Origin: a bacterium
GTDB lineage: Bacteria; Latescibacterota; Latescibacteria; Latescibacterales; Latescibacteraceae
Reading direction: 5' to 3'
Length of the DNA: 64,000 nucleotides
Assembly (NCBI GenBank): GCA_021372535.1
Contig: JAJFUH010000047.1
Location: 1 to 64,000 of the forward strand
Shown here one piece after another: positions 1-64,000 of the stretch. Position numbers and translations under genes: made by a program. Below the pieces are notes generated by a model that saw only the letters and a program-made list of their open reading frames with translations, searched no databases and was not told the DNA's origin. Position 1 is the stretch's first letter; the number at the start of each line of letters is the position of its first letter.

Positions 1-993
1 AAAAAGCGCGGCATACCGGTTATCGCGGGAGGAGCGGGCTTTTCGTTCATCCCCGAAGGGATTTTACGGTATCTCGGCGCAGACTGGGGCGTTTACGGCC
101 CCGGGGAGCGGGTGCTCGTCACGCTGCTCGACAGCCTTGAACAGAATCCCCCTCGGGTGGGAACGGTATTCGACGGCTGGGAAGCGGGATTTGATCCGGA
201 CATCGATCACCAGAGAGCGCCGGTCATCGACTATGGACGGTATACTGCAAACCGCGGCCTTCTCGGTTTTGAAACCCAGAAGGGGTGCCACGAATCGTGC
301 TCCTTCTGTTCCGAGGGTAACAAACGTGTCCTGTTCAAAAAACCGGAAAAAATCGTTCAGGAACTGCGAGAACTCGCGCGGCAGGGTTTTACCGATTTTC
401 ACCTGTGCGACTCGGAATTCAACCAGAACCTCGATCACTGCAAGGCATTCCTCGGGAACCTCATCGGCAGGGGGCCGGAATTTTTGTGGGCCGTGTACAT
501 GAAGGTTGCGCCTTACGATGACGAGCTGTTCTCTCTTCTCAGGAAAAGCGGGGTGCAACTTATAACCCTTTCCGTACCAACCGGGCAAAACTCTTTCGAA
601 CACGCACGTGAGACAGGGCGACTGTCGAAAAAGCACGGTATCAAGCTCGCGGTCGATTTTCTCTGCGGCTTTCCCGGCGATACGGTGCAATCGGTGAAAG
701 AGAGCCTCGAAAATCTGCGGAGGATAGAACCTGCAACTGTCGGTATAAACACATATTTCCGTCTCGGCCCGAAACTGCCGGTTACGAAGCGGATACTGGC
801 ATCTCCCGAATACACACAGCATCTTCTGGGAGCATTGCCCGAAGAAAATCCGGATTATGTCAAACCGGTTTTCTACAATCATATCACCGTGGAGATGCTC
901 AGAGATATGGTCGGGGACGATCCCCTGTTCAAGATCGAAGGCTTCGAACAGACGAGCAATTACGAGCGGATACGTACAGGCGGGGTACAGTAA
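1..993 (+). CDS. B12-binding-domain radical SAM protein, 5' truncated
   Basis: The reading frame is open from the first base, so the true start lies outside the window. The first 37 or so codons (GG-G-FS-PE, then GADWGVYGPGE) match the end of a cobalamin-binding Rossmann domain. A radical SAM core follows, with CxxxCxxC cysteines (KGCHESCSFC, about 280-310) that would bind the [4Fe-4S] cluster and SAM. The protein continues through a TIM-barrel-like region to the stop at 991. Members of this large family (B12-binding plus radical SAM) include methyltransferases and other C-C or C-S bond-forming enzymes, and the substrate cannot be read from the sequence. No operon partner is visible downstream, because the next gene is convergent. 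Confidence 0.85.
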   Translation, partial: KKRGIPVIAGGAGFSFIPEGILRYLGADWGVYGPGERVLVTLLDSLEQNPPRVGTVFDGWEAGFDPDIDHQRAPVIDYGRYTANRGLLGFETQKGCHESCSFCSEGNKRVLFKKPEKIVQELRELARQGFTDFHLCDSEFNQNLDHCKAFLGNLIGRGPEFLWAVYMKVAPYDDELFSLLRKSGVQLITLSVPTGQNSFEHARETGRLSKKHGIKLAVDFLCGFPGDTVQSVKESLENLRRIEPATVGINTYFRLGPKLPVTKRILASPEYTQHLLGALPEENPDYVKPVFYNHITVEMLRDMVGDDPLFKIEGFEQTSNYERIRTGGVQ

Positions 994-1080
994 TACTTAC
1001 AGAGCCGGTATGTTATTGGAAACGGTGTAATCTTATTGATATGTGCGCCTGACGGATGCTTCAGGGAAATGTTACATGTA

Positions 1081-2319
1081 TCATTTTTTACGGCCGGATT
1101 TTGATTTTTCCCAGGTGAAAATGACGACATCTCCGGGGCCAATATTGATGCCGGCTCCTGTGTTGATAAATGATTCCAGCGTTCCATCCTTTTGCACACG
1201 CTGAATCGCCGCATCTTTTTCCGTGTTGATAGTAAACTGCATATCATATTTGATGTTACTGTTGACGATAACGAGAAATTGCCGTCCACCGTTCTCCAGC
1301 CATGAAATGAGAGCGCTTTCCTCGTTGTTGAAATTTTCTATACTGGTAAAAGGGGGCATTACGGTAAACGGCTTTGTTCCCCGAGGGAGAACCGGGCCGG
1401 AATGCCCGACCGAAAGGACTTTCGCTCCGATAAAAACTCCGGCAAGATTCTGAATTTCCTCGTTGATCTGTTTTACCCGCTCATATACCACCGTTCTCTT
1501 GCCATCCGTTTCGATCGGGCCCTGGTGGAAATTCCACGTCGTGCTCCTGGGTGTCCAGTACGTAAAATACTGGATTCCCTGAGCGCCATAGGCCAGGTCA
1601 CTGTAAATCTGGACCCGGAGATGAGATAGTGTGGGAACCGGATAAGGATCATGGGCAACCGCAAGAGCAAAAGCCCAGAACGGCTTGTTTGCCTTTCTGG
1701 AAGCTGCCGAGATTATTTCGAGATTCTCGTACCATTCGGGACGGAGCTTGTCGCCGATGACAGGGTAATGGTCGAAGGTGATGACCTGTACCGGTATGGT
1801 TCTGACGAATTCATCCACATATTCACGGTAGGTTGGAGTTCCGAGCTGCTCTGCCGTGGCATAATTGGGGAAAAGATTAATGTAGCAGAAATGCTCGTCG
1901 TCAACAGCCCGTATCCGTTTCACCCAGGCCGCAAGGTCGGGAAAATCCTTTGCATTGGGCTCGTCACGGAGATAGTATCCCGCCAGCGCCGGGTGGTTTT
2001 TGAAACGCCGGGCAATCCCCTCGGGGTCTTTACTGAGCTCGGGAATGCTGATGAACAGTTTGACGTTTGCGGCTTTCGCGATATCGAGGGCTTTTGCCAT
2101 TGCATCGGCATCGGGGAAACCGGAGAAGCTCTGGTTGAATCCTGCATCCGCCATCTCGCGGTACCGTGAATATATCGTATGTTCTGCGGGCGGTCCCAGC
2201 CATGCGAGAATGGGAAGCGGGTCAGGTGATTTTAACCGGGCAGGCTGCGAAATGACAGGTGCGGACAATAAAACTAATGCAGAAACAGGCCAAATCCATT
2301 TAATCAAATCTTTTACCAT
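1081..2319 (-). CDS. exported TIM-barrel glycosidase-like protein
   Basis: 412 residues. I chose the ATG at 2319 because GGAGGAG lies just upstream and the protein then starts with a clean signal peptide (MVKDLIKWIW, then a hydrophobic run ending VISQ), whereas the longer frame puts about 23 unlikely residues in front. The mature part has the look of a (beta/alpha)8 barrel of the GH42/agarase-like type: a YYLRDEP strand end (D119-E120-P121) is a plausible acid/base site, and barrel strands such as FDHYP and QYFTYW follow. The C-terminal 100 residues look like a beta-sandwich. It is probably periplasmic or secreted and acts on a polysaccharide. The family assignment is by pattern only and the substrate is unknown. 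It is divergent from the araB operon. Confidence 0.65.
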   Translation of the reverse strand: MVKDLIKWIWPVSALVLLSAPVISQPARLKSPDPLPILAWLGPPAEHTIYSRYREMADAGFNQSFSGFPDADAMAKALDIAKAANVKLFISIPELSKDPEGIARRFKNHPALAGYYLRDEPNAKDFPDLAAWVKRIRAVDDEHFCYINLFPNYATAEQLGTPTYREYVDEFVRTIPVQVITFDHYPVIGDKLRPEWYENLEIISAASRKANKPFWAFALAVAHDPYPVPTLSHLRVQIYSDLAYGAQGIQYFTYWTPRSTTWNFHQGPIETDGKRTVVYERVKQINEEIQNLAGVFIGAKVLSVGHSGPVLPRGTKPFTVMPPFTSIENFNNEESALISWLENGGRQFLVIVNSNIKYDMQFTINTEKDAAIQRVQKDGTLESFINTGAGINIGPGDVVIFTWEKSKSGRKK

Positions 2320-2606
2320 TATTATCTCCTCCGAAATAAATTTGAAATCCACCAGAAAAATACGAGAAATATTATAAAACCTCAACAATGAAAATCATCA
2401 ATTTCTTTTTCATTGAACCGGTCACAAAGATTTACAATGCCGGGAAAACAACAAATTTTGTCATCTGATTCAAGAGGCTGTTTCTTTTATCCAAAAAAAG
2501 TATTAAACTACTCAGGTACGGATTCATACTCTTTTCTGCTTTTACAACGACATGTGCGATTTTATACTTTTTTACCCTGATATGACGGCGTGAAGGAGGA
2601 TACGGT

Positions 2607-4289
2607 ATGGCCAGCGGCGCCAATTACGTGATTGGAATCGACTTCGGAACCGATTCGGTGCGGTCGCTCATAGTAAATGCCGAAAACGGCGAGGAGCTCG
2701 CAACCGCGGTTCATCATTTCACACGGTGGAAAGAGGGAAAATACTGCAATCCCGGAAAAAACAGGTTCCGTCAGCATCCCCTCGATCATATGGAAGGACT
2801 CGAAAAAACCATACGGGAATCCCTTCGGCAGGCTCCTCGCGGCGCTGCCGAATCGATCAAGGGAATTTCGGTGGATACCACCGGTTCGACCCCGGGGCCG
2901 GTAACCCGCGATGGAACAGCGCTCGGACTTGTTCCCGGATTCGAAGACAATCCCGATGCGCTCTTTGTTCTTTGGAAGGATCATACCGCCGTTGCCGAAG
3001 CTGAGGAGATCAATCATCTGGCGCGCTCATGGGGTGGCGTCGATTTCACCATGTATGTCGGTGGAATCTATTCTTCGGAATGGTTCTGGGCGAAGATGCT
3101 CCATGTTCTCAGAGAGAACAGCCATGTGCGCGAGGCCGCATTCTCATGGATTGAACACTGCGACTGGGTGACCGGTATTCTCACGGGTAACACGGCCCCC
3201 CTCACCATGAAACGGAGCCGTTGCGCGGCGGGTCACAAAGCCATGTGGCATGCATCGTTTGACGGGCTGCCTTCGCAGGATTTCCTCGCCCGTCTCGATC
3301 CGCTACTTTCAGGGATTCGCGAGCGACTCTATACCGAGACCTGTACCTCCGATGTTGTGGCCGGAACATTGTGCGCCGAATGGTCAAAACGGCTCGATCT
3401 TCCGGCAGGAATCCCCGTGGGTGTCGGTGCGTTCGACGCTCATATGGGTGCGGTCGGCGGCGCAATCAGGCCCTATGCCCTCTCCAAGGTTATCGGAACA
3501 TCCACCTGCGATATGCTTGTCGCGCCGATGGAGGATATGGGTGACCGGCTTATACGGGGCATCTGCGGGCAGGTGGACGGCTCGATAATCCCCGGAATGC
3601 TCGGCATGGAAGCAGGACAGTCGGCGTTCGGAGACATCTATGCATGGTTCAGGGATGTGCTTGCCTGGCCACTCCGAAAGGGTATGTGCGGTGACGCCGC
3701 GAATGATGCCCGATCGATTGAACAGGCGGTTGATCGTATCATACCCGGGCTGACCGCAGAAGCGGAAAAACTCCCCATCGACGGGAACGGCATTGTCGCT
3801 CTCGACTGGATGAACGGCAGACGGACACCCGATGCCAACCAGATGCTCAAGGGTGCCATAACGGGTCTCAATCTCGGAAGCTCCGCCCCTGCGATATTCA
3901 GGGCGCTCATCGAGGCGACCGCGTTCGGTTCGAAAAAGATCGTGGAGCGCTTCGAATCCGAGGGAGTACCGATCAAAGAGGTTATCGCACTCGGCGGAGT
4001 AGCGAAAAAGTCGCCCTTTGTCATGCAGGTGCTCGCCGATGTGCTCAACCGGAATATCAGGGTGGCGAAATCCGAGCAGACCTGCGCGCTTGGCGCTGCA
4101 ATGTTTGCAGCTACAGCCGGAGGAATCCACGGGAATGTCGAGAAAGCCATCGAAAAGATGGGAAGCGGATTCGAGCACGAATACAAACCTGATAAGGACC
4201 GTGCCGGACAGTACGGGATACTTTACGAGAGATACGGCAGGCTCGGCGCTTTTATCGAGGATGAAACAACGCGTGGGAAAAGGGGATAA
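2607..4289 (+). CDS. araB: ribulokinase, FGGY family
   Basis: 560 residues, the usual length for AraB. It has the N-terminal phosphate-1 motif IDFGTDSVR (residues 10-18), a DTTGSTP loop, the phosphate-2-like VGVGAFDAHMGAVGGA and the C-terminal adenosine motif ALGGVAKKSP. This is the ribulokinase branch of FGGY kinases, which phosphorylate L-ribulose to L-ribulose-5-phosphate in the cytoplasm. The start is supported by AAGGAGG 7 bases upstream. The stop is 4 bases before araD, so the two are almost certainly co-transcribed and translationally linked. The 287-bp gap upstream is shared with a divergent glycosidase-like gene and would hold the promoter; no regulator gene is adjacent. Confidence 0.92.
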   Translation: MASGANYVIGIDFGTDSVRSLIVNAENGEELATAVHHFTRWKEGKYCNPGKNRFRQHPLDHMEGLEKTIRESLRQAPRGAAESIKGISVDTTGSTPGPVTRDGTALGLVPGFEDNPDALFVLWKDHTAVAEAEEINHLARSWGGVDFTMYVGGIYSSEWFWAKMLHVLRENSHVREAAFSWIEHCDWVTGILTGNTAPLTMKRSRCAAGHKAMWHASFDGLPSQDFLARLDPLLSGIRERLYTETCTSDVVAGTLCAEWSKRLDLPAGIPVGVGAFDAHMGAVGGAIRPYALSKVIGTSTCDMLVAPMEDMGDRLIRGICGQVDGSIIPGMLGMEAGQSAFGDIYAWFRDVLAWPLRKGMCGDAANDARSIEQAVDRIIPGLTAEAEKLPIDGNGIVALDWMNGRRTPDANQMLKGAITGLNLGSSAPAIFRALIEATAFGSKKIVERFESEGVPIKEVIALGGVAKKSPFVMQVLADVLNRNIRVAKSEQTCALGAAMFAATAGGIHGNVEKAIEKMGSGFEHEYKPDKDRAGQYGILYERYGRLGAFIEDETTRGKRG

Positions 4290-4293
4290 TCAC

Positions 4294-5007
4294 ATGACAT
4301 CCCTCAAAGAACTCAGGGAGCGGGTCTGGGAAGCGAATATGGAGCTTCCCCGTCGTAACCTCGTTATCTACACCTTCGGGAACGCGAGCGGCATCGACCG
4401 TGACCGCGGGGTGTTCGCCATCAAACCGAGCGGTGTACCGTACGAGGACCTGACACCGGACAGCATGGTGCTCGTCGACCTCGAAAACACAGTTGTGGAA
4501 GGAACTCTTAATCCCTCGTCGGATACAAAAACCCATACGGTATTATACAGGAATTTCCCATCCATAGGGGGCATCGTCCATACCCATTCGCCATATGCAA
4601 CCGCATGGGCGCAAGCCAAGAAATCCATACCCTGCCTGGGGACTACCCAGGCTGACCACATGCCGGGTAACATCCCATGTACGCTTGTTATGAGCGATGA
4701 ACGGATTCAGCGTGATTATGAGGAAGAAACCGGTAACCAGATTCTCGAATGTTTCCGGAATAACTCATATGAGGACACCGAAATGGTGCTCGTGGCATGC
4801 CACGGACCTTTCACCTGGGGTACAACTCCCGAAAAGGCCGTCTACAACAGCGTGGTACTCGAAGAACTGGCACGTATCGCTTTCATTACTACGCTTATAA
4901 ACCCGGCGGTACAGCCCCTGAAGGAGTCGCTGATTTCCGTGCACTACAGCCGCAAACATGGCACAGGCGCCACCTATGGCCAGACATCACCGAAGAAAGG
5001 AGCATGA
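4294..5007 (+). CDS. araD: L-ribulose-5-phosphate 4-epimerase
   Basis: 237 residues, class II aldolase/adducin fold. The frame is open further upstream inside araB, but the ATG at 4294 gives the normal AraD length and follows the araB stop by 4 bases. Zinc ligands are visible as IVHTHSP (H96 and H98) and the later ACHGPFTWG histidine; GNASG near residue 29 is the phosphate-binding loop of the family. The enzyme turns L-ribulose-5-phosphate into D-xylulose-5-phosphate, completing the route from L-arabinose into the pentose phosphate pathway. It lies between araB and an isomerase gene in one operon. Confidence 0.92.
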   Translation: MTSLKELRERVWEANMELPRRNLVIYTFGNASGIDRDRGVFAIKPSGVPYEDLTPDSMVLVDLENTVVEGTLNPSSDTKTHTVLYRNFPSIGGIVHTHSPYATAWAQAKKSIPCLGTTQADHMPGNIPCTLVMSDERIQRDYEEETGNQILECFRNNSYEDTEMVLVACHGPFTWGTTPEKAVYNSVVLEELARIAFITTLINPAVQPLKESLISVHYSRKHGTGATYGQTSPKKGA

Positions 5008-5011
5008 TAAT

Positions 5012-6493
5012 ATGATCAATATGCCTGAAGTTAAGATGGGAATTGTCGCAGTGAGCCGTGATTGTTTCCCGATTGAGCTGTCGAGAAAACGCAAAAACAT
5101 GGTTGTGGCGGAATGCGCAAAGAAACGCATCCCGCTTGTTGACTGTGAAACGATTGTCGAAAACGAATGCGATGTTCTGAAGGCGCTCGACGAGCTCAAC
5201 GAAAAGGGAGTCAATGCGCTCGTGGTCTATCTCGGTAATTTCGGCCCCGAAGGCCCGCTCTCGATGCTTGCCGAGCTTTTCGACGGCCCTTCCATGCTTG
5301 TCGGCTCGGCGGAAGAGACGAAGAACGATCTCATCGACGGCCGCGGGGATGCTTTCTGCGGGATGCTCAATGCCTCGTACAATATGGCGCTCAGATATGT
5401 CCGTCCCTATATCCCTGAATACCCTGTGGGGCTTCCCGCCGAGATTGCGGATAAAATCGCTGATTTCATGCCGACCGCCCGGGTGCTCCTGGGAGTCGGA
5501 TCACTCAAGATTTTCTCATTCGGTCCCCGGCCGCAGGATTTTCTCGCCTGCAATGCGCCTGTCAAGCCTCTGTACGATCTGGGGATTGAAATCATGGAAA
5601 ACAGCGAGCTCGATCTCCTCGATATATTCAACCGCGCCGACAATCCCGCCGCGATAGAGGCAATCGCCCGTGATATGGCCAAAGAACTCGGCCATGGCAA
5701 CAACTATCCGGATATGCTCATCAAGCTGGCGCGGTACGAGTACGCGCTCCTCAAATTTGTGGAGGACAATCTGGGCGCATCCGAATACGGCATTCTTGCC
5801 AACAAGTGCTGGCCGGCGTTCGAGAAATATTTCGGATTCGTTCCGTGCTATGTCAATTCACGGCTTGCGGGCCGCGGGATACCGGTATCGTGCGAAGTCG
5901 ATATCTACGGCGCCCTGAGCGAATACATGGTCTCGGCGGCGACCGATTTTCCCGCCACGCTGCTCGACATCAACAACACCGTACCACCCGATATGATCGA
6001 GGAGTCACGCGCGGTTGTCGGGGATTATAAACCGACCGACCTGTTCATGGGATTCCACTGCGGAAACACCGCCTCGTCATGCATGGCCACCTTTGCCCTC
6101 AAACACCAGATTATCATGAAACGGCTTATGGAGCCCGAAAGCGAGCCCGACATCACCCGTGGAACCCTCGATGGTATCATCAGACCGGGTGACATCACCA
6201 TTTTCAGGCTTCAGGGCACCGCCGACACCGAACTCCGGTCGTACGTGGCCCAGGGCGAAGTCCTCGATATCGATCCGCGGTCTCACGGGAGCATCGGGGT
6301 ATTCGCCGTCCGCGAAATGGGGCGGTTCTACCGTCATGTGCTCATCGGGAAGCAGTTTCCGCACCATACCGCTGTCGGATTCAAACATGCAGGCAAAGCG
6401 CTCTTCAACGCGGTTACCATGCTCGGTATCGACGACATTTCTCATAACCATCCGCACGGGGTATACTATCCGGACGAAAATCCGTACGGATGA
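5012..6493 (+). CDS. L-fucose/L-arabinose isomerase family protein, the operon's probable arabinose isomerase
   Basis: 493 residues from the ATG at 5012, chosen for its GAAAGGAG site and the 4-base gap after araD. The sequence belongs to the FucI/AraA structural family (N-terminal Rossmann-like strands such as MGIVAVSRD and ALVVYLGNFGPEGP, a central domain with NNTVPPD, and a C-terminal beta domain ending HNHPHGVYYP). It does not look like classical E. coli-type AraA. Its position right after araB and araD argues that it isomerises L-arabinose to L-ribulose, perhaps as a stand-in for a true AraA. The alternative is a fucose-type aldose substrate. It is the last gene before a strong terminator. 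Confidence 0.8.
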   Translation: MINMPEVKMGIVAVSRDCFPIELSRKRKNMVVAECAKKRIPLVDCETIVENECDVLKALDELNEKGVNALVVYLGNFGPEGPLSMLAELFDGPSMLVGSAEETKNDLIDGRGDAFCGMLNASYNMALRYVRPYIPEYPVGLPAEIADKIADFMPTARVLLGVGSLKIFSFGPRPQDFLACNAPVKPLYDLGIEIMENSELDLLDIFNRADNPAAIEAIARDMAKELGHGNNYPDMLIKLARYEYALLKFVEDNLGASEYGILANKCWPAFEKYFGFVPCYVNSRLAGRGIPVSCEVDIYGALSEYMVSAATDFPATLLDINNTVPPDMIEESRAVVGDYKPTDLFMGFHCGNTASSCMATFALKHQIIMKRLMEPESEPDITRGTLDGIIRPGDITIFRLQGTADTELRSYVAQGEVLDIDPRSHGSIGVFAVREMGRFYRHVLIGKQFPHHTAVGFKHAGKALFNAVTMLGIDDISHNHPHGVYYPDENPYG

Positions 6494-6518
6494 TAAAGCG
6501 CAGTCCAACTTCAATTTG

Positions 6519-6547
6519 AAAGGGAAACCCAGCGGTTTCCCTTTTTC
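6519..6547 (+). terminator. intrinsic terminator of the ara operon
   Basis: A perfect 11-bp stem (AAAGGGAAACC paired with GGTTTCCCTTT) with a 4-base loop is followed by a T-rich run, 25 bases after the isomerase stop codon. Confidence 0.9.
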
Positions 6548-6595
6548 TTTTATCTGGCTATTCAATAGAGCGTAAATTTATTTACACGTTAAAGT

Positions 6596-6700
6596 GTCAT
6601 TCCCGTGAAAACGGGAATCCATTATCTATTGTTTATGTATGGCTTATGACAGAGCGATGGTAATACTGGATTCCCAATTCACTGCGTTCTTGGGAATGAC
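6596..6700. repeat. GTCATTCCC inverted-repeat element
   Basis: The left end GTCATTCCCGTGAAAACGGG is itself a hairpin. It is mirrored 100 bases later by TGGATTCCC...GGGAATGAC, so the whole block is a composite palindrome. Sequences of this type (GTCATTCCCG...CGGGAATGAC) are widespread intergenic repeats in environmental bacteria. The rest of the 6494-6840 gap is AT-rich and I see no gene in it. Confidence 0.7.
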
Positions 6701-6840
6701 AATACTTATACAATATATTTGCGATTATAAGCCAATAACTGTCCAGATTGTTTTATTATAATAATACTCTTGTTATAATTCTCAGTATTAGTCTGATAAC
6801 AAACATAGTATTACAATATTATTTACATATACTTAAAAAA

Positions 6841-8013
6841 TTATTCAGAGAGCATATCCCGTATCCTGATCAGCCGCCCGAATTCCGCATCCGGGGGAGT
6901 CGTATCGGAAACTCCCAGAATAAACCGTGACCGTCCCTTCACCGCTTCTATGGTCGTGTCCATGAACCGCTCGAAGTTATCCGCCGGATAATCGGGCATG
7001 AGTATCACGCTCGGTATTCCGCCCCAGACAGTCATGCCTTCTGTTTTCTCAAGCACCTCGTGGATATCGGATTTGGTCATGGGAGCGGTCGCCACCGCTT
7101 CGAGAATGTCGATTCCTGTCCGGCGGTAGAGATCGAAGAGTGCCTGGTTTTCGCCATCGGCATGAATGAGAACATATTTTCCCTGTTCATGAGCCATCCC
7201 GGCAAATCGTACTATCCACGGCATGATATGCTCCTCGTAAAACGGCGGATAGGTGATGGTCTCGTCCATATTGGCGCCGAACATGACAATCTCACCGGGA
7301 GATGCCGCCGCAAGTGGCATCAACTGTTCGAAATAACAGCCGATAGCATCCGCAAGCGCCTTCAGCTTGTCCGGAGTATCCATCATCGCCATGTAAAACA
7401 TATTCATCTCCATGAGGTCGCGCATTATGTACTGCATGGGAGAACCCGGCATGCTGCCGTTTGCAACGACAACGGTATCCTCACCCGTTTCGTCAATCAT
7501 CGCCAGCAATCCCCCGTATGAGGGCTCGACTTCGAGATGCTCGAAAAGGTATATAAGCGGTGCGTAATCCTCGTCACCCTTACATGCGTGTTCTGTAATC
7601 CATGATATGGTTGCACCGGAGGCACGCATTTCTTCAGTTCGTTCGAAGCTCACACGAACTGTGCCCTTCGGCGTCCGGTATGAAACCGTCGTCGTATATT
7701 CGTCAGACTCGATTTTCCGCTCGACACTCCGCAGTTCGACGTGATACGGCACCTGAGGAAGGTGATAGATGCCGATTCCACGGTCGGCCATCTGCGATGG
7801 GTCCCCGGGACGTATATAGTCTGGAACGACGAGATGACCGCCAACGCCGAGCTGCCGCGAGATATCGAGTGGGATCGCGCAGTCATGGTACTCTTCGGGC
7901 AGGGTTCCGCGGTACTGGTGAGCGTTGAACCAGATATCGAAGCGCGGCGCATAGGGAAGTATCTCGGGAATAACACCCTGTACGGTTCTCAGTAGGTCAG
8001 TTTTATGGCCCAT
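6841..8013 (-). CDS. uroporphyrinogen decarboxylase (URO-D) family protein
   Basis: 390 residues, with GGGAGAG upstream of the ATG at 8013. The fold signature is of the URO-D/methyltransferase superfamily: a late YVLIHADGENQ strand at the position where corrinoid methyltransferases carry metal ligands, then GIDILEAVATAPM, MTVWGGIPS and a final SRFILGVSDTTPPD. It is unlikely to be HemE, since heme-pathway neighbours and the HemE N-terminal substrate motif are absent. Relatives of this kind are cobamide-dependent methyltransferases or uncharacterised catabolic enzymes. The substrate is unknown. Confidence 0.75.
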   Translation of the reverse strand: MGHKTDLLRTVQGVIPEILPYAPRFDIWFNAHQYRGTLPEEYHDCAIPLDISRQLGVGGHLVVPDYIRPGDPSQMADRGIGIYHLPQVPYHVELRSVERKIESDEYTTTVSYRTPKGTVRVSFERTEEMRASGATISWITEHACKGDEDYAPLIYLFEHLEVEPSYGGLLAMIDETGEDTVVVANGSMPGSPMQYIMRDLMEMNMFYMAMMDTPDKLKALADAIGCYFEQLMPLAAASPGEIVMFGANMDETITYPPFYEEHIMPWIVRFAGMAHEQGKYVLIHADGENQALFDLYRRTGIDILEAVATAPMTKSDIHEVLEKTEGMTVWGGIPSVILMPDYPADNFERFMDTTIEAVKGRSRFILGVSDTTPPDAEFGRLIRIRDMLSE

Positions 8014-8038
8014 TGTCTCTCTCCCAGAATATTAACAT

Positions 8039-9352
8039 TCAGTCTCGCTCCAATTTCACAACAGTCTCGATATGAAATGTGTGGGGGAACATATCCACCG
8101 GAACAATTCTTTCAACGGAATAACCGTTTTCGGCGAATATTTTAAGATCACGGGCCAGTGTTGCCGGATTACATGAAATATAGACAATAGTGGATGCCCC
8201 AGGCGAACATACAGCTCGAACCGCCTTAAGACCGAGCCCCGTTCGCGGCGGGTCGATAAAAAGCACATCCGTTCCCTTCAGTGAGTCGATCACTTCCTGA
8301 GCTGTGCCCTTGACCGCCCTGAACCGTGAGAATCCTCCGTTCCGGGCATTGTAGATGCTGTCCCTGACCGCCGTTCCGGACACATCGAAGAGAAAAATAT
8401 CTGTATCGGTAGGCGGAACGCCGAGCGAAAACAGCCCCACACCTCCGTATCCGTCGACAAGCTTTTGCCTGGAGTGTACGCCGGTCATTTCAGTGACTAT
8501 ATTCACCAGACTCTCGGTCTGGGGTATATTGATCTGAAAAAAGGAGCGCTCTTCGATTCTGAAGAGTTTTCCGTTCACTGTCTCGTACCGGTGACGGTCG
8601 CCATAGGTTTTCAGGTGACGGAGAGTATTTTCCCCACCGGTAATCCAGAGGCTTACACCGGCAAGATTCTCTATTTCTGTCAGCATGGTCTCTGCCAGCC
8701 CGGAACAGCCAGCTTCCGACCCAAAAACCATGCTGACGAGAGACGAGGGATGATTATGGGCGGCGCGGATGGTCAGCTCACGGATATCGGTGCGTTGAAA
8801 TCGTTCTGTGAGAAGGCTGCGGAGAGCCACAGCGATATCATTTACCCGGTCTTCCGCCACGGGGCAGGATAGAATATCGACAATACGGTGCGACCGTCGC
8901 TCGTTATAACCGAATACGAGGCCCTGCGATGTCCGTTCCACAGGGTATCGCGCCACCGTACGATAATTACGGTCATTCGGTGAGGCATGGCACGGTTCGA
9001 CTTCCGGGAGCTCGATACCGCCGATGCGTTTCAGCGTTTCCGAGACAATCGTCCGTTTCCAGGTGACCTGTGCCGGATAATCAACCGTCTGCCACTGGCA
9101 CCCGCCGCACTGCGAAGCATACGGGCAGAAAGGCTCGACACGATCCGGTGAAGGGGTAACCAGTTCGCGTAACTCCCCTCGCATGAACGAACCCTTGTCC
9201 TGAAGTATTTCGATCCGGGCAACATCCCCCGGAACACCATCGGGCACGAATACCACGCGGCCGTCTGCATGACATACGGCATCCCCGCCATAGGCGAGGG
9301 ATTCGATGGTAACGGTTTCTTCACTATGAGATATTGCCGGGTTCAATTCCAT
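8039..9352 (-). CDS. rlmD: 23S rRNA (uracil-C5)-methyltransferase, RlmD/TrmA family
   Basis: 437 residues. There is an N-terminal TRAM domain (IESLAYGGDAV, VPDGVPGD), then cysteines C76, C82 and C85 of the [4Fe-4S] cluster (PFCPYASQCGGCQW), with a fourth later in DILSCPV. A SAM-dependent methyltransferase domain follows, with the FIDPPR motif and the nucleophile C394 in ISCNPATLARD. It methylates a specific uridine of 23S rRNA. In lineages with a single family member the exact position (U1939 or U747) varies, so the symbol is by closest family. It sits 25 bases upstream of the URO-D gene on the same strand. Confidence 0.88.
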   Translation of the reverse strand: MELNPAISHSEETVTIESLAYGGDAVCHADGRVVFVPDGVPGDVARIEILQDKGSFMRGELRELVTPSPDRVEPFCPYASQCGGCQWQTVDYPAQVTWKRTIVSETLKRIGGIELPEVEPCHASPNDRNYRTVARYPVERTSQGLVFGYNERRSHRIVDILSCPVAEDRVNDIAVALRSLLTERFQRTDIRELTIRAAHNHPSSLVSMVFGSEAGCSGLAETMLTEIENLAGVSLWITGGENTLRHLKTYGDRHRYETVNGKLFRIEERSFFQINIPQTESLVNIVTEMTGVHSRQKLVDGYGGVGLFSLGVPPTDTDIFLFDVSGTAVRDSIYNARNGGFSRFRAVKGTAQEVIDSLKGTDVLFIDPPRTGLGLKAVRAVCSPGASTIVYISCNPATLARDLKIFAENGYSVERIVPVDMFPHTFHIETVVKLERD

Positions 9353-9397
9353 TCCGGATACACCGCCTTGATACGATATGTAAACGATTATTATATG

Positions 9398-11551
9398 CTA
9401 CTTCAGGCTATATGGATCCATCGACCTGTCGAATGTTCTGACATCGTTTCTGATTGCGTTGAACAGCAGTCTGTTCTGAGTTTCGTTATACTCATGGCTG
9501 AAACGCTCCGCATTATAAAGATTCCCCGTATAGAACCGGTCGAACAGGAGAACGACGATCAATCCCGCATCGAGCCAGTTCTCGGACTGAATCGACCGGA
9601 CAGTCGAATAAACGATCGAGCCGTTGATTATGAAAGCCCCCATGCCGTTCAGAGGTTTCCCGGCATACGCCTGTCCCAGACCGGGCACAGCCATCGAGAG
9701 ATACCGCGCCAGTCGTGGCGATTTACGGGGGATTTTTTTCTGTGCGCTAAGTCTCTTGTAGACTATACCTGATGCGCGGTCAATATTATCATGTACATTA
9801 TCTGTTGGTTTGGTGTCAAGCAAGGCGCGGGCGCCCTCCCAGTTATAATTAGCCAGGGAGACCCACGTTTTCAGGTACCGCGCTTCCGCAATACTTTCCG
9901 GATCGCGGCCCATCAGAATTTCCTCATCGATTTCGAGTTGTGCACGGTCGTCGTCGTTCCGCAGGTGGAGACGGGCAAGATCGAGCCGTGCTTTCTCCGC
10001 CAGCTCCGAATCGAGGTTTCTGTCGAGAATACGTTCATAGAGAACCCGGGCTTTTTCGTGCTCGCCTTCGTACTCGAGCGATTTCCCCAGCCTGTAGAGT
10101 ACATTGATATCCTGTTCCTGTGCCGGTGTGAAAAAAAGGTACAGCCTGAAGGATCGTTCCGCTTCACGCCACCGTCCGGACCGGAAGAAACGGTCGCCGT
10201 CGCTTCGTGCGCTGTCTGAAAGGATAGGGTTGGGAACGCCTCCGTTTTCGTTTTCATGGTATGGTAGAAGGCTGGCGAAACGCCGGGCAGCGATCTGACC
10301 CGGTAAAAGACCTTTTTGGTTTGCCTTCGTCACCATATATCGAACAGCGTTGTCGACAGACCGGTGGTTTTCAGTACGAGCCGAGATAATGGAACCATAG
10401 ACATTTCCGGCATAATATCCTGCCGCTGCAGCGCTGAAAAAGGCGGCTTTTGTCCAAGGTCCCGTTCCGATGGCACGGAGAGCCAGTCCGGATGTTGCGC
10501 CGGTCACGCCGAAGGAGAACACGGCATCCCCGTACCGTCCGGTATATACTCTTCCGAGCCCGGGTACGAGAGCCGAGAGCGGACCCGAAATCCTCCCTTT
10601 TTTATGGATGTGTGTTCCAGTAGAATCAAGCGATGCCAGTACAGCCCGGCTTGCATCTTCAATCTCGCGGTCGCCGGATTCCGAAAGCCCCTCCAGAGTA
10701 AGCCGGGCGCCGGAAAAATCTCCCTGTCGAATAGTCGACCATGCCGAAATATAGGTATGAAAATAGTCTATTGAATTATATTCTATTATAGACTTCAAGG
10801 AGTTGGTATCGTTCAAGATTTCACTCTTTGCAAGATATTCCATAAGCGCTATGTTACCTGCTCCTTCGAATTTATCCCCTGCAAGTGTCCTTGCTTCGTG
10901 AAATGCCGCTGCAGCCCCGGAATAATGGCTACACTCATACAGTATCCAGCCGCCGTGCACGAGCGCTTCAATTCGTATCTCGGGAGGAAATGATTTTCCC
11001 GTAAGCGCATGGTATTCCTCCATGGCAAGCTTTGTTTCCCCGAGATGTGCCATGGAATCGGCAAATTTCAAAAATGAATCGGGGTGATTGAACAGAACTG
11101 AAGAAGTATCGAAGACGGCTTTGTACCCGCCGAACGAAGCACCCGGTGTTTGCGGCAGGCTTTTCGGATGAGCCGATCCCCAGAGAAGGTGGTCTGTTAC
11201 CGGGTCGCTGAAACGGCCGTCGGCAATCGGATATTCGCCGTATATAAAGTAATTGCAGCGCATGAGCCGGTCAAAAGTTATCAACGTGGCCTGAAACGGG
11301 TCGGTCGTTTCAAAGGCGTCCATACTGAATCGTGAGCATGACGGGTTGAAATGGCAGGTGGGAACATCCTGTTCGGAGATGAAAAACCGGTAAAACCAGA
11401 TCGCACCGCGGCTGGGCAAACCCGCTAAACGGGCGGCGGGATTTCTGCGACTGATATGCAGCGAATCCGCAGGTGTGTCCGCCCATGCGGTAAAAGCGCG
11501 AGCAAGCGAGAACACCACAAAAAAAAGGGCCGTGATCAAAAACATTTTCAT
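9398..11551 (-). CDS. exported YidD-domain protein fused to TPRs and two PGLG (DUF5683-like) modules
   Basis: 717 residues from the ATG at 11551, which places a signal peptide (MKMFLITALFF...) at the N-terminus; an upstream ATG at 11590 is possible. Residues about 50-120 match YidD (membrane protein insertion efficiency factor): WFYRFFIS, CHFNPSCSRFS, a basic DRLMRCN helix. Stand-alone YidD is only about 70-90 residues, so this is a large fusion. Then come helical repeats, a first hydrophobic module starting VPGLGRVYTGRYGDA (about 329), a clear TPR stretch (about 455-590), and a second module VPGLGQAYAGKPLNG (about 622) like DUF5683. A role in envelope protein assembly or an outer-membrane-associated complex is inference. 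It is 50 bases behind the small SCCxGPRVG gene, probably in one transcript. Confidence 0.75.
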   Translation of the reverse strand: MKMFLITALFFVVFSLARAFTAWADTPADSLHISRRNPAARLAGLPSRGAIWFYRFFISEQDVPTCHFNPSCSRFSMDAFETTDPFQATLITFDRLMRCNYFIYGEYPIADGRFSDPVTDHLLWGSAHPKSLPQTPGASFGGYKAVFDTSSVLFNHPDSFLKFADSMAHLGETKLAMEEYHALTGKSFPPEIRIEALVHGGWILYECSHYSGAAAAFHEARTLAGDKFEGAGNIALMEYLAKSEILNDTNSLKSIIEYNSIDYFHTYISAWSTIRQGDFSGARLTLEGLSESGDREIEDASRAVLASLDSTGTHIHKKGRISGPLSALVPGLGRVYTGRYGDAVFSFGVTGATSGLALRAIGTGPWTKAAFFSAAAAGYYAGNVYGSIISARTENHRSVDNAVRYMVTKANQKGLLPGQIAARRFASLLPYHENENGGVPNPILSDSARSDGDRFFRSGRWREAERSFRLYLFFTPAQEQDINVLYRLGKSLEYEGEHEKARVLYERILDRNLDSELAEKARLDLARLHLRNDDDRAQLEIDEEILMGRDPESIAEARYLKTWVSLANYNWEGARALLDTKPTDNVHDNIDRASGIVYKRLSAQKKIPRKSPRLARYLSMAVPGLGQAYAGKPLNGMGAFIINGSIVYSTVRSIQSENWLDAGLIVVLLFDRFYTGNLYNAERFSHEYNETQNRLLFNAIRNDVRTFDRSMDPYSLK

Positions 11552-11601
11552 ATGATCATCCGGCCCTTTGTACTTTTTATGAACAGGCATCAGCCCAGAT
11601 A

Positions 11602-12045
11602 TTACCTCTTCAGGTTTTCTTCTTTCTCGATCTCGGTCATGGTCTTGCCAGAATATGCTTCGATACCATTCGCCAACCAGGGATAGAGTTGAATTATTGG
11701 AATAGGGTAAAGCTTTTCCATTGACCTGATTTTACGTTCTTTGAATTCTTTACCGACTCTGGGACCAATACAGCAGCTTGCAAGGAATCCTTTTCCGCCG
11801 GCTGCCTTGTATCCGTAATCATACGAAAGCCATAAACGGAATACCCCACCGACATAGGGAAGGAGAGGTAGAACTTCCATGATATTGATTTCGGAACCCT
11901 CGTTCATTTCCTGCCCAACACGTGGTCCGAGACAGCAGCTTCCCAGCATGGGTCCGATGCCACCTTTGGCATATACGGGAAGAGCCGCAATCATAATACC
12001 GAGCAGGAGTGCGCAGATTAAGATTACCCTGTACCCTTTTTTCAT
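11602..12045 (-). CDS. exported small protein with two SCCxGPRVG repeats, unknown function
   Basis: 147 residues. The ATG at 12045 is chosen for its AGGGGGG site and the signal peptide that follows (MKKGYRVILICALLLG...VYA). The mature protein carries the same motif twice, GSCCLGPRVGQEMNEG and ASCCIGPRVGKEFKER, about 65 residues apart, each followed by a hydrophobic aromatic segment. The paired vicinal cysteines suggest metal binding or disulphides, or a membrane-associated hairpin repeat. I cannot tie it to a named family. It lies directly upstream of, and on the same strand as, the YidD fusion gene, so the two probably work together. Confidence 0.7.
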   Translation of the reverse strand: MKKGYRVILICALLLGIMIAALPVYAKGGIGPMLGSCCLGPRVGQEMNEGSEINIMEVLPLLPYVGGVFRLWLSYDYGYKAAGGKGFLASCCIGPRVGKEFKERKIRSMEKLYPIPIIQLYPWLANGIEAYSGKTMTEIEKEENLKR

Positions 12046-12243
12046 GTTACCCCCCTGTGATTTTTTAAAAATATATCGATTGAATATATTCTCAATACTT
12101 CTAACATCCATTATTTTATGATATTTAAGAGAAGAGAATCTTGAAGAAGAATACTTAACGCATATACTTGTGTTGTAAAAAACATTATAACGAACAGTAA
12201 GTCAAGCAAATTCGTCTTAATGAATAAAAATTTTATTCATTTT

Positions 12244-13050
12244 TTACTTTTGATTTTTCTCAAGAGTACTTTCGAGAATCCAGTTTGTATCGCTTTTTCC
12301 CGGGATGCGAAACACCTCATCTTCTATGATAACATTGAGCTGAACCCTCGATAACTCGGTTGATTCGACATAGAGATTTTCGTTTGAAACTGAGGATGTT
12401 GCTATTTTTGTAGGGAAAAACAATGAATCGCCGATGCTTTTAAACTCAAGAAACTTCGTCTGGCTGACAAGTTTGTTCTCCCGGTCGAAATGCTCCACAG
12501 CGCGGACTGTCCATGTCTTCGGGTCAACTGCAATAAGGACAAAATTGAACAGGAGCGGTTTTTTCGGCGATGCTTTCAGGATGAGATTACCCTGTACCAT
12601 ATCAGCGAGTTTAACTGAAAACGCATCATTTATAAGAGAAAGGATATTCCCGAAAAGCGGTTCGGGGCCTGTGATAAAACGCTCGAGTTCATTCATGCTT
12701 CCGGCTTCTTTATAAATACCTTTATTCTCGGCGGGGAAAAAGAGCCGAAACGTTGTGCCGTCGAATCCGACATACTGGTGATTGTCGCCTACGAATTCCA
12801 CGAGAATATGGTCGGGTTTCCTGACCGCAAACGTACCAGAATAGCTCTGTTTCTCGCCTCCTGATTCAAATGATCTGGTTATTCTCCCCCGCGCCGAAAA
12901 CACCCGCGAATAAGTCTGCATGACATGTGTTATTACATCCGTGGTGTTATAATCGTCGAAATCATCTGCGGCTCCCGAAACGGGGATTGTCATTCCAGAC
13001 AGTATAAATGCCAGCAGAACACGGTGTCCGTAATTACATAAACTTTTCAT
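12244..13050 (-). CDS. LolA-like outer-membrane lipoprotein carrier/sorting protein
   Basis: 268 residues with an N-terminal signal peptide (about 27 residues ending SGAA). The body reads as the LolA fold: an N-terminal helix (VITHVMQTYSRVFSARGRITRSFE), then a run of beta strands with the family's YSGTFAVRKPDHILVEF and YVGFDGTTFRLFFP. It would bind acyl chains in the periplasm and carry lipoproteins or lipids to the outer membrane. At 268 residues it is longer than E. coli LolA (about 180 mature), which is usual for divergent family members. It is followed 64 bases downstream by the 3' end of the heparinase-like gene on the same strand, which is transcribed toward it. Confidence 0.72.
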   Translation of the reverse strand: MKSLCNYGHRVLLAFILSGMTIPVSGAADDFDDYNTTDVITHVMQTYSRVFSARGRITRSFESGGEKQSYSGTFAVRKPDHILVEFVGDNHQYVGFDGTTFRLFFPAENKGIYKEAGSMNELERFITGPEPLFGNILSLINDAFSVKLADMVQGNLILKASPKKPLLFNFVLIAVDPKTWTVRAVEHFDRENKLVSQTKFLEFKSIGDSLFFPTKIATSSVSNENLYVESTELSRVQLNVIIEDEVFRIPGKSDTNWILESTLEKNQK

Positions 13051-13114
13051 TGTTTATCTCATTTCCCTAGTCATAACACCGTTTACCTTATATTACCGGA
13101 ACCACGATATTGAA

Positions 13115-16100
13115 TCATTCCGGTGGGATTCGTACCACGGAAGTCCCGGGGACAATGTCCACAGGGGCTTCGTATCCACCGAATCGTACCGTTACAACAG
13201 GCGCCTTTTTCACCCAGCGGACAGGCACAACACCTTCCTTTCCCGTAGCGCCGGAAAAGCGGCCGTCAACATATACCCGGACTCCCTCGACGGGTACATT
13301 TCGGCTGTCAAGAGCGGAAATCCTGGTAACAAACGATATTCTGCCGGTCCATACGTCCCCCTTGAAATCATAAAAATTCACCTCTCCGGCGCGGATTTTA
13401 AAACTGACGCGCTGTGTTGAAATACTGTTATCGTCGGGGCTTAAAATTTTACCCGCGCCCTCGAGGGGAGAAAAGTACAGCGACATCGGCGCCTGTGCGG
13501 TGAATTTTGTATCCCCCGCATCGGCGAAAGTGCAGTCAAAGGCATATATTGCTTTAATCCCATCGACAGTGGATATACGCACAGAAAGGTTTGCGTCTGT
13601 CCACGAGGTTTTCCCGGCCTGAACTTCCCATGTGGTTGTGTGATCGGTAAATACAATATTTCCGGGATTCCGGGACTTGATTTCTAGAGGATAGAACTGG
13701 AGCTGGTGCGGCAGGAAAAGGGTAAAAAAGTCTCGTGATGCAGGATGCCGCACACGAATCCTCGTCCATTCGGCCTGCGGAGTATTCGAATATGTTTTTC
13801 CTGGGATTGACGTTTTCACCGAGGCAAGCACTTTCCATGATTCGGACCACGCCGCCGGGGGATACACGCTCCGGCTTTTTGAAAAGCCCCCGGAATCCGC
13901 AGTACCGGCAGAATCACCGATTGATTTCGTGATCCATTCGGCATAAGTCTTTAAGGATAACTCTTTCGGCTTTTTCCACACCATGTCCTCGGCGATTTTC
14001 AAATCGCTGGCGGGATTGATATCGTTTTTCGAAAGCGAGACAGGACATGTACCCGGAACCAGTGTAGCCGGCACAAATGAGGTCTTTCCGCTGTATTGCC
14101 CTTGCCAGTTCAGGGGAGTCGGAGTCAGCCACAGTACCGATCCGCCCTCCCTGACATAGCTCGCGATTTTAGCACTGTTTTCCGCCAGGGCGCGCTCTAT
14201 ACCCGCCGATGTCTGTGCGCCGATGACCAGCGAGTTGTAAACTGACAGGTTCGTTTCACTCAAATCTTTGTATGTCAGTATTTCGCAGGGAATCTTCAGG
14301 CGACTGAGCATATCGACAGCCTCACGCGATTCACCGATCATACCCGTAAGGAGAGGCTCACGTCCCTGTGAGAGAATGTTCCGGAGCAAATCGGTTCCGC
14401 ATGAAGGCCCCCTGGCGAGCGCATCTGCAATGAGATCGATAAACGAAACGGTGATAGTACCCGTACCCAGCTCGGCTCTCATTAAAAGCGGCCAGTCCCA
14501 TGTGGTACTTTCCTCCGGTTTTACCGCCGTATAATCAAGCGAACCTTCACCGGGAAAATGGGCTTCGAGATCGACATCGTATCCGGTCAGGAGGTGAAGC
14601 ACATTATCCTCGGCGCCGACTGTTTCCACCGGCATCCGGAGATTCCATTCGAGCGGGTATGAAGACTCGATCTGATCCCAGACGAGCAGCGCATCGGGCT
14701 TGAGGAACAGAATATGACGGTAGTATGAATCGGGAGGTATATCGCTCCGGGGCAAACGTACCTTGCCGGAAACATAATCTGCCATATCTGTCGTCATGAA
14801 CTGGTTGATTCCCTCGGGGTAAAAATCGGCGGGGATTTTCGTTCCGGAGAAGGTTGTTTCCAAAGCCGGTTCGGGAAAATTTGCCGTATCCTGAAGAACG
14901 GGAGTATCGCCCAGTCCCCGTCTGGTGACGATGTTGTGACGCCAGGCTGCATCATTCATCCCATGTTCCGCACATTCGCTGCTTCCGGAAGAACCATCAT
15001 GAACAATAAGAGGAATTCCTTTCCAGATGAACGATAAACTGCCGTCGCCGGAGTGATTCGCCAGCTCTCTCCCGGGGACACCATCAGCGCTTCCGAAATT
15101 CACAATCACCATACTCTCGTCGGGAGAGCCATAATCATACCGAAGCACAGTGTTTCCGCCACCTGCGATAGTGCTTTTCCCTTCCGGCATACTTTCGGGA
15201 TTCGAGGTGTCGGCAAACAGCAGAACGAGGGGATCGACCGGCTGTCCGCATTGTTTCCAGAACCAGAGCAGATGGGATGCAACATCGGGAGCATGACCGC
15301 TGACATCCGCTGCAGCCAGTACCACCGTACTCCCGGAGACGGTGTTTCCGGTGCCTGCTGTCATGATAAATCCCCGAATATGGGGTGACTGCTGCGGCAG
15401 GAGGACATTCATGTCATGTTCGAGAACTTTCAGAAGCCGCGGGTTCGAGAAATAATCGTTAACCTTGGCGTTTTTAAATGCTTTGGCGGTAATAATAAGA
15501 TATTCTTCCGCATACGAGGCATATTCCGGGCTGTCGGTAATCCACGCCCCATAATCATCGATGGAATTTTCAAGATTTTTTTCCAGGAACTGCTTCGAGT
15601 GGTCAATGTAATGCCTGAAATCCGGATCATCGGAGAAATTAAGCGAATAGAGCGCAGATGATGCCACAAGACGCATGGCTGTTGCGCCGAGGCACCAGGA
15701 ATCGTCATTCCATGCGTATATATCATACTGAAGATACGTATCGAGTATCTGTTTCATGGATTTCCTGATCGATTCGCGCCCGACGATATCCCACAGGTTT
15801 GCCCCGGATACGAGATCATAGATGACAAGGGATTCGTAGAGCTTTGCCGAAGCTGAGTCGGAAAAAGCCCCGCGAATCTGGGGCAGGTTTTTCTTCGCCG
15901 CCGCAAGGGCATCTTCGACTCTTTTTTTCACCGAATCTCCCATGGCGGGATTCCCTGTCAACAGATAATTGACAGCCGTGGCAAGCCCGTAATCCTCGGA
16001 AAGGGTGTGGCTGAAAAGAGGATTTTGAAGATTTCTCCTGCCTCTGGCCATGTCCGCGTCCGTTACGAGGACACCTGCCCGTACGGCAGCCGTCATGCAG

Positions 16101-16144
16101 AGCAGCACGAGGAGAAACAGGAATATTTTGTGGACAGGTTTCAT
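13115..16144 (-). CDS. large exported heparinase II/III-like protein with an internal flavodoxin/glutaminase-like domain
   Basis: 1009 residues from the ATG at 16144 (AAAGGA site and signal peptide; the longer frame has no site). The N-terminal about 300 residues form an alpha/alpha toroid (LATAVNYLLTGN, DYGAWITDSPEYASYAEEYL). A beta-rich domain follows with GGNTVLRYDYGSP, LANHSGDGSLSF and a WRHNIVT strand, the layout of heparinase II/III and alginate lyase families. Around residues 560-640 an ESREAVDMLSRLKIPCEIL...VYNSLVIGAQ segment with YVREGGSVLWL looks like a class I glutaminase/beta-galactosidase-type Rossmann domain. The C-terminus ends in a short Ig-like PEGA-type unit (VEGVRVYVDGRFSGATG). 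It probably acts on acidic polysaccharide outside the cytoplasm. Lyase activity itself is not shown. Confidence 0.65.
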   Translation of the reverse strand: MKPVHKIFLFLLVLLCMTAAVRAGVLVTDADMARGRRNLQNPLFSHTLSEDYGLATAVNYLLTGNPAMGDSVKKRVEDALAAAKKNLPQIRGAFSDSASAKLYESLVIYDLVSGANLWDIVGRESIRKSMKQILDTYLQYDIYAWNDDSWCLGATAMRLVASSALYSLNFSDDPDFRHYIDHSKQFLEKNLENSIDDYGAWITDSPEYASYAEEYLIITAKAFKNAKVNDYFSNPRLLKVLEHDMNVLLPQQSPHIRGFIMTAGTGNTVSGSTVVLAAADVSGHAPDVASHLLWFWKQCGQPVDPLVLLFADTSNPESMPEGKSTIAGGGNTVLRYDYGSPDESMVIVNFGSADGVPGRELANHSGDGSLSFIWKGIPLIVHDGSSGSSECAEHGMNDAAWRHNIVTRRGLGDTPVLQDTANFPEPALETTFSGTKIPADFYPEGINQFMTTDMADYVSGKVRLPRSDIPPDSYYRHILFLKPDALLVWDQIESSYPLEWNLRMPVETVGAEDNVLHLLTGYDVDLEAHFPGEGSLDYTAVKPEESTTWDWPLLMRAELGTGTITVSFIDLIADALARGPSCGTDLLRNILSQGREPLLTGMIGESREAVDMLSRLKIPCEILTYKDLSETNLSVYNSLVIGAQTSAGIERALAENSAKIASYVREGGSVLWLTPTPLNWQGQYSGKTSFVPATLVPGTCPVSLSKNDINPASDLKIAEDMVWKKPKELSLKTYAEWITKSIGDSAGTADSGGFSKSRSVYPPAAWSESWKVLASVKTSIPGKTYSNTPQAEWTRIRVRHPASRDFFTLFLPHQLQFYPLEIKSRNPGNIVFTDHTTTWEVQAGKTSWTDANLSVRISTVDGIKAIYAFDCTFADAGDTKFTAQAPMSLYFSPLEGAGKILSPDDNSISTQRVSFKIRAGEVNFYDFKGDVWTGRISFVTRISALDSRNVPVEGVRVYVDGRFSGATGKEGVVPVRWVKKAPVVTVRFGGYEAPVDIVPGTSVVRIPPE

Positions 16145-16335
16145 TATATATCCTTTGGGGAGGCGGTGAAAAGGTAATTTTTCCACCCGCATGACTCAAT
16201 AATTCCGTGTATCATGTTTATGGTTTATGGTTATTTTTGCCTTGTGCCTTGTGCCTTTTTCTTAAAGATAAAACTTTTTACAGGGATTGTGCAAGATGAA
16301 TACGTTTCCGGCAATCCCCTTTCTTGACACCTGTA

Positions 16336-17247
16336 ATGGAAAGGTATAGATTAACCGAAACATTAACGTTCCGTCCCGGAGGTTTCTTGAACGACCCTGC
16401 CGCGCTGAAAGCATGCCTCGACAGCCTTGCTGCCGATTATGATGCCCGTTTTCTCGATTCCGACCCCGTGGGACTTGTCCATCGCTACCGGTTCCACGAA
16501 GACATCGAAACCGCCGGATTCATCGTGTCTGTCCTTGCCTTCGGGAATGCGGTTCAGATAAGGAAAAGCGCTGAAACTGTTCTTGCGTACGCCGGAGATT
16601 CGCCTGCCCGGTTTGCACGTGGATTGACGCCGAAGAGTGCGCTCGAAGTCTTTAGTAATTTCAAGCACCGATGGACGACCGGCAGCGATATCGCCTTTCT
16701 TTTTTTTACACTCGGCCGTATTGTCGAAGAGGAAGGTTCGCTCGAAGCTCTCGTGCGGAAACTTGACAATCCGGGTGAAAAGACGATCGAAGAACTCATG
16801 GCGCGTTTGTCACGCTGGTTTGTTTTCAGATATACAGAAGATTTCGGAAAAAATCCGGGCCGGCCGGGAATATCATATCTCGTCCCTTCGCCTGCCGGGG
16901 GAAGCGCCTGTAAACGGCTGGCGCTGTTTTTCCGGTGGATGGTTCGCGGTCCGGATGGTGTCGATTTCGGGCTCTGGAAGTTCATAAACTCATCGAGACT
17001 TGTCATACCCCTCGATCGTCACATTGCACGAATGGCGGCGCTTCTCGGATTGAGCTCACGGCGTATTCAGGACTGGAAAATGGCAATCGAGATTACGGAA
17101 TCGCTTCGGCAGCTCGACCCGGATGATCCTGTCAGGTATGATTTTGCGCTTGTCCGGCCGGGAATCCTGAGGAAATGTACCGCTGCAAAACAGGGAGACT
17201 GCCCCGAATGTTCGCTCCACAATATATGCACGGGTCGGTGGCTCTGA
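16336..17247 (+). CDS. TIGR02757 (DUF2400) family protein
   Basis: 303 residues from the ATG at 16336; an in-frame TTG 12 bases earlier is possible. The family hallmark motifs are present: DPVGLVHRY, the IVSVLAFGN segment, RFVFRYTEDFG-like residues, and VIPLDRHIARMAALLGLSSR. The last domain resembles HhH-GPD DNA glycosylases: an LDRHIAR helix with an aspartate, then four terminal cysteines spaced C-x7-C-x2-C-x5-C (KCTAAKQGDCPECSLHNIC), close to the [4Fe-4S] loop of endonuclease III. The family has no established function to my knowledge. The gene overlaps the next one by 40 bases. Confidence 0.8.
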   Translation: MERYRLTETLTFRPGGFLNDPAALKACLDSLAADYDARFLDSDPVGLVHRYRFHEDIETAGFIVSVLAFGNAVQIRKSAETVLAYAGDSPARFARGLTPKSALEVFSNFKHRWTTGSDIAFLFFTLGRIVEEEGSLEALVRKLDNPGEKTIEELMARLSRWFVFRYTEDFGKNPGRPGISYLVPSPAGGSACKRLALFFRWMVRGPDGVDFGLWKFINSSRLVIPLDRHIARMAALLGLSSRRIQDWKMAIEITESLRQLDPDDPVRYDFALVRPGILRKCTAAKQGDCPECSLHNICTGRWL

Positions 17248-18074
17248 AAACCGCCGTTCTTCTGCTCGGATTCATGCTTTCGGGTGTGGCATATGGTCTT
17301 GAACCGGTCACCGCGCTCGATGACGGATTCGCGGTTCCCTCGAAGGCGGGATTGATCGAGGCCTCTCTTCATTTTCCGGGCGCCGAATCGTTCATAATGG
17401 GTCCCTTCGCAGTTGCGGCATGGACACGACCGTTCGGTGTCGATGACCTCTCAGTGACCACGGTTCATACCGGAACACGGTTCGGTAAAGCGGGAATATC
17501 TTTTTCCTTCAGCGGGTGCGGATTCGACCTGTACGGCGACGAGTCGGAGAAAATAGGTTTTTCCTATGCGTTTCTTGACCGTATTTCGTGCGGGATCAGG
17601 CTTACCCGGAACGCCATGCGCATCAGGGGATTCGGTGATGCATACGCACTGAGCGCCGATGGAGGTGTCGTGTTCCGTCCTGTCGAATCGGTATGGGTCG
17701 CAGGATCGTACGAGGACCTGTCGGGAGCCGAGCTTGGCGAATCACGCGAGCCGCTCGATGGACGGGCACGGCTCAGCGCGGCATGGTCGATGACCGGCGA
17801 TTTCACGTTTCTCTGTTCTGCTTCGAAGGTGCGGTTGTACGATACATCATTTTCGGGGGGATTCACCGCCGGACTGTCGCCGCTTCTGACAGTCGGGGTA
17901 ACGGGCGCCAGCGAGCCGGACCGGATGGAATTTCTCGGCATGGTGCATGTCAGAGGTTTGACATGGGCGTACCGGGGTTCTTACCATCGCGAGCTCGGCA
18001 TGTCGCACGGTTTTTCTATATGCTGGACAGGGCAGCGGAAGACAGCCCGGGATCATGAGTCAATTATCAAATAG
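17208..18074 (+). CDS. exported beta-rich protein, outer-membrane barrel candidate
   Basis: 288 residues from the ATG at 17208 (AGGGAGA 9 bases upstream), inside the 3' end of the TIGR02757 gene, so translation is probably coupled. A signal peptide (LKTAVLLLGFMLSGVAYG) is followed by alternating beta strands rich in glycine and aromatics (FGKAGISFSFSGCGFDLYG, GGVVFRPVESVWVAGSYEDL, FSGGFTAGLSPLLTVGV), the pattern of a small outer-membrane barrel of the PorV/UPF0164 type. I cannot assign a family. The stop is followed by a convergent gene. Confidence 0.6.
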   Translation: MFAPQYMHGSVALKTAVLLLGFMLSGVAYGLEPVTALDDGFAVPSKAGLIEASLHFPGAESFIMGPFAVAAWTRPFGVDDLSVTTVHTGTRFGKAGISFSFSGCGFDLYGDESEKIGFSYAFLDRISCGIRLTRNAMRIRGFGDAYALSADGGVVFRPVESVWVAGSYEDLSGAELGESREPLDGRARLSAAWSMTGDFTFLCSASKVRLYDTSFSGGFTAGLSPLLTVGVTGASEPDRMEFLGMVHVRGLTWAYRGSYHRELGMSHGFSICWTGQRKTARDHESIIK

Positions 18075-18119
18075 AAGATGAAATAATATGCCTGTACGGG
18101 TTGATTTTGAGGCGTAATT

Positions 18120-18683
18120 TCACAACCTCAGGCGTTTGAGCCCTGTATCGATGAAGCTGACAACCTGCTCGGGGGTATCGGCGTACATGAGCAGATGAAT
18201 GTACGACGAAAATGACAGCTCATCGGGGAGTTCGCAGGCAAGAAAATCGATTATCTTTTTCCAGTGATCGCCGAAAAGAACAAGGGGCCGGGGCGGTATG
18301 CTCTTATTCTTCTCGAGTTCCCATGCGAAAAAAAGCTCGGTCAGAGTCCCCGAACCGCCGCGCATGATTACATACCCATCCGATATGTCGGTCAGTTTCA
18401 GGAGTCTGTCCGCATAGGTCGGGGTTTTTATCTCAGTATCGACATAGTCGTTCGGACGCGCATTGATGGATTCAAAAAAGGCGGTTGTCACTCCGATGGT
18501 TTTCCCGCCCGCCTTCTTTGCGCCAAGCGATGCGGCTTCCATGACTCCTCGGTATCCTCCGGTGACAACAGTGTATCCTGCCTGTCCGAGGTAATATCCT
18601 ACAGCACGGGCCTCTTCATACCGTAAAGAACCCGGCTGCGGTCTTGAAGAGCCGAATACGGCGATTTTTTTCTCATGTTCCAT
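18120..18683 (-). CDS. LOG family protein (TIGR00730-type Rossmann fold)
   Basis: 187 residues, normal for the family. It has VVTGGYRGVMEAASLGAKKAG and the signature MRGGSGTLTELFFAWE, equivalent to the PGGxGTxxE motif that binds the ribose-phosphate of nucleotides. Proteins of this family hydrolyse nucleoside 5'-monophosphates (cytokinin-activating LOG enzymes, Ppn-type nucleosidases). The physiological substrate here is open. It is cytoplasmic and monocistronic between two convergent or divergent neighbours. Confidence 0.85.
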   Translation of the reverse strand: MEHEKKIAVFGSSRPQPGSLRYEEARAVGYYLGQAGYTVVTGGYRGVMEAASLGAKKAGGKTIGVTTAFFESINARPNDYVDTEIKTPTYADRLLKLTDISDGYVIMRGGSGTLTELFFAWELEKNKSIPPRPLVLFGDHWKKIIDFLACELPDELSFSSYIHLLMYADTPEQVVSFIDTGLKRLRL

Positions 18684-18975
18684 GTTGCCGTTTCCTTTTC
18701 ATGACCGGACACGTTTTATTCTATAAACATCGTATAATAACCGCAATGACCTGCTCACTGTCAAGGTCGTTCTCCGGCTTCGGAGATTATACGATAATAA
18801 TCACGGCCCTCATTTACCGGATTTTCTCCTCCGGACGGGCAAAAGAAAGTATCGTATAAAAATGTTTTCAAGATATTGAGTTGCCCTGTGTTTTTATTGT
18901 TGTAAATAATGAGACTTATTGCTATATTCAGGAGAGATGAACAGCTTATGGTTCATTCCCCAGGGAGCGTATATC

Positions 18976-19716
18976 ATGGTATTTCGTCCGGGCAGGTATT
19001 GTGCGCTGTTGTTTGCAGCGGCGGTGTTACTTATAGGTGTTTCGTGTAACAGTACGGTGAATGATGGTGTCCCGGGCGGTTCGGGTATCACATACGATTT
19101 CCGGTTCTCAACGAACACCGAGGAGTGGACCCAGGGATTTGCCGACTATCCGGTTGGCAAATTCATGAGCAGCTATTATGAGCTTACATTTCTGTACGCT
19201 CAGCTGCCGGAATATCTCGGCAGGAGTATGTACGGACTTTATATATCGAGTAATGACCACAGCGCCGATATATTCATGTACATCAAACACGAGCTTACAG
19301 GATTGAAACCGAACACTGCCTATGATATCGTTTTCCGTGTCGAAATCGCTTCCGAGGCGCTTGAGAGCGATGCCGGAGGGGCAGGCGTATACCTGAAAGC
19401 CGGCGCCGCCGTGAATGAGCCATTTTCGATTATCGAAGGCGAGTATTACCGGATGAACATTGACAAGGGAGATCAGGCCGCTGGCGGGAAAGATGCGCTT
19501 GTTCTCGGCCCCATCGGAATACCCGAACATACCACGGACGAACCATTCAGACTCAAAACATTCGAAAACTCTGCACCATTTGTTGTGACAACCGATTCAA
19601 CGGGCGTCCTTTGGGTAATTGTAGGCACCGATTCGGGATATGTGGGTATCACGGATATTTACTATTCATCGATTAAAATAACCCTCACCGAACAGAAACA
19701 ACTCGTTGAGCTATAA
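18976..19716 (+). CDS. lipoprotein of unknown function
   Basis: 246 residues from the ATG at 18976 (AGGGAG 9 bases upstream). An alternative ATG at 18937 has its purine tract only 1-2 bases away. The signal ends in a lipobox, LLIGVSC, so the mature protein is lipid-anchored. The body is beta-rich (TYDFRFSTNTEEWTQGFADYP, VVTTDSTGVLWVIVGTDSGYVG), resembling a carbohydrate-binding or jelly-roll domain. No recognised catalytic motif. Downstream is a 354-bp non-coding gap with a dispersed repeat. Confidence 0.7.
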   Translation: MVFRPGRYCALLFAAAVLLIGVSCNSTVNDGVPGGSGITYDFRFSTNTEEWTQGFADYPVGKFMSSYYELTFLYAQLPEYLGRSMYGLYISSNDHSADIFMYIKHELTGLKPNTAYDIVFRVEIASEALESDAGGAGVYLKAGAAVNEPFSIIEGEYYRMNIDKGDQAAGGKDALVLGPIGIPEHTTDEPFRLKTFENSAPFVVTTDSTGVLWVIVGTDSGYVGITDIYYSSIKITLTEQKQLVEL

Positions 19717-19786
19717 GATATCATCCTTCATTTTCAATTCTTTGTTATCCTTCTGTATCGTGCGATATCCATGTATATTTAGAAAA

Positions 19787-19950
19787 AGCGTTGTGAAAAA
19801 CACCACATGAATGGATTTAAGCAGCCGGGGGTCGGCACATAGTGTCGATCCCCGATTGATAATTCGGGGACATGTTTTTATGCCCTTGACAGTAATAAAG
19901 CAATACATTTCGTTATCGGACGTGTGAAAAAGATAGTTTTACACCTCCCT
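19787..19950. repeat. copy 1 of a ~165-bp dispersed intergenic repeat
   Basis: It aligns by eye over its whole length with 49394-49559. Shared blocks include GCGTTGTGA, GATCCCCGATT...ATTCGGGGACA (a hairpin), TGCCCTTGACAG, ACATTTCGT and GTGAAAAA...TTTT-CAC, then CCTCC. No open frame fits. Both copies lie in intergenic gaps. Confidence 0.75.
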
Positions 19951-19990
19951 CTTGAAGCTGTTCCTGCACTATTCAGTATAGTATTTTACA

Positions 19991-20019
19991 TTGACATTAC
20001 TCTTCAGGGTATTTACTTT
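19991..20019 (+). promoter_or_regulatory. candidate sigma-70-like promoter of the MCE operon
   Basis: TTGACA (19991-19996), a 17-base spacer and TACTTT (20014-20019), about 50 bases before the MCE gene start. It matches the consensus -35 exactly and the -10 only partly. Confidence 0.35.
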
Positions 20020-20070
20020 ACATAGTATTAGTAACGCTTAAAGTACGCGATTTTTCAACGAAAGAACCAT

Positions 20071-21048
20071 ATGGCGACCAAAGCTCAGAAGGTCAGGCTT
20101 TCCATTTTTCTTATCGGTTCCGGCGCCGTTCTGCTGGTTTTTTTCATCGCCCTTGTCGGCAGCAGAATTTTAAAGCGGATGGACCCCTATACCATTGTTT
20201 ACGAAGAGATATCAGTAACGGGGCTGGAGCCGGGCGCTGCGGTAAAATACCACGGCGTTCAGGTTGGCCGGGTTGCGGACCTTTCGGTGAGGAATGCAAC
20301 ATCCATACAGGTTTCTATCCAGGTGGAGCATTTAACCCCGATCAAGAAGGATACGGAGGCGGTTGTATCCGCGGTCGGAATCACCGGTTTAAAGTTCATT
20401 GAGCTCACCGGCGGGACAGAAAGTTCGGAACTGCTGGAAGTCGGCGGCACGATCAAAGCTGGCCAATCGCTGTTCGACACCATATCCGGCCAGGCGGAAG
20501 TCATTCTGGCGAAGCTGGAGCAGGTAATCAACAATCTCAACCATCTCCTTGGCCCCGAAACAACAGTCTCCCTTCAGAATGCGCTCAATTCGGTATCGCT
20601 TGTGTCAACCAAAGTCGATACGCTTCTTACGGAAAACAGGTACTCCATAAACCGGAGTGTGGCCAATCTTGACAGCATCATGGAGAATCTCGCGGAAACC
20701 TCCCAGAAAACCACTGAACTGGTCACAACGGTACATTCTCTGGTTTCATCGGAAGATGTCACGGGGACTTTGTCGGATATCAGGAGCATCTCCGCGCAGG
20801 TCAGAACACAAATCGACAGCCTTCGTCTCGCCGAAACGACCGAGGAACTCCGTAAACTTCTTGTCAGCACGAATCAGATGGTTGTGCACTACGACCTCAT
20901 TGGTATCAGGGCACGGGATGATATTCTCAAATCCATGAGTAATCTTGAACAGGCGCTTGATAACCTCAGGGAAGCAACCGATGTAATCCGGGAAAATCCT
21001 TCTGTGCTTCTGAGGGGACGTCAAACCACAGGCGACAGAATTGAATGA
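20071..21048 (+). CDS. MCE family (MlaD-like) lipid-transport protein
   Basis: 325 residues: a short cytoplasmic N-terminus, one transmembrane helix (about residues 10-30), a single MCE domain (YEEISVTGLEPGAAVKYHGVQVGRV...ITGLKFIELTGG), then a long alpha-helical tail with coiled-coil periodicity (IMENLAETSQKTTELVTTVHSL). In Mla systems such proteins form hexameric rings anchored in the inner membrane that bind phospholipid between membranes. It is the first of five genes in an operon with a permease and an ATPase. The tail, longer than in E. coli MlaD, may form a tube or reach the outer-membrane partner, as in PqiB/LetB-like systems (inference). Confidence 0.88.
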   Translation: MATKAQKVRLSIFLIGSGAVLLVFFIALVGSRILKRMDPYTIVYEEISVTGLEPGAAVKYHGVQVGRVADLSVRNATSIQVSIQVEHLTPIKKDTEAVVSAVGITGLKFIELTGGTESSELLEVGGTIKAGQSLFDTISGQAEVILAKLEQVINNLNHLLGPETTVSLQNALNSVSLVSTKVDTLLTENRYSINRSVANLDSIMENLAETSQKTTELVTTVHSLVSSEDVTGTLSDIRSISAQVRTQIDSLRLAETTEELRKLLVSTNQMVVHYDLIGIRARDDILKSMSNLEQALDNLREATDVIRENPSVLLRGRQTTGDRIE

Positions 21049-21061
21049 CAGGGAGCGCTCG

Positions 21062-21829
21062 ATGAGAAACCCTACGATAAATCATTTTTTCCTTCTCATG
21101 ACCATCGGGATGATCGCACTATTCATGGCATGCGGTGTTCTGGGAGTGAAAAAACTTCCCACGAAAAACTACTATATAATTAATTATCCGTTCACAAAAA
21201 ACGTTCCCCAGAACTCAAGGCGCCCGTACCCGTACGCTCTCCAGATAGGGAATTTTGAAATTCAGCCTATCTACAACCGTCAGAATGTCGTCTACCGGTA
21301 TTCTCCCAACCAGATTCAGTACTATGAAGTCGAACGATGGGCCGTGAGGCCGGACTATATGATCACGAACCTCGTTTTTAAACACCTTGAGGAATCGGGT
21401 CTGACCAACCGTGTCGGTACCAACTTCTTCGAGTCACGGCCCGATTACCGGATCGAGGGGATGGTTGAATCGATCGAGCGGTATGATGCGGGCGACATCT
21501 TTTTTGCACACCTTGCCATGTCGATGAAAATGCTCCGCGTGGCTGACGGTACCCAGGTATGGGAGTATACATTCGACGAGAGGAAACAGGTATATCAGCG
21601 CGGGATGGTTTACACTGTTCAGGGACTATCCGCAATTTTTCAGTCGGAGATGAACATTGTTGTTGCTCAGATCGATTCCCTCTTTCTCAGTTACGGATCG
21701 GGAACGCCTCTTCAAAAAAAAGAAGCTCCCGATATAACGCAGAAACCTGCACAGACCGACTCGACAAAATCCGAAATCGATGAATCAGCCTTTGAAATCA
21801 TTCCTGACAAACGTCCAAAAGAGAAATAG
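21062..21829 (+). CDS. ABC-type transport auxiliary lipoprotein (PqiC/ABC_trans_aux-like)
   Basis: 255 residues from the ATG at 21062, with an AGGGAGCG site overlapping the end of the MCE gene. The signal peptide ends in a lipobox (LFMAC), so this is a lipoprotein. The body carries the family pattern: KNYYIINYPF near the start, LQIGNFEIQPIYNRQNVVYRYSPNQIQYYEVERWAVRP, then YRIEGMVESIERYD. Such lipoproteins accompany MCE transporters and are thought to sit on the outer membrane. The C-terminal about 40 residues are charged and low in complexity. Confidence 0.8.
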   Translation: MRNPTINHFFLLMTIGMIALFMACGVLGVKKLPTKNYYIINYPFTKNVPQNSRRPYPYALQIGNFEIQPIYNRQNVVYRYSPNQIQYYEVERWAVRPDYMITNLVFKHLEESGLTNRVGTNFFESRPDYRIEGMVESIERYDAGDIFFAHLAMSMKMLRVADGTQVWEYTFDERKQVYQRGMVYTVQGLSAIFQSEMNIVVAQIDSLFLSYGSGTPLQKKEAPDITQKPAQTDSTKSEIDESAFEIIPDKRPKEK

Positions 21830-21830
21830 C

Positions 21831-23360
21831 ATGATACGGTTTTTCCTGAGAATTGCGCTCTACCTTGTGTCGGGGCTTGTATGTGTGTCTCACGGCTTCA
21901 CGCAGGAGACGACATGGGAAAGCCCGCCGGTCGCTACTCAGATCGACATGGATGACACGATTGTTCCTGTCGGGAAAGGAGCTGTCTTCTGTCCCTCGAT
22001 GACCAATTCCGACAACGAGCCGGTATATGGTGTTCTCCGGGACGGCCATCGAGTGGAAGAGGCGCCGACAGGACACCGGATTCCGCTCGAACCGGGAGTT
22101 TACAAGGTCGTGTATGGTTCGGGCACTCTCGATCAGATGATGTCCAAGACAGTCAAGGTAGTCGAGGGTTCGACAAGCGTTCTTAAAGTCGACTGGTCCG
22201 GTCTTGTCATCGATGTGATCAACGAATCGAGAACAAAGGTTCGTGAATATTATGAACTTATCGATCTCAGTACCGGTGATTCCTACGGAATCGGTCAGGG
22301 AATCGAGCAGGGTCTCGACGAAAAACTGCGGACATGGATACTGCCTCCCGGACGGTATAAAATCGTCAAACCCGGGGGAAATATCAACGATGTCATTAAC
22401 TTCGGCACGATACGGCTGGCGCCGGGAGAGCTGACATATGCAATTCTTGTTGTCGATTCGAATACGTTCAATTTCCTCGGTTTCGGGTATCGTTCGGATG
22501 TAAGACAGTTGGGGGGTTATAAAAAGAAATGGACGAAACTGAGCGAACTTGCCGGTAACGCTCTGCTCAATTATATCCCGTCAAGCGAATCCGGTACCGA
22601 AAGCGGCGGGAGCTTCACTTCCACCGTTCAGTGGCTCACCGATGCCCGCTACGAGTCCGGCAATCACATTATACCCATCTGGTCGAACCTTGAGGAAGGC
22701 CTGTCCATGCAGAATGACAAGGTACTCCGCAAATACACGGACAAGGCCGAATTAAAAGTGACTTACATATACCGCTTCACCAATCTTCTGAGCCCATATG
22801 TCAGGGGCGCAGCAGAAACACGGTTTTTTGCCACATCGGTTCATTTCGACAAACCCACCAGTTTCGCTGAAGTATCCGCAAAAGGAGACACCGTCCGGGT
22901 TGAAAATGATGCCGATAAAGTCAAACTCGGCGGACCGTTCAGTCCCATCTATCTCAAGCAGGGATTCGGCATCAACTCGATACTCATCAAGACACTGCCT
23001 GTCAATTTTAATCTGAGGGGCGGTTACGGCGCCCGCCAGACCCTTGCCCGTAAAGCGTACATTTATAACAGTGATACCAAGGTGCTCTCGCCAATTCAGA
23101 AAACCGATGTCACCGGGGCCGAATTCCTGCTTCTCGGCGATATCCGGCTTGGCCGGTATATCCTTTTCGATACCGAACTCGACATACTCATGCCGAGCAG
23201 GAAAACGGACAGCTGGGTGTTCGATGGAGAAAACAGGCTCAGGCTTTCGCTCACGAGCAATGTCAGCCTTTTATTTACCGCGGAGTTCTGGAAAAACGAG
23301 AGCGTCCTGAAAACCCAGACACGGTACCAGCTCCTGCTTCGTTTCTCCAAGTTCCTGTGA
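21831..23360 (+). CDS. exported protein of the MCE operon with a C-terminal outer-membrane-like beta domain
   Basis: 509 residues from the ATG at 21831, one base after the previous stop. A signal peptide (MIRFFLRIALYLVSGLVCVSHG) precedes an N-terminal half with two small beta-sandwich-like repeats (GVYKVVYGSGTLDQMMSKTVKV, LPPGRYKIVKPGG). The second half (from about residue 240) has long amphipathic strands, each ending in aromatic residues (YIYRFTNLLSPYVRGAAETRFF, VNFNLRGGYGARQTL, LSLTSNVSLLFTAEFW) and a final LLLRFSKFL, consistent with a 12-or-so-stranded barrel. It is probably the outer-membrane component of the lipid system. No named family recognised. Confidence 0.65.
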   Translation: MIRFFLRIALYLVSGLVCVSHGFTQETTWESPPVATQIDMDDTIVPVGKGAVFCPSMTNSDNEPVYGVLRDGHRVEEAPTGHRIPLEPGVYKVVYGSGTLDQMMSKTVKVVEGSTSVLKVDWSGLVIDVINESRTKVREYYELIDLSTGDSYGIGQGIEQGLDEKLRTWILPPGRYKIVKPGGNINDVINFGTIRLAPGELTYAILVVDSNTFNFLGFGYRSDVRQLGGYKKKWTKLSELAGNALLNYIPSSESGTESGGSFTSTVQWLTDARYESGNHIIPIWSNLEEGLSMQNDKVLRKYTDKAELKVTYIYRFTNLLSPYVRGAAETRFFATSVHFDKPTSFAEVSAKGDTVRVENDADKVKLGGPFSPIYLKQGFGINSILIKTLPVNFNLRGGYGARQTLARKAYIYNSDTKVLSPIQKTDVTGAEFLLLGDIRLGRYILFDTELDILMPSRKTDSWVFDGENRLRLSLTSNVSLLFTAEFWKNESVLKTQTRYQLLLRFSKFL

Positions 23361-23368
23361 GGAAATGC

Positions 23369-24460
23369 ATGAAATCCACCTTTACCGCACCGACTATCAC
23401 CATGGACAATGGTGTGCTTGCCATTTCCGGCGACCTTGTCGCGATGACCGTAGGTGATGCCGAACGATCCGTATTACGGTTCGGCAGGGAAGCGATTTCG
23501 GTTGTTGACGGCTCGGGGATAAGCGGTTTCGATTCCTCGGGAGCCGTATTTATAAAATGCCTGAGTACCCCAAAAACCGAGCTGCGCGGATTCAGCGATA
23601 ACTCCATCAGGCTCATCGAAATGGCCGTTCCCGTCGAAAAGGGCGTTCCCCAAAAACCCGAGAAGCCACGCTTGAGCCTTGAATATATCGGCGGTATCGC
23701 TTTACGGGAGATGGAAAACCTGACCGAAATCGCCATTCTCATCGTCGATATTCTGTTCTGGGCGGTGATCGGTATATTCAACAGGAAGCAGTACCGGAAA
23801 GGAACGTTTACCGAGCAGGCATACTACATGGGTTCGACCGCCCTGCCGATTGTCGGAACAATCCTGTTCCTTATCGGCGTCATTCTGACTCTTCAGAGCG
23901 CGGCACAGCTCCGGCAGTTCGGTGTATCGATCTTTGTGGTCAATCTCCTTGCCATCGGGCTTTCGCGCGAGTTTGCGCCGCTTATGACCGCAATTATCGT
24001 GAGCGGGCGCACCGGCTCGGCAATTGCATCGGAGATCGCCACGATGAAATTCACCGAAGAGCTTGACGCCATAAAAACACTCGGTCTCAATCCCCTGCGG
24101 TTTGTCGTGGTTCCGAAGCTCTGGGCAATGGTTCTGTGCATGCCTCTCCTGTCGATCATGGCGCTTTTTATCGGGCTTTCAGGCGGATTTCTTGTGTCCA
24201 TCACCTATATGGAGCTTTCGCCCACAACGTTCTTTAACCAGCTTCTCCTGTCGCTCCTGTTCTGGGATGTTGTGACGGGGCTCATCAAATCCCTGTCGTT
24301 CGCGATTATCATTACAATCGTCGGAACCTACCGCGGGCTTACGTTCACAGGAGGCGCAGACGGTGTGGGACGGGCTACGACCGCCTCGGTGGTGACATCC
24401 ATATTCGCTATTATCGTCATGGATTCCATCTGGGGGATAATATTTTACTTCCCGCACTGA
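23369..24460 (+). CDS. mlaE: MlaE-family ABC permease with an N-terminal STAS-like domain
   Basis: 363 residues from the ATG at 23369 (GAGGAA upstream); the preceding stop lies at 23358-23360. Residues 1-100 form a STAS-like domain (ISGDLVAMTVGDAERS..., VDGSGISGFDSSGAVFI), matching the separate MlaB of E. coli, here fused to the permease. Residues from about 115 are MlaE: an EQAYYMGSTALPIVGTILFLIG helix, GLSREFAPLMTAIIVSGR and the conserved FTEELDAIKTLGLNP loop that couples to the ATPase, then further membrane helices. It is the membrane core of the phospholipid transporter. Confidence 0.9.
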   Translation: MKSTFTAPTITMDNGVLAISGDLVAMTVGDAERSVLRFGREAISVVDGSGISGFDSSGAVFIKCLSTPKTELRGFSDNSIRLIEMAVPVEKGVPQKPEKPRLSLEYIGGIALREMENLTEIAILIVDILFWAVIGIFNRKQYRKGTFTEQAYYMGSTALPIVGTILFLIGVILTLQSAAQLRQFGVSIFVVNLLAIGLSREFAPLMTAIIVSGRTGSAIASEIATMKFTEELDAIKTLGLNPLRFVVVPKLWAMVLCMPLLSIMALFIGLSGGFLVSITYMELSPTTFFNQLLLSLLFWDVVTGLIKSLSFAIIITIVGTYRGLTFTGGADGVGRATTASVVTSIFAIIVMDSIWGIIFYFPH

Positions 24461-24602
24461 GAAAGAAGGCAGCGAAAACCACGGGCGGCTTCCGAAGGGT
24501 GGTTTCCGGGCAGAATCGAGTGGAAAGACCATCCGGGCAGATGGATTACACTCGATGTTTTAGGGATTTTAAAACGCTATTATGTGAGAAAAGGCTTATC
24601 AC

Positions 24603-25364
24603 ATGAACGGCACATCGACCACCACCGATGAAAATATTCTCGAAATCGAGAATCTTCACTCATGGTACGGACCGCAGCATGTTCTCGATGGTGTTACGTT
24701 TTCGGTCAGAGCCGGTGAAATCATGGTCATTCTCGGTACCTCCGGCTGCGGCAAGTCCACACTCCTGAAAAACATTATCAGGCTCTACAAACCGGGCATG
24801 GGCAGCATACAGCTCCTTGGCAAGGAAATGACAGAGCTCGAGGAAGAGAACATCGAAACGGTGCTCCACGATGTGGGAGTCATGTACCAGCACGGCGCTC
24901 TGCTCAACTCGCTTACCGTGGGAGAAAATGTCGCTCTCCCGCTCGAAATGCACACATCCATGTCACCTGGACTGAGACATGAAATAGCGGAGCTCAAACT
25001 CGAACAGGTCGGGCTGAAGAACGTGTACTACCGTTATCCCAAGGAACTGTCGGGCGGAATGCAGAAACGTGCGGCTGTGGCACGGGCGATCGTGATGGAC
25101 CCCAGCATTATCTTCTGCGATGAGCCCTCGGCGGGTCTCGATCCCGTCACTGCCCTCGGCCTCGACCGTCTGCTCATAACGCTCAATGAAACCCTCCGTA
25201 TGAGCATCGTGGTTGTTACCCACGAGCTTGAAAGCATCAAACGCATAGCCCACCGTATCACCTACCTCGACAAGGGGAGAGTGCTCTTCACCGGTACCCT
25301 TGAAGATGCCCTGAATTCCGGTATTCCTACGATACAGGAATTTTTCCTCCTGACCGATAACTGA
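24603..25364 (+). CDS. mlaF: MlaF-like ABC transporter ATP-binding protein
   Basis: 253 residues. Walker A GTSGCGKS (45-52), Q-loop region VMYQHGALLNSLTV, signature LSGGMQKRAAVARAI, Walker B IIFCDEPSAGLDP and the H-loop VVTHE are all intact. The QHGALLNSLTV/MQKR variants are typical of MlaF rather than of other importers. It powers lipid transport with the MlaE-like permease encoded just upstream. The 142-bp gap before it has no second promoter that I can support, so I treat it as part of the operon. Confidence 0.92.
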   Translation: MNGTSTTTDENILEIENLHSWYGPQHVLDGVTFSVRAGEIMVILGTSGCGKSTLLKNIIRLYKPGMGSIQLLGKEMTELEEENIETVLHDVGVMYQHGALLNSLTVGENVALPLEMHTSMSPGLRHEIAELKLEQVGLKNVYYRYPKELSGGMQKRAAVARAIVMDPSIIFCDEPSAGLDPVTALGLDRLLITLNETLRMSIVVVTHELESIKRIAHRITYLDKGRVLFTGTLEDALNSGIPTIQEFFLLTDN

Positions 25365-25576
25365 TAGTTACCCGTACATTTGAGCCCGGCACTCTTTCAT
25401 GTTTATAATAAATAACAGTTTATTAATTTATAAATATATCCCTTGATTAAATGGCGATTTTTTACTATTATTATGACAGGCAGGATCAGCCAGTTCAGGT
25501 TTCTGCTCTACAGGGTTTTTACTCATCGTGTACAGTTTTCTGATTCATGTAACCGTATATGAAAGAAGGTGATAGC

Positions 25577-25780
25577 ATGAGAACCCTTGCGGAACACCAC
25601 TGGTCTGCGGAAATGCTTCTAACGTTTTCTATTATCGCCGGTCTGACCATCGGCGGTCTTTTAGGCTGGGGCGTGGGAATGACAACCGATAACATCGGCG
25701 CGGGGATATCGATCGGCGTGTTGATCGGTCTTGTCGCCGGGCTGTCAATCGGCATTCTGGTTTCCGACCGGAATGAATAA
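25577..25780 (+). CDS. small glycine-zipper membrane protein
   Basis: 67 residues from the ATG at 25577 (AAGGTG 7 bases upstream). An in-frame ATG at 25559 lacks a site. Two transmembrane helices dominated by Gly, Ile and Leu (LLTFSIIAGLTIGGLLGWGVGM and GAGISIGVLIGLVAGLSIGILV) separated by a short loop, typical of glycine-zipper proteins. Function unknown. A terminator follows. Confidence 0.6.
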   Translation: MRTLAEHHWSAEMLLTFSIIAGLTIGGLLGWGVGMTTDNIGAGISIGVLIGLVAGLSIGILVSDRNE

Positions 25781-25812
25781 CCCCAATTTTTTCCCGGTTC
25801 TCCTGATATTTA

Positions 25813-25857
25813 AAAACAACCGTTCTCTCTTGAATGTTTTGAGGGACGGTTGTTTTT
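25813..25857 (+). terminator. intrinsic terminator
   Basis: AAAAACAACCGT pairs with ACGGTTGTTTTT across a loop of about 20 bases, followed by a T run. It lies 33 bases after the small membrane protein gene. Confidence 0.8.
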
Positions 25858-25986
25858 TTACGGTTTGCTCCCTTTTATGTTATTCGAAGCTTGTGTATAC
25901 TGATCCGACAGTTATCCCTCCAATAATTTCTTATACCAAGTTTCAATCATTTATATAAAAATTCAGACGCCTGTTTTAGTATGGCT

Positions 25987-26057
25987 TAGACCCTGAAACG
26001 AGTTCAGGGTGACGTGTAAACAATAAGCCGTCATGCTGAACCTGTTTCAGCATCTAT
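25987..26057. repeat. CCTGAAAC...GTTTCAG double-hairpin repeat, copy A
   Basis: Two hairpins (CCCTGAAACGAGTTCAGGG and TGCTGAACCTGTTTCAGCA) flanked by TAGA/GACG and CGTCA/TCTA, the same architecture as the elements at 58294-58384 and 58732-58856. The gap 25858-26332 is otherwise non-coding, with a candidate promoter at 26210 and a small hairpin near 26252-26272. Confidence 0.7.
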
Positions 26058-26209
26058 GATTCATGATATTTACCTGTATGACCATAACGCGGTATCACAC
26101 TCTTCGTGCTGTGCTCAGTCACGGTTGGAAGGAGCACTGTTTAAAGAATTTTGTGAATTATTCAGATTAATACTGAAATATCTCCCGAATTGTGTTTGAA
26201 TAACTTGAC

Positions 26210-26237
26210 TTGACCTCACCAGTCATTATTATATTAA
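26210..26237 (+). promoter_or_regulatory. candidate promoter of the DUF6485-type gene
   Basis: TTGACC (26210-26215), 16-base spacer, TATTAA (26232-26237). A hairpin (ACCGGAAAA paired with TTTTTCCGGT, about 26252-26272) sits in the presumed leader. Confidence 0.35.
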
Positions 26238-26332
26238 TGTCCCGAATAAAAACCGGAAAAGGCTTTTTCCGGTGCCGTTTATTGACGATATTGGATTTTA
26301 TATCCCTTCAATCCTGTTCATAAGAGGTAAGC

Positions 26333-26545
26333 ATGAAATCCTGTTCCATGGAATCCAACAAGAAAACATGCCCCTGCACATATTCATCCTGCTCACGGTT
26401 TGGAATATGCTGTGAGTGCGTCGTTTATCATCGGCGAATGGGTGAGCTTCCCGCCTGTTATTTTCCCCGTGATGTTGAGAAAACGTATGACCGCTCGATT
26501 GAAACTTTTGTGAAAACCTATAAGGACCGGGGCAGATGGTGGTAA
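26333..26545 (+). CDS. small cysteine-rich DUF6485-like protein
   Basis: 70 residues. Seven cysteines are packed in the first half ([22 protein letters not shown]), with another in [22 protein letters not shown]. This pattern fits the DUF6485 family of small, probably metal-binding proteins found in anaerobes and candidate phyla. Function is not known. An AGAGGT site precedes the ATG. The next gene, a DHH phosphoesterase, starts 57 bases later and could share the transcript. Confidence 0.75.
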
Positions 26546-26601
26546 AATAAAGATATATTTCTAAAGTGGTTACTCAGACCTGTTCGTGAAAGATACCTTT
26601 A

Positions 26602-27660
26602 ATGGCACATATACTTGCGCAAAAAAAAATCATCGAGTTTTTCGGCCTCCTGAAAAAACGTCGCCTCTACATCCAGACCCACGATATACCTGACCCTGAT
26701 GCGATAGCTTCAGCCGAAGCATTCAGACTCATCGCGAAATCGTTCGGCGGCAGGGCAAAAATCGTTTCGAACGGGCTTCCGCACAGACGGGAGAACATAA
26801 CGCTCCTCAAGGAGGGTAAAATCTCGATTACACCGCTTAAATCCCTCGTTATCAAGTCACCGGAGCACAGCGCCTGGGCTTTTATCGATTGTCTTCCCGG
26901 CGGAGGAAATGTGACGCTCCATCCGCTTGCTCCCGGAGACCTCTATATTGCCATTGACCATCATGGCAAACCCAATTCAATACCCCGAAAAGGCGAGAAC
27001 GCTTTTTACATTCATGATTCGCATGCCGGAGCCACAGCAACGATTCTCGGCGAGCTGCTCCTGGGATTCGATATTCCGTTTCCGCCGCGGCTCGCTTCGG
27101 CTCTTTCATATGCCATCATCAGCGATACACAGGATTTTAACCGCGGGGCGTCGAAAAAAGACATTTCCGTATATGCCGATATCTTCCCGAAAGTGAACCA
27201 CCGTCTCATATCACGCATCCGCAACACGACAAAACCACGTGATTTTTTCCGCACGATATACAACAGTCTCGGGAACGCCGAATATTACCGTCACATAGCC
27301 TGGGTACGTGTCGGAGAGGTAAAAAGCGGTGAAATCGTCGCCCAGATGGCTGATTTCATACTCTCTACCGAGCGTATAACATGGTCGCTTGCGCTCGGCT
27401 ATACCGATGACAAGCTCTATCTTTCACTGAGGTCATCGAATCCCAAAGCGCAGTGCGGACACGCGATACGGCGGATTGTACCACGCTCTCCGTTCAACGT
27501 GGGCGGTCATGATCTTCTCGCCGGGGGACATATCCCGATTGACAGTTCGACGGATGTGGACAGTCTGATGGATAGTATCATTAAGCGGTTCATAAGGAAT
27601 ATTCTCCGTATTCCATCGTCCGCAAAAGTACCGGGCGGCAGTCTGCTCATCGGGCTATGA
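26602..27660 (+). CDS. DHH/DHHA1 family phosphoesterase (NrnA-like)
   Basis: 352 residues. Motif I HDIPDPDAIAS (about 27-37), the FIDCLPGGGNV strand, the DHH motif in IAIDHHGKPN, the ISDTQDF motif, and a C-terminal DHHA1 part ending GGHDLLAGGHIPID. Enzymes of this type hydrolyse oligoribonucleotides, pAp or cyclic dinucleotide products using two metal ions, in the cytoplasm. Which substrate applies here is not determinable. The protein is standard for the family in length and looks intact. Confidence 0.87.
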   Translation: MAHILAQKKIIEFFGLLKKRRLYIQTHDIPDPDAIASAEAFRLIAKSFGGRAKIVSNGLPHRRENITLLKEGKISITPLKSLVIKSPEHSAWAFIDCLPGGGNVTLHPLAPGDLYIAIDHHGKPNSIPRKGENAFYIHDSHAGATATILGELLLGFDIPFPPRLASALSYAIISDTQDFNRGASKKDISVYADIFPKVNHRLISRIRNTTKPRDFFRTIYNSLGNAEYYRHIAWVRVGEVKSGEIVAQMADFILSTERITWSLALGYTDDKLYLSLRSSNPKAQCGHAIRRIVPRSPFNVGGHDLLAGGHIPIDSSTDVDSLMDSIIKRFIRNILRIPSSAKVPGGSLLIGL

Positions 27661-27759
27661 AACCGGAAAACGGGGTCACGGATCGGATCGGAAAGAAAAA
27701 TCGCAGATATAACGGTCAATTCATTCATATAATTTATCCAATCGATCGGAGAATCATCA

Positions 27760-28872
27760 ATGGACTTGAAAACAGGAGCAGCGCCTTCAGAGCGGATTGC
27801 ATCGATCGACGCCCTGCGCGGTTTCGACATGTTCTGGATTATGGGAGCGGATTTTCTATTCAGAAAGCTGTTTACGCTGTCCGACAATCCTTTTTTCGTA
27901 AAAATCGGAGATCAGTTCGAGCATTCTGCATGGAACGGGTTTACGTTCGAGGACCTCATATTTCCGCTGTTTCTGTTTATCGTTGGTGTAGTTATGCCCT
28001 TCTCCCTGACAAAACGGCTCGACCGCGGCGAGTCGCGGAACCTGCTCTACCGTCACATCATCGTCCGGACCCTCGTTCTTCTGGCTTTCGGGCTGGTCTT
28101 TAACGGTTTCCTTGATTTCAGATTCGGAGCCATGCGGTATGCCGGGGTACTCCAGCGGATTGCCCTCTGTTATTTCTTCGCCGCCCTCATCGTCATGAAT
28201 ACCCGTGTCAGAGGCCAGGCCATATGGGCCGCCGGTATCCTCGTTTTTTACTGGGCTGTCATGATGCTTGTACCGGTGCCCGGGTACGGCGCCGGTGTAC
28301 TCACTCCGGAAGGGAATCTTGCTTCGTTCATCGATCAGCATCTTCTCCCGGGCAGATTCTGCTGCTTCCAGTACGGCGACAATGAAGGTATCCTGAGCAC
28401 CATTCCCGCAATCGCGACCACCCTCCTCGGCGTCCTGACCGGGCACTGGCTCAGGTCATCGGCGCCTGCTTCTCAGAAAGTCAGTTACATTTTCGGCGCC
28501 GGAGCGCTCTGTCTGGCTGCCGGTTCGGTCTGGAACGCTTTCTTTCCTGTCAACAAGCTCATCTGGACAAGCTCGTATGTCCTGTTCGCGGGCGGCTGGA
28601 GCCTTCTGCTTCTCGGACTGTTTTACTGGGTGATCGATATCCGTGGATATGGAAAATGGGCGTTCCCGCTCGTTATCATCGGCCTGAATCCGATTACTAT
28701 CTATATGGCGCAGCGGTTTTTCGATTTCGAGTCGGTGGCGAATATCTTCGTGCACGCTTTTACCGGTTCGATGGGCGATTTCCAGCCTGTCTTCATGACA
28801 GTATGCGTGCTTTTTGTCAAATGGCTGTTCCTCTATTTCCTCTTCCGTCAGAAGATATTCCTGAAAGTATGA
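27760..28872 (+). CDS. HGSNAT/DUF5009-family integral membrane acyltransferase
   Basis: 370 residues with about ten hydrophobic helices. The N-terminus has the family hallmark RIASIDALRGFDMFW, and the loop EHSAWNGFTFEDLIFPLFLF contains the conserved histidine (H55) expected to accept the acetyl group in heparan-alpha-glucosaminide N-acetyltransferase relatives. Bacterial members are thought to transfer acetyl groups from cytoplasmic acetyl-CoA to sugars across the membrane. The nearby GH3 gene on the same strand, 65 bases downstream, supports a glycan role (inference). Confidence 0.8.
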   Translation: MDLKTGAAPSERIASIDALRGFDMFWIMGADFLFRKLFTLSDNPFFVKIGDQFEHSAWNGFTFEDLIFPLFLFIVGVVMPFSLTKRLDRGESRNLLYRHIIVRTLVLLAFGLVFNGFLDFRFGAMRYAGVLQRIALCYFFAALIVMNTRVRGQAIWAAGILVFYWAVMMLVPVPGYGAGVLTPEGNLASFIDQHLLPGRFCCFQYGDNEGILSTIPAIATTLLGVLTGHWLRSSAPASQKVSYIFGAGALCLAAGSVWNAFFPVNKLIWTSSYVLFAGGWSLLLLGLFYWVIDIRGYGKWAFPLVIIGLNPITIYMAQRFFDFESVANIFVHAFTGSMGDFQPVFMTVCVLFVKWLFLYFLFRQKIFLKV

Positions 28873-28937
28873 CGGAAGTGAAAATATGGTAGAGTACTAT
28901 ATAGTGTAATCCCATTGAAAATAAGGAGTTCGAGAGT

Positions 28938-31613
28938 ATGATCAACTTCAGTTCCATTGCGCTCTGCTCGGTGTTTGCCATACTCTCCCTGCCGTTCTGT
29001 CTTGGACAGATACGGGCTGACGGGAATCCGCCGCTTATTCCTTTCAATGACCCGTCGCTTTCGCTTGAGAAAAGGGCGGGGGATATCGTTGCGCGAATGA
29101 CCATCGAGGAGAAGGTTTCCCAGATGATGAACAATGCCCCGGCGATAGACCGTCTGGGAATTCCCGCATATGACTGGTGGAACGAGTGTCTTCACGGAGT
29201 TGCGCGCGCCGGGAGGGCGACGGTTTTCCCGCAGGCTATCGGCCTTGCCGCCACGTGGGATACCGATCTCATGTACTGGGTAGCCACCGCGACATCGGAT
29301 GAAGCCCGCGCCAAACACCACGAATTCCTCCGCAAAGGCAAACGGGGCATGTACGAGGGGCTGACATTCTGGTCTCCCAATATCAACATCTTCCGTGACC
29401 CCCGATGGGGGCGCGGCATGGAAACCTACGGCGAGGACCCCTTTCTGACCGGAAGCATGGCTGTTCAGTTCATCAGGGGACTCCAGGGCGATAATCCGAA
29501 ATACCTGAAAGTCGTCGCCACCTCGAAACACTATGCGGTGCACAGCGGTCCCGAACCCGACCGTCACACCTTCGATGCCCGCATCGAGGAGCGCGATCTC
29601 CAGGAAACCTATCTTCCCCATTTCAGGATGAGTATCCTGGACGGCAAAGCATACTCCGTCATGGGCGCATACAACAGGTTCATGGGCGTTCCCTGCTGCG
29701 CGAGCGAACGTCTGCTCAAGAACATACTGAGGGATTCATGGGGATTCGACGGTTATGTCGTATCGGACTGCGGAGCTATCTATGATATCTTTCAAAATCA
29801 CAAGGTCGCGCGGACGCCTGCCGAGGCCGCGGCTATGGCGGTCAGGGCCGGTTGCGATCTGAACTGCGGCACGGTCTATGAAAATCTCGTCGAGGCGGTC
29901 AAACAGGGACTTGTCACCGAGCAGGAAATCGATACGGCGGTCAGGCGGCTGTTCACCGCCCGGCTGAAACTCGGCATGTTCGACCCGCCGGAGATGGTTC
30001 CGTATGCCGCTATTCCCTATTCCGTCGTTGACTGCACCAAACACCGGGAGCTGGCACTCGAAGCGGCGCGGAAATCGATTGTGCTCCTCAAAAATGACCG
30101 GAACGCGCTCCCTCTCAAAAAAGATATTCCCACAATCGCCGTTATCGGGCCGAATGCGGACGATGTCGAGGTTCTCCTCGGCAATTACAACGGCACACCG
30201 GTCGATCCGGTTACTCCGCTTCGCGGAATCCGCGAAAAAGTCTCGAAAAACACGAAAGTCGTCTATGCCCCGGGCTGCGAATGGGCAGAAAATCTCTACC
30301 GGTTCGAAGTCGTCCCCTCCACGGCGCTTTTCACCACCGAAGACGGGAAAAGGCGTAATGGTTTGCGGGCTGAATACTTCAATAACCGCGAGCTGAAAGG
30401 GAAACCGGCTCTCACACGTACCGACCCGCAGATCGATTTTACCTGGTGGGACGGCGCACCGCTCAAAGACTTCAACGACGATGATTTCGGTGTGCGCTGG
30501 ACGGGCGAACTCGTAGCACCTGTCACGGGAACCTATGCTCTCGGCGGAAACGGATTTTCCGGTTTTCGTATCTTTCTCGACGACAGGCAGCTTGTGACAT
30601 TCGAAAGCCCCTACCACCCGGTGACCGTGTACGAAAACGTCAACCTCGAAGCCGGGAAGTCATACCGGCTCAGGGTCGAGTTTTACGAAAAGCAGGGCGA
30701 TGCCCACATGAAACTGATCTGGAGCGTGCCCGCACGGGATTATAAAAAGGAGGCTGTCGATGCTGCGCGGCAGTCGGATGCGGTCATCATGGTAATGGGT
30801 CTTTCGCCCCGTCTCGAAGGAGAGGAGATGAAGGTTCAGGTCAAGGGATTCAAAGGCGGCGACCGTCTCGATATCAACCTTCCTGACATCCAGGAAGACC
30901 TCATCAGAACCATCAGCGCTCTCGGTAAGCCGACCGTGCTCGTGCTGCTCAACGGCAGCGCCGTTGCCGTAAACCAGGCGAACGACCTCGTACCCGCCAT
31001 CATCGAGGCATGGTATCCGGGCCAGGCGGCTGGAACGGCTATCGCCGATGTGCTCTTCGGCGACTGCAACCCCGCGGGGAGGCTCCCGGTCACGTTCTAC
31101 CGGTCGGTCGATCAGCTGCCGCCGTTCGGGGAATATGCCATGAAAGGCAGAACCTACCGTTATTTCACGGGCGATCCGCTCTATCCCTTCGGTCATGGGC
31201 TCAGTTATACATCCTTCTTGTATAGCGGTCTCACCCTGCCCAAGACGGCTGCTCCCGGGCAGGATGTCGCCGTTTCGGTGACCGTTACGAATACGGGCGC
31301 GATGGCAGGCGAGGAAGTCGTTCAGCTCTACCTCACCGATCTCGAAGCCTCCGCGCCGGTCCCCGTGAGATCGCTCTGCGGATTTCAGCGGATTTCCCTC
31401 AAACCCGGCGAAAAACAGGTCGTGAAATTCACCCTGAACCCCCGTCAGTTTTCGCTCATCGACACAGCGGACAGGCGGGTCATCGAGCCGGGAACGTTCG
31501 AGGTTGCGGCCGGCGGCAAACAGCCCGGTTTTTCCGGGTCTGCGGATGCCCCGACTACCGGAGTCGTCACCGGGCGCTTCACGGTTACAGGGAAGGTGAC
31601 GGAGATAGAGTAA
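28938..31613 (+). CDS. exported GH3 beta-glycosidase with inserted PA14 domain
   Basis: 891 residues, signal peptide (about residues 1-24). GH3 N-terminal barrel: KVSQMMNNAPAIDRLGIPAYDWWNE, SPNINIFRDPRWGRGMETYGEDP, KHYAVHSGPE, and the nucleophile D277 in YVVSDCGAIYD. The (alpha/beta)6 domain (SIVLLKNDRNALPLKK) is split by a PA14 insert (GLRAEYFNNRELKGKP..., FSGFRIFLDDRQLV...) and resumes at DAVIMVMGLSPRLEGEE. The C-terminus is a fibronectin-III-like domain. The WNE-LHGVAR motif near the start favours the beta-xylosidase/alpha-arabinosidase branch, which suits the ara operon upstream. GGAGTT upstream of the ATG supports the start. A terminator follows. Confidence 0.92.
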   Translation: MINFSSIALCSVFAILSLPFCLGQIRADGNPPLIPFNDPSLSLEKRAGDIVARMTIEEKVSQMMNNAPAIDRLGIPAYDWWNECLHGVARAGRATVFPQAIGLAATWDTDLMYWVATATSDEARAKHHEFLRKGKRGMYEGLTFWSPNINIFRDPRWGRGMETYGEDPFLTGSMAVQFIRGLQGDNPKYLKVVATSKHYAVHSGPEPDRHTFDARIEERDLQETYLPHFRMSILDGKAYSVMGAYNRFMGVPCCASERLLKNILRDSWGFDGYVVSDCGAIYDIFQNHKVARTPAEAAAMAVRAGCDLNCGTVYENLVEAVKQGLVTEQEIDTAVRRLFTARLKLGMFDPPEMVPYAAIPYSVVDCTKHRELALEAARKSIVLLKNDRNALPLKKDIPTIAVIGPNADDVEVLLGNYNGTPVDPVTPLRGIREKVSKNTKVVYAPGCEWAENLYRFEVVPSTALFTTEDGKRRNGLRAEYFNNRELKGKPALTRTDPQIDFTWWDGAPLKDFNDDDFGVRWTGELVAPVTGTYALGGNGFSGFRIFLDDRQLVTFESPYHPVTVYENVNLEAGKSYRLRVEFYEKQGDAHMKLIWSVPARDYKKEAVDAARQSDAVIMVMGLSPRLEGEEMKVQVKGFKGGDRLDINLPDIQEDLIRTISALGKPTVLVLLNGSAVAVNQANDLVPAIIEAWYPGQAAGTAIADVLFGDCNPAGRLPVTFYRSVDQLPPFGEYAMKGRTYRYFTGDPLYPFGHGLSYTSFLYSGLTLPKTAAPGQDVAVSVTVTNTGAMAGEEVVQLYLTDLEASAPVPVRSLCGFQRISLKPGEKQVVKFTLNPRQFSLIDTADRRVIEPGTFEVAAGGKQPGFSGSADAPTTGVVTGRFTVTGKVTEIE

Positions 31614-31651
31614 AAATCTTGTTGAATAATCCATGGTGCTGGCTTGTAGTA

Positions 31652-31699
31652 AAAGAGGGTGGTGAAAAGGTATCCTTTTCATGCGCCCTCTTTCTCTGT
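31652..31699 (+). terminator. two-step hairpin terminator after the GH3 gene
   Basis: Outer stem AAAGAGGG with CCCTCTTT and inner stem TGAAAAGG with CCTTTTCA around a 3-base loop, 38 bases after the GH3 stop. Confidence 0.65.
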
Positions 31700-31705
31700 C
31701 GTCAG

Positions 31706-31750
31706 ACAGGAAACTACATTGTACGTCAAATAATTGTACGTATTTCCTGT
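31706..31750. promoter_or_regulatory. inverted repeat upstream of the zinc-ribbon gene
   Basis: ACAGGAAA (31706-31713) is mirrored by TTTCCTGT (31743-31750), and the interior holds two direct copies of TTGTACGT (at 31720 and 31734). It ends 47 bases before the ATG at 31798. It could be an operator or a leader structure; nothing in the sequence decides which. Confidence 0.4.
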
Positions 31751-31797
31751 TCTGCAGGATGGTATGAAAATTTTATTCCCTCAATGAAAGGTCGATC

Positions 31798-31977
31798 ATG
31801 ATAGAATGTATCGAAAAAGAGGATGTGACACCCATCTGCCCGCACTGCAGCGAACTGGTTGATATGGTATGGTGCCGCTCGCTCGGAAGCGTGTTCGGGC
31901 GCCGCTATATTTACTTTTGTCCCCGATGCCGGAAAGTACTTGGCGTATCACATCGGAAAGGTTTCTGGATGGGATAA
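31798..31977 (+). CDS. 59-residue zinc-ribbon protein
   Basis: A short gene with AAAGG 7 bases upstream of its ATG. The protein has two CPxC knuckles (ICPHCSEL and FCPRCRKVLGVSHRK) separated by a VWCRSLGSVFGRRYIYF segment, the layout of a treble-clef or rubredoxin-like zinc ribbon. The stop TAA at 31975 is followed within 24 bases by a hairpin. Similar short zinc ribbons often bind nucleic acid or a protein partner, but no function can be assigned. No other gene explains this 538-bp gap. Confidence 0.65.
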   Translation: MIECIEKEDVTPICPHCSELVDMVWCRSLGSVFGRRYIYFCPRCRKVLGVSHRKGFWMG

Positions 31978-32000
31978 TGATTCGTCCCGCCTGAAAGATG

Positions 32001-32028
32001 AGATGAAACGCCGCCCGACGTTTCATCT
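32001..32028. terminator. hairpin between the zinc-ribbon gene and pruA
   Basis: A 10-bp perfect stem (AGATGAAACG with CGTTTCATCT) with an 8-base loop. The T tract is weak, so termination efficiency is uncertain. A GCCTTGTGCC-type motif follows near 32127. Confidence 0.5.
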
Positions 32029-32151
32029 CTGACTTTACCGTGAAACTATGCGTCTATCCCCGCCCATCAAGATTCCAGTTTTTTCCTGGTTTGGCTTCCT
32101 CTATATACTTTCTTATAAGTATCTTCCCCTTGTGCCTTCTGCCTTTCTTTT

Positions 32152-33783
32152 TCACTTTTCAGCCATGAAGGGATATCGGTAATTGACCGGGGGAAGGAAG
32201 GTTTCTTTGATAGCCCGCGGCGATATCCAGCGCTCGAGATTCAGCCAGCTTCCGGCTTTGTCGTTCGTTCCCGATGCGCGCGACCCGCCGAACGGCTGCT
32301 GGCCAACCACCGCTCCGGTCGGCTTGTCGTTGATGTAGAAATTCCCGGCGGCATTACGGAGAGCTTTCACCGCTTTCACAATGGCGAAGCGGTCCTGGGC
32401 GAAGATACCACCGGTAAGCCCGTAAGGACTTGTCGTATTACAGAGCTGGAGCGTTTCTTCGTACTGTTTTTCGGGGTAAACGTAAATTGTGACCACGGGG
32501 CCGAAAATCTCCTCGCACATGAGCTTCGAATGGGGATCTTTGCTTTCGACGACCGTCGGCTGGATAAAATACCCCTCCGAATCGTCATATGTCCCGCCGC
32601 AGAGTATTTTCATTGTAGGATCATTTTTTGCAAACTCGATGTATTCAGTGATCGTCTTGAAAGCATTACGGTCGATGACGGCGTTCATGTAGTTACTGAA
32701 ATCGCAGACATCGCCGACCTTTATCGTGGCGATCTCATCGAGCATCCGCTTCTTTACTTTCGGCCAGATATCGGACGGGATGTAAGCACGGCTCGATGCG
32801 GAGCATTTCTGGCCCTGGTACTCGAATGAGCCGCGGACGATCCCAGTGACGAGAGCGTCCAGATCGGCGGAACTGTGGGCAAAAATGAAGTCTTTGCCTC
32901 CTGTCTCTCCCACAATCCGGGGATATGAGTTGTATTTGCGTATGTCCGAGCCGATAGTATGCCAGATTGTTGAAAACACATAGGTTGACCCGGTGAAATG
33001 CACTCCGCCGAGATCGAGGTGATTGAGAATGGGAGGAGCTATGACCGGTCCCGGTCCGGGAATCATGTTGATAACGCCGTCCGGCATCCCGGCCTCTTTA
33101 AGCACCTGCATGATGTAGTATGACGGCAGCACCGCCGCCGACGATGGTTTCCAGACGACCGCATTGCCCATGAGCGCCGGTGCCGTAGGGAGATTCCCCG
33201 CAATCGATGTAAAATTGAACGGGGTAATGGCAAACACGAATCCTTCGAGCGGACGGTGTTCCATGTAGTTGAGGACATCTTTTGTGGAAATCGGCTGGTC
33301 GTCGTAAATCTCGGTCATGAAATACGGATTGAACCGCCAGAAATCGATCAGCTCGCATGCAGAGTCGATCTCGGCCTGATGGCAGGTCTTGCTCATGGAA
33401 AGCATGGTTGCCGCGTTGAGGGTCATGCGGTATTTCCCGGAGAGGAGTTCCGCCGCTTTCAGGAGCACTGTCGCCCGTGACGACCACTCCATCTCGCCCC
33501 AGGTAATCTTCGCCTCGTTCGCGGCAGTAATGGCCATCTCGGCTTCCCTGGTGCCTGCGCGATGGTAACGGCCTAGTACCTGCTTGAGATCATGCGGCGC
33601 CTTCATGTCAACCATGTCACCTGTCGTTACCTCACGGCCGCCGATGATGCAGGGGATTTCCATCGGATTGTCAAGCATTTCATTAAGCTTTGTCTTGAGC
33701 TCTTTACGTTCTTTTGTGCCCGGCGCATAGCTTAGTACCGGTTCGTTCTCAGGCTTGCGGATATGGAAGATTCCGTTAAACAT
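32152..33783 (-). CDS. pruA: 1-pyrroline-5-carboxylate (L-glutamate gamma-semialdehyde) dehydrogenase
   Basis: 543 residues from the ATG at 33783, which has AAGGGAGGAG directly upstream; the longer frame reaches 33846 but has no site. ALDH superfamily: TPFNFTSIAGNLPTAPA (residues 187-203), catalytic E293 in GETGGKDF and nucleophile C327 in YQGQKCSASSRAY, then FGPVVTIYVYP and the final PFGGSRASGTNDK. The size and N-terminus match the stand-alone P5C dehydrogenases that oxidise glutamate semialdehyde to glutamate with NAD+. No proline dehydrogenase gene is adjacent. Cytoplasmic. Confidence 0.9.
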   Translation of the reverse strand: MFNGIFHIRKPENEPVLSYAPGTKERKELKTKLNEMLDNPMEIPCIIGGREVTTGDMVDMKAPHDLKQVLGRYHRAGTREAEMAITAANEAKITWGEMEWSSRATVLLKAAELLSGKYRMTLNAATMLSMSKTCHQAEIDSACELIDFWRFNPYFMTEIYDDQPISTKDVLNYMEHRPLEGFVFAITPFNFTSIAGNLPTAPALMGNAVVWKPSSAAVLPSYYIMQVLKEAGMPDGVINMIPGPGPVIAPPILNHLDLGGVHFTGSTYVFSTIWHTIGSDIRKYNSYPRIVGETGGKDFIFAHSSADLDALVTGIVRGSFEYQGQKCSASSRAYIPSDIWPKVKKRMLDEIATIKVGDVCDFSNYMNAVIDRNAFKTITEYIEFAKNDPTMKILCGGTYDDSEGYFIQPTVVESKDPHSKLMCEEIFGPVVTIYVYPEKQYEETLQLCNTTSPYGLTGGIFAQDRFAIVKAVKALRNAAGNFYINDKPTGAVVGQQPFGGSRASGTNDKAGSWLNLERWISPRAIKETFLPPVNYRYPFMAEK

Positions 33784-34390
33784 GTGCTCCTCCCTTATAA
33801 AGATGAAATGCCGTAAATCAGTGAGGATCTTCTTGTGCGGCATCACAATACAGATATAGTTAATAAGGTGATCGAGCTGGTTACATGAAAATTCCCCCTT
33901 TTAAATTCCATAGCGCGGAACAGAAATTTTATCAGCGAATATAACTGACTTATACACGGATAGTTAGAATGTGCGATAACAGGAATATTCCAAAAGATAA
34001 AAAGCGTGTATGCCATTATGCAATACATTTTTTCACCGGGCTTCAGGATGACAATTAACACATTCTATTCACACGATTCAATGGAACGCGGATTTACGCA
34101 GACTGGATGGATATACACGGATTTGATATTTCTGATGTGAACGGCTGGTAATTACTAATGATAGTATATACAGTCTGTTATATCTATTTGTGTCTTAGTG
34201 ACTTTGTGGTAAAATATTTTCGTGAATAATACTCATGACCATAGATGGTCGATAAGAAGGGTGAAAAGTATTTTCAGATAAACAGAGAGCTTTTCTCCGT
34301 GCCCTCCGTGTCTCCGTGGTGAAATATTTCATGAGTATTTTCAGCGAAATCTCAGATAAATCAGGGATAGATGTAAACGATTAATAATTT
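33784..34390. other. 607-bp intergenic region with repeat-like sequence
   Basis: No coding frame I can support. It holds fragments such as GCGGATTTACGCAGACTGG and GGATATACACGG near 34085-34125 (similar to sequence near 42447-42475) and the CATGACCAT repeat described separately. Confidence 0.5.
34233..34330. repeat. CATGACCAT-GATGGTC / ATTTTCAGATAAA repeat, copy 1
   Basis: Shares an ordered series of blocks with 50757-50858: CATGACCATrGATGGTC, GAAAAGTATTTTCAGATAAA (or GAAAGTATTTTCAGATAAA), then CTCCGT and TCTCCGTGGT. A short extra piece, TTCATGAGTATTTTCAG, follows at about 34328, and a related piece lies at 51031. Confidence 0.6.
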
Positions 34391-35572
34391 CTATCGTGTT
34401 TTTGCAGTGGATAAAGGACTTTTACGGAGCATGAAAGTGAGGTATTCAGTACCTATAAATACTAATCCCGCAAGAACTTTCATCCATCTGAACACTTTTT
34501 TGGGAAGTGAAGGTTCATTGTCTTCTCCGGGTTGAAAACGGTCGATATACCCGATGCTGCGCAGCATCCATATCAGAAAACGGATCCTCGACCGTATGCC
34601 GCGCGAAGAATAAAACCGGTACGCGGTGAAACGGTCACGGGCATCAGATAACCATGATTTTCTGTTCCATTGCCTGAGAACATGTACGCACCACGATTCC
34701 CATTTCTCGAGCTCCTGTACATCCGGCACCCGATCGCATATGATACCGAAGTAACGGGAACAGGCATACTGCATACCAGTGAATATACCCGGCATCATAT
34801 CATAGATCGCCCGGTCATGAATGATTTCGTATGACAGAATTCCCCCTGAGTCGATGAGGTAAGCCAGTTCGATAAGCGAGTTCAGCCTTGGGAGATACGG
34901 CCTGTTCAAGGGATCGGAGCGCATGAGAATCCATGCGTGATCGGTATCGGAAGGAACGAGAGCGGGGACTCCCCATAGATTTACGCTCCATGCGTTTTCC
35001 CACATTGACTGCGACCATGTCCATGTTCCGGGGAGCATCGGATACGGCTCCGTGTGAATTTCGACAGCGGCTGCCCCGTCGGGATGTTTGAGAAGCGGTG
35101 CATGGTGTACCTGCCTGATACTCTCCCTGATTTCACCGTATCCTGCAGACCGGAGCACAGTGTCACATTCCGCTGCATCGCCGGCATGCACGAGCAGGTC
35201 GATATCGGCCATGAACCGGTATCCGAACGGAAAGAAACCCCTGATAAGCACCGCCGCGCCTTTCAGGAAGATGACGGGTATATTATGTTTGTCCATGAGT
35301 TCGGCGATGTTCCGCACTTGCAGAAGAAGCGCCGCCGACCGCTGTTTGTTCCGTTCGAATTCGGCGCTCAGGATATCCAGTACTTCCTTCGGGAATGAAG
35401 AGCCCCATTGTTCTATTGCCATGCGGGCCATCCATGGCGCGATTTTGAGCTTTCTCGCCAGGGACAGGAGCTGTTCACTGCTGTGCTGCACCCGCTCGGA
35501 AAGCGTCGAATATTCCGCACGGTCATCGAGGATATTCAACAGATAGCGGAATACGGGCTCACTGTCAACCAT
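34391..35572 (-). CDS. nucleotidyltransferase-family protein (NTP_transf_5-like), last gene of the PqqD/HprK-related cluster
   Basis: 393 residues. The nucleotidyltransferase core is IFLKGAAVLIRG (102-112) followed by RFMADIDLLV (119-128), giving the metal-binding D123-x-D125 pair. VEIHTEP further on supplies a third acidic residue. The rest is helical with a C-terminal hydrophobic stretch (VLAGLVFIGTEYLTFML). Proteins of this family occur beside PqqD-like and HprK-related genes and in some lasso-peptide clusters; the transferred group is not established. Its start overlaps the end of the glycosyltransferase gene by 8 bases, so it is the last gene of the operon. Confidence 0.75.
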   Translation of the reverse strand: MVDSEPVFRYLLNILDDRAEYSTLSERVQHSSEQLLSLARKLKIAPWMARMAIEQWGSSFPKEVLDILSAEFERNKQRSAALLLQVRNIAELMDKHNIPVIFLKGAAVLIRGFFPFGYRFMADIDLLVHAGDAAECDTVLRSAGYGEIRESIRQVHHAPLLKHPDGAAAVEIHTEPYPMLPGTWTWSQSMWENAWSVNLWGVPALVPSDTDHAWILMRSDPLNRPYLPRLNSLIELAYLIDSGGILSYEIIHDRAIYDMMPGIFTGMQYACSRYFGIICDRVPDVQELEKWESWCVHVLRQWNRKSWLSDARDRFTAYRFYSSRGIRSRIRFLIWMLRSIGYIDRFQPGEDNEPSLPKKVFRWMKVLAGLVFIGTEYLTFMLRKSPLSTAKTR

Positions 35573-36683
35573 CGCCGGTTTTCTCCGTTTTTCGCAGTTT
35601 CGCTGTGCACAAATCGTATTTCACACGGTATTCGATTTTTTCGGGATTCATGTCGAGGAGTGTTTTATAGCAGTCTTTCCCCCTGCGGTAATCGCCGAGA
35701 AGAAAGACGCTTTCGCCAAGGGCTTCACGGGCGTAATCGCCGAACAACTTTTCAGGGTAGGACATGGTTTTATCGTAGGTGCCCGTCTCCCCCCACGAGA
35801 TAAGCCGCTCGAAGCAGGGCACGGCTTCAGCGTGTCTGCCCTCGCGCATGAATTCCAGCCCTTGGTACCAGATGACGAAAGGATTTTCAGTGAAAAGCGA
35901 CGCGGCTTCATCGATGAGAGGACGCACAGGTGTGTTCCTTTCACGGGCGAGCTCGATTGCATCCGTGAACGCCACAATATCTGCCGCGGAAGGATGGCTC
36001 TTTCCCCGGACGATGGAAAGCGCCGTTTCAAGCTCGATGTCCGCTCCCCGGGTATCTCCGGCTGTACGCAGACAGAGGGCGTAATGACGATGATTGTTCG
36101 CATTGCCGGGATCGCGTTCCAGTTCCCTGGCAAGAAGCGGCAGATATCTCGTATGTTTCGACGTCTGATCGCCTTCGTATCCATCATGGAGAACAGTCAG
36201 GGGGAGTATCCCGAATTCGGGAGCATCGTTGTGCAGTAATCGTCGAAGCGAGGGGAAAACCGACTCGTGGATGATGCCCTCGAATCTGAGGGCGGGATTA
36301 TTCGGAAAGATACGGAGAGTCCGATACGGCGTCCAGTCCGTGAGGGGACGGTGATATACCTGCCAGCCGGCACCGTTCTTGCCTGCGAGGAGCGACCGGA
36401 CTGAGGTTATATTTTCACAGATCACCCATTCATCGGCATCTATGCTGAAAATCCATCGCCCCGACGCCTGTGGAAGCACAGCATTTCGTGCCTTCGAGAA
36501 ATCATGTTCCCACGGAACCTCAATAATCCGGGCTCCGCGGTCATGTGCAAGGGAAGCGGTGCGGTTATCGGGGCAGGTAATTCCGACGACAATATCTTCC
36601 GCCAGCCCCGTGAGAGAATCGAGGCACCGTTCTAAAGAAGCCTCTTCATCCCGAACTATCAAACAGGCAGAAAGGAGTGGCAT
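35565..36683 (-). CDS. GT2 glycosyltransferase with C-terminal TPR-like repeats
   Basis: 372 residues. GT-A fold family 2: SACLIVRDEEASLERCLDSL at residues 5-24, then FSKARN, and the metal-binding SIDADEW (80-86). From about residue 190 the chain is helical with TPR character (NNHRHYALCLRTAGDTRGADIELETAL, FMREGRHAEAVPCFERLISWG, LLGDYRRGKDCYKTLLDMNP). The same GT2-plus-TPR layout is seen in peptide S/O-glycosyltransferases such as SunS and in many cell-surface transferases. Here it sits 63 bases downstream of a 60-residue peptide gene, which makes the peptide a conceivable acceptor (inference). Confidence 0.78.
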   Translation of the reverse strand: MPLLSACLIVRDEEASLERCLDSLTGLAEDIVVGITCPDNRTASLAHDRGARIIEVPWEHDFSKARNAVLPQASGRWIFSIDADEWVICENITSVRSLLAGKNGAGWQVYHRPLTDWTPYRTLRIFPNNPALRFEGIIHESVFPSLRRLLHNDAPEFGILPLTVLHDGYEGDQTSKHTRYLPLLARELERDPGNANNHRHYALCLRTAGDTRGADIELETALSIVRGKSHPSAADIVAFTDAIELARERNTPVRPLIDEAASLFTENPFVIWYQGLEFMREGRHAEAVPCFERLISWGETGTYDKTMSYPEKLFGDYAREALGESVFLLGDYRRGKDCYKTLLDMNPEKIEYRVKYDLCTAKLRKTEKTGDG

Positions 36684-36746
36684 CGGTTCTCTTTATCCTG
36701 CATATAATCTGAAGCGTTGTCTTTTCAGGCCGGGTTTTCCGCGCCA

Positions 36747-36929
36747 TCAAATCGGGCTCACGGGGGGTGCCGCTACTTTTTTATCCGATGCCGCCTCTGC
36801 GTCCGGTGTGGACAGGCCTTTCATCGAAAACGACTGAACCACCGGAACCGTAAAAACAGTTGCAGCAGCTACCTTTTTCAGGAATGCGCGCTTGCCTGCA
36901 TCGATTTTCTTCAAAGAATCATCCGACAT
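36747..36929 (-). CDS. 60-residue candidate precursor/substrate peptide
   Basis: A strong GAGGAGG site lies 8-10 bases before the ATG, inside the 3' end of the HprK-related gene (19-bp overlap). The peptide has a charged N-terminus, a Tat-like KRAFLKK motif, a hydrophobic stretch (VAAATVFTVPVV), a QSFSMKGLS junction and a small, Ser/Thr/Asp/Ala/Pro-rich tail (TPDAEAASDKKVAAPPVSPI). The layout resembles leader plus core, or a Tat-type exported small protein. Position between a kinase and a glycosyltransferase suggests it is what they modify. Function is not demonstrated, and I know of no named family I can assign with confidence. Confidence 0.7.
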   Translation of the reverse strand: MSDDSLKKIDAGKRAFLKKVAAATVFTVPVVQSFSMKGLSTPDAEAASDKKVAAPPVSPI

Positions 36930-37780
36930 GGCAAACCTCCTCTATCCGCCTGATCTGGTTCAGGCGTTTTTGTGAGTAATTCCGTTATAATTTCCATATT
37001 GCCAGAATATATGGTATAACACGACCGTTGTGATACAAATATACAGAGTTCCTTAATTATATCGGCGGATTTTATGCCCGGGTTGAGAATCTGAGTGAGC
37101 AGATTTTCCACCATTTCAGTCTGGGAACAGGCGCTGATTGCCGGTTTGCCGCCATGATGCGGATTGATGAAAAAAATCCGCTCCGAACCATTCCTGACCG
37201 GCGTTCGTTGTTCCCAGGATATGGCGGGATCATAAAAATAGAACATTCCGCCGTAGTGACTCGGATAGGGAGTGAGCTCGGCGCAGGCGGATTTCAGACC
37301 GGGAACGATATCGAGCGTTTTTTCCTTGAGGTGGAACTTTCGGGGAACAGGACGAAACGAGCCGTTTTTTACGAGGATGTATTCATCTCCAAACACATCG
37401 GCGCCCTGCATCGCAAGGGAGCAGAGAATCGATGTCTTCCCCGCGTTCTTTTCCCCGGATAGTATTCCGAGACTGCCGTCGAACGAGAAACATCCCGCGT
37501 GAATACACAGCTCGTCACGGTGATGAAACAACACAAGCGAATAGAACCATTCATGAAGATTGAGCACCGTCTGCACAGCGGAGGAGAAAAGCGGACTTCT
37601 CAGGTCGTTGAAGAGGATACGGTATCCGTCACCCTCGCTGTTGACGGTAAATACAAATGTGTGCCGGACCGGGCCATGGTCTTTTTCAACAGCGATGTCA
37701 TTGAGCCTGTCCTGAATCTCCGGGCTCTGCGAATCAACGCTGATCGAGCAGTCGAGTATCTGAAATGTCATGACTGACAT
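36911..37780 (-). CDS. HPr-kinase-related (HprK-like) protein
   Basis: 289 residues. Residues 90-135 align with the HprK core: IHAGCFSF with H94, P-loop GEKNAGKT (109-116) and an acidic pair GDE at 131-133. Classical HprK phosphorylates Ser46 of HPr, but this protein lacks the HprK N-terminal domain and a visible HPr partner, and sits in a PqqD/peptide/nucleotidyltransferase operon. HprK-related kinases of this kind (including those in some lasso-peptide clusters) are thought to phosphorylate peptides or other small substrates. The ATG at 37780 has AAAGGG upstream; an ATG at 37771 overlaps the PqqD stop as ATGA. Either way the two are translationally coupled. Confidence 0.8.
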   Translation of the reverse strand: MSVMTFQILDCSISVDSQSPEIQDRLNDIAVEKDHGPVRHTFVFTVNSEGDGYRILFNDLRSPLFSSAVQTVLNLHEWFYSLVLFHHRDELCIHAGCFSFDGSLGILSGEKNAGKTSILCSLAMQGADVFGDEYILVKNGSFRPVPRKFHLKEKTLDIVPGLKSACAELTPYPSHYGGMFYFYDPAISWEQRTPVRNGSERIFFINPHHGGKPAISACSQTEMVENLLTQILNPGIKSADIIKELCIFVSQRSCYTIYSGNMEIITELLTKTPEPDQADRGGLPCRMIL

Positions 37781-38037
37781 TGAACGATCAATCCCTTTTG
37801 GGTCATGTCCTCGAGGATGTTTTTAACCATGTCGGCAGGTGAATTGTCAAGAGTATATAATTCCTGAAAGAGGGAAATGATTTCTGCCTCACTGCTGGTG
37901 CCGGTACATAATTCCCAGACAATCATCGCGGAGTGATTGAGAAAATGAACGGTGTTGCTCTTCGGGTCATAGAGAACGAAGCCATCCTTAACCGTGTTGA
38001 CCTCGATATCTTCGACCTGTCGATATGCCTGTCCCAT
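37768..38037 (-). CDS. PqqD-family peptide-binding (RRE-like) protein
   Basis: 89 residues from the ATG at 38037, the normal PqqD size; the longer frame begins with a TTG and is unlikely. The winged-helix RRE pattern is clear: VKDGFVLYDPKSNTVHFLNHSAMIVWELCTGTSSEAEI then LFQELY and ILEDMTQKGLIV. PqqD-like domains recognise leader peptides and deliver them to modifying enzymes. It is the first gene of the five-gene minus-strand operon. Upstream, 38038-38411 is shared with a divergent lipoprotein gene and would hold the operon promoter. Confidence 0.82.
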   Translation of the reverse strand: MGQAYRQVEDIEVNTVKDGFVLYDPKSNTVHFLNHSAMIVWELCTGTSSEAEIISLFQELYTLDNSPADMVKNILEDMTQKGLIVQCQS

Positions 38038-38411
38038 GGGGAATCCATCGAACGAATTATATATTCTGAGGTGCACTTCGGCCTTCCGGACGGTAACCGC
38101 AGAAGCCCGTACGTATACCAATGAAATTGTTTATAATATATTGTTTTTTATGTCATAAATCAAGCGCTATTTTCCATGCTTCCTCCTGTTTTTATTTAAA
38201 CGGTGTTTATTGAGTATTTTCATGGGATACTCAACGTACAAGAATCTCTTCATAGGGTGTTCATAAAAATGGTTTTGTGCCAGAAATGTGTTTCGTGATG
38301 CATGAATCATGGTTATATATACACTGTCAGAAATCCCCGACTTTTTTTTAATTACATTTGTCTGTAATTTGGTAACTTTTTTTAATAAGCACTGTTGTAA
38401 AGGATGTGGTA

Positions 38412-38852
38412 ATGAACCATATGTATGTTTTGTGGCGGTATGCGTTGTCACTGAGGCTTGTTTTCCTGTTCGTTGTGATGATTATCGGTGTTTCCTGTTC
38501 CGAAAAACGGATAGCCGGACGGTATGAATCAATTATCGGGACATGGCGTACCGAGCGGGGAATTGTCATGAGCATACGGATGTCACCGGCCCAGGGCGCC
38601 GAGGCATCCATAAAACTGGCGGCAGGTTACGGGGGCAGCGATGTCGAAGTGGGGAAAGTCCTCATTTCGAACATCCGGCCGATGTATCAAGGTGGATTTT
38701 CAGGCATTTTTGAAATACCGGGGAATAAAAAGCCTGTCGAGGTCGAGATCAGTCTCGTTTCACCGGACACCCTTCTTATCATATCTCGTGACAGGAGGGT
38801 AAAAGGTAACAGGATGATCTGGCGGCGTATACAGGAAAAGCAGAAACAGTGA
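38412..38852 (+). CDS. small lipoprotein of unknown function
   Basis: 146 residues from the ATG at 38412 (AAGGA 8 bases upstream). The signal peptide ends in a lipobox, IIGVSC. The mature part (about 115 residues) starts RIAGRYESIIGTWRTERG and looks like a small beta-barrel (lipocalin-like, YxGTW and KPVEVEISLVSPDTLLI). No family assigned. Divergent from the PqqD/HprK-related operon. Confidence 0.65.
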   Translation: MNHMYVLWRYALSLRLVFLFVVMIIGVSCSEKRIAGRYESIIGTWRTERGIVMSIRMSPAQGAEASIKLAAGYGGSDVEVGKVLISNIRPMYQGGFSGIFEIPGNKKPVEVEISLVSPDTLLIISRDRRVKGNRMIWRRIQEKQKQ

Positions 38853-39053
38853 TTGTCCGGGTATTGAGGTTTTTTGGTTGAATAATTTCTTTTATACGGT
38901 GAACTTTTCATGTTTTCAATAGTATAAATTAATGTCAGGCAGGCGGTTTAACGTATCTCTTCACCATCATCTGATATGTGTAAATAGAACGGATTAAGAG
39001 TAATATAGTAAGACTTCTTTATCCCAGTATAAATCCGCTGAGGAGCATGAATC

Positions 39054-40490
39054 ATGAAACGACGACGGTTTTTGAAGACAATCGAGACGGGTGTTGCCGC
39101 ATATGCCGGAGCCGGGTTGTTTGGATATGCCCTGCCGAATGGCGCCGAAGCGGCCGGAACCGGTGAAGGTATCAGTATTGCGGAGGGTTTATATTACATC
39201 GAAGAAGGAAAGAGCGGTAATACTATCCCCGAAATCAGGCCGGAGATTCTCGATAATCCCCATGCCGTGTTCCTTATCGAAACGCAGGTGGATGCAATCC
39301 GGGATAACCGCGGGTTTTTCCTCGAAGCACAGCCCCAGCTTCAGAATGCCGGTAAAAATGTCGCCGAGCAGGTGTTCACGAAGGGTTCCCGTAAGGGAGG
39401 CTCGACCCTGATAAAGCCGAATTTCACCGATATGCCCGACAGCGTTCTCAGCCCCGTATGCGGAGTCAACACCTCGCCAGACTTCATCGCCGGTTTTGTC
39501 GAGGGGCTCCGCGATCTCGGGAATACGAACGTTATGGTGGGCGAGCGTGGCGGTGGAACGGTGAATCACAGAAAAGCCGGAACGTATGATGTTTTCGACA
39601 AACATGATATCAAGCTGATCGAGGCAAGCTACAAGCGGTTTTCTCATTACGATAAAAACGAGCTTAACTGGAATAAAGTATCCGGGAAGCCCGTCGTATG
39701 GAAAAATATACCAACATTCCGTCCCATCGGCGATTCCGACAATCTCTTCATCAACATGCCGAAGCTCAAATGTCATAATCTTGGGTTGACGACGCTGGCA
39801 ATAAAAAATCTTCAGGGCAGCGTTCCTGCCGGGTACGGGCATTACTGTAACCAGTGGGCGGCGCTCGAATATCTCTGCAAAGATTCGTATAACATCGATT
39901 TCAAGCGTGACTTTGTCGAGAACTATTACCAGAACGTAGAGGCAGCCTTCCTCAAGCACCGTGCCGCCGGTTTCAAATACTGGGATTATGAAAACGCATA
40001 TCCGGTATACGAGAAAAAAGGCGGATGGGAAACATTCGGTAAAATCAGGAACGATGTGGAAAAGGTAAAGGAATTCATGAACGGCATCCCGGCGAACCTC
40101 ATGTGGGATGAACAGTGGTGTCAGCGGGCTGTGGATTCGGCGCTTGCCATAAAACCCGGGATAAATATCATCGAAGGCGTTATCGGGAGGGACGGCAGCG
40201 GCTTCAATGTCGGGAAGGACGAGCTTGCGAATATCGTGGTTGTGGGCCTGTCTCCTCTTGAGGTCGATGCCGTGGGCTCGTACGTCATGGGTCAGAATCC
40301 ATGCGAACTCCATTATACGAGGATTGCGAACGAGCGGGGACTCGGTGAGAACAATCCGGAAAAGATTGCGATCTATTGGATCAGAAATAATGAAATCGTT
40401 CCCCTTAAATCACTCACGGAAATCAGGCGAACCCCCCTCGGCGTCAACATCCATACCTGGGCAGAAACGGGCAAACGTCTTTTCTGGTAA
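39054..40490 (+). CDS. Tat-exported DUF362 protein, paralogue 1
   Basis: 478 residues. Tat signal RRRFLK near the N-terminus with a hydrophobic stretch ending NGAEAAG. The DUF362 core is recognisable: STLIKPNFTDMP, DFIAGFVEGLRDLGNTNVMVGER, NMPKLKCHNLGLTTLAIKN, and GVIGRDGSGFN. DUF362 proteins include ferredoxin-like and uncharacterised enzymes; no Fe-S cysteine cluster is apparent in this version. It is followed 212 bases later by a close paralogue of the same length (40703-42139). The two share most motifs, such as NIPTFRPIGD/NIPTYRPIGD and GVNIHTWAETGKRLFW, so they arose by tandem duplication. A good GAGGAG site precedes the ATG. Confidence 0.85.
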   Translation: MKRRRFLKTIETGVAAYAGAGLFGYALPNGAEAAGTGEGISIAEGLYYIEEGKSGNTIPEIRPEILDNPHAVFLIETQVDAIRDNRGFFLEAQPQLQNAGKNVAEQVFTKGSRKGGSTLIKPNFTDMPDSVLSPVCGVNTSPDFIAGFVEGLRDLGNTNVMVGERGGGTVNHRKAGTYDVFDKHDIKLIEASYKRFSHYDKNELNWNKVSGKPVVWKNIPTFRPIGDSDNLFINMPKLKCHNLGLTTLAIKNLQGSVPAGYGHYCNQWAALEYLCKDSYNIDFKRDFVENYYQNVEAAFLKHRAAGFKYWDYENAYPVYEKKGGWETFGKIRNDVEKVKEFMNGIPANLMWDEQWCQRAVDSALAIKPGINIIEGVIGRDGSGFNVGKDELANIVVVGLSPLEVDAVGSYVMGQNPCELHYTRIANERGLGENNPEKIAIYWIRNNEIVPLKSLTEIRRTPLGVNIHTWAETGKRLFW

Positions 40491-40702
40491 TATGGTTTAC
40501 GAAAATACTATCGACGCTCCGGGGAATGAGTGTAAAGAGAGTGTCGTAATGGTTACATTATATTCTTATAAAAATCAAGTATATAAATTGTTTCCCGAGA
40601 CTTTTGCCTTGAAACAACTTTGATTTCCACTGAATAATTGTTATATTTAAAAGCTGAATTGTAATTATTAAAAAAGCAAAAAAAGAATTATGAGGAGGAA
40701 CG

Positions 40703-42139
40703 ATGCAGCGAAGAGAATTTATACAGAAGACCGCAGTCGGTTCCACTGCTCTGGCCGGTGCCGGGCTGTTCGGGTATGCCATGCCGATGCCCGCGGAAGC
40801 TTTCGGAACAGGCGGCGGAATTGATGTCGCGGAAGGTCTCTCCATTCTGGAACAGGGTAAGGAAAAAAATATCATGCCTGAAATCAGGCCTGAGATTCGT
40901 AATAATCCACGAGCGGTATTCCTGATTGAAACGCATGTCGATTCCCCGCGCGACGAACGGGGCTTTTTTACCGAAGCACGTCCCCAGCTCGAAGAAACGG
41001 GGAAAAATGTCGTACCCCGGATTTTTGTAAAAGGCTCGAAAAAAGGTGGTTCGACCATAGTGAGGCCGAACTTCACCACAGTGCCTGACGATGTTTTGAG
41101 CCCGGTCTGCGGCATCAACACATCGTGCGATTTCATTGCCGGTTTTATCGAGGGACTCCGTGAGCTCGGCAATACGAATGTGATCACCTCCGCTCGGGGA
41201 ACTTCGGTTCAGAATCACCGGAAAAACGGTATCTACGATGTATTCGACAGGCATAATATAAACCTGATAGAAGCGAATTACCGTCGGTTTTCCGATTATG
41301 AAAAGACCGATCTCAACTGGCACAAAGTCCCCGGAAAGCCCATGGTCTGGAAAAATATCCCGACATACCGTCCCATCGGCGACAAAGACAATTTCTTCAT
41401 CAACATGCCGAAGCTCAAATGCCATAATCTGGGTCTGACGACGCTTTCCATTAAAAATCTCCAGGGAGTTGTACCCACCGGTTACGGCCATTACTGCAAT
41501 AGCTGGGCATCACTCGAATTTTTGTGCAAACGATCTTATATGGTCAATTTCGACCGTGATTTCGTAAAGGATTATTATCAGAATGTGGAGTCCGCATTCC
41601 TCAAACACCGTGCCGAGGGATTCAAACACTGGGATATCGAGAATGCCTATCCCGTCTATGAAAAAAAGGGCGGATGGGAGGCCTTTAAAAAGGTCAAGGA
41701 CAATCCCGATGATTTCAAGGAATTTACGAAAGACCTGCCGTCGCAGCTCATGTGGGATGAGCAGTGGACGCAGCGTGCGCTCGATTCCGCCTCGGCGATT
41801 ATCCCCGATATCAATATAATCGAGGGTGTCATCGGCAGGGACGGCAGCGGATTCAATACCGGCAGGGATGAAATCTGCGATGTACTCGTTATCGGTCTGT
41901 CAAAAGTCGAGGTTGACTCCATCGGCTCTTACATCATGGGTCATGATCCTGCGCAGCTTCCCTATACGAGGGTAGCAAGAGAGCGCGGGCTCGGCGAATG
42001 CGACCCGTCCAAGATCGACCTCTACTGGATACATGAAAACGAAGTGACTCCCATCAGGGACCTTGCCGAGATAAAACGCACGCCGCTCGGTGTCAACATG
42101 CATACCTGGGCCGAGACCGGTAAACGGCTCTTCTGGTAA
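40703..42139 (+). CDS. Tat-exported DUF362 protein, paralogue 2
   Basis: 478 residues, equal in length to its tandem neighbour. It has the same DUF362 framework (TIVRPNFTTVP, DFIAGFIEGLRELGNTNVITSARG, NMPKLKCHNLGLTTLSIKN, GVIGRDGSGFNTG, ending AETGKRLFW). Its Tat signal is less canonical (MQRREFIQKTAV). Positions that differ from copy 1, such as SARGTSVQNH versus GERGGGTVNH, point to separate substrates. AGGAGG lies upstream of the ATG. A strong terminator follows the gene, so the pair is probably one unit with the intervening 212 bases as a spacer. Confidence 0.85.
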   Translation: MQRREFIQKTAVGSTALAGAGLFGYAMPMPAEAFGTGGGIDVAEGLSILEQGKEKNIMPEIRPEIRNNPRAVFLIETHVDSPRDERGFFTEARPQLEETGKNVVPRIFVKGSKKGGSTIVRPNFTTVPDDVLSPVCGINTSCDFIAGFIEGLRELGNTNVITSARGTSVQNHRKNGIYDVFDRHNINLIEANYRRFSDYEKTDLNWHKVPGKPMVWKNIPTYRPIGDKDNFFINMPKLKCHNLGLTTLSIKNLQGVVPTGYGHYCNSWASLEFLCKRSYMVNFDRDFVKDYYQNVESAFLKHRAEGFKHWDIENAYPVYEKKGGWEAFKKVKDNPDDFKEFTKDLPSQLMWDEQWTQRALDSASAIIPDINIIEGVIGRDGSGFNTGRDEICDVLVIGLSKVEVDSIGSYIMGHDPAQLPYTRVARERGLGECDPSKIDLYWIHENEVTPIRDLAEIKRTPLGVNMHTWAETGKRLFW

Positions 42140-42162
42140 ACGTTCAGGACAATATACCACAG

Positions 42163-42198
42163 AAAATCCCCGTCGGAGCTATGGCGGGGATTTTTTTT
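42163..42198 (+). terminator. intrinsic terminator after the DUF362 pair
   Basis: Stem AAAATCCCCG with CGGGGATTTT, 12-base loop, T8 run, 23 bases after the stop. Confidence 0.9.
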
Positions 42199-42288
42199 GA
42201 TACCATATATGTATCTGGAAATCCAGTTTGATAAGCATAGAAAACTTTTTAAAATTATAATTGATAATTACTTCCGATAGTATGTGAT

Positions 42289-42398
42289 CCCCTCTGTCTG
42301 CGGCATCCCCCCTTTTTTTAAGGAGGGAGCGGCTTTGGGGTACTTTTTATCCCCCTTTCTTTTTATAAGGGAGAAACGGCGAAGCCGAGGGGGATCAA
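42289..42398. repeat. composite palindrome TGATCCCC...GGGGGATCA
   Basis: The outer ends TGATCCCCTC and GAGGGGGATCA are inverted. Inside, CCCCCCTTTTTTTAAGGAGGG and CCCCCTTTCTTTTTATAAGGG form hairpins, and GCGGCTTTG is matched by GGCGAAGCCG. It is the commonest kind of intergenic repeat in many environmental bacteria. The remaining 42199-42672 is non-coding; near 42447 it carries GGATATACACG-type sequence also seen near 34110. Confidence 0.6.
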
Positions 42399-42672
42399 TT
42401 ACCTCAGCTGATTTAACTGGATAACCGGATAATTGTATCTACCACGGATATACACGTATGAACGCGGATAAACAGTTTAAGTACAGATTCATCATGTATA
42501 TTCGGAAAATTCTTAAGTTTCAATGAAACTTTTATAATAGTATGAAGAGGCGATGTCACTGATAACGGGCGAATGAAGGTTGAAACTGATTATATGAAAA
42601 TACACGGATAAATTTAAAGTTGCAGGTCAGGCATCGCTCTATGTTGTCGCCCGCGCCATTTTATTTATCATG

Positions 42673-43053
42673 TCATTTTTTCTCGGGGGCTTCCCGTAAT
42701 TCCTGGTATTTCGTTGTCCAGTTCCCCTCCGTGTCCCTGACATCGACACGGACCGTTCCCTGATGAGTCCACCACACGAGTTCTCTCTCATCGGTATACC
42801 GTACGCCCGAGGCGGAGACAACTTGCGGTAACGTGTATTCCCGACCATCGGGCATCTTTAATTTGACAAAATGGAGGCTGCCATCGGACAGGGAACCATA
42901 TCTCGCCACAAAGCGATCCCCCTGCTCGCTTATGTATTGTACAGGCTTTCCGATGTCCACTGTCAATGTTTTCTGACGCAGGCTTGTGGCGCAACTGCAC
43001 AGGGTTATGGTAAGTATGCTTACGGCTGTTATTGCCGTTTTTCGTCCGAACAT
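42673..43053 (-). CDS. MliC-like lipoprotein
   Basis: 126 residues from the ATG at 43053 (AAGGGA upstream). Signal peptide with lipobox TLCSC. The mature domain has the MliC pattern: an internal QVVSASGVRYTDERELVWWTHQGTVRVDV, close to the conserved SASGARY and W of the family. MliC-type lipoproteins inhibit C-type lysozyme at the outer membrane. Family assignment is probable, activity inferred. It follows shikimate kinase by 80 bases on the same strand. Confidence 0.6.
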   Translation of the reverse strand: MFGRKTAITAVSILTITLCSCATSLRQKTLTVDIGKPVQYISEQGDRFVARYGSLSDGSLHFVKLKMPDGREYTLPQVVSASGVRYTDERELVWWTHQGTVRVDVRDTEGNWTTKYQELREAPEKK

Positions 43054-43133
43054 AGTGTGTTCCCTTTTTTGTTTGCCGTACTGCTGTTTATGTTCCGGAT
43101 TTCCCATATTAAACATAAACGGAGTTACCGGTA

Positions 43134-43643
43134 TCACGCGTTCTGCAGCATGGCGGTGAGGTTGTCAGCGATTTCAAGCTGGCTCTTCGTCCCGCAGTCC
43201 ATCACGATATCCGCATACTTTCGGTAGAGCGGCTCGCGTTCCCGCCATACGTCCCCGATGCTCCTGCCGGGGGTTTTCACGATTCCCCGAGAAAACACAT
43301 CGATCCGTGCCATGATAAGCCCTATCGGTGTGTCGAGAAAAACGACAATCCCCGATTCCCTGAGATATGTTATCGCCCTGCTGCTCAGCACGACGCTCCC
43401 GCCGGGGGCGATGACGGTATCCCGCGTTGTCAGGCCGGTGATGTATCGCTCCTCGATCGCGAGGAATTCTTCCATACCGCGCCTGTCGATGATTTCCTGG
43501 AGAGACATACCCTCGCCGGTCTGAATGAGGAGGTCGGTGTCCACAAACGTGCGGCACAGCGTTTTGGCGAGTATTACGCCGACTGTAGACTTTCCCGACC
43601 CGGGCATGCCGGTGAGGATGATATTGTCTGAAGTAGTTTTCAT
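43134..43643 (-). CDS. aroK: shikimate kinase
   Basis: 169 residues. Walker A GMPGSGKS (residues 12-19), the DTD motif (35-37), the shikimate-binding stretch RRGMEEFLAIEE and the GGS motif (APGGSVVL) are as in AroK/AroL. It phosphorylates shikimate in the common aromatic pathway (cytoplasm). Other aro genes are not in the window. Confidence 0.9.
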   Translation of the reverse strand: MKTTSDNIILTGMPGSGKSTVGVILAKTLCRTFVDTDLLIQTGEGMSLQEIIDRRGMEEFLAIEERYITGLTTRDTVIAPGGSVVLSSRAITYLRESGIVVFLDTPIGLIMARIDVFSRGIVKTPGRSIGDVWREREPLYRKYADIVMDCGTKSQLEIADNLTAMLQNA

Positions 43644-43753
43644 GAGTTTTCTTTTTAGAGAGATATGATGAGTTATATTACACTCTGAATATATAACGTT
43701 TATGCTCCGATTTGAAAGAGATAATCCTGATGTGTTTATCGTATATCACTGTT

Positions 43754-45169
43754 TCATTTAACCATCACCATTTTCCCCGTTGTCGTCATCCCGCCGCAGG
43801 TCAGCCGGGCGAAGTAGATACCCGCCGAAACCGAGTTGCCGCTGTCGTCCCTGCCGTCCCACACGGTGGTGTGATGACCGGCAGCCATATTCTCCGAAAC
43901 GAGCTCGCGGACTTTCTGCCCGGCTATATTGTAGATGATCAGGTCAGACTGTCCGGCTTCCGGCAGTGTAAACTCGATAGTGGTCGAGGGGTTGAAGGGG
44001 TTGGGGAAGGAGCGGATGAGGGGGAGAGGTTCCGGTTTCGATTCGTTTGTTTCGACATCCGTCGCTCCATAAGGATCGAAACTCAGGATATAACCTCCTG
44101 TCATGCATATCCACACCACACCGTCAAGATCGACAGCGCAGTCCACAGATTTCAGCGGTTCTCCCGTATAATCATCGGGAAGCTTTACATGACTGTCGAG
44201 ATCGTATTGAAACCAGTTGGCTCCGTTATAACAGAGCAGGTAATAATCGGACAGGAACCATTTCTCGCCATGTTTCCCGAAAACAGTTTTATGGATGTTG
44301 AGGCCGGCTTCCTGAGACGCAAGGTCATAAAATGTCCGCGTTTTATCGTCATAGCTCCATACAACGCCGTTGCCGCCGAACCATTTGACGTTATCCGGGC
44401 CGACATCCACGGAATATACATCGACCAGCCTTGACGAGAGAAACGGTTCTTCATCGGTGAGACGCCATGCGCCTTCAGACGCTATATACCAAACCACATC
44501 ATTATTATCAACAGCAAGATCATAGGCTCCGTAAACTTTTTTTTTCTTGGTCCATGATACATCTATTGTTCCAAATATATGAACTTGCCTTTCCCACTCA
44601 TTATCATCAAAACTTATAATTCCATACACTTCATGTGAAATCCACTTTCTACTTTTATAATCCACTTTTAAAGAATTAATGAAAACAACCCACCCTTCTT
44701 GATCACCGGTAGAAAAAATTGCATGATAACTGCTGTTTTGAAAGTCAATAAATTGATTACCATCATAAGCGCGAATTATATCAAAGTTTAGATAAAGACC
44801 TTCATGTACAGAAATGCGAAACCAATATTGATTATTTTTATCTATAGCAATTTGTGTAATATCATTAAAATCATAATATCTATCATCATAAAACTGTATT
44901 TTTCCCCATGATTGTCCATTATAAGTAAAAACTCCATTACGGGAACCAAACCATTTTATATTAGATGAATCTACCCCAACAGAATAATATTCTCTTTTAA
45001 TAGTTGAAGGATGAACATTGCCACCATCATTAATAATATCAAAAGTGCTGTCACTTGAACTGCAATATAACCATAAACCTATTGATGGATTTTTAATAGG
45101 AATTATGTTTTGAGCCAAAACATAATTACATAATATCATGTAAAATAGCAGTATATATTTTTTTCTCAT
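43754..45169 (-). CDS. exported propeller-like protein with FlgD/T9SS-type C-terminal sorting domain, mosaic composition
   Basis: 471 residues with a short signal peptide (MRKKYILLFYMILCNYVLA). The chain is made of two-component-regulator-propeller-type repeats (NIKWFGSRNGVFTYNGQSW, DVVWYIASEGAWRL, NVKWFGGNGVVWSYDD, GVVWICMTGGYILSFD). It ends with SFPNPFNPSTTIEFTLPEAGQ and a FlgD-Ig-like module (YNIAGQKVRELVSENMAAG, AGIYFARL), the tail typical of secreted FCB proteins. The N-terminal half is strikingly AT-rich (44530-45169) compared with the C-terminal half, suggesting an assembled or transferred gene. The ribosome binding site is weak. Confidence 0.75.
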   Translation of the reverse strand: MRKKYILLFYMILCNYVLAQNIIPIKNPSIGLWLYCSSSDSTFDIINDGGNVHPSTIKREYYSVGVDSSNIKWFGSRNGVFTYNGQSWGKIQFYDDRYYDFNDITQIAIDKNNQYWFRISVHEGLYLNFDIIRAYDGNQFIDFQNSSYHAIFSTGDQEGWVVFINSLKVDYKSRKWISHEVYGIISFDDNEWERQVHIFGTIDVSWTKKKKVYGAYDLAVDNNDVVWYIASEGAWRLTDEEPFLSSRLVDVYSVDVGPDNVKWFGGNGVVWSYDDKTRTFYDLASQEAGLNIHKTVFGKHGEKWFLSDYYLLCYNGANWFQYDLDSHVKLPDDYTGEPLKSVDCAVDLDGVVWICMTGGYILSFDPYGATDVETNESKPEPLPLIRSFPNPFNPSTTIEFTLPEAGQSDLIIYNIAGQKVRELVSENMAAGHHTTVWDGRDDSGNSVSAGIYFARLTCGGMTTTGKMVMVK

Positions 45170-45181
45170 TTACTTACCATC

Positions 45182-45209
45182 TGAAGAGGGGATATATATC
45201 CCCTCTTCA
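45182..45209. terminator. 28-bp perfect palindrome
   Basis: TGAAGAGGGGAT joined by ATAT to ATCCCCTCTTCA. It sits between the stop at 45222 and the start at 45169 of two minus-strand frames, where a terminator would be expected, but no clear T run follows on the minus strand. Confidence 0.45.
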
Positions 45210-45221
45210 ATTGAAATAATT

Positions 45222-45632
45222 TTAGAAATAGAGCCACCACTTTGAGTTAAAGAGCTTATCATAGGCAACGATGGTATAGTCATCTGTATAATGCAGAATC
45301 TTACTATCTCCGGTATCGTCATTGTGTTTGACAAGATAGATGAAATTTGCATTTCCTGCCATGCTCAGGAGATTGGTCGATGATGAAAACGAATCGCTCG
45401 TTGTATTTGTCAGCGACAACGGGTTGGCAAGTGTTTGATAATATATTCGTACATTATAGGGCGATGTCGTTTCTTTCACCCCTATCATGAGTTTTTTGCT
45501 TGCCCCGAGCCAGAAACATAGTGCGGAAATATATTTCCCCGATGTCGGGCCATAAATCCTGTTCACAGACAGGGTATTGTTACTGATCGTTCCTCGACAC
45601 TCCCCGCGGTGTTCCGACCCAGAGAACACCAT
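45222..45632 (-). pseudogene. fragment of a secreted protein, out of frame with the propeller remnant upstream
   Basis: An open frame of 136 codons whose first 13 codons are an alternate reading of the propeller remnant's 3' end. From about 45590 it reads as protein-like sequence (LSVNRIYGPTSGKYISALCFW, NFIYLVKHNDDTGDSKILHYTDD). It has no start or binding site of its own and is AT-rich at its distal end. Best read as a remnant. Confidence 0.45.
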
Positions 45633-45900
45633 CCTTATCGAAAGCCAGTTCGCGTGCCTCGTTGTTCACAAGCCCGTCCTTTTCACCATACACCGTCCAA
45701 CTCGCGCCGTCATACCGCGCCACTCCGCCGCCGTCGGTGCCGAACCACAGCACACCGTTCGCATCCTCGGCAATCGCCCGTACTTCGTTTGCCGGGAGAC
45801 CGTCCGCCGTGGTGAACTGTCGCCAGCTTCCGTCTCCGGCTGCCGCAACTGCGGACAGACATACTGCGATAATAAATGCACAGAATAATCGTTTTTTCAT
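45580..45900 (-). pseudogene. truncated exported two-component-regulator-type propeller
   Basis: 106 residues: signal peptide (MKKRLFCAFIIAVCLSAVAAAG), then two propeller repeats (WRQFTTADGLPANEVRAIAED, GVLWFGTDGGGVARYDG; then WTVYGEKDGLVNNEARELA, GVLWVGTPRGVSRNDQ) that stop abruptly. Intact family members have many such repeats, so this is an N-terminal fragment. GGGGGT precedes the ATG, so it may still be expressed. Confidence 0.65.
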
Positions 45901-46096
45901 GATTTTACCCCCATTTTTGATGGTTTTTACATATTTGACGGATATATTCCGCCATAAACATCATTTATTGCGGGTATAAACGATATATTTGTACACGTAA
46001 GAGGTGTTTATTATCTAAAAAATATGCCTTATATCACCAGTATAATGAACAGTATTATATGGGTACTAATATATTGAGGAAGGTAATGAAATAAAA

Positions 46097-46112
46097 TGTG
46101 ATGCAGATCACA
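46097..46112. promoter_or_regulatory. CRP/FNR-family-like palindromic site
   Basis: TGTGA-TGCAGA-TCACA, an exact TGTGA-N6-TCACA palindrome flanked by A-rich bases, about 200 bases upstream of the start of the propeller remnant on the minus strand. No other gene starts nearby, since ileS ends here. The rest of 45901-46160 is AT-rich and empty. Confidence 0.45.
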
Positions 46113-46160
46113 AAATTTGAAAATAATGAGAAAATATTTGCTGATATTGGTTAAATCGTA

Positions 46161-46203
46161 TAAAAAATCCGGCAGCACCGTTACCGTTCGGTGCTGCCGG
46201 ATT
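46161..46203 (-). terminator. intrinsic terminator of ileS
   Basis: A 15-bp perfect stem (AATCCGGCAGCACCG with CGGTGCTGCCGGATT) with an 8-base loop and a T run on the minus strand, 25 bases after the ileS stop. Confidence 0.9.
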
Positions 46204-46227
46204 CTGTTTTGCGTGTTCGTGGATACC

Positions 46228-49200
46228 CTACTTCTTCGCCAGCATGATCTCCATCTCGTCGCCCTGGATATCGACCTTTTCCGTGTATAACGGCTCGGTG
46301 AGCGCGCCGAGGTTGAGCTCGGTGGCGAGCACTTCTGTCTTGATGAAGTCCTTGTGTTTCGTGATCGCTTCCCTGAGATCGCCCTGAACATTGAGACCGA
46401 GCCTGATACGGTCGTCGGGGACGAGGTCGGCCTCACGGCGTGCGTTCTGCACGAGGCGGATGACATCGCGGGCAAGCCCCTCGAGCTCGAGGCTGCGGTC
46501 GATATGGAGGTCCAGACAGGCGAACAGCCCTCCGTCCGACATGCAGGCGTGCCCTTCCTCGGCGATAATCCGCAGTTCGAACTCACCCGGCTCGATGACT
46601 TCGCCGGCGGCAAGGAGTGTTCCGTCCTCCTGAATGACACCGCTGCCCGATTTGACCGCCGCGAGGACATCCTTCATCTTCTTTCCGAGGCGGGGGCCGA
46701 GAACGCGGGCGTCCACGGCGATTTCCTGACGGCCCATCACACCGACATCGTCGGTGAAGCTCACATTCTTCACATTGAGCTCGTCCATGATTATCTCGGT
46801 GTACGGCTCGGCGAGATGGGCATCCTTACCGGCGATAATGACCTCGATGAGGGGCTGGCGAACCCTGATGCGGTTCTGGTGACGGACGCCGTGACCGAGG
46901 GAGCACACTCTTCTTACCGCATCCATGCGCCGCAGGATAGTTTCATTCAGCGACAGTTCCGATGGCTTTGGCCAGTCGGCGAGGTGAACCGACCGCTTGT
47001 CCGTCAGGTTACGATACATGGACTCGACCGTGAACGGTAAGAGCGGCGCAGTCATCCTGCATGCCGTCACGAGCACCATATAGAGCGTATCGTACGCATC
47101 CTTCTTGTCGCTGTCCGATTCGCTCTTCCAGAACCGGCGGCGGTTTCTCCGGATATACCAGTTGGTGAGAATTTCCATGAACTCCTCGATGATCGAGCAT
47201 GCGCCTGGGATATCGTACGTATCCATGGACGCGGTCACTTTTTCGAGCGTTTCCGAGAGCTTGGAGATGATGTATACATCCATCTCGTTCACGGAATCCG
47301 TTCGTATGACCGGCCGGTAACCGTCGATGTTAGCGTACAGCACAAGGAAGTAGTATGAATTCCAGAGGGGAGACAGCGCCCCTTTCTGCGCCTGCATGAT
47401 GGCCTTGCCCTCCTGATCGAGCTGGAGATTGCCGCCGCGCAGAATGGAATTGTTCATGAGGAACCACCGGAGTGTATCGGAGCCGATGGATTCCATGACA
47501 TCGTCGAGCGGGGGATAATTTCTGAGCCGTTTTGACAGCTTCTGCCCGTTTTCATCGAGCACGACGCCGTGGCAGATGCTGTTGAGGAATGCGGGCTTGC
47601 CGAACAGTCCGGTCGAGAGCACGATGAGCGTATAGAACCAGCCCCGTGTCTGGGCAATGTATTCGACAATGAAGTCGGCCGGGAAATTGTTCTCGAACCA
47701 CGTTTTGTTCTCGAACGGGTAATGCACCTGGGCGTAGGGCATCGATCCCGATTCGAACCAGCAGTCGAGGACATCCTCGATACGCCTGATAGTCCCCCCG
47801 CAGTCGGGGCAGGGACGGGTGAGCTCGTCAACGTACGGCCGGTGAAGATCGGTGATTTTTGTGCCGAAATCGTTCTCCATGTCCGCTATGGAACCATAAA
47901 CGTCGCGGTGCCCGCACTGCCTGTTATCGCACTCCCATACGGGAAGCGGCGTACCCCAGTAACGGTTGCGTGAGATCGACCAGTCGCGCGCTTCGGCAAT
48001 CCATCGCCCGAACTGGCCGTCCCGGATGTGTTCGGGTATCCAGTTTATCTGCTGGTTGAGTTCGAGCATGCGATCCTTGATGGCGGTGACCTTCACATAC
48101 CATGAAGGGAATGCCCGGTAGATGAGCGGCGTATCGCACCGCCAGCAGAATGGGTAATTGTGCTCGATGGTATCGTGGCGGACGAGAACTCCTTCGTCCC
48201 TGAGACGGCGGATGATGTCACGGTTGGCGTCGAACACATTCATGCCTTTGTAATCGGGGACGCGCTCGTCGAACATGCCCTGATAATCGACCGGCGTGAT
48301 GGTCGGGATGCCGTTGGCGTCGCAGAGTTTCTGGTCATCCTCGCCGAATCCCGGGGCCATGTGAACAATACCCGTGCCGTCCTCGGTGGTGACAAAGTCC
48401 CCGGCCATGATGGTAAACGCATTCGGGGTATCGGCAAAATAATCGAACATCGGAATGTAGGTAAGCCCCACAAGCTCCGATCCCTTGAGGGTTTTCACCT
48501 TCTCGGCGTTCTGGAGCTGTTTTTTGTATGCCTCGACGCGTTCCACGGCGATGAGATAGTGGGTATTCCCTTCGCGGAAAAGCGCATAATCGATGTTCGC
48601 GCCAACTGCGATGCCGAGGTTCGATGGGAGCGTCCACGGGGTCGTCGTCCATACGAGCAGACTCGTGTTCGCGGGCAGCCTGTCCGAATCATTGAGCCTG
48701 AAAAGCACCGTAATGGCAGGGTCCTGTTTGGGACGGGTCGAGTTGTCGATGCGGGTTTCAAAGTTGGAAAGCGGCGTTTCGCACCGGGTGCAGTAGGCAA
48801 GCACCCGTGATCCTTCATAGATAAGCCCCTTGTCGTAGAGAGACTTGAATGCCCAGAGAACGCTTTCCATGTAGTCCGTGTCCATGGTCTTGTAGTCGTT
48901 CTTGAAATCGACCCATCGGCCCTGACGGGTTACCACGCGCTCCCATTCGTCGACATACTTGAGGACGAGACTCCGGCAACCCTCGTTAAAGCGGGCCATG
49001 CCATAATCGAGAATCTGAACCCTGCCGTGGATACCGGCGGTTTTTTCCATCTCCATTTCGGCGGGAAGACCATGACAGTCCCATCCGAACCTGCGGGAAA
49101 CATGACAGCCCTGCATGGTTTTATAACGGGGGACGACATCCTTGACATAACCGGTAAGTACGTGGCCATAATGGGGCAGGCCGTTGGCAAATGGCGGGCC

Positions 49201-49365
49201 GTCGTAAAACACATAATCACGGCCGTCCGACTGTCTGAATCTTACCGATTCTTCGAATGTTCCATCGGCTTTCCAGAATTTCAGAATTTCCTGTTCGACC
49301 GCCGGGAAATCCGGTTTCGGAGAAACGGGATTGAATACGTTTTTCTGTTTCGTTTTTTGACTCAC
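46228..49365 (-). CDS. ileS: isoleucyl-tRNA synthetase
   Basis: 1045 residues from a GTG at 49365, chosen because GGAG lies about 11 bases upstream and the frame extending to 49434 adds residues that do not fit the family. HIGH motif as HYGH (65-68) in PPFANGLPHYGH and KMSKS as KLSKR in LDENGQKLSKRLRNYP. A CP1 editing domain (WTTTPWTLPSNLG) and an anticodon-binding C-terminal domain follow. At 1045 residues with the LSKR variant it belongs to the longer, eukaryote-like IleS type. Cytoplasmic, essential. A strong terminator closes the gene. Confidence 0.93.
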   Translation of the reverse strand: MSQKTKQKNVFNPVSPKPDFPAVEQEILKFWKADGTFEESVRFRQSDGRDYVFYDGPPFANGLPHYGHVLTGYVKDVVPRYKTMQGCHVSRRFGWDCHGLPAEMEMEKTAGIHGRVQILDYGMARFNEGCRSLVLKYVDEWERVVTRQGRWVDFKNDYKTMDTDYMESVLWAFKSLYDKGLIYEGSRVLAYCTRCETPLSNFETRIDNSTRPKQDPAITVLFRLNDSDRLPANTSLLVWTTTPWTLPSNLGIAVGANIDYALFREGNTHYLIAVERVEAYKKQLQNAEKVKTLKGSELVGLTYIPMFDYFADTPNAFTIMAGDFVTTEDGTGIVHMAPGFGEDDQKLCDANGIPTITPVDYQGMFDERVPDYKGMNVFDANRDIIRRLRDEGVLVRHDTIEHNYPFCWRCDTPLIYRAFPSWYVKVTAIKDRMLELNQQINWIPEHIRDGQFGRWIAEARDWSISRNRYWGTPLPVWECDNRQCGHRDVYGSIADMENDFGTKITDLHRPYVDELTRPCPDCGGTIRRIEDVLDCWFESGSMPYAQVHYPFENKTWFENNFPADFIVEYIAQTRGWFYTLIVLSTGLFGKPAFLNSICHGVVLDENGQKLSKRLRNYPPLDDVMESIGSDTLRWFLMNNSILRGGNLQLDQEGKAIMQAQKGALSPLWNSYYFLVLYANIDGYRPVIRTDSVNEMDVYIISKLSETLEKVTASMDTYDIPGACSIIEEFMEILTNWYIRRNRRRFWKSESDSDKKDAYDTLYMVLVTACRMTAPLLPFTVESMYRNLTDKRSVHLADWPKPSELSLNETILRRMDAVRRVCSLGHGVRHQNRIRVRQPLIEVIIAGKDAHLAEPYTEIIMDELNVKNVSFTDDVGVMGRQEIAVDARVLGPRLGKKMKDVLAAVKSGSGVIQEDGTLLAAGEVIEPGEFELRIIAEEGHACMSDGGLFACLDLHIDRSLELEGLARDVIRLVQNARREADLVPDDRIRLGLNVQGDLREAITKHKDFIKTEVLATELNLGALTEPLYTEKVDIQGDEMEIMLAKK

Positions 49366-49393
49366 TGTATGGTATACTCCTCTGCCTCTATGA

Positions 49394-49559
49394 GCGTTGT
49401 GATAAACATCTTTTACGTGGATATAGGCTGTCAAGGGACGGCACGAAGTGCTGATCCCCGATTAATGATTCGGGGACAAGCTTACATGCCCTTGACAGCA
49501 AACAAACAACACATTTCGTCATGGGACTCGTGAAAAATATACTTTTTCACAGCCCTCCT
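49394..49559. repeat. copy 2 of the ~165-bp dispersed intergenic repeat
   Basis: Homologous to 19787-19950. This copy also shows CTGTCAAGGG (49429) mirrored by CCCTTGACAG (49489) and a perfect hairpin GTGAAAAA-N5-TTTTTCAC at its right end, plus GATCCCCGATT...GATTCGGGGA. The rest of 49366-49686 holds nothing coding. Confidence 0.75.
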
Positions 49560-49686
49560 ATATCGTTAATCAGTATGTAAACATTGGAATTAATCTTATA
49601 ATATAATAACTTGAGAATAAGAATACAAGCTCTGCCGTGGTTATCTTCCATGAAAAGGAGAAGCGCGGCCTTTTCCGAATCTTTCC

Positions 49687-50610
49687 TTAAACTTCGCAGC
49701 TTGCCTGTTTCCCGTATCCCTCGATCGACAGTCCTCCGGCCCTGCGGATATGAACTATGGCGTACGCATTGTTCTCAAGCGTCGAACCCTCGACCGCGGC
49801 TCTGAGCGAAATATAGGGAATGCCGTTGATTGTGGCGGAGGCTCCCTTGTGGTCATGTCCCTGGAAGACAAGCCTCACATTGCCTGCATGCTCGAGTATG
49901 GAGCGGATTTCCGGGGCGTTTTTTACCCCGTGCGGATTATCCTCGTCATGGAGATTCTGGTGGACGAAGACAATGGTTGTTTTGCTGAGGCTTTTCGCGA
50001 GATCCGCTTTGAGCCATTCCTGCTGGGGAGGGTGGATATAGGTTTGGGTCCAGTCGAAATTGCCCGCGTTATAATCCGAGCCGTCACCGTTGTAATTTGC
50101 ATCGAGAACGATGAAATGGAGAGTGCCCTCATCGAACGAGTAGTAATTTCCGGTCATACCGGTGTACCGGATGAATTCTTCCTTCGAAAATGTCGCCACA
50201 TCGTGGTTGCCAAGGACATAATACCGTTTACCCGCGAATGACGAGAAGATACCGTCGATGGTTTCAAGATAGCCGGTTTCGGTTTCCCTGTCGGCTTTGT
50301 CGATGATATCGCCGAGCTCGATGACAAAGGCGGGCCCGAGGGAGTTGCATGTCTCGATGAAGGCCCGCAGCTTTGTGTCGGATTCGCGGTAATAACGGTT
50401 TATGTTCATATCCTTGTCGGCATAGTGAAGATCGGTAATAACACCGAAAACCAGACTGTCTTTCTTTTGTGCGGACTTCATGGTATCCTTATGGATTAAT
50501 GTGCAGCCAACCAGACCTGCGGCCGATGTGCATCCGGTTTTCATGAAAGCTCGCCGTGAGCAGTGGTATGTGTCTGAAAAGCGACGGGATAATTTGTACT
50601 TATTAAGCAT
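49687..50610 (-). CDS. Tat-exported calcineurin-like metallophosphoesterase
   Basis: 307 residues from the ATG at 50610. The N-terminus reads SRRAFMKTGC then a small hydrophobic stretch ending LVGCTL, a Tat signal (possibly with a lipobox). The phosphoesterase motifs are DLHYAD, GDIIDKAD, GNHDVA, VHQNLHD and GHDHKGA, supplying the bimetal site. Members of this exported group hydrolyse phosphoesters or cyclic nucleotides. The substrate is unknown. Single gene. Confidence 0.85.
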   Translation of the reverse strand: MLNKYKLSRRFSDTYHCSRRAFMKTGCTSAAGLVGCTLIHKDTMKSAQKKDSLVFGVITDLHYADKDMNINRYYRESDTKLRAFIETCNSLGPAFVIELGDIIDKADRETETGYLETIDGIFSSFAGKRYYVLGNHDVATFSKEEFIRYTGMTGNYYSFDEGTLHFIVLDANYNGDGSDYNAGNFDWTQTYIHPPQQEWLKADLAKSLSKTTIVFVHQNLHDEDNPHGVKNAPEIRSILEHAGNVRLVFQGHDHKGASATINGIPYISLRAAVEGSTLENNAYAIVHIRRAGGLSIEGYGKQASCEV

Positions 50611-50756
50611 TATGGGATTCCACCGGGCTTTCGGAATTGTGGTCAATATATTTTTCCCCGAAAATATATAATTGAGTTAATGATTGATTAACAAGGTTTT
50701 TTTTGCTAATTTCATAATAATATTTCTTTTCAACAGACCGATAATGGGAAAAACAG

Positions 50757-50858
50757 TTCATGACCATGGATGGTCACAACACAGGACAGGAAAGTATTTT
50801 CAGATAAATATGAGTTTTCCTCCGTATCTCTGTTTCTCCGTGGTTAATCCGGATTATT
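50757..50858. repeat. CATGACCAT-GATGGTC / ATTTTCAGATAAA repeat, copy 2
   Basis: Matches 34233-34330 in block order. TGACCATGGATGGTCA is a near-perfect palindrome here. A related fragment, TTCATGAATATTTTCAGATAAA, recurs at 51031-51054, just before the next gene. Confidence 0.6.
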
Positions 50859-50870
50859 CATAACAATATT

Positions 50871-50902
50871 ACCACGAAGACACGAAGACACGAAGACACG
50901 AA
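50871..50902. repeat. short direct repeat (GAAGACAC) x3
   Basis: ACCAC then three head-to-tail GAAGACAC units and a partial fourth. The surrounding gap 50611-51061 is AT-rich and otherwise empty; it also contains AAATCCGCGAAAATCCGCG at about 50979. Confidence 0.8.
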
Positions 50903-51061
50903 TTTATATAACATATTATTTGTATTATTGTTAGAAATTATTAAACGTTAACACCTGAAAGATTTAATTAAAAATAAAAATCCGCGAAAATCCGCGTTCT
51001 ATAATATTATTAAATAGATCGGGATAAACTGTTCATGAATATTTTCAGATAAAAACGGTTT

Positions 51062-52090
51062 ATGAATTCACAAAGATACCTTCCGAAGATAAGCGTCATA
51101 ATCCCCACTCTCAACGCCGAACGTACCCTCGATCGATGTCTTGAAGCGCTGCGGGCGCAGGATTATCCCCGTGAACTCGTGGAGATTGTCATTGCCGATG
51201 GCGGCTCGACAGACCGCACACTCGATATTGCTGGACAGTACGGGGTCGACAGGATTGTTCCCAATCCCCTCAAAACGGGCGAGGCCGGCAAGGCTGCCGC
51301 TATCGAAGCTTCGACCGGAGACCTTCTCGCACTCGTGGATTCGGACAATACTCTCGATGACACAGGGTATTTTTCACGGGCAGCGCGGGTGCTCGAAAAT
51401 CCGTCAGTCGCGGCTGCCGAACCCATCGAATGGACATTCGATTCCGGTGATACCCTCGTAAACCGCTACTGCGCTCTCATCGGAGTGAATGACCCGATCT
51501 GCTATTTCCTCGGGAATTACAACCGGTACAGTCATCTCTCGCGGAAGTTCACCGGAATGCGGCTTGAAACTACAACCGATACACCCGACGCGATTATCGC
51601 TGATATCAGTCCCGATGCGGTGCCCACTTTCGGAGCGAATGGTTTTATCGTGCGTCGCACGGCGCTCGATGGACTCGACTGGAAGCCGTACTACTTCGAC
51701 ATCGATGTCTTCCAGCAGATGGTGAGGAGCGGCCATAACCGTATCGGAGTCATGAAGACCGGGATTCGCCATCTCTACTGCGACCGTGTGGCGACCTTCG
51801 GGAGAAAGCAGGCGCGGAGAATCGGCGATTATCTTCATCATAAAAAAAGGAAAAGCCGGACATACGATTACAGGGCTGTTCCTGCCCGGCGTTATATTAT
51901 ATTTGTCCTTTACACGATTACCGTACTCCCTCTCATGGTTCAGTCGGTGCGGGGCTATCTCCATAAACCCGATAGCGCATGGTGGTTTCACCCGATCGCC
52001 TGCTGGATTACCCTGTGGGAATACGGATGGGGGACAGTCCGTTCGTTTCTCGGCGTTGGAGAATACGATAGAACGACATGGAAACAGTGA
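51062..52090 (+). CDS. GT2 glycosyltransferase, membrane-associated
   Basis: 342 residues. Family 2 core: ISVIIPTLNAERTLDRCLEAL (10-30), IADGGSTDRT (44-53), the metal-binding LVDSDNTLDD (91-100) and a later AAEPIEWTF segment. Two hydrophobic stretches near the C-terminus (YIIFVLYTITVLPLMVQ and WFHPIACWITLWEYG) anchor it in the membrane. It probably transfers a sugar to a lipid-linked or surface polymer. The downstream GT-C-like gene (86 bases away, same strand) suggests a shared glycan or glycolipid role. The start has no obvious binding site. Confidence 0.85.
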   Translation: MNSQRYLPKISVIIPTLNAERTLDRCLEALRAQDYPRELVEIVIADGGSTDRTLDIAGQYGVDRIVPNPLKTGEAGKAAAIEASTGDLLALVDSDNTLDDTGYFSRAARVLENPSVAAAEPIEWTFDSGDTLVNRYCALIGVNDPICYFLGNYNRYSHLSRKFTGMRLETTTDTPDAIIADISPDAVPTFGANGFIVRRTALDGLDWKPYYFDIDVFQQMVRSGHNRIGVMKTGIRHLYCDRVATFGRKQARRIGDYLHHKKRKSRTYDYRAVPARRYIIFVLYTITVLPLMVQSVRGYLHKPDSAWWFHPIACWITLWEYGWGTVRSFLGVGEYDRTTWKQ

Positions 52091-52175
52091 AATTATAAGT
52101 GGTGTTGAGAGAAACGGGTTTCCGATAGAAACCGGCTGTGTCATGGGATACTGACGATCAGAAAGGGAAAAGATC

Positions 52176-54500
52176 GTGGCAAAGAAGAAAAAAACATACG
52201 CTCGGAAGATCGAACCTGCTCCTGTTCAGGCTCCGGGAAAAACGCTCACGGAGTATATCCCGCTGCCCGGACTCGCAGCTGCGGGAATTTATACGGTGAT
52301 TGCCTGTCTGCTCACGTTTCCGCTCATTTTCAGGATGAACAGTTCCATTTACGGTTTTTACGATCACATTTCGACCGACCTGTTCGCCACGATACACTAC
52401 TATTTCTGGTGGATGAAGGAAGCGGTGGCCGGGCTGAAAACATCGCCGCTCATCTGCCCGCTTATCGCTGCGCCTTTCGGATCGAGGATGGTTTTCACCA
52501 ATTTCACCGGTTTCGCCCAGCTTCCGGTCACCATCCTGTTCGGACATCTTTTCAGCAATAACTTCGCCATTCTCTTCAACATTATTGTATCGGGTCTCGG
52601 AGCGTTTTTCCTCGTGCGGCATATTACGAAGAGCCCGGTCGCCGGATTTATCGGGGGAATCATCTATGCATTCTGCCCCAATATGATGGTGCGGTCGTAT
52701 ACGACGTTCGATTCCACTCAGGTGCAGTGGATACCGTTCTATACACTCTTTCTGCTCAGATTCATCGAGGACCGGACATGGAAAAATGCACTGTTGGCCG
52801 GTGTTTTTCTCCTCTTCAATATCCTTTTCTCCATGCCGTACTATCTCGTCTACCTTCCGGTTCACACCATCGTGATTCTGGCGGGATATGCGCTCTGGCA
52901 TGTCTACGGAAACCGTCGGGGATTCGGCGGCTTTGTGCATGACATCCTCACCCCCGATGCTCTGAAAGCCTGGGTAAAAGCGGGGATTGTTCTCGCTGTT
53001 CTCGTGGTGCTTTTCGGCTTTTACTACAAGGTTGTCATCGGCGGGCAGGCAACCATGGAACAGGTTCAGCGGACGAAAGCCCAGCTTGCGGAACTCTCCC
53101 TCAAACCCTCTGATTATCTCGTCCCTCACCCGCGAAGCGCGCTTTTCAAGGGTAATTTCAAGGAAACATACTGGGATGCTGTCGAACGTCCCGAGAAAAA
53201 TTCTGACAGCAATGTCGCTTATGTCGGGTACATAGCTCTTGCACTGGCTGTTCTCGGTCTGATTAAAGGAGCGAGACCCGTGTCGTGGATTTTCCTTGCA
53301 GCCGCGGCTGTGGCGTTCTGGTCCACCATGGGACCGAACTCTCCCTCGGGGCTCATTCATGCGCTTTATGCCCCGTTCGCCCGCCGGATACTGATCTACA
53401 AGGTTTTTGTGCAGCTTTCGGTCGCCGTGCTCGCGGGGATGGGCGCCGCATATCTGTTCCGGCAGATGAAAACCGTATCCGCCGAAGGAATTCTCCTGGG
53501 GATTCTTACGGTCACCATGCTGCTCGAATATGCGATTGTTCCTCCGGCGCTTTCTGTCGATCTCAGCCATAATCCAGCGGTGTACGAGCGTATCCGCGAC
53601 CTCCCCGGGGATGCGAAGATTATCGAAGTTCCCCTCCGGAGAAATAACGGCAATCTCTATCAGGGATATCTCTATTACCAGACGGTGCACGGAAAGAGCC
53701 TGTTCAACCCGTACTTCGGTCTCGGAAGGGTTCCCGAACGGATACGGCCGTTCTACCGTCAGATGGAGGTTCCCATGGAGGCGCAGGAATACTGCAATTT
53801 AGCCGCGCTGCGCTATCTCGGCATCACGCATCTCACATACCATCATGTTATTGCGACAAAGACTGTCATCTTCAGGGGATTTATCGCGCCGGGTTTTCAG
53901 GCGGGGACTTTAGAAGGTCTTAATCCGGTCTGCCGTAACGACAAGGACCCTCAGGAGGACGAATTCGAGAGCCCTTACGATTACACGTTCGCCGATCTCT
54001 ACGAAATCACCGCTGAACCGAATCCGGTTGCCCTCGTGTTCGATTACCGCAGCCCGTACGATCAGGTGCCGGGGGTTACGGATCGTGATGGTTTCATCCC
54101 GGAAATCGGCTGGGTATCGGCGTTTTTCGATACAACAGCGTCATTTTATTATCCCTGGCCCCATGTCAGCAAGACGGAGAAACTCGTTCGCATGATGCAC
54201 CATGACGGCAGGGTGACCGCTGTCAACCTTTCCGGTGAACCGGTTGACTTTTCCATCAGCTTTATTGCCGAATCGGATGACGAAGGCCGTGAACTGACAG
54301 TTCGGTGGAACAACGGCTCCGATGCTGCTCCATCAATTATCGGGCCGTCGCCGGTGACCTGTGAAGCCGGACCGTTTCATCTCGACGGCGGTGCCACCGG
54401 CGAGATTACCATCCGCTGTGCCCGTGAAGCGTTCAAGTACGGCCCCGACAGTATCGAAACGCAGGCGGTATTGAGTGATTTCAGGGTTATTAAGAGATAG
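52176..54500 (+). CDS. large integral membrane protein, GT-C/YfhO-like
   Basis: 774 residues from a GTG at 52176 with AAAGGG upstream. It has about 11 hydrophobic helices in the first 450 residues (YTVIACLLTFPLIF, VTILFGHLFSNNFAILFNIIV, VAGFIGGIIYAFCPNM, LLFNILFSMPYYLVYLPV and so on). An acidic YGFYDHISTDLF loop after the first helix fits the GT-C position of a metal-binding acidic pair. The C-terminal 300 residues form an exported beta-rich domain. GT-C-like proteins of this layout transfer sugars from polyprenyl-phosphate carriers. The family assignment is by topology only. It follows the GT2 gene. Confidence 0.6.
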   Translation: MAKKKKTYARKIEPAPVQAPGKTLTEYIPLPGLAAAGIYTVIACLLTFPLIFRMNSSIYGFYDHISTDLFATIHYYFWWMKEAVAGLKTSPLICPLIAAPFGSRMVFTNFTGFAQLPVTILFGHLFSNNFAILFNIIVSGLGAFFLVRHITKSPVAGFIGGIIYAFCPNMMVRSYTTFDSTQVQWIPFYTLFLLRFIEDRTWKNALLAGVFLLFNILFSMPYYLVYLPVHTIVILAGYALWHVYGNRRGFGGFVHDILTPDALKAWVKAGIVLAVLVVLFGFYYKVVIGGQATMEQVQRTKAQLAELSLKPSDYLVPHPRSALFKGNFKETYWDAVERPEKNSDSNVAYVGYIALALAVLGLIKGARPVSWIFLAAAAVAFWSTMGPNSPSGLIHALYAPFARRILIYKVFVQLSVAVLAGMGAAYLFRQMKTVSAEGILLGILTVTMLLEYAIVPPALSVDLSHNPAVYERIRDLPGDAKIIEVPLRRNNGNLYQGYLYYQTVHGKSLFNPYFGLGRVPERIRPFYRQMEVPMEAQEYCNLAALRYLGITHLTYHHVIATKTVIFRGFIAPGFQAGTLEGLNPVCRNDKDPQEDEFESPYDYTFADLYEITAEPNPVALVFDYRSPYDQVPGVTDRDGFIPEIGWVSAFFDTTASFYYPWPHVSKTEKLVRMMHHDGRVTAVNLSGEPVDFSISFIAESDDEGRELTVRWNNGSDAAPSIIGPSPVTCEAGPFHLDGGATGEITIRCAREAFKYGPDSIETQAVLSDFRVIKR

Positions 54501-54591
54501 ACAGGGGAAAGTAACCATTACGAGGTTAATCCCTATTCATGAGAAAATCGGTATAAATCATTGTATTATATTTACTTCATGGGAGGATGTT

Positions 54592-55929
54592 ATGAAACGT
54601 AGCGCTCTGATACTCAGCGCCATTATGGTTGTACTGTTGTCGGTGGCTGTAACTGCCGTGATGGCTGCCGATGACCGCGTGCCCGGCGCCGTTTACAAGG
54701 AAGGACCGGTGACGGGAAAAATGATCGATGCCGGATTTTTGTACGGTGACTCGAATTATCACGGTATCATACAGGCATCGGACGGCAATGTCTATTATGT
54801 CATCTGTTCGCACAATAAAGCCGCCGGCGCCCGGATGTTCCGCTACAATCCGAAGAGCGGCGAAGTCAAGATGCTCGGAGACCTCACCGATGTGGTCGGC
54901 GAGGACAGGACGAAGGTCATCAACCAGGGCAAGGTTCATGGCGATATATACGAGGTCAACGGCAAGCTCTATTTCGGAACCCATGCCGGCGCATACGACC
55001 GTACATACCCCGGCGGGCATTTCATGAGCTATGATCTCAAAACGGAGAAATTCGAGGATTTCGGTATCGGGGCTCCGCACCAGGGTCTCGTCGCCATGAG
55101 CATGGATACGAAACGCATGAGAATGTATGCCATTTCCTGGCCCGGGTACAATTTTCTGTACTGCGATGTGAAATCCCGGAAAATCGAGAAATGGGAAGAG
55201 GCTTATGCCCCCGTAATCATGCAGGGACCGCGCTCGATCGGCATCGATCCCCGGACCGGCAACGCGTACTGGCACAATATGGATGATACGATCGCCTGTT
55301 TCAACTATGAAAAGAACGTTGTGGAAACGCTCAGCGGGCCAAAATTCGACGCTCCCATGTTCCATATTCCCCTCGATAAGTCCGTGGGGTGTGTCTGGCG
55401 CTCGATACGATGGAGCGAAAGTATGGGGAGATTTTACGGGATCATGTATTACAGCGACTGGCTGTTTTCTTTCGAGCCGAAAACTGCCGACCTCGAAATC
55501 TTAGACCGCATCGCTTCGGCGCCGAACAGGAAAACGGGGAAAACCACGTACAGTTCTCTCGCGTTCGAACTATCTCGTGACGGAAACGTCGTATATTACA
55601 TCGCCCCCAGCGAAGCGTTGAAACCGGACGGGACAACCGATACGGAGCTCCACCTGGTCACCTACGATATTCCGCTCAGACGGTATGTCGATCATGGCGC
55701 GATTACACTCGATGACGGGCGTAAACCGCGGTACTGTCAGGGGCTCGAAGTTGGTACTGACGGTAATCTTTACATTGCCGCCTGGATTCCTTTTACCGAT
55801 GTTTCGAGCGAAAAGGGGAAAAAGATGATCGAGATAGCCACCGGCGGGAAACCGGCGCTTGAGATCGAACGGAGCAAAAATCTTCAGGAGATCAATCTCA
55901 TCGCCATTAAAAACCCTTATAGCCGTTGA
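54592..55929 (+). CDS. exported beta-propeller-like protein, paralogue 1
   Basis: 445 residues from the ATG at 54592 (GGGAGGATG site; the frame extends upstream but without a signal). A signal peptide (MKRSALILSAIMVVLLSVAVTAVMA) precedes six or seven propeller-type repeats: GIIQASDGNVYYVIC, MFRYNPKSGEVKML, YPGGHFMSYDLKTEKF, GIDPRTGNAYWHNMDDT, FSFEPKTADLEILDRI, GLEVGTDGNLYIAAW. The repeated NVYY/NLYI and SYDL strands are the blade markers. No catalytic motif identified. It is followed by a close paralogue, giving a tandem pair. Confidence 0.8.
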   Translation: MKRSALILSAIMVVLLSVAVTAVMAADDRVPGAVYKEGPVTGKMIDAGFLYGDSNYHGIIQASDGNVYYVICSHNKAAGARMFRYNPKSGEVKMLGDLTDVVGEDRTKVINQGKVHGDIYEVNGKLYFGTHAGAYDRTYPGGHFMSYDLKTEKFEDFGIGAPHQGLVAMSMDTKRMRMYAISWPGYNFLYCDVKSRKIEKWEEAYAPVIMQGPRSIGIDPRTGNAYWHNMDDTIACFNYEKNVVETLSGPKFDAPMFHIPLDKSVGCVWRSIRWSESMGRFYGIMYYSDWLFSFEPKTADLEILDRIASAPNRKTGKTTYSSLAFELSRDGNVVYYIAPSEALKPDGTTDTELHLVTYDIPLRRYVDHGAITLDDGRKPRYCQGLEVGTDGNLYIAAWIPFTDVSSEKGKKMIEIATGGKPALEIERSKNLQEINLIAIKNPYSR

Positions 55930-56026
55930 GCTGCCGGGGGAAGTCATTGTTGCCGTTTCAAGATGAAAAGCGGAAAATATGTGCTTTCTCATATTCAGGA
56001 AATCACCAATACAGGGAGCGCGGAAC

Positions 56027-57403
56027 ATGATACGAAATCTCCTGTACATCGGTATGATGCTCGCTGGGATGTCCGGGATCGTCCGGACGGGTCAGGCAGA
56101 GTCACAACAGCAGACACGGGAACCGTCGGTGATTTACCGTGATGGACCGGTGATCGGGAAGATGATCGACGCCGGATTTCTTTACGGCGAGACGAACTAC
56201 CATGCGATACAGCAGGCTTCGGACGGTAATGTCTATTACGCAATCGGTTCTCAGCGTCCCAATTCGAATGCGTGTATGTTTCGGTACGATCCCCGTACCG
56301 GCAAAGCCGATACGATCGGGAATGTCAACGATATTCTCGGCGAAGACAGGACAAAGGTGTTCTCCCAGAGCAAGATTCACTGCGATCTGTATGAAAAGGA
56401 CGGCAAACTCTATTTCGGAACGCAGGGCGGCGTCTACCAGGGCGGGAACCTCGGCCCTTATCCCGGCGGGCATTTCATGAGCTATGATCTCAAGATGGGC
56501 GCATTCCATGATTACGGCATCGGGGAGCCCGGTGAGGGCATGGTGACCATGAGCATGGATACGGCGCGAGGAAGGATGTATACGGTTACTTGGCCCGGTC
56601 TCAAATTCATTTGTTACGACATATCGACAGGGACGATAAGATCGTTCGGAAAATCGGTTGCCACGCCCGATATCACCGATTCCCTGAGCGCGCCGGGGCC
56701 GCGATCGCTCGGTGTGGATCCCCGTGACGGCAATGTTTACTGGCACAATATGGACGATACAATCGCGTGTTACGATTACACAAAAAACACCGTTTCGACC
56801 ATTGAAAAACCCCGTTTTGATCTGCCGATCCTCCAGGTGCGGAAACCCGGACTCGACAGGGTTTACTGGCGTTCCATACGGTGGAGCGACGCATATCAGC
56901 GTTTTTATGGCGTCGATACCCATACCGAGTATCTTTTCTCTTTCGAACCTCACAGCGGCGAACTCGAAATCATCGACCGTATCGCATCCGCTCCGGTAAG
57001 AAAGTCGGGGGGCCGTGCCGGAGCGAGCATGGCGTTCGAGCTTTCGCGGGACGGGAAAACCGTGTACTATATTGCCGGCGCACCGGCTGTTATGCCGGGG
57101 ACAAAGATAAGAACGTCTGAGCTCCATCTCGTGACCTATGAAATTTCACTGAGGCGGTATGTCGATCACGGGCCGATCGAGCTCGATGACGGACGAAAGC
57201 CGAACTACTGCCAGGGGCTCGATGTTGGTACGGACGGTAATCTGTACATCGTCTGCACCATACCGTTTACCGACCTCGGGAGTGAAAAGGGAAAACGGCT
57301 TGTCGCTATTCACCATACCGGAACGCCGCCGGAAAAACTGAAATACAGCGTGTCGGAAACCAATCTGGTCGTGATGAAAAATCCGCTGGCAGAAAAAAAG
57401 TGA
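56027..57403 (+). CDS. exported beta-propeller-like protein, paralogue 2
   Basis: 458 residues from the ATG at 56027 (AGGGAG 9-10 bases upstream). Same blade motifs as copy 1: AIQQASDGNVYYAI, MFRYDPRTGKADTI, YPGGHFMSYDLKMGAF, GVDPRDGNVYWHNMDDTI, FSFEPHSGELEIIDRI, GLDVGTDGNLYIVC. Both copies share KMIDAGFLYG near residue 45 and RRYVDHG toward the end, so they are clearly duplicates. The gap from the first copy's stop is about 100 bases with no terminator, so one transcript is likely. Role unknown; an extracytoplasmic lyase or binding function is possible (inference). Confidence 0.8.
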   Translation: MIRNLLYIGMMLAGMSGIVRTGQAESQQQTREPSVIYRDGPVIGKMIDAGFLYGETNYHAIQQASDGNVYYAIGSQRPNSNACMFRYDPRTGKADTIGNVNDILGEDRTKVFSQSKIHCDLYEKDGKLYFGTQGGVYQGGNLGPYPGGHFMSYDLKMGAFHDYGIGEPGEGMVTMSMDTARGRMYTVTWPGLKFICYDISTGTIRSFGKSVATPDITDSLSAPGPRSLGVDPRDGNVYWHNMDDTIACYDYTKNTVSTIEKPRFDLPILQVRKPGLDRVYWRSIRWSDAYQRFYGVDTHTEYLFSFEPHSGELEIIDRIASAPVRKSGGRAGASMAFELSRDGKTVYYIAGAPAVMPGTKIRTSELHLVTYEISLRRYVDHGPIELDDGRKPNYCQGLDVGTDGNLYIVCTIPFTDLGSEKGKRLVAIHHTGTPPEKLKYSVSETNLVVMKNPLAEKK

Positions 57404-57476
57404 GATTTTCAGACGGTTCACCGTCGATAAACAGATGCTGAGCATTGGAAAGAACATACAATAACAGGAGAATATC

Positions 57477-58232
57477 ATGGCTCACCAGATTGACTACAAA
57501 CTTGTCGGCGACGACATGCAGGCGGCGATTATCACCCTCGATCCCGGTGAAACGGTGCAGGCGGAATCCGGGGCGATGATGTTCATGGAGGACGGCATCG
57601 AGGCGACCACTGAGATGCAGGGAGGACTGCTCGGCGGCGTGAAACGTCTCGTGAGCGGCGAATCCCTGTTCGTTGCGCTTTTCACCAACAATGGCAGCGA
57701 CCGGCGCCGTGTCTCGTTTGCCGCGCCCTATCCCGGGAAGATACTGCCGGTCAACCTTGCGGAAACCGGTACCATGCTCTGCCAGCGTGACGCATACCTC
57801 TGCAGTGCGTACGGCATAGCCATCAGTGTGGCGTTCACCCGGAGGCTCGGCGCCGGATTTTTCGGCGGCGAGGGATTCATTCTCCAGAAGCTCACCGGTG
57901 ACGGATATGCGTTTATCCATGCCGGGGGAACGATCATCAAACACGAGCTCGCCGTGGGAGAGAGTCTCAATGTCGATACCGGGTGTCTCGTTGCATTTCA
58001 GGAGTCGGTTGATTATGATATAAAGATGGTGAGCGGTATCAAGACCGCCCTGTTCGGCGGCGAGGGCATCTTTTATGCCCGCCTGACAGGGCCGGGAACG
58101 GTATACATGCAGACGCTGCCGTTTTCGCGGATGGCCAACCGGGTGATAAGCGCCTCCGGGTTCGGCACGAAGGATGAGGTGAGACGCGGCGGAGCGGGCC
58201 TGCTCGGCAAGATTCTGGACGGCGATCGGTAG
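57477..58232 (+). CDS. AIM24 (TIGR00266) family protein
   Basis: 251 residues. The family's features are visible: an early VQAESGAMMFMEDGIEATTEMQGG, repeated GGxxxxRLxxG loops (LLGGVKRLVSGES, GAGFFGGEGFILQKLTG, FGGEGIFYARLTGPG) and a LPFSRMANRVI end. This is a small beta-barrel of the AIM24/DUF124 type; the molecular role is not established in bacteria. GGAGAATATC precedes the ATG. It lies 73 bases after the second propeller gene and could belong to the same transcript. Confidence 0.85.
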   Translation: MAHQIDYKLVGDDMQAAIITLDPGETVQAESGAMMFMEDGIEATTEMQGGLLGGVKRLVSGESLFVALFTNNGSDRRRVSFAAPYPGKILPVNLAETGTMLCQRDAYLCSAYGIAISVAFTRRLGAGFFGGEGFILQKLTGDGYAFIHAGGTIIKHELAVGESLNVDTGCLVAFQESVDYDIKMVSGIKTALFGGEGIFYARLTGPGTVYMQTLPFSRMANRVISASGFGTKDEVRRGGAGLLGKILDGDR

Positions 58233-58293
58233 TATCGGTTAACACGAACAAAAAAACCGATACCTTTTACTGTCACCTAAAATTCGGTACGAT

Positions 58294-58384
58294 CAGCCCG
58301 TCACCCCGAACTTGTTTCGGGGCCTATCGGCCTTTGCCGGAATAACGCTCCGGATAGATGCCGAACCAAGTTCGGCATGACGGC
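58294..58384. repeat. double-hairpin repeat, copy B (left of the GIY-YIG gene)
   Basis: CCCGTCA then CCCCGAACTTGTTTCGGGG (hairpin 1), CCTA, an internal CGG-rich insert, TAGA then TGCCGAACCAAGTTCGGCA (hairpin 2), TGACGG. The two ends are themselves inverted. Related to 25987-26057 and 58732-58856. Confidence 0.75.
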
Positions 58385-58420
58385 GTTATTCATAATATAA
58401 TTATGGCAGAAAAATATAAC

Positions 58421-58709
58421 ATGTCAAAAGGTTATGTGTATATTCTCACCAACTTTAGTAAAACAACACTCTATATTGGTATTACGAGCAATCTTGCCAA
58501 AAGAATAGACGAACATTGTAGTGAAGATGGTTCAAAGTTCACAAAAAAAGTATAAATGCAAGTATCTGGTTTATTATGAAGTGTTTGACAGGATTGTTGA
58601 TGCCATCGAACGAGAAAAACAATTGAAAAACTGGCATCGTGAATGGAAATTGAACTTGATAAAAAGCGTAAATCCGGAAATGCTTGATTTAAGCGGCGAA
58701 TTGTTTTAA
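58421..58709 (+). pseudogene. GIY-YIG nuclease domain gene, frameshifted at an A7 run
   Basis: Two overlapping frames give one continuous GIY-YIG domain. The first (58421-58555) encodes MSKGYVYILTNF, TTLYIGITSN and LAKRIDEHC, the GIY-YIG core; the second (ending 58709) supplies CKYLVYYEVF, the catalytic-glutamate-type DAIEREKQLKNW helix and LNLIKSVNPE. The frame changes at seven As (58543-58549), where one more A would join them. It could be a sequencing error, a true pseudogene or a -1 slippage product. Full length would be about 96 residues, as in the stand-alone UPF0213-like group. It is flanked by copies B and C of the same repeat. Confidence 0.8.
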
Positions 58710-58731
58710 AGAACACTATAAAACCGGAGGA

Positions 58732-58856
58732 ACAGCCCGTCACCCCGAACTTGTTTCGGGGTCTATCTTCTATAACATGTGTGTTTTTTGTATACATGGT
58801 GAAAAATTTTTTCTGTTTCTTTTAACAATAGATGCTGAAACAAGTTCAGCATGACG
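58732..58856. repeat. double-hairpin repeat, copy C (right of the GIY-YIG gene)
   Basis: CCCGTCACCCCGAACTTG, TTCGGGGTCTA, then about 70 bases of AT-rich insert, then TAGATGCTGAAACAAGTTC, AGCATGACG. The first 29 bases match copy B almost exactly. Confidence 0.75.
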
Positions 58857-59006
58857 AAGAACTCTCCATAAGAGAATTTATTCATGAACCTTATCAAAGA
58901 AATTTAAAATATCCGCTGTGTGGCTTGCACAATTATCAACCCCGAAAGGATAGATTTTATAATCATTTCATATGTTTGCCAACATTTTTGAACCAGGAGG
59001 TCTATC

Positions 59007-60326
59007 GTGAAGAAGCTGTCGAGGAGAAATGTATTGAAAACCGGGGCGTTGGTAGCTGCCGGAGCCGCGGGGGCGGGAACGGGAGTTCGCCGGTCATTGG
59101 CAGCCGACCGGGCCGGTACACGGTTCAACTGCGGTCAAACAGTTGATTTCGGCGAGCAGTATTATAGCACCATGAAGTCCATGGTCGAGCGAATCCGTCT
59201 GACCGAAATGGGTCTCATCGGCGACCTGACAAGCCGTATGGCCGATGCGGTGAACAAGGGCGGGAACGGATGGATGCATGCCCAGGCCGGTCATATGGGG
59301 TATGTCGAGTTCAAGGAGGAGAACAAAGGGAATCCCGGAATCCTCAGGAGCAGTACTGTGTGGAACGGCGGCGATTACGACAAGATGAAATCCGGCGATG
59401 TGCTCATGACCAATTATGTCAACGAGGACGTCCGTGCCGCCCGCGACCGTGGGGTATATGTCGTCGGCGTCCCTGTGTGTTATGTGGACAACGAATGGGC
59501 ACCTCGCGGTTTTGTACAGCCGAATGTCAACAACTGGCTCCTCAAGGATGTGTCGAATGTGATACTCCAGAGCTACGTTCCCTATCAACAGGGAATTGTC
59601 GAGTGTCCGCAGATACCGGAGATGAAACTCTGCCCGAGCGCTGCGAACTCGCTCAACACCCTGTACTGGATGTTCCAGTCCGAGGTTGCCTGTAAAGTCA
59701 AGGATAAGAAGGCGAAACCTGTCGATTACTCTCTCCGGTATATCGACACCATTCTCGAACGTATTTCCGAAGCCTATAGTCTCCAGAAAGACTACATGTT
59801 CGACCATGCCGCAACCGTAGCGAAGAGAATCGGCAAGGGCGGTCATTACCATGTCCGGAGCGAGCACCGGGGTGTGGAAAGCGAATCGAACGGCGTCGCC
59901 ATGGGGCCGATGATGACCAATGCGTTCCGTGAGGACAGGAAAAAGGGTGATGTCCACCTGTTTGCCGCAATCGAGCCCGATGATGCAACCATCGTCAAGG
60001 AGGCGAAGGATGCAAAGGATCTGGGCATGTTTGTCGTTTCCATCGCATCGGGAAATTCAAACGAGCTTCGGAAGTATTCCGATGTATTCATCGACAATCT
60101 GAGCCCGGAAGGTGCAGGACTATTCGAAATCAAGGGTTTCGACAAAAAAGTTGCGGTGGCAGCCGGTGTCATGAACAATTGGCTCATGTGGATTTTTACA
60201 TCCCAGTTCGTCGATGAGATGGTACGGCGCGGCTGGGTTCCCTGGTTCTGGATGGGAGGATACACCGTCGGCGGCTCGGAATATAACAAGGGTGTCCGGC
60301 CATTTTTCATGAAGCGGGGATTCTGA
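59007..60326 (+). CDS. Tat-exported SIS-like protein, paralogue 1
   Basis: 439 residues from a GTG at 59007 with AGGAGG 6 bases upstream. Tat signal: KLSRRNVLKTGALVAAGAAG. The mature part begins RFNCGQTVDFGEQYY. A sugar-isomerase (SIS)-type half-domain can be read in GLIGDLTSRMADAVNKGGNGW then SGDVLMTNYVNEDVRAARDRG and VYVVGVPVCYVD, and a second half-domain in DVHLFAAIEPDDATIVKEAKD then LGMFVVSIAS. SIS domains normally act on cytoplasmic sugar phosphates, so export is unusual. Followed 126 bases later by a close paralogue. Confidence 0.7.
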   Translation: MKKLSRRNVLKTGALVAAGAAGAGTGVRRSLAADRAGTRFNCGQTVDFGEQYYSTMKSMVERIRLTEMGLIGDLTSRMADAVNKGGNGWMHAQAGHMGYVEFKEENKGNPGILRSSTVWNGGDYDKMKSGDVLMTNYVNEDVRAARDRGVYVVGVPVCYVDNEWAPRGFVQPNVNNWLLKDVSNVILQSYVPYQQGIVECPQIPEMKLCPSAANSLNTLYWMFQSEVACKVKDKKAKPVDYSLRYIDTILERISEAYSLQKDYMFDHAATVAKRIGKGGHYHVRSEHRGVESESNGVAMGPMMTNAFREDRKKGDVHLFAAIEPDDATIVKEAKDAKDLGMFVVSIASGNSNELRKYSDVFIDNLSPEGAGLFEIKGFDKKVAVAAGVMNNWLMWIFTSQFVDEMVRRGWVPWFWMGGYTVGGSEYNKGVRPFFMKRGF

Positions 60327-60452
60327 CAGGAGTATCCGGACGGAGCTGCTGCGGGGAATCGTGCATGATTTTCCGTGCGGCCCGGCGCCGGATACGCTGA
60401 GCAGTTGTTGTTCACAGAGAACGAATGGGGTACATACATAAGGAGTAGTGAT

Positions 60453-61772
60453 ATGGCAAAGCTTTCGAGAAGAAATATCCTCAAGACCGGCGCAGTTCTT
60501 GCCGCGGGTGCTGCGGGCACGGGAACAGGTGTCCGTTATGCCGATGCCGCTGATCGCGCCGGATCGAAATACAACTGGGGACACACCATGGATTTCGGCG
60601 AGCAGTACTATGTCCGGGTCAGGGAAATTCTGGGGAGTATCGCACGAAATGAGATGGGTCTCATCGGCGATCTTTCAACCCGCATGGCCGGGGCCATCAC
60701 AAAGGGCGGGAACGTGTGGTACCATGCCCATGAAGGACACATGTGCTATGAAGAGTTCAACATGGAAAATAAGGGGAATCCTAAAATCATCATGAGCCAC
60801 ACGCGGAAAAGCGACGATGATTTCCCCAAAATGCAGGCCGGCGATGTTCTCGTGACCAACTTCGTCAACGAGAATGTCCGCGCCGCCCGCGACAAGGGTG
60901 TATATGTTGTTGGTGTGCCGGTCAATTACATCGACAACGAATGGTCTCCCCGCGGTTTTGTGTCGCCGAATGTCAACAACTGGCTTCTTGGGGATGTATC
61001 GAGTATAATCCTCCAGAGCTATATTCCCTACACGCAGGGAGTCGTCGACTGTCCGGAGATTCCCGAAATGAAGCTCTGCCCGAGCTCGGCAAATTCTCTC
61101 GCGTCCCTCTTCTGGATGTTTCAGGTCGAGGTCGCCAACAAGCTCAAAAACAAGAATGCCCAGCCGGTCGACAAGTCCGCCTTCTTTATGGGCACGCTCC
61201 TTGGCCGTCTGGACGATGCATTCCGTCTTCAGAAGAATTACATGTTCGACCATGCCCCGACTGTCGCTGAAAAAATCGGGAACGGCGCCCATTACCATGT
61301 GACGACCGACCATCCCGGTGTCCAGAGCGAATCGAACGGTGTGGCCATGGGGCCGATGATGACCAACGCCTTCCGCAATGACATGAAAAAGGGCGATGTC
61401 CACCTTCTCGCGACAATCGAACCCGATTCACAGAAGATTGTCGACGAGGCGAAAAAAGCCCGTGAGACGGGCATGTTCATTGTTTCCATCGCGCCGGGAA
61501 ACTCCCTCCATCTCCGGCAGTATTCCGATGTGTTCATCGACAATTACTGCCCCGAAGGCGGGGGTCTCGTTGAAATTTCCGGTATCCCGGAGAAGGTCGG
61601 TACTCCCGGCGGCATCATGAATAACATACTCATGTGGGTCTTCACCGCGCAGTTCATCGACGAGATGGTCCGCCGCGGCTGGATACCATGGTTCTGGCTT
61701 GGATTCTATCAGGTCGGCGGCCGTGAGTACGACGAGGCGGTAAAACTGTATTTCCAGCGGCAGGGTTTCTGA
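60453..61772 (+). CDS. Tat-exported SIS-like protein, paralogue 2
   Basis: 439 residues from the ATG at 60453 (AAGGAG 8 bases upstream), the same length as its neighbour. Signal KLSRRNILKTGAVLAAGAAG. The two share long identical blocks (NGVAMGPMMTNAFR, PNVNNWLL, DEMVRRGW, PWFW) and differ at many surface positions, as expected of an old duplication. The motif order is the same: GLIGDLSTRMAGAITKGGN, NENVRAARDKG, VPVNYIDNEW. Function unknown; a sugar-isomerase fold is my best reading. The third tandem pair of exported proteins in the window. Confidence 0.7.
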   Translation: MAKLSRRNILKTGAVLAAGAAGTGTGVRYADAADRAGSKYNWGHTMDFGEQYYVRVREILGSIARNEMGLIGDLSTRMAGAITKGGNVWYHAHEGHMCYEEFNMENKGNPKIIMSHTRKSDDDFPKMQAGDVLVTNFVNENVRAARDKGVYVVGVPVNYIDNEWSPRGFVSPNVNNWLLGDVSSIILQSYIPYTQGVVDCPEIPEMKLCPSSANSLASLFWMFQVEVANKLKNKNAQPVDKSAFFMGTLLGRLDDAFRLQKNYMFDHAPTVAEKIGNGAHYHVTTDHPGVQSESNGVAMGPMMTNAFRNDMKKGDVHLLATIEPDSQKIVDEAKKARETGMFIVSIAPGNSLHLRQYSDVFIDNYCPEGGGLVEISGIPEKVGTPGGIMNNILMWVFTAQFIDEMVRRGWIPWFWLGFYQVGGREYDEAVKLYFQRQGF

Positions 61773-61862
61773 TCGTACCGGAACTCTGATTGTAACGGAT
61801 GATGCGGATGACAATGTATTCAACAAGGGGGTGGATATGCGTGTCCGCTCCCTTGTTTGTAA

Positions 61863-61898
61863 TAGACAGGATTTACATGATAGACAGGATTTATATCT
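61863..61898 (+). repeat. tandem repeat TAGACAGGATTTA-CATGA x2
   Basis: Two head-to-tail 18-base units: TAGACAGGATTTACATGA (61863) and TAGACAGGATTTATATCT (61881). Sequence of this type is a common intergenic repeat. Located in the 282-bp gap before hicB. Confidence 0.75.
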
Positions 61899-61915
61899 TT
61901 TTGCATTGTTCATGG

Positions 61916-61953
61916 TTGACGTATTGCAGGGTATTGTGTATTTTAAAAATACA
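61916..61953 (+). promoter_or_regulatory. candidate hicBA promoter with overlapping operator-like palindrome
   Basis: TTGACG (61916-61921), 17-base spacer, TATTTT (61939-61944). A near-perfect palindrome TGTATTTT-A-AAAATACA covers 61937-61953, over the -10, which is where an autorepressing antitoxin would bind. The hicB start is about 110 bases downstream, rather far. Confidence 0.35.
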
Positions 61954-62054
61954 TAAACATGTGTGAAGATTATTGACGTATTCGGGATTGATACAACGAC
62001 AAAGAAAGCAGTTGTATTATTTGAGATATTTGTAAAATGTGAGAGGTGAATAGT

Positions 62055-62324
62055 ATGAGTGAAATCATGGTACATATACAGATCGAGCCGCTCGATGAAG
62101 GCGGGTATCTGGCGACCAGTGATGACCTTGAGGGATTGATTGCCCAGGGCCGTACCGTCGCCGAAACGATGGAGATCGCCCAGGATGTCGCCCGAAAGCT
62201 TATCGAAGCGCACCTTGAACACGGCGATCCTCTACCCCCTGCTGTTTCTGCTGCGCTGGCGCGGAAAGAAGAAAAGGTGACAGCGTTTATTCCGGTTGTG
62301 GTGAGTGAGGTTTCGCCTGCATGA
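62055..62324 (+). CDS. hicB: HicB-family antitoxin
   Basis: 89 residues from the ATG at 62055 (GAGAGGTG 7 bases upstream). The partial RNase H-like fold of HicB is clear: VHIQIEPLDEGGYLATSDDLEGLIAQGRTVAETMEIAQDVARKLIEAH then a Pro/Ala-rich linker. It should neutralise the toxin encoded by the next gene, and members of this family repress their own promoter. Its stop overlaps the hicA start by 4 bases (ATGA). Confidence 0.85.
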   Translation: MSEIMVHIQIEPLDEGGYLATSDDLEGLIAQGRTVAETMEIAQDVARKLIEAHLEHGDPLPPAVSAALARKEEKVTAFIPVVVSEVSPA

Positions 62325-62551
62325 GCCGTTTGTCCGCTATGACATATCGAAACGTCATTCACGCTTTAAGGGCAGTCGGATTTGTATTCGAGCGCCAGGC
62401 CAAAGGCAGCCATGAAATCTGGCGACATCCGGAGACGCGGCGGTATGTCACTGTACCCAACCATTCAGGAACGATGCCTGTGGCAACGGTACGGGCGATT
62501 ATCCGGCAGACGGGATTGACTATAGAGAAATTCATGAAGATTACCGAATGA
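62321..62551 (+). CDS. hicA: HicA-family mRNA interferase toxin
   Basis: 76 residues. The dsRBD-like HicA fold: a helix (VIHALRAVGFVFERQAKG), the catalytic-type SHEIW (H31), then RRYVTVPNHSG and MPVATVRAIIRQTGLT. It cleaves mRNA when not bound by HicB. Order is hicB then hicA, the reverse of the classical hicAB layout, and both are coupled by an ATGA overlap. Confidence 0.88.
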   Translation: MSRLSAMTYRNVIHALRAVGFVFERQAKGSHEIWRHPETRRYVTVPNHSGTMPVATVRAIIRQTGLTIEKFMKITE

Positions 62552-62651
62552 CTACTTCACATCTTCCTTAACTCTACCAATCCGTAAAAAACGAAGGCAA
62601 AATATTACAAATTAAACATTAACAATTATATCGAAGTAAAAAGGAGTTCTT

Positions 62652-63695
62652 ATGTCTGAAGTTGTGACTTTCGGAGAGGTGATGATACGGCTCATGCCTG
62701 TCGAGCACCTGCCCTTCGAGGAAGCCGATATGCTCTATTCACTCGTCGGCGGGTCGGAATACAATATGGCCGTATCGTGCAGACGGATGGGGCATTCCGC
62801 CGTGTTCGTCACTGTTGTTCCCGATAACCCGTACGGCGCACGTATCATAGCCCAGTGTGACCGTCACGCAATCGGCGGCGGCATCAAAAAAGTGAAATTC
62901 GACGGTCTCGGACGCGTACGGATGGGGCAGTACCTTGTCGAGCAGGGATACGGTTCCCGCGGGGATGTTGTAACCTACGACCGGTACGGCTCCGCGATCT
63001 CGCAGGTGAAAAAGGGCGATTTCGACTGGAAAGAGATTTTCAAGGGCGCGAAGTGGTTCCATTTCTCGGGAATCACCCCAGCGCTCGGTGCGAACGTCGC
63101 CGAGGTATGCATGGAAGCCTGCGAGACAGCCCGCTCCATGGGGCTTAAAATATCTATCGACCTCAACTACCGGGGGAAGCTCTGGACGAAGGATCAGGCC
63201 AGGAAGACCATGTCTGAGATTGTTGGGTATGTCGATATTGTCATTGGCAATGAAGAGGACTGCGCCACCTGTCTCGGCATCGTTCCGGAGGGCGTTGACG
63301 ACAACTACAAAGACCTGAAAACCGGGGCGTACAAGGTCGTCGCCGATAAGGTATTCTCCCGGTGGGGCAATGTAAAAATGGTCGCGACAACACTCAGGGA
63401 GGTAATACAGGCGAATATCAACATGTGGCGTGCCATCGTGGTTGACCGTGCCAGCGGAAAGCTCTTTGAATCGAAAAAGTACGAGGTTCATGTCATCGAC
63501 CGCCTCGGCGGCGGCGATTCATTCAGCGGAGCGTTGGTAAGCGGTCTTATCGAGGGTATGGATACCCAGGATGCCCTCGAGCTCGCTGTCGCCTGGTCGA
63601 ATCTGACGCACACCTATGTTGGCGACATCTGCATGGCCACGCGCGGAATGGCTGAAAAAATTGCAGCCGGCGGCGGAGCGAGAGTTCAGCGATAA
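62652..63695 (+). CDS. kdgK: PfkB-family sugar kinase, 2-keto-3-deoxygluconate kinase-like
   Basis: 347 residues. PfkB/ribokinase fold: VVTFGEVMIRLMP (N-terminal strand), LVGGSEYNMAVSCRRMGH, and signature 2 DRLGGGDSFSGALVSGL with the catalytic-base aspartate. The DRxGGGD variant instead of DTxGAGD is typical of KDG kinases. It phosphorylates 2-keto-3-deoxygluconate in uronate breakdown. The assignment to KDG over other keto-sugars is probable but not proven. It is preceded by AAGGAGT and followed by a strong hairpin. Confidence 0.82.
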   Translation: MSEVVTFGEVMIRLMPVEHLPFEEADMLYSLVGGSEYNMAVSCRRMGHSAVFVTVVPDNPYGARIIAQCDRHAIGGGIKKVKFDGLGRVRMGQYLVEQGYGSRGDVVTYDRYGSAISQVKKGDFDWKEIFKGAKWFHFSGITPALGANVAEVCMEACETARSMGLKISIDLNYRGKLWTKDQARKTMSEIVGYVDIVIGNEEDCATCLGIVPEGVDDNYKDLKTGAYKVVADKVFSRWGNVKMVATTLREVIQANINMWRAIVVDRASGKLFESKKYEVHVIDRLGGGDSFSGALVSGLIEGMDTQDALELAVAWSNLTHTYVGDICMATRGMAEKIAAGGGARVQR

Positions 63696-63731
63696 ACCAT
63701 GTTTATACCGATCATGTATCTTTTCAATTCG

Positions 63732-63760
63732 GGGCGCCCGTTTTTTTCACGGGCGCCCTT
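63732..63760 (+). terminator. intrinsic terminator of the KDG kinase gene
   Basis: Stem GGGCGCCCGT with ACGGGCGCCC and a 7-base loop, followed by TTAATATTTCTT. The kinase gene ends 36 bases earlier. Confidence 0.75.
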
Positions 63761-63819
63761 AATATTTCTTCCGTTTGTGCCGATAGGAATATCAGAACGG
63801 TTACAGGAAGGACGGGAAT

Positions 63820-64000
63820 ATGAACGGTGCCATTTCCGGTGTTCGAGACGCATCTGTTTCCGCGGATATGCGTGGCCTGACACAGCAGACGAATGGAAAA
63901 GAAACTGCCGAATCGTCTCTGGTTGAAAACATCTTAAACAAACAATCAGCCACAGTACGACGGAGTGTATTCACCCTCAAGCAGAATCCTGAGCCGTTAC
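63820..64000 (+). CDS. start of an unknown gene, 3' truncated
   Basis: An ATG at 63820 with AGGAAGGACGGG upstream opens a frame that is still open at the window's end (60 codons): MNGAISGVRDASVSADMRGL, then TQQTNGKETAESSLVENILN, then KQSATVRRSVFTLKQNPEPL. Polar, no signal peptide or transmembrane segment seen. Not assignable to a family from this fragment. Confidence 0.5.
   Translation, partial: MNGAISGVRDASVSADMRGLTQQTNGKETAESSLVENILNKQSATVRRSVFTLKQNPEPL

Follow-up and report, generated by a model that had tools for sequence, protein, structure and literature searches.

A conserved five-gene cassette around a signal-like 60-aa peptide in a Latescibacterota genome, very probably a real and apparently undescribed peptide-modification system

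The window analysed here, a stretch of 64,000 nucleotides from a bacterium of the Latescibacterota, carries a compact cassette of five genes that is very probably a real and apparently undescribed peptide-modification system, since the gene set recurs in distant bacteria. As judged from sequence comparisons, the set is conserved as a unit, its short peptide is itself conserved, and the PqqD-like protein is linked through gene fusions to both the kinase and the peptide. The reading that we consider probable is that of a RiPP-like tailoring cassette, in which the PqqD-like protein would present the leader of the peptide, the kinase would phosphorylate it, the NTP_transf_5 and GT2-TPR proteins would add sugar and the product would be exported. 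A search of the open-access literature returned no description of such a cassette.

The five genes lie on the minus strand (34391-38037) in the order PqqD-like, HprK-like, 60-aa peptide, GT2-TPR and NTP_transf_5. Overlaps of 13, 19 and 8 bases join the PqqD-like to the HprK-like gene, the HprK-like to the peptide gene and the GT2-TPR to the NTP_transf_5 gene, respectively, and 63 bases separate the peptide gene from the GT2-TPR gene. This arrangement, as well as the P-loop at kinase residues 109-116, had been proposed in a first-pass annotation, and a re-reading of the open reading frames gave the same result. The start codon of the PqqD-like gene is uncertain, an in-frame TTG at 38121 being also possible. 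The features are as follows:

37768..38037, minus strand: PqqD-like protein (RRE fold family), 89 aa from ATG (PF05402)
36911..37780, minus strand: HPr-kinase-like protein, 289 aa (TIGR04352 below cutoff, predicted fold)
37433..37456, minus strand: Walker A / P-loop GEKNAGKT, kinase residues 109-116 (sequence, kinase alignments)
36936..36942, minus strand: Shine-Dalgarno gaggagg of the peptide gene (sequence)
36747..36929, minus strand: 60-aa precursor-like peptide MSDDSLKKIDAGKRAFLKKVAAATVFTVPVVQSFSMKGLSTPDAEAASDKKVAAPPVSPI (homologues adjoining HprK genes)
36873..36893, minus strand: basic segment KRAFLKK, peptide residues 13-19, twin-basic (alignments)
36813..36854, minus strand: conserved hydrophobic segment FTVPVVQSFSMKGL, peptide residues 26-39 (alignment)
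36792..36800, minus strand: AEA (AxA), possible signal peptidase site, followed by the tail ASDKKVAAPPVSPI (position conserved)
35565..36683, minus strand: GT2 glycosyltransferase with TPR tail, 372 aa (PF00535 and TPR)
34391..35572, minus strand: NTP_transf_5 nucleotidyltransferase-like protein, 393 aa (PF14907)

The family assignments put forward in the first-pass annotation were upheld by Pfam for the PqqD-like protein (PF05402, 1.5e-9, 38.5 bits for a gathering cutoff of 23.4) and the NTP_transf_5 protein (PF14907, 3e-25, 89.7 bits for a gathering cutoff of 31.2). The best NCBIfam match of the kinase is TIGR04352 (HprK-related kinase A; 9e-12), with a score of 44.6 bits that lies under the cutoff of 200. 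The PqqD-like protein also scores under the cutoffs of the PqqD_rel and ScmD models and of TIGR04353 (PqqD_rel_X; 27.6 for a cutoff of 35). The kinase has no match to the Pfam HPr kinase family and none among plasmids. Its AlphaFold model (pLDDT 81.5) matches PEPCK (6e-7) and the HPr kinase structure 1kkl (5e-4), and this predicted fold together with the Walker A motif places it in the HprK/PEPCK superfamily; H94, G114, K115, D132 and K152 are invariant in the kinase alignment. The glycosyltransferase combines a GT2 domain (PF00535, 1.5e-8) with TPR repeats recognised by Pfam and shares 35% identity with that of the Rhizobiales cassette L194 over 354 aa without gaps. The nearest solved structures are GmaR (4e-19, the nearest by sequence), 7msk and SunS. 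The protein is nearest to peptide and protein glycosyltransferases, with a score for the SunS model TIGR04195 (48.6) under the cutoff of 350. The NTP_transf_5 protein carries LKG, DID and VEIH motifs; its model weakly matches the folds of ANT(2'')-Ia, MenT and FKRP and also resembles the TglT toxin fold.

The peptide gene has a strong Shine-Dalgarno sequence, gaggagg, spaced by 6 bases from an ATG. The N-terminal half of its product is signal-peptide-like, a character missed in the first-pass annotation, with a KR/RR..LKK segment, a hydrophobic F..P.V.SF.M..L segment and an AxA. R14, F26, P29, F34 and L39 are invariant in the peptide alignments; the basic pair reads KR in the window peptide and RR in the majority of relatives. 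The position of the AxA is conserved in most cassette peptides, cleavage there being putative, and the tail beyond it is short and contains Ser, Pro and Gly. A Ser lies at most six residues past the AxA in 36 of 42 tails, for 17.5 expected on shuffling, in a set that includes related and duplicate sequences; we take this enrichment as a lead, not as a probability. In some cassette peptides (L162) the tail is almost nil, and a fixed modified Ser at this place is thus not universal. TatC is encoded in the genome of the window, and the locus L044 gives a match to TIGR01409 under the cutoff.

The first-pass annotation had made its proposal depend on conservation of the peptide next to PqqD/HprK pairs, and homologues do adjoin HprK-like genes. 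Searched alone with phmmer against 8,909 short open reading frames, the window peptide retrieved itself, followed by matches of which the best 12 all lie beside HprK-like genes. A peptide profile built by leaving out the tested clade matched 12 of 24 alphaproteobacterial kinase loci and none of 100 control segments (Fisher p 1.7e-10), the other 12 loci giving no short-peptide match. The signal was absent from the seven test loci of the order of Flavobacteriales and weak in the order of Alteromonadales (3/29 loci, p 0.01), where longer proteins that resemble the short peptide at their N-terminus take its place. Whole-genome searches with the peptide profile alone returned kinase loci and yielded one new complete cassette, together with weak matches outside cassettes in two genomes (G1014 and G040).

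The full five-gene set, including the GT2-TPR gene, was found in four genomes of Ensifer's order, the Rhizobiales (L194, L195, L196 and L217). Proteobacteria, Bacteroidota and Gemmatimonadota have looser cassettes, composed of PqqD, HprK, NTP_transf_5 and a signal-like short peptide, and the neighbourhood comparison suggested by the first-pass annotation showed the gene order kept in distant phyla. Tandem peptide arrays and fusions of PqqD with the kinase or with the peptide are also seen among the cassettes; in the pSymB cassette of Sinorhizobium meliloti, a PqqD-HprK fusion stands with NTP_transf_5 and the peptide. In the kinase tree, the window joins the kinases of GT2 cassettes (support 99/99) and not that of a second cassette in its own genome. 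This second cassette had escaped the first-pass annotation. A scan of genome contigs using two NTP_transf_5 sequences returned nothing, and a four-sequence profile gave matches. Other families of the phylum (L045 to L055) have kinase-like genes next to an SMC-like gene and a CTP synthase; devoid of PqqD or peptide, these were rejected as a different family. Altogether, the proposal of a peptide-modification system distinct from lasso clusters is strongly supported at the level of sequence, by the conserved peptide, the gene order across phyla, the fusions and the tandem peptide arrays; the phosphorylation, nucleotidylation and glycosylation also suggested in the first-pass annotation are putative.

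We infer the enzyme-substrate relations, the order of the steps, the site, the sugar, the export and the biological role as follows. The 60-aa peptide would be the precursor, composed of its signal-peptide-like half and short tail. The PqqD-like protein would bind the N-terminal half and deliver the peptide to the enzymes, as the fusions and the neighbourhood suggest. The HprK-like kinase would then phosphorylate a peptide hydroxyl, most likely that of a Ser just past the AxA, the NTP_transf_5 and SunS/GmaR-like GT2-TPR proteins would next attach and extend a sugar, and the product would exit the cytoplasm via Tat or Sec, where the leader would be removed. The TatC gene and the additional sugar-related genes that flank the Rhizobiales cassettes count in favour of this scheme. 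Several observations count against this tailoring scheme: the GT2-TPR gene is missing from most looser cassettes, the window peptide, with KR instead of RR, matches no Tat model, the cassette contains no dedicated protease or exporter, and the left-out profile is empty at half of the alphaproteobacterial, most of the Alteromonadales-order and all of the Flavobacteriales-order loci.

It is unlikely, in our estimation, that the enzymes serve instead to assemble or decorate a lipid-linked glycan or a surface polysaccharide, the exported peptide being an unphosphorylated accessory such as an anchor, primer or regulator. Such a role would fit the surroundings of looser cassettes (L009, L010, L011 and L043) that sit with ExeA-like ATPases, WecA-like transferases and other polysaccharide-locus genes, and of the Rhizobiales cassettes, flanked by GT10, Anp1, Mannosyl_trans3 and GT4 glycosyltransferase genes and a Stealth sugar-phosphotransferase gene. 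It is opposed by the fusion of PqqD and peptide in Gemmatimonas, by the tandem arrays in which several peptide copies lie by a single kinase and GT2, and by the fact that characterised PqqD domains bind peptides. We regard it as quite improbable that the peptide, exported as a signal or an antimicrobial, is modified by the kinase only, with NTP_transf_5 and GT2-TPR acting elsewhere. The multi-copy arrays do look like secreted peptide families and GT2-TPR is found in a minority of cassettes, but it directly follows the peptide in each of the five full cassettes, and most kinase loci include NTP_transf_5. That the kinase is the HPr kinase of the phosphotransferase system of the genome, with unrelated neighbours, is very improbable: although its fold is of the HprK/PEPCK type and the genome encodes an HPr protein, HPr was judged an unlikely substrate since the kinase has no match to TIGR00679 (HPr kinase/phosphorylase) and the HPr gene is located on a different contig, together with genes for EI and sugar permease; moreover, the kinase keeps its PqqD and peptide neighbours across phyla. 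A MenT/TakA-like toxin-antitoxin or defence module of nucleotidyltransferase and kinase is scarcely credible, as the fold-level resemblance of the NTP_transf_5 model to the MenT and TglT toxins is countered by a PqqD, a signal-like peptide and a glycosyltransferase that do not fit; anti-phage defence was rejected, none of the four cassette enzymes matching PADLOC.

Among known systems, the tailoring scheme resembles that of pseudomycoidin, and of paeninodin for phosphorylation, which share a PqqD-like leader binder, an HPr-kinase homologue and a nucleotidyltransferase acting there on one ribosomal peptide. For pseudomycoidin, PsmK phosphorylates and PsmN places hexoses on the phosphoserine (PMC9266682, PMC8498205). 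The cassette differs from those of phosphoglycosylated lasso peptides by its signal-peptide-like precursor, its GT2-TPR protein and a kinase that is only remotely similar; in agreement with the first-pass annotation, Pfam scans of a subset of the open reading frames of the window detected no lasso protease or lactam synthetase. The HPr-rel-A system of NCBIfam (TIGR04352 kinase and TIGR04353 PqqD_rel_X) involves the same superfamilies, but the cassette proteins lie under both cutoffs; the name 'HprK-related kinase' appears in none of the papers listed by a search of the open-access literature. The glycocin pathway (SunS/ThuS, sublancin) likewise relies on a GT2 catalytic domain, extended at its C-terminus, that acts on a ribosomal peptide, whereas the window peptide has no Cys and its glycosyltransferase stays under the SunS model cutoff. 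To our knowledge, glycocin clusters include neither the kinase nor PqqD nor NTP_transf_5. GmaR, a flagellin glycosyltransferase and anti-repressor, has the nearest GT2 domain, but the cassette has another gene context without flagellin. PQQ biosynthesis (PqqD and PqqE) and the SynChlorMet cassette (ScmC, ScmD) also employ a PqqD-like chaperone, and some cassette kinases have a kinase-like relative in ScmC; the window cassette, for its part, is without a radical SAM enzyme.

More tentatively, the cassettes might define an undescribed, multi-phylum class of ribosomal peptides, in which a leader serving both as export signal and as PqqD recognition element would precede HprK-like phosphorylation, then NTP_transf_5/GT2-TPR would yield an exported phosphoglycopeptide, possibly a peptide-borne primer of surface glycans. 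Many genomes carry HPr-kinase-like, stand-alone PqqD and NTP_transf_5 proteins annotated without a known partner, and a candidate substrate is now at hand, in the form of a short signal-like peptide that annotations usually overlook or label hypothetical, within a minimal set of five genes amenable to expression and assay. If this reading is true, peptide phosphoglycosylation would reach past lasso peptides and be tied to export, with a possible further link to surface glycans.

The five genes that the first-pass annotation had recognised in the window lie on one strand, joined by overlaps of 13, 19 and 8 bases and a single 63-base gap, just as it had described.

Genes of the cassette in the window
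37768-38037, minus strand: PqqD-like protein
36911-37780, minus strand: HprK-like kinase
36747-36929, minus strand: peptide of 60 aa
35565-36683, minus strand: GT2-TPR protein
34391-35572, minus strand: NTP_transf_5 protein

Family searches assigned the first of these to PqqD (1.5e-9), the fourth to GT2 (1.5e-8) and TPR, and the fifth to NTP_transf_5 (3e-25). The kinase gave a sub-cutoff match to HprK-related kinase A (44.6 of 200 bits); at the level of structure, its model (pLDDT 81.5) matched PEP carboxykinases and HPr kinase, members of a single fold superfamily. Translation of the peptide is likely, since gaggagg precedes its start codon. A five-codon ORF, MENSA (38160-38177), with a strong Shine-Dalgarno sequence, stands 120 bases ahead of the PqqD gene and could be a leader ORF or a sign that the PqqD start is uncertain. 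Divergent from the cassette, 39054-42139 encodes a tandem pair of 478-aa DUF362 proteins with Tat-like N-termini.

The proposal of a peptide-modification system had been made to depend on conservation of the peptide beside other PqqD/HprK pairs, and it is indeed conserved there: three peptide searches point to kinase loci. Such loci, gathered by NTP-profile and kinase-profile searches of plasmids and genomes, occur in Sinorhizobium, Alteromonadaceae, Flavobacteriaceae, Chromatiales, Gemmatimonas and others; a short signal-like peptide adjoins many of them, and many have no identifiable one. Of 24 alphaproteobacterial kinase loci, 12 contained a short ORF matched by a peptide profile that had been built without Alphaproteobacteria, against none of 100 control segments of 4 kb from genomes of kinase hits (Fisher p 1.7e-10); in the same leave-out test 3/29 loci of the Alteromonadales order and 0/7 of Flavobacteriales were matched. 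As the sole query against a set of 8,909 short ORFs, taken from the kinase loci, from the control segments and from the window itself, the window peptide retrieved itself and then 12 cassette peptides ahead of all else, ten of them with E < 2e-4; the other two, from its own phylum, matched more weakly (E 0.003 and 0.07). The peptide profile was also used alone on three sets of genomes: those of the phylum (64), of the class to which G551 belongs (385) and of the order to which G537 belongs (398). Every match with E < 1e-10 sits in a kinase cassette. Three of these matches come from the window's phylum and the rest from four genomes of G537's order, one of which, G1188, has a previously unrecognised cassette and is the independent case, because several other matched sequences were part of the profile.

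In five Alteromonadales-order loci (L125, L127, L131, L139, L142), kinase-NTP pairs adjoin, in place of a short peptide, proteins of 200-300 aa with the same Tat-like N-terminus and an RSPGY/SPGW-like motif. Locus L219 encodes a stand-alone 132-aa protein (3023-3421; RRDFLKK..VAPIMITFQMDD) with an Asp- and Lys-rich tail and no kinase adjoining within the fragment read.

The complete set recurs in the order of Ensifer (Rhizobiales), where loci L194 and L217 keep the gene order of the window except for an inverted NTP_transf_5 gene.

Genes of two Rhizobiales cassettes
7563-7820 (L194), 9083-9367 (L217): PqqD
6715-7566 (L194), 8265-9098 (L217): kinase
6377-6556 (L194), 8052-8228 (L217): peptide
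5170-6306 (L194), 6887-8095 (L217): GT2-TPR
3876-5123 (L194), 5759-6910 (L217), convergent: NTP

L195 has three tandem peptides after its kinase and L196 has seven; in both loci GT2-TPR and a convergent NTP gene come next. The window GT2-TPR protein shares 35% identity with that of L194 over 354 gap-free residues and 31% with that of L196, and among scanned loci matches to the GT2-TPR profile were limited to these five-gene cassettes. In the kinase tree the window groups with GT2-TPR cassette kinases and one G551 paralogue (support 99/99), on a long branch of unsure exact position, and apart from the kinase of a second, paralogous cassette in its own genome. This grouping, together with the five-gene conservation, fits a cassette travelling between phyla as a unit. 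GT10, Anp1, Mannosyl_trans3, GT4 and Stealth genes flank the Rhizobiales cassettes and suggest an elaborate glycan.

The paralogous cassette of the window genome (5.35 Mb, 236 contigs) is located at G000:C57 (L003).

Genes of the L003 cassette
5738-5914: peptide
6113-6385: PqqD
6394-7221: kinase
7218-8372: NTP_transf_5

Its peptide can be aligned with the window peptide. A further cassette, L044, has the same genes as L003, comes from a different genus of this family and supplies a third peptide; common to all three is KR/RR..[LI]KK, then F..P....F....L and a small-residue AxA-like end. Immediately upstream of the L003 cassette (5738-8372) is a right-handed beta-helix protein of 961 aa, which matched a type IX sorting domain below the cutoff. 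Elsewhere in the phylum, many members of one family (L045 to L055) carry a distant HprK-like gene that has an SMC-like gene on one side and CTP synthase on the other, without PqqD or peptide, and in other families (L010, L011, L012, L043) a radical SAM protein whose C-terminal domain is PqqD-like adjoins an HprK-like gene in a locus of polysaccharide type.

Fusions connect PqqD with the kinase as well as with the peptide. PqqD-kinase fusions occur in Sinorhizobium and others, and in Gemmatimonas a PqqD domain is joined to the peptide itself (e.g. ending in SRRDVVRRLTLAGAATVALPVVFSVLAPTPAMAASGG), with a kinase gene adjoining. Characterised PqqD-family proteins bind leader peptides (PMC7470986). 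In pseudomycoidin, a phosphoglycosylated lasso peptide, the HPr-kinase homologue PsmK places a phosphate on the C-terminal serine, and the nucleotidyltransferase PsmN, which may or may not be a glycosyltransferase itself, is required for the one or two hexoses that this phosphate carries (PMC9266682, PMC8498205). The cassette has the same enzyme types but differs by its GT2-TPR protein, to which GmaR and the SunS family are the closest among solved structures, and by its lack of lasso enzymes: none was found among the window proteins scanned, in agreement with the reported absence of lasso protease and lactam synthetase. In a low-confidence model (pLDDT 64), the matched part of the NTP_transf_5 protein is similar to nucleotidyltransferases of the ANT(2'') type and, to a lesser degree, to FKRP.

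In the proposed pathway PqqD would present the peptide, the kinase would phosphorylate it, a sugar would be attached, and the peptide would be exported and its leader removed. A serine lies within six residues of the AxA, the possible signal peptidase site, in 36 of 42 tails, many of them related, against 17.5 expected on shuffling, which makes S48 of the window peptide a candidate modification site. The peptide's signal-like architecture and a TatC encoded in the genome hint at export; the window peptide has KR in place of RR and did not match Tat models.

Comparative genomics (conserved peptide, gene set as a unit, fusions) gives good support to the initial idea of a peptide-modification system, one with no description in the open-access literature searched; its chemistry is what we infer. 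The cassette is best filed as a variant form of RiPP-type peptide tailoring, with candidate chemistry.
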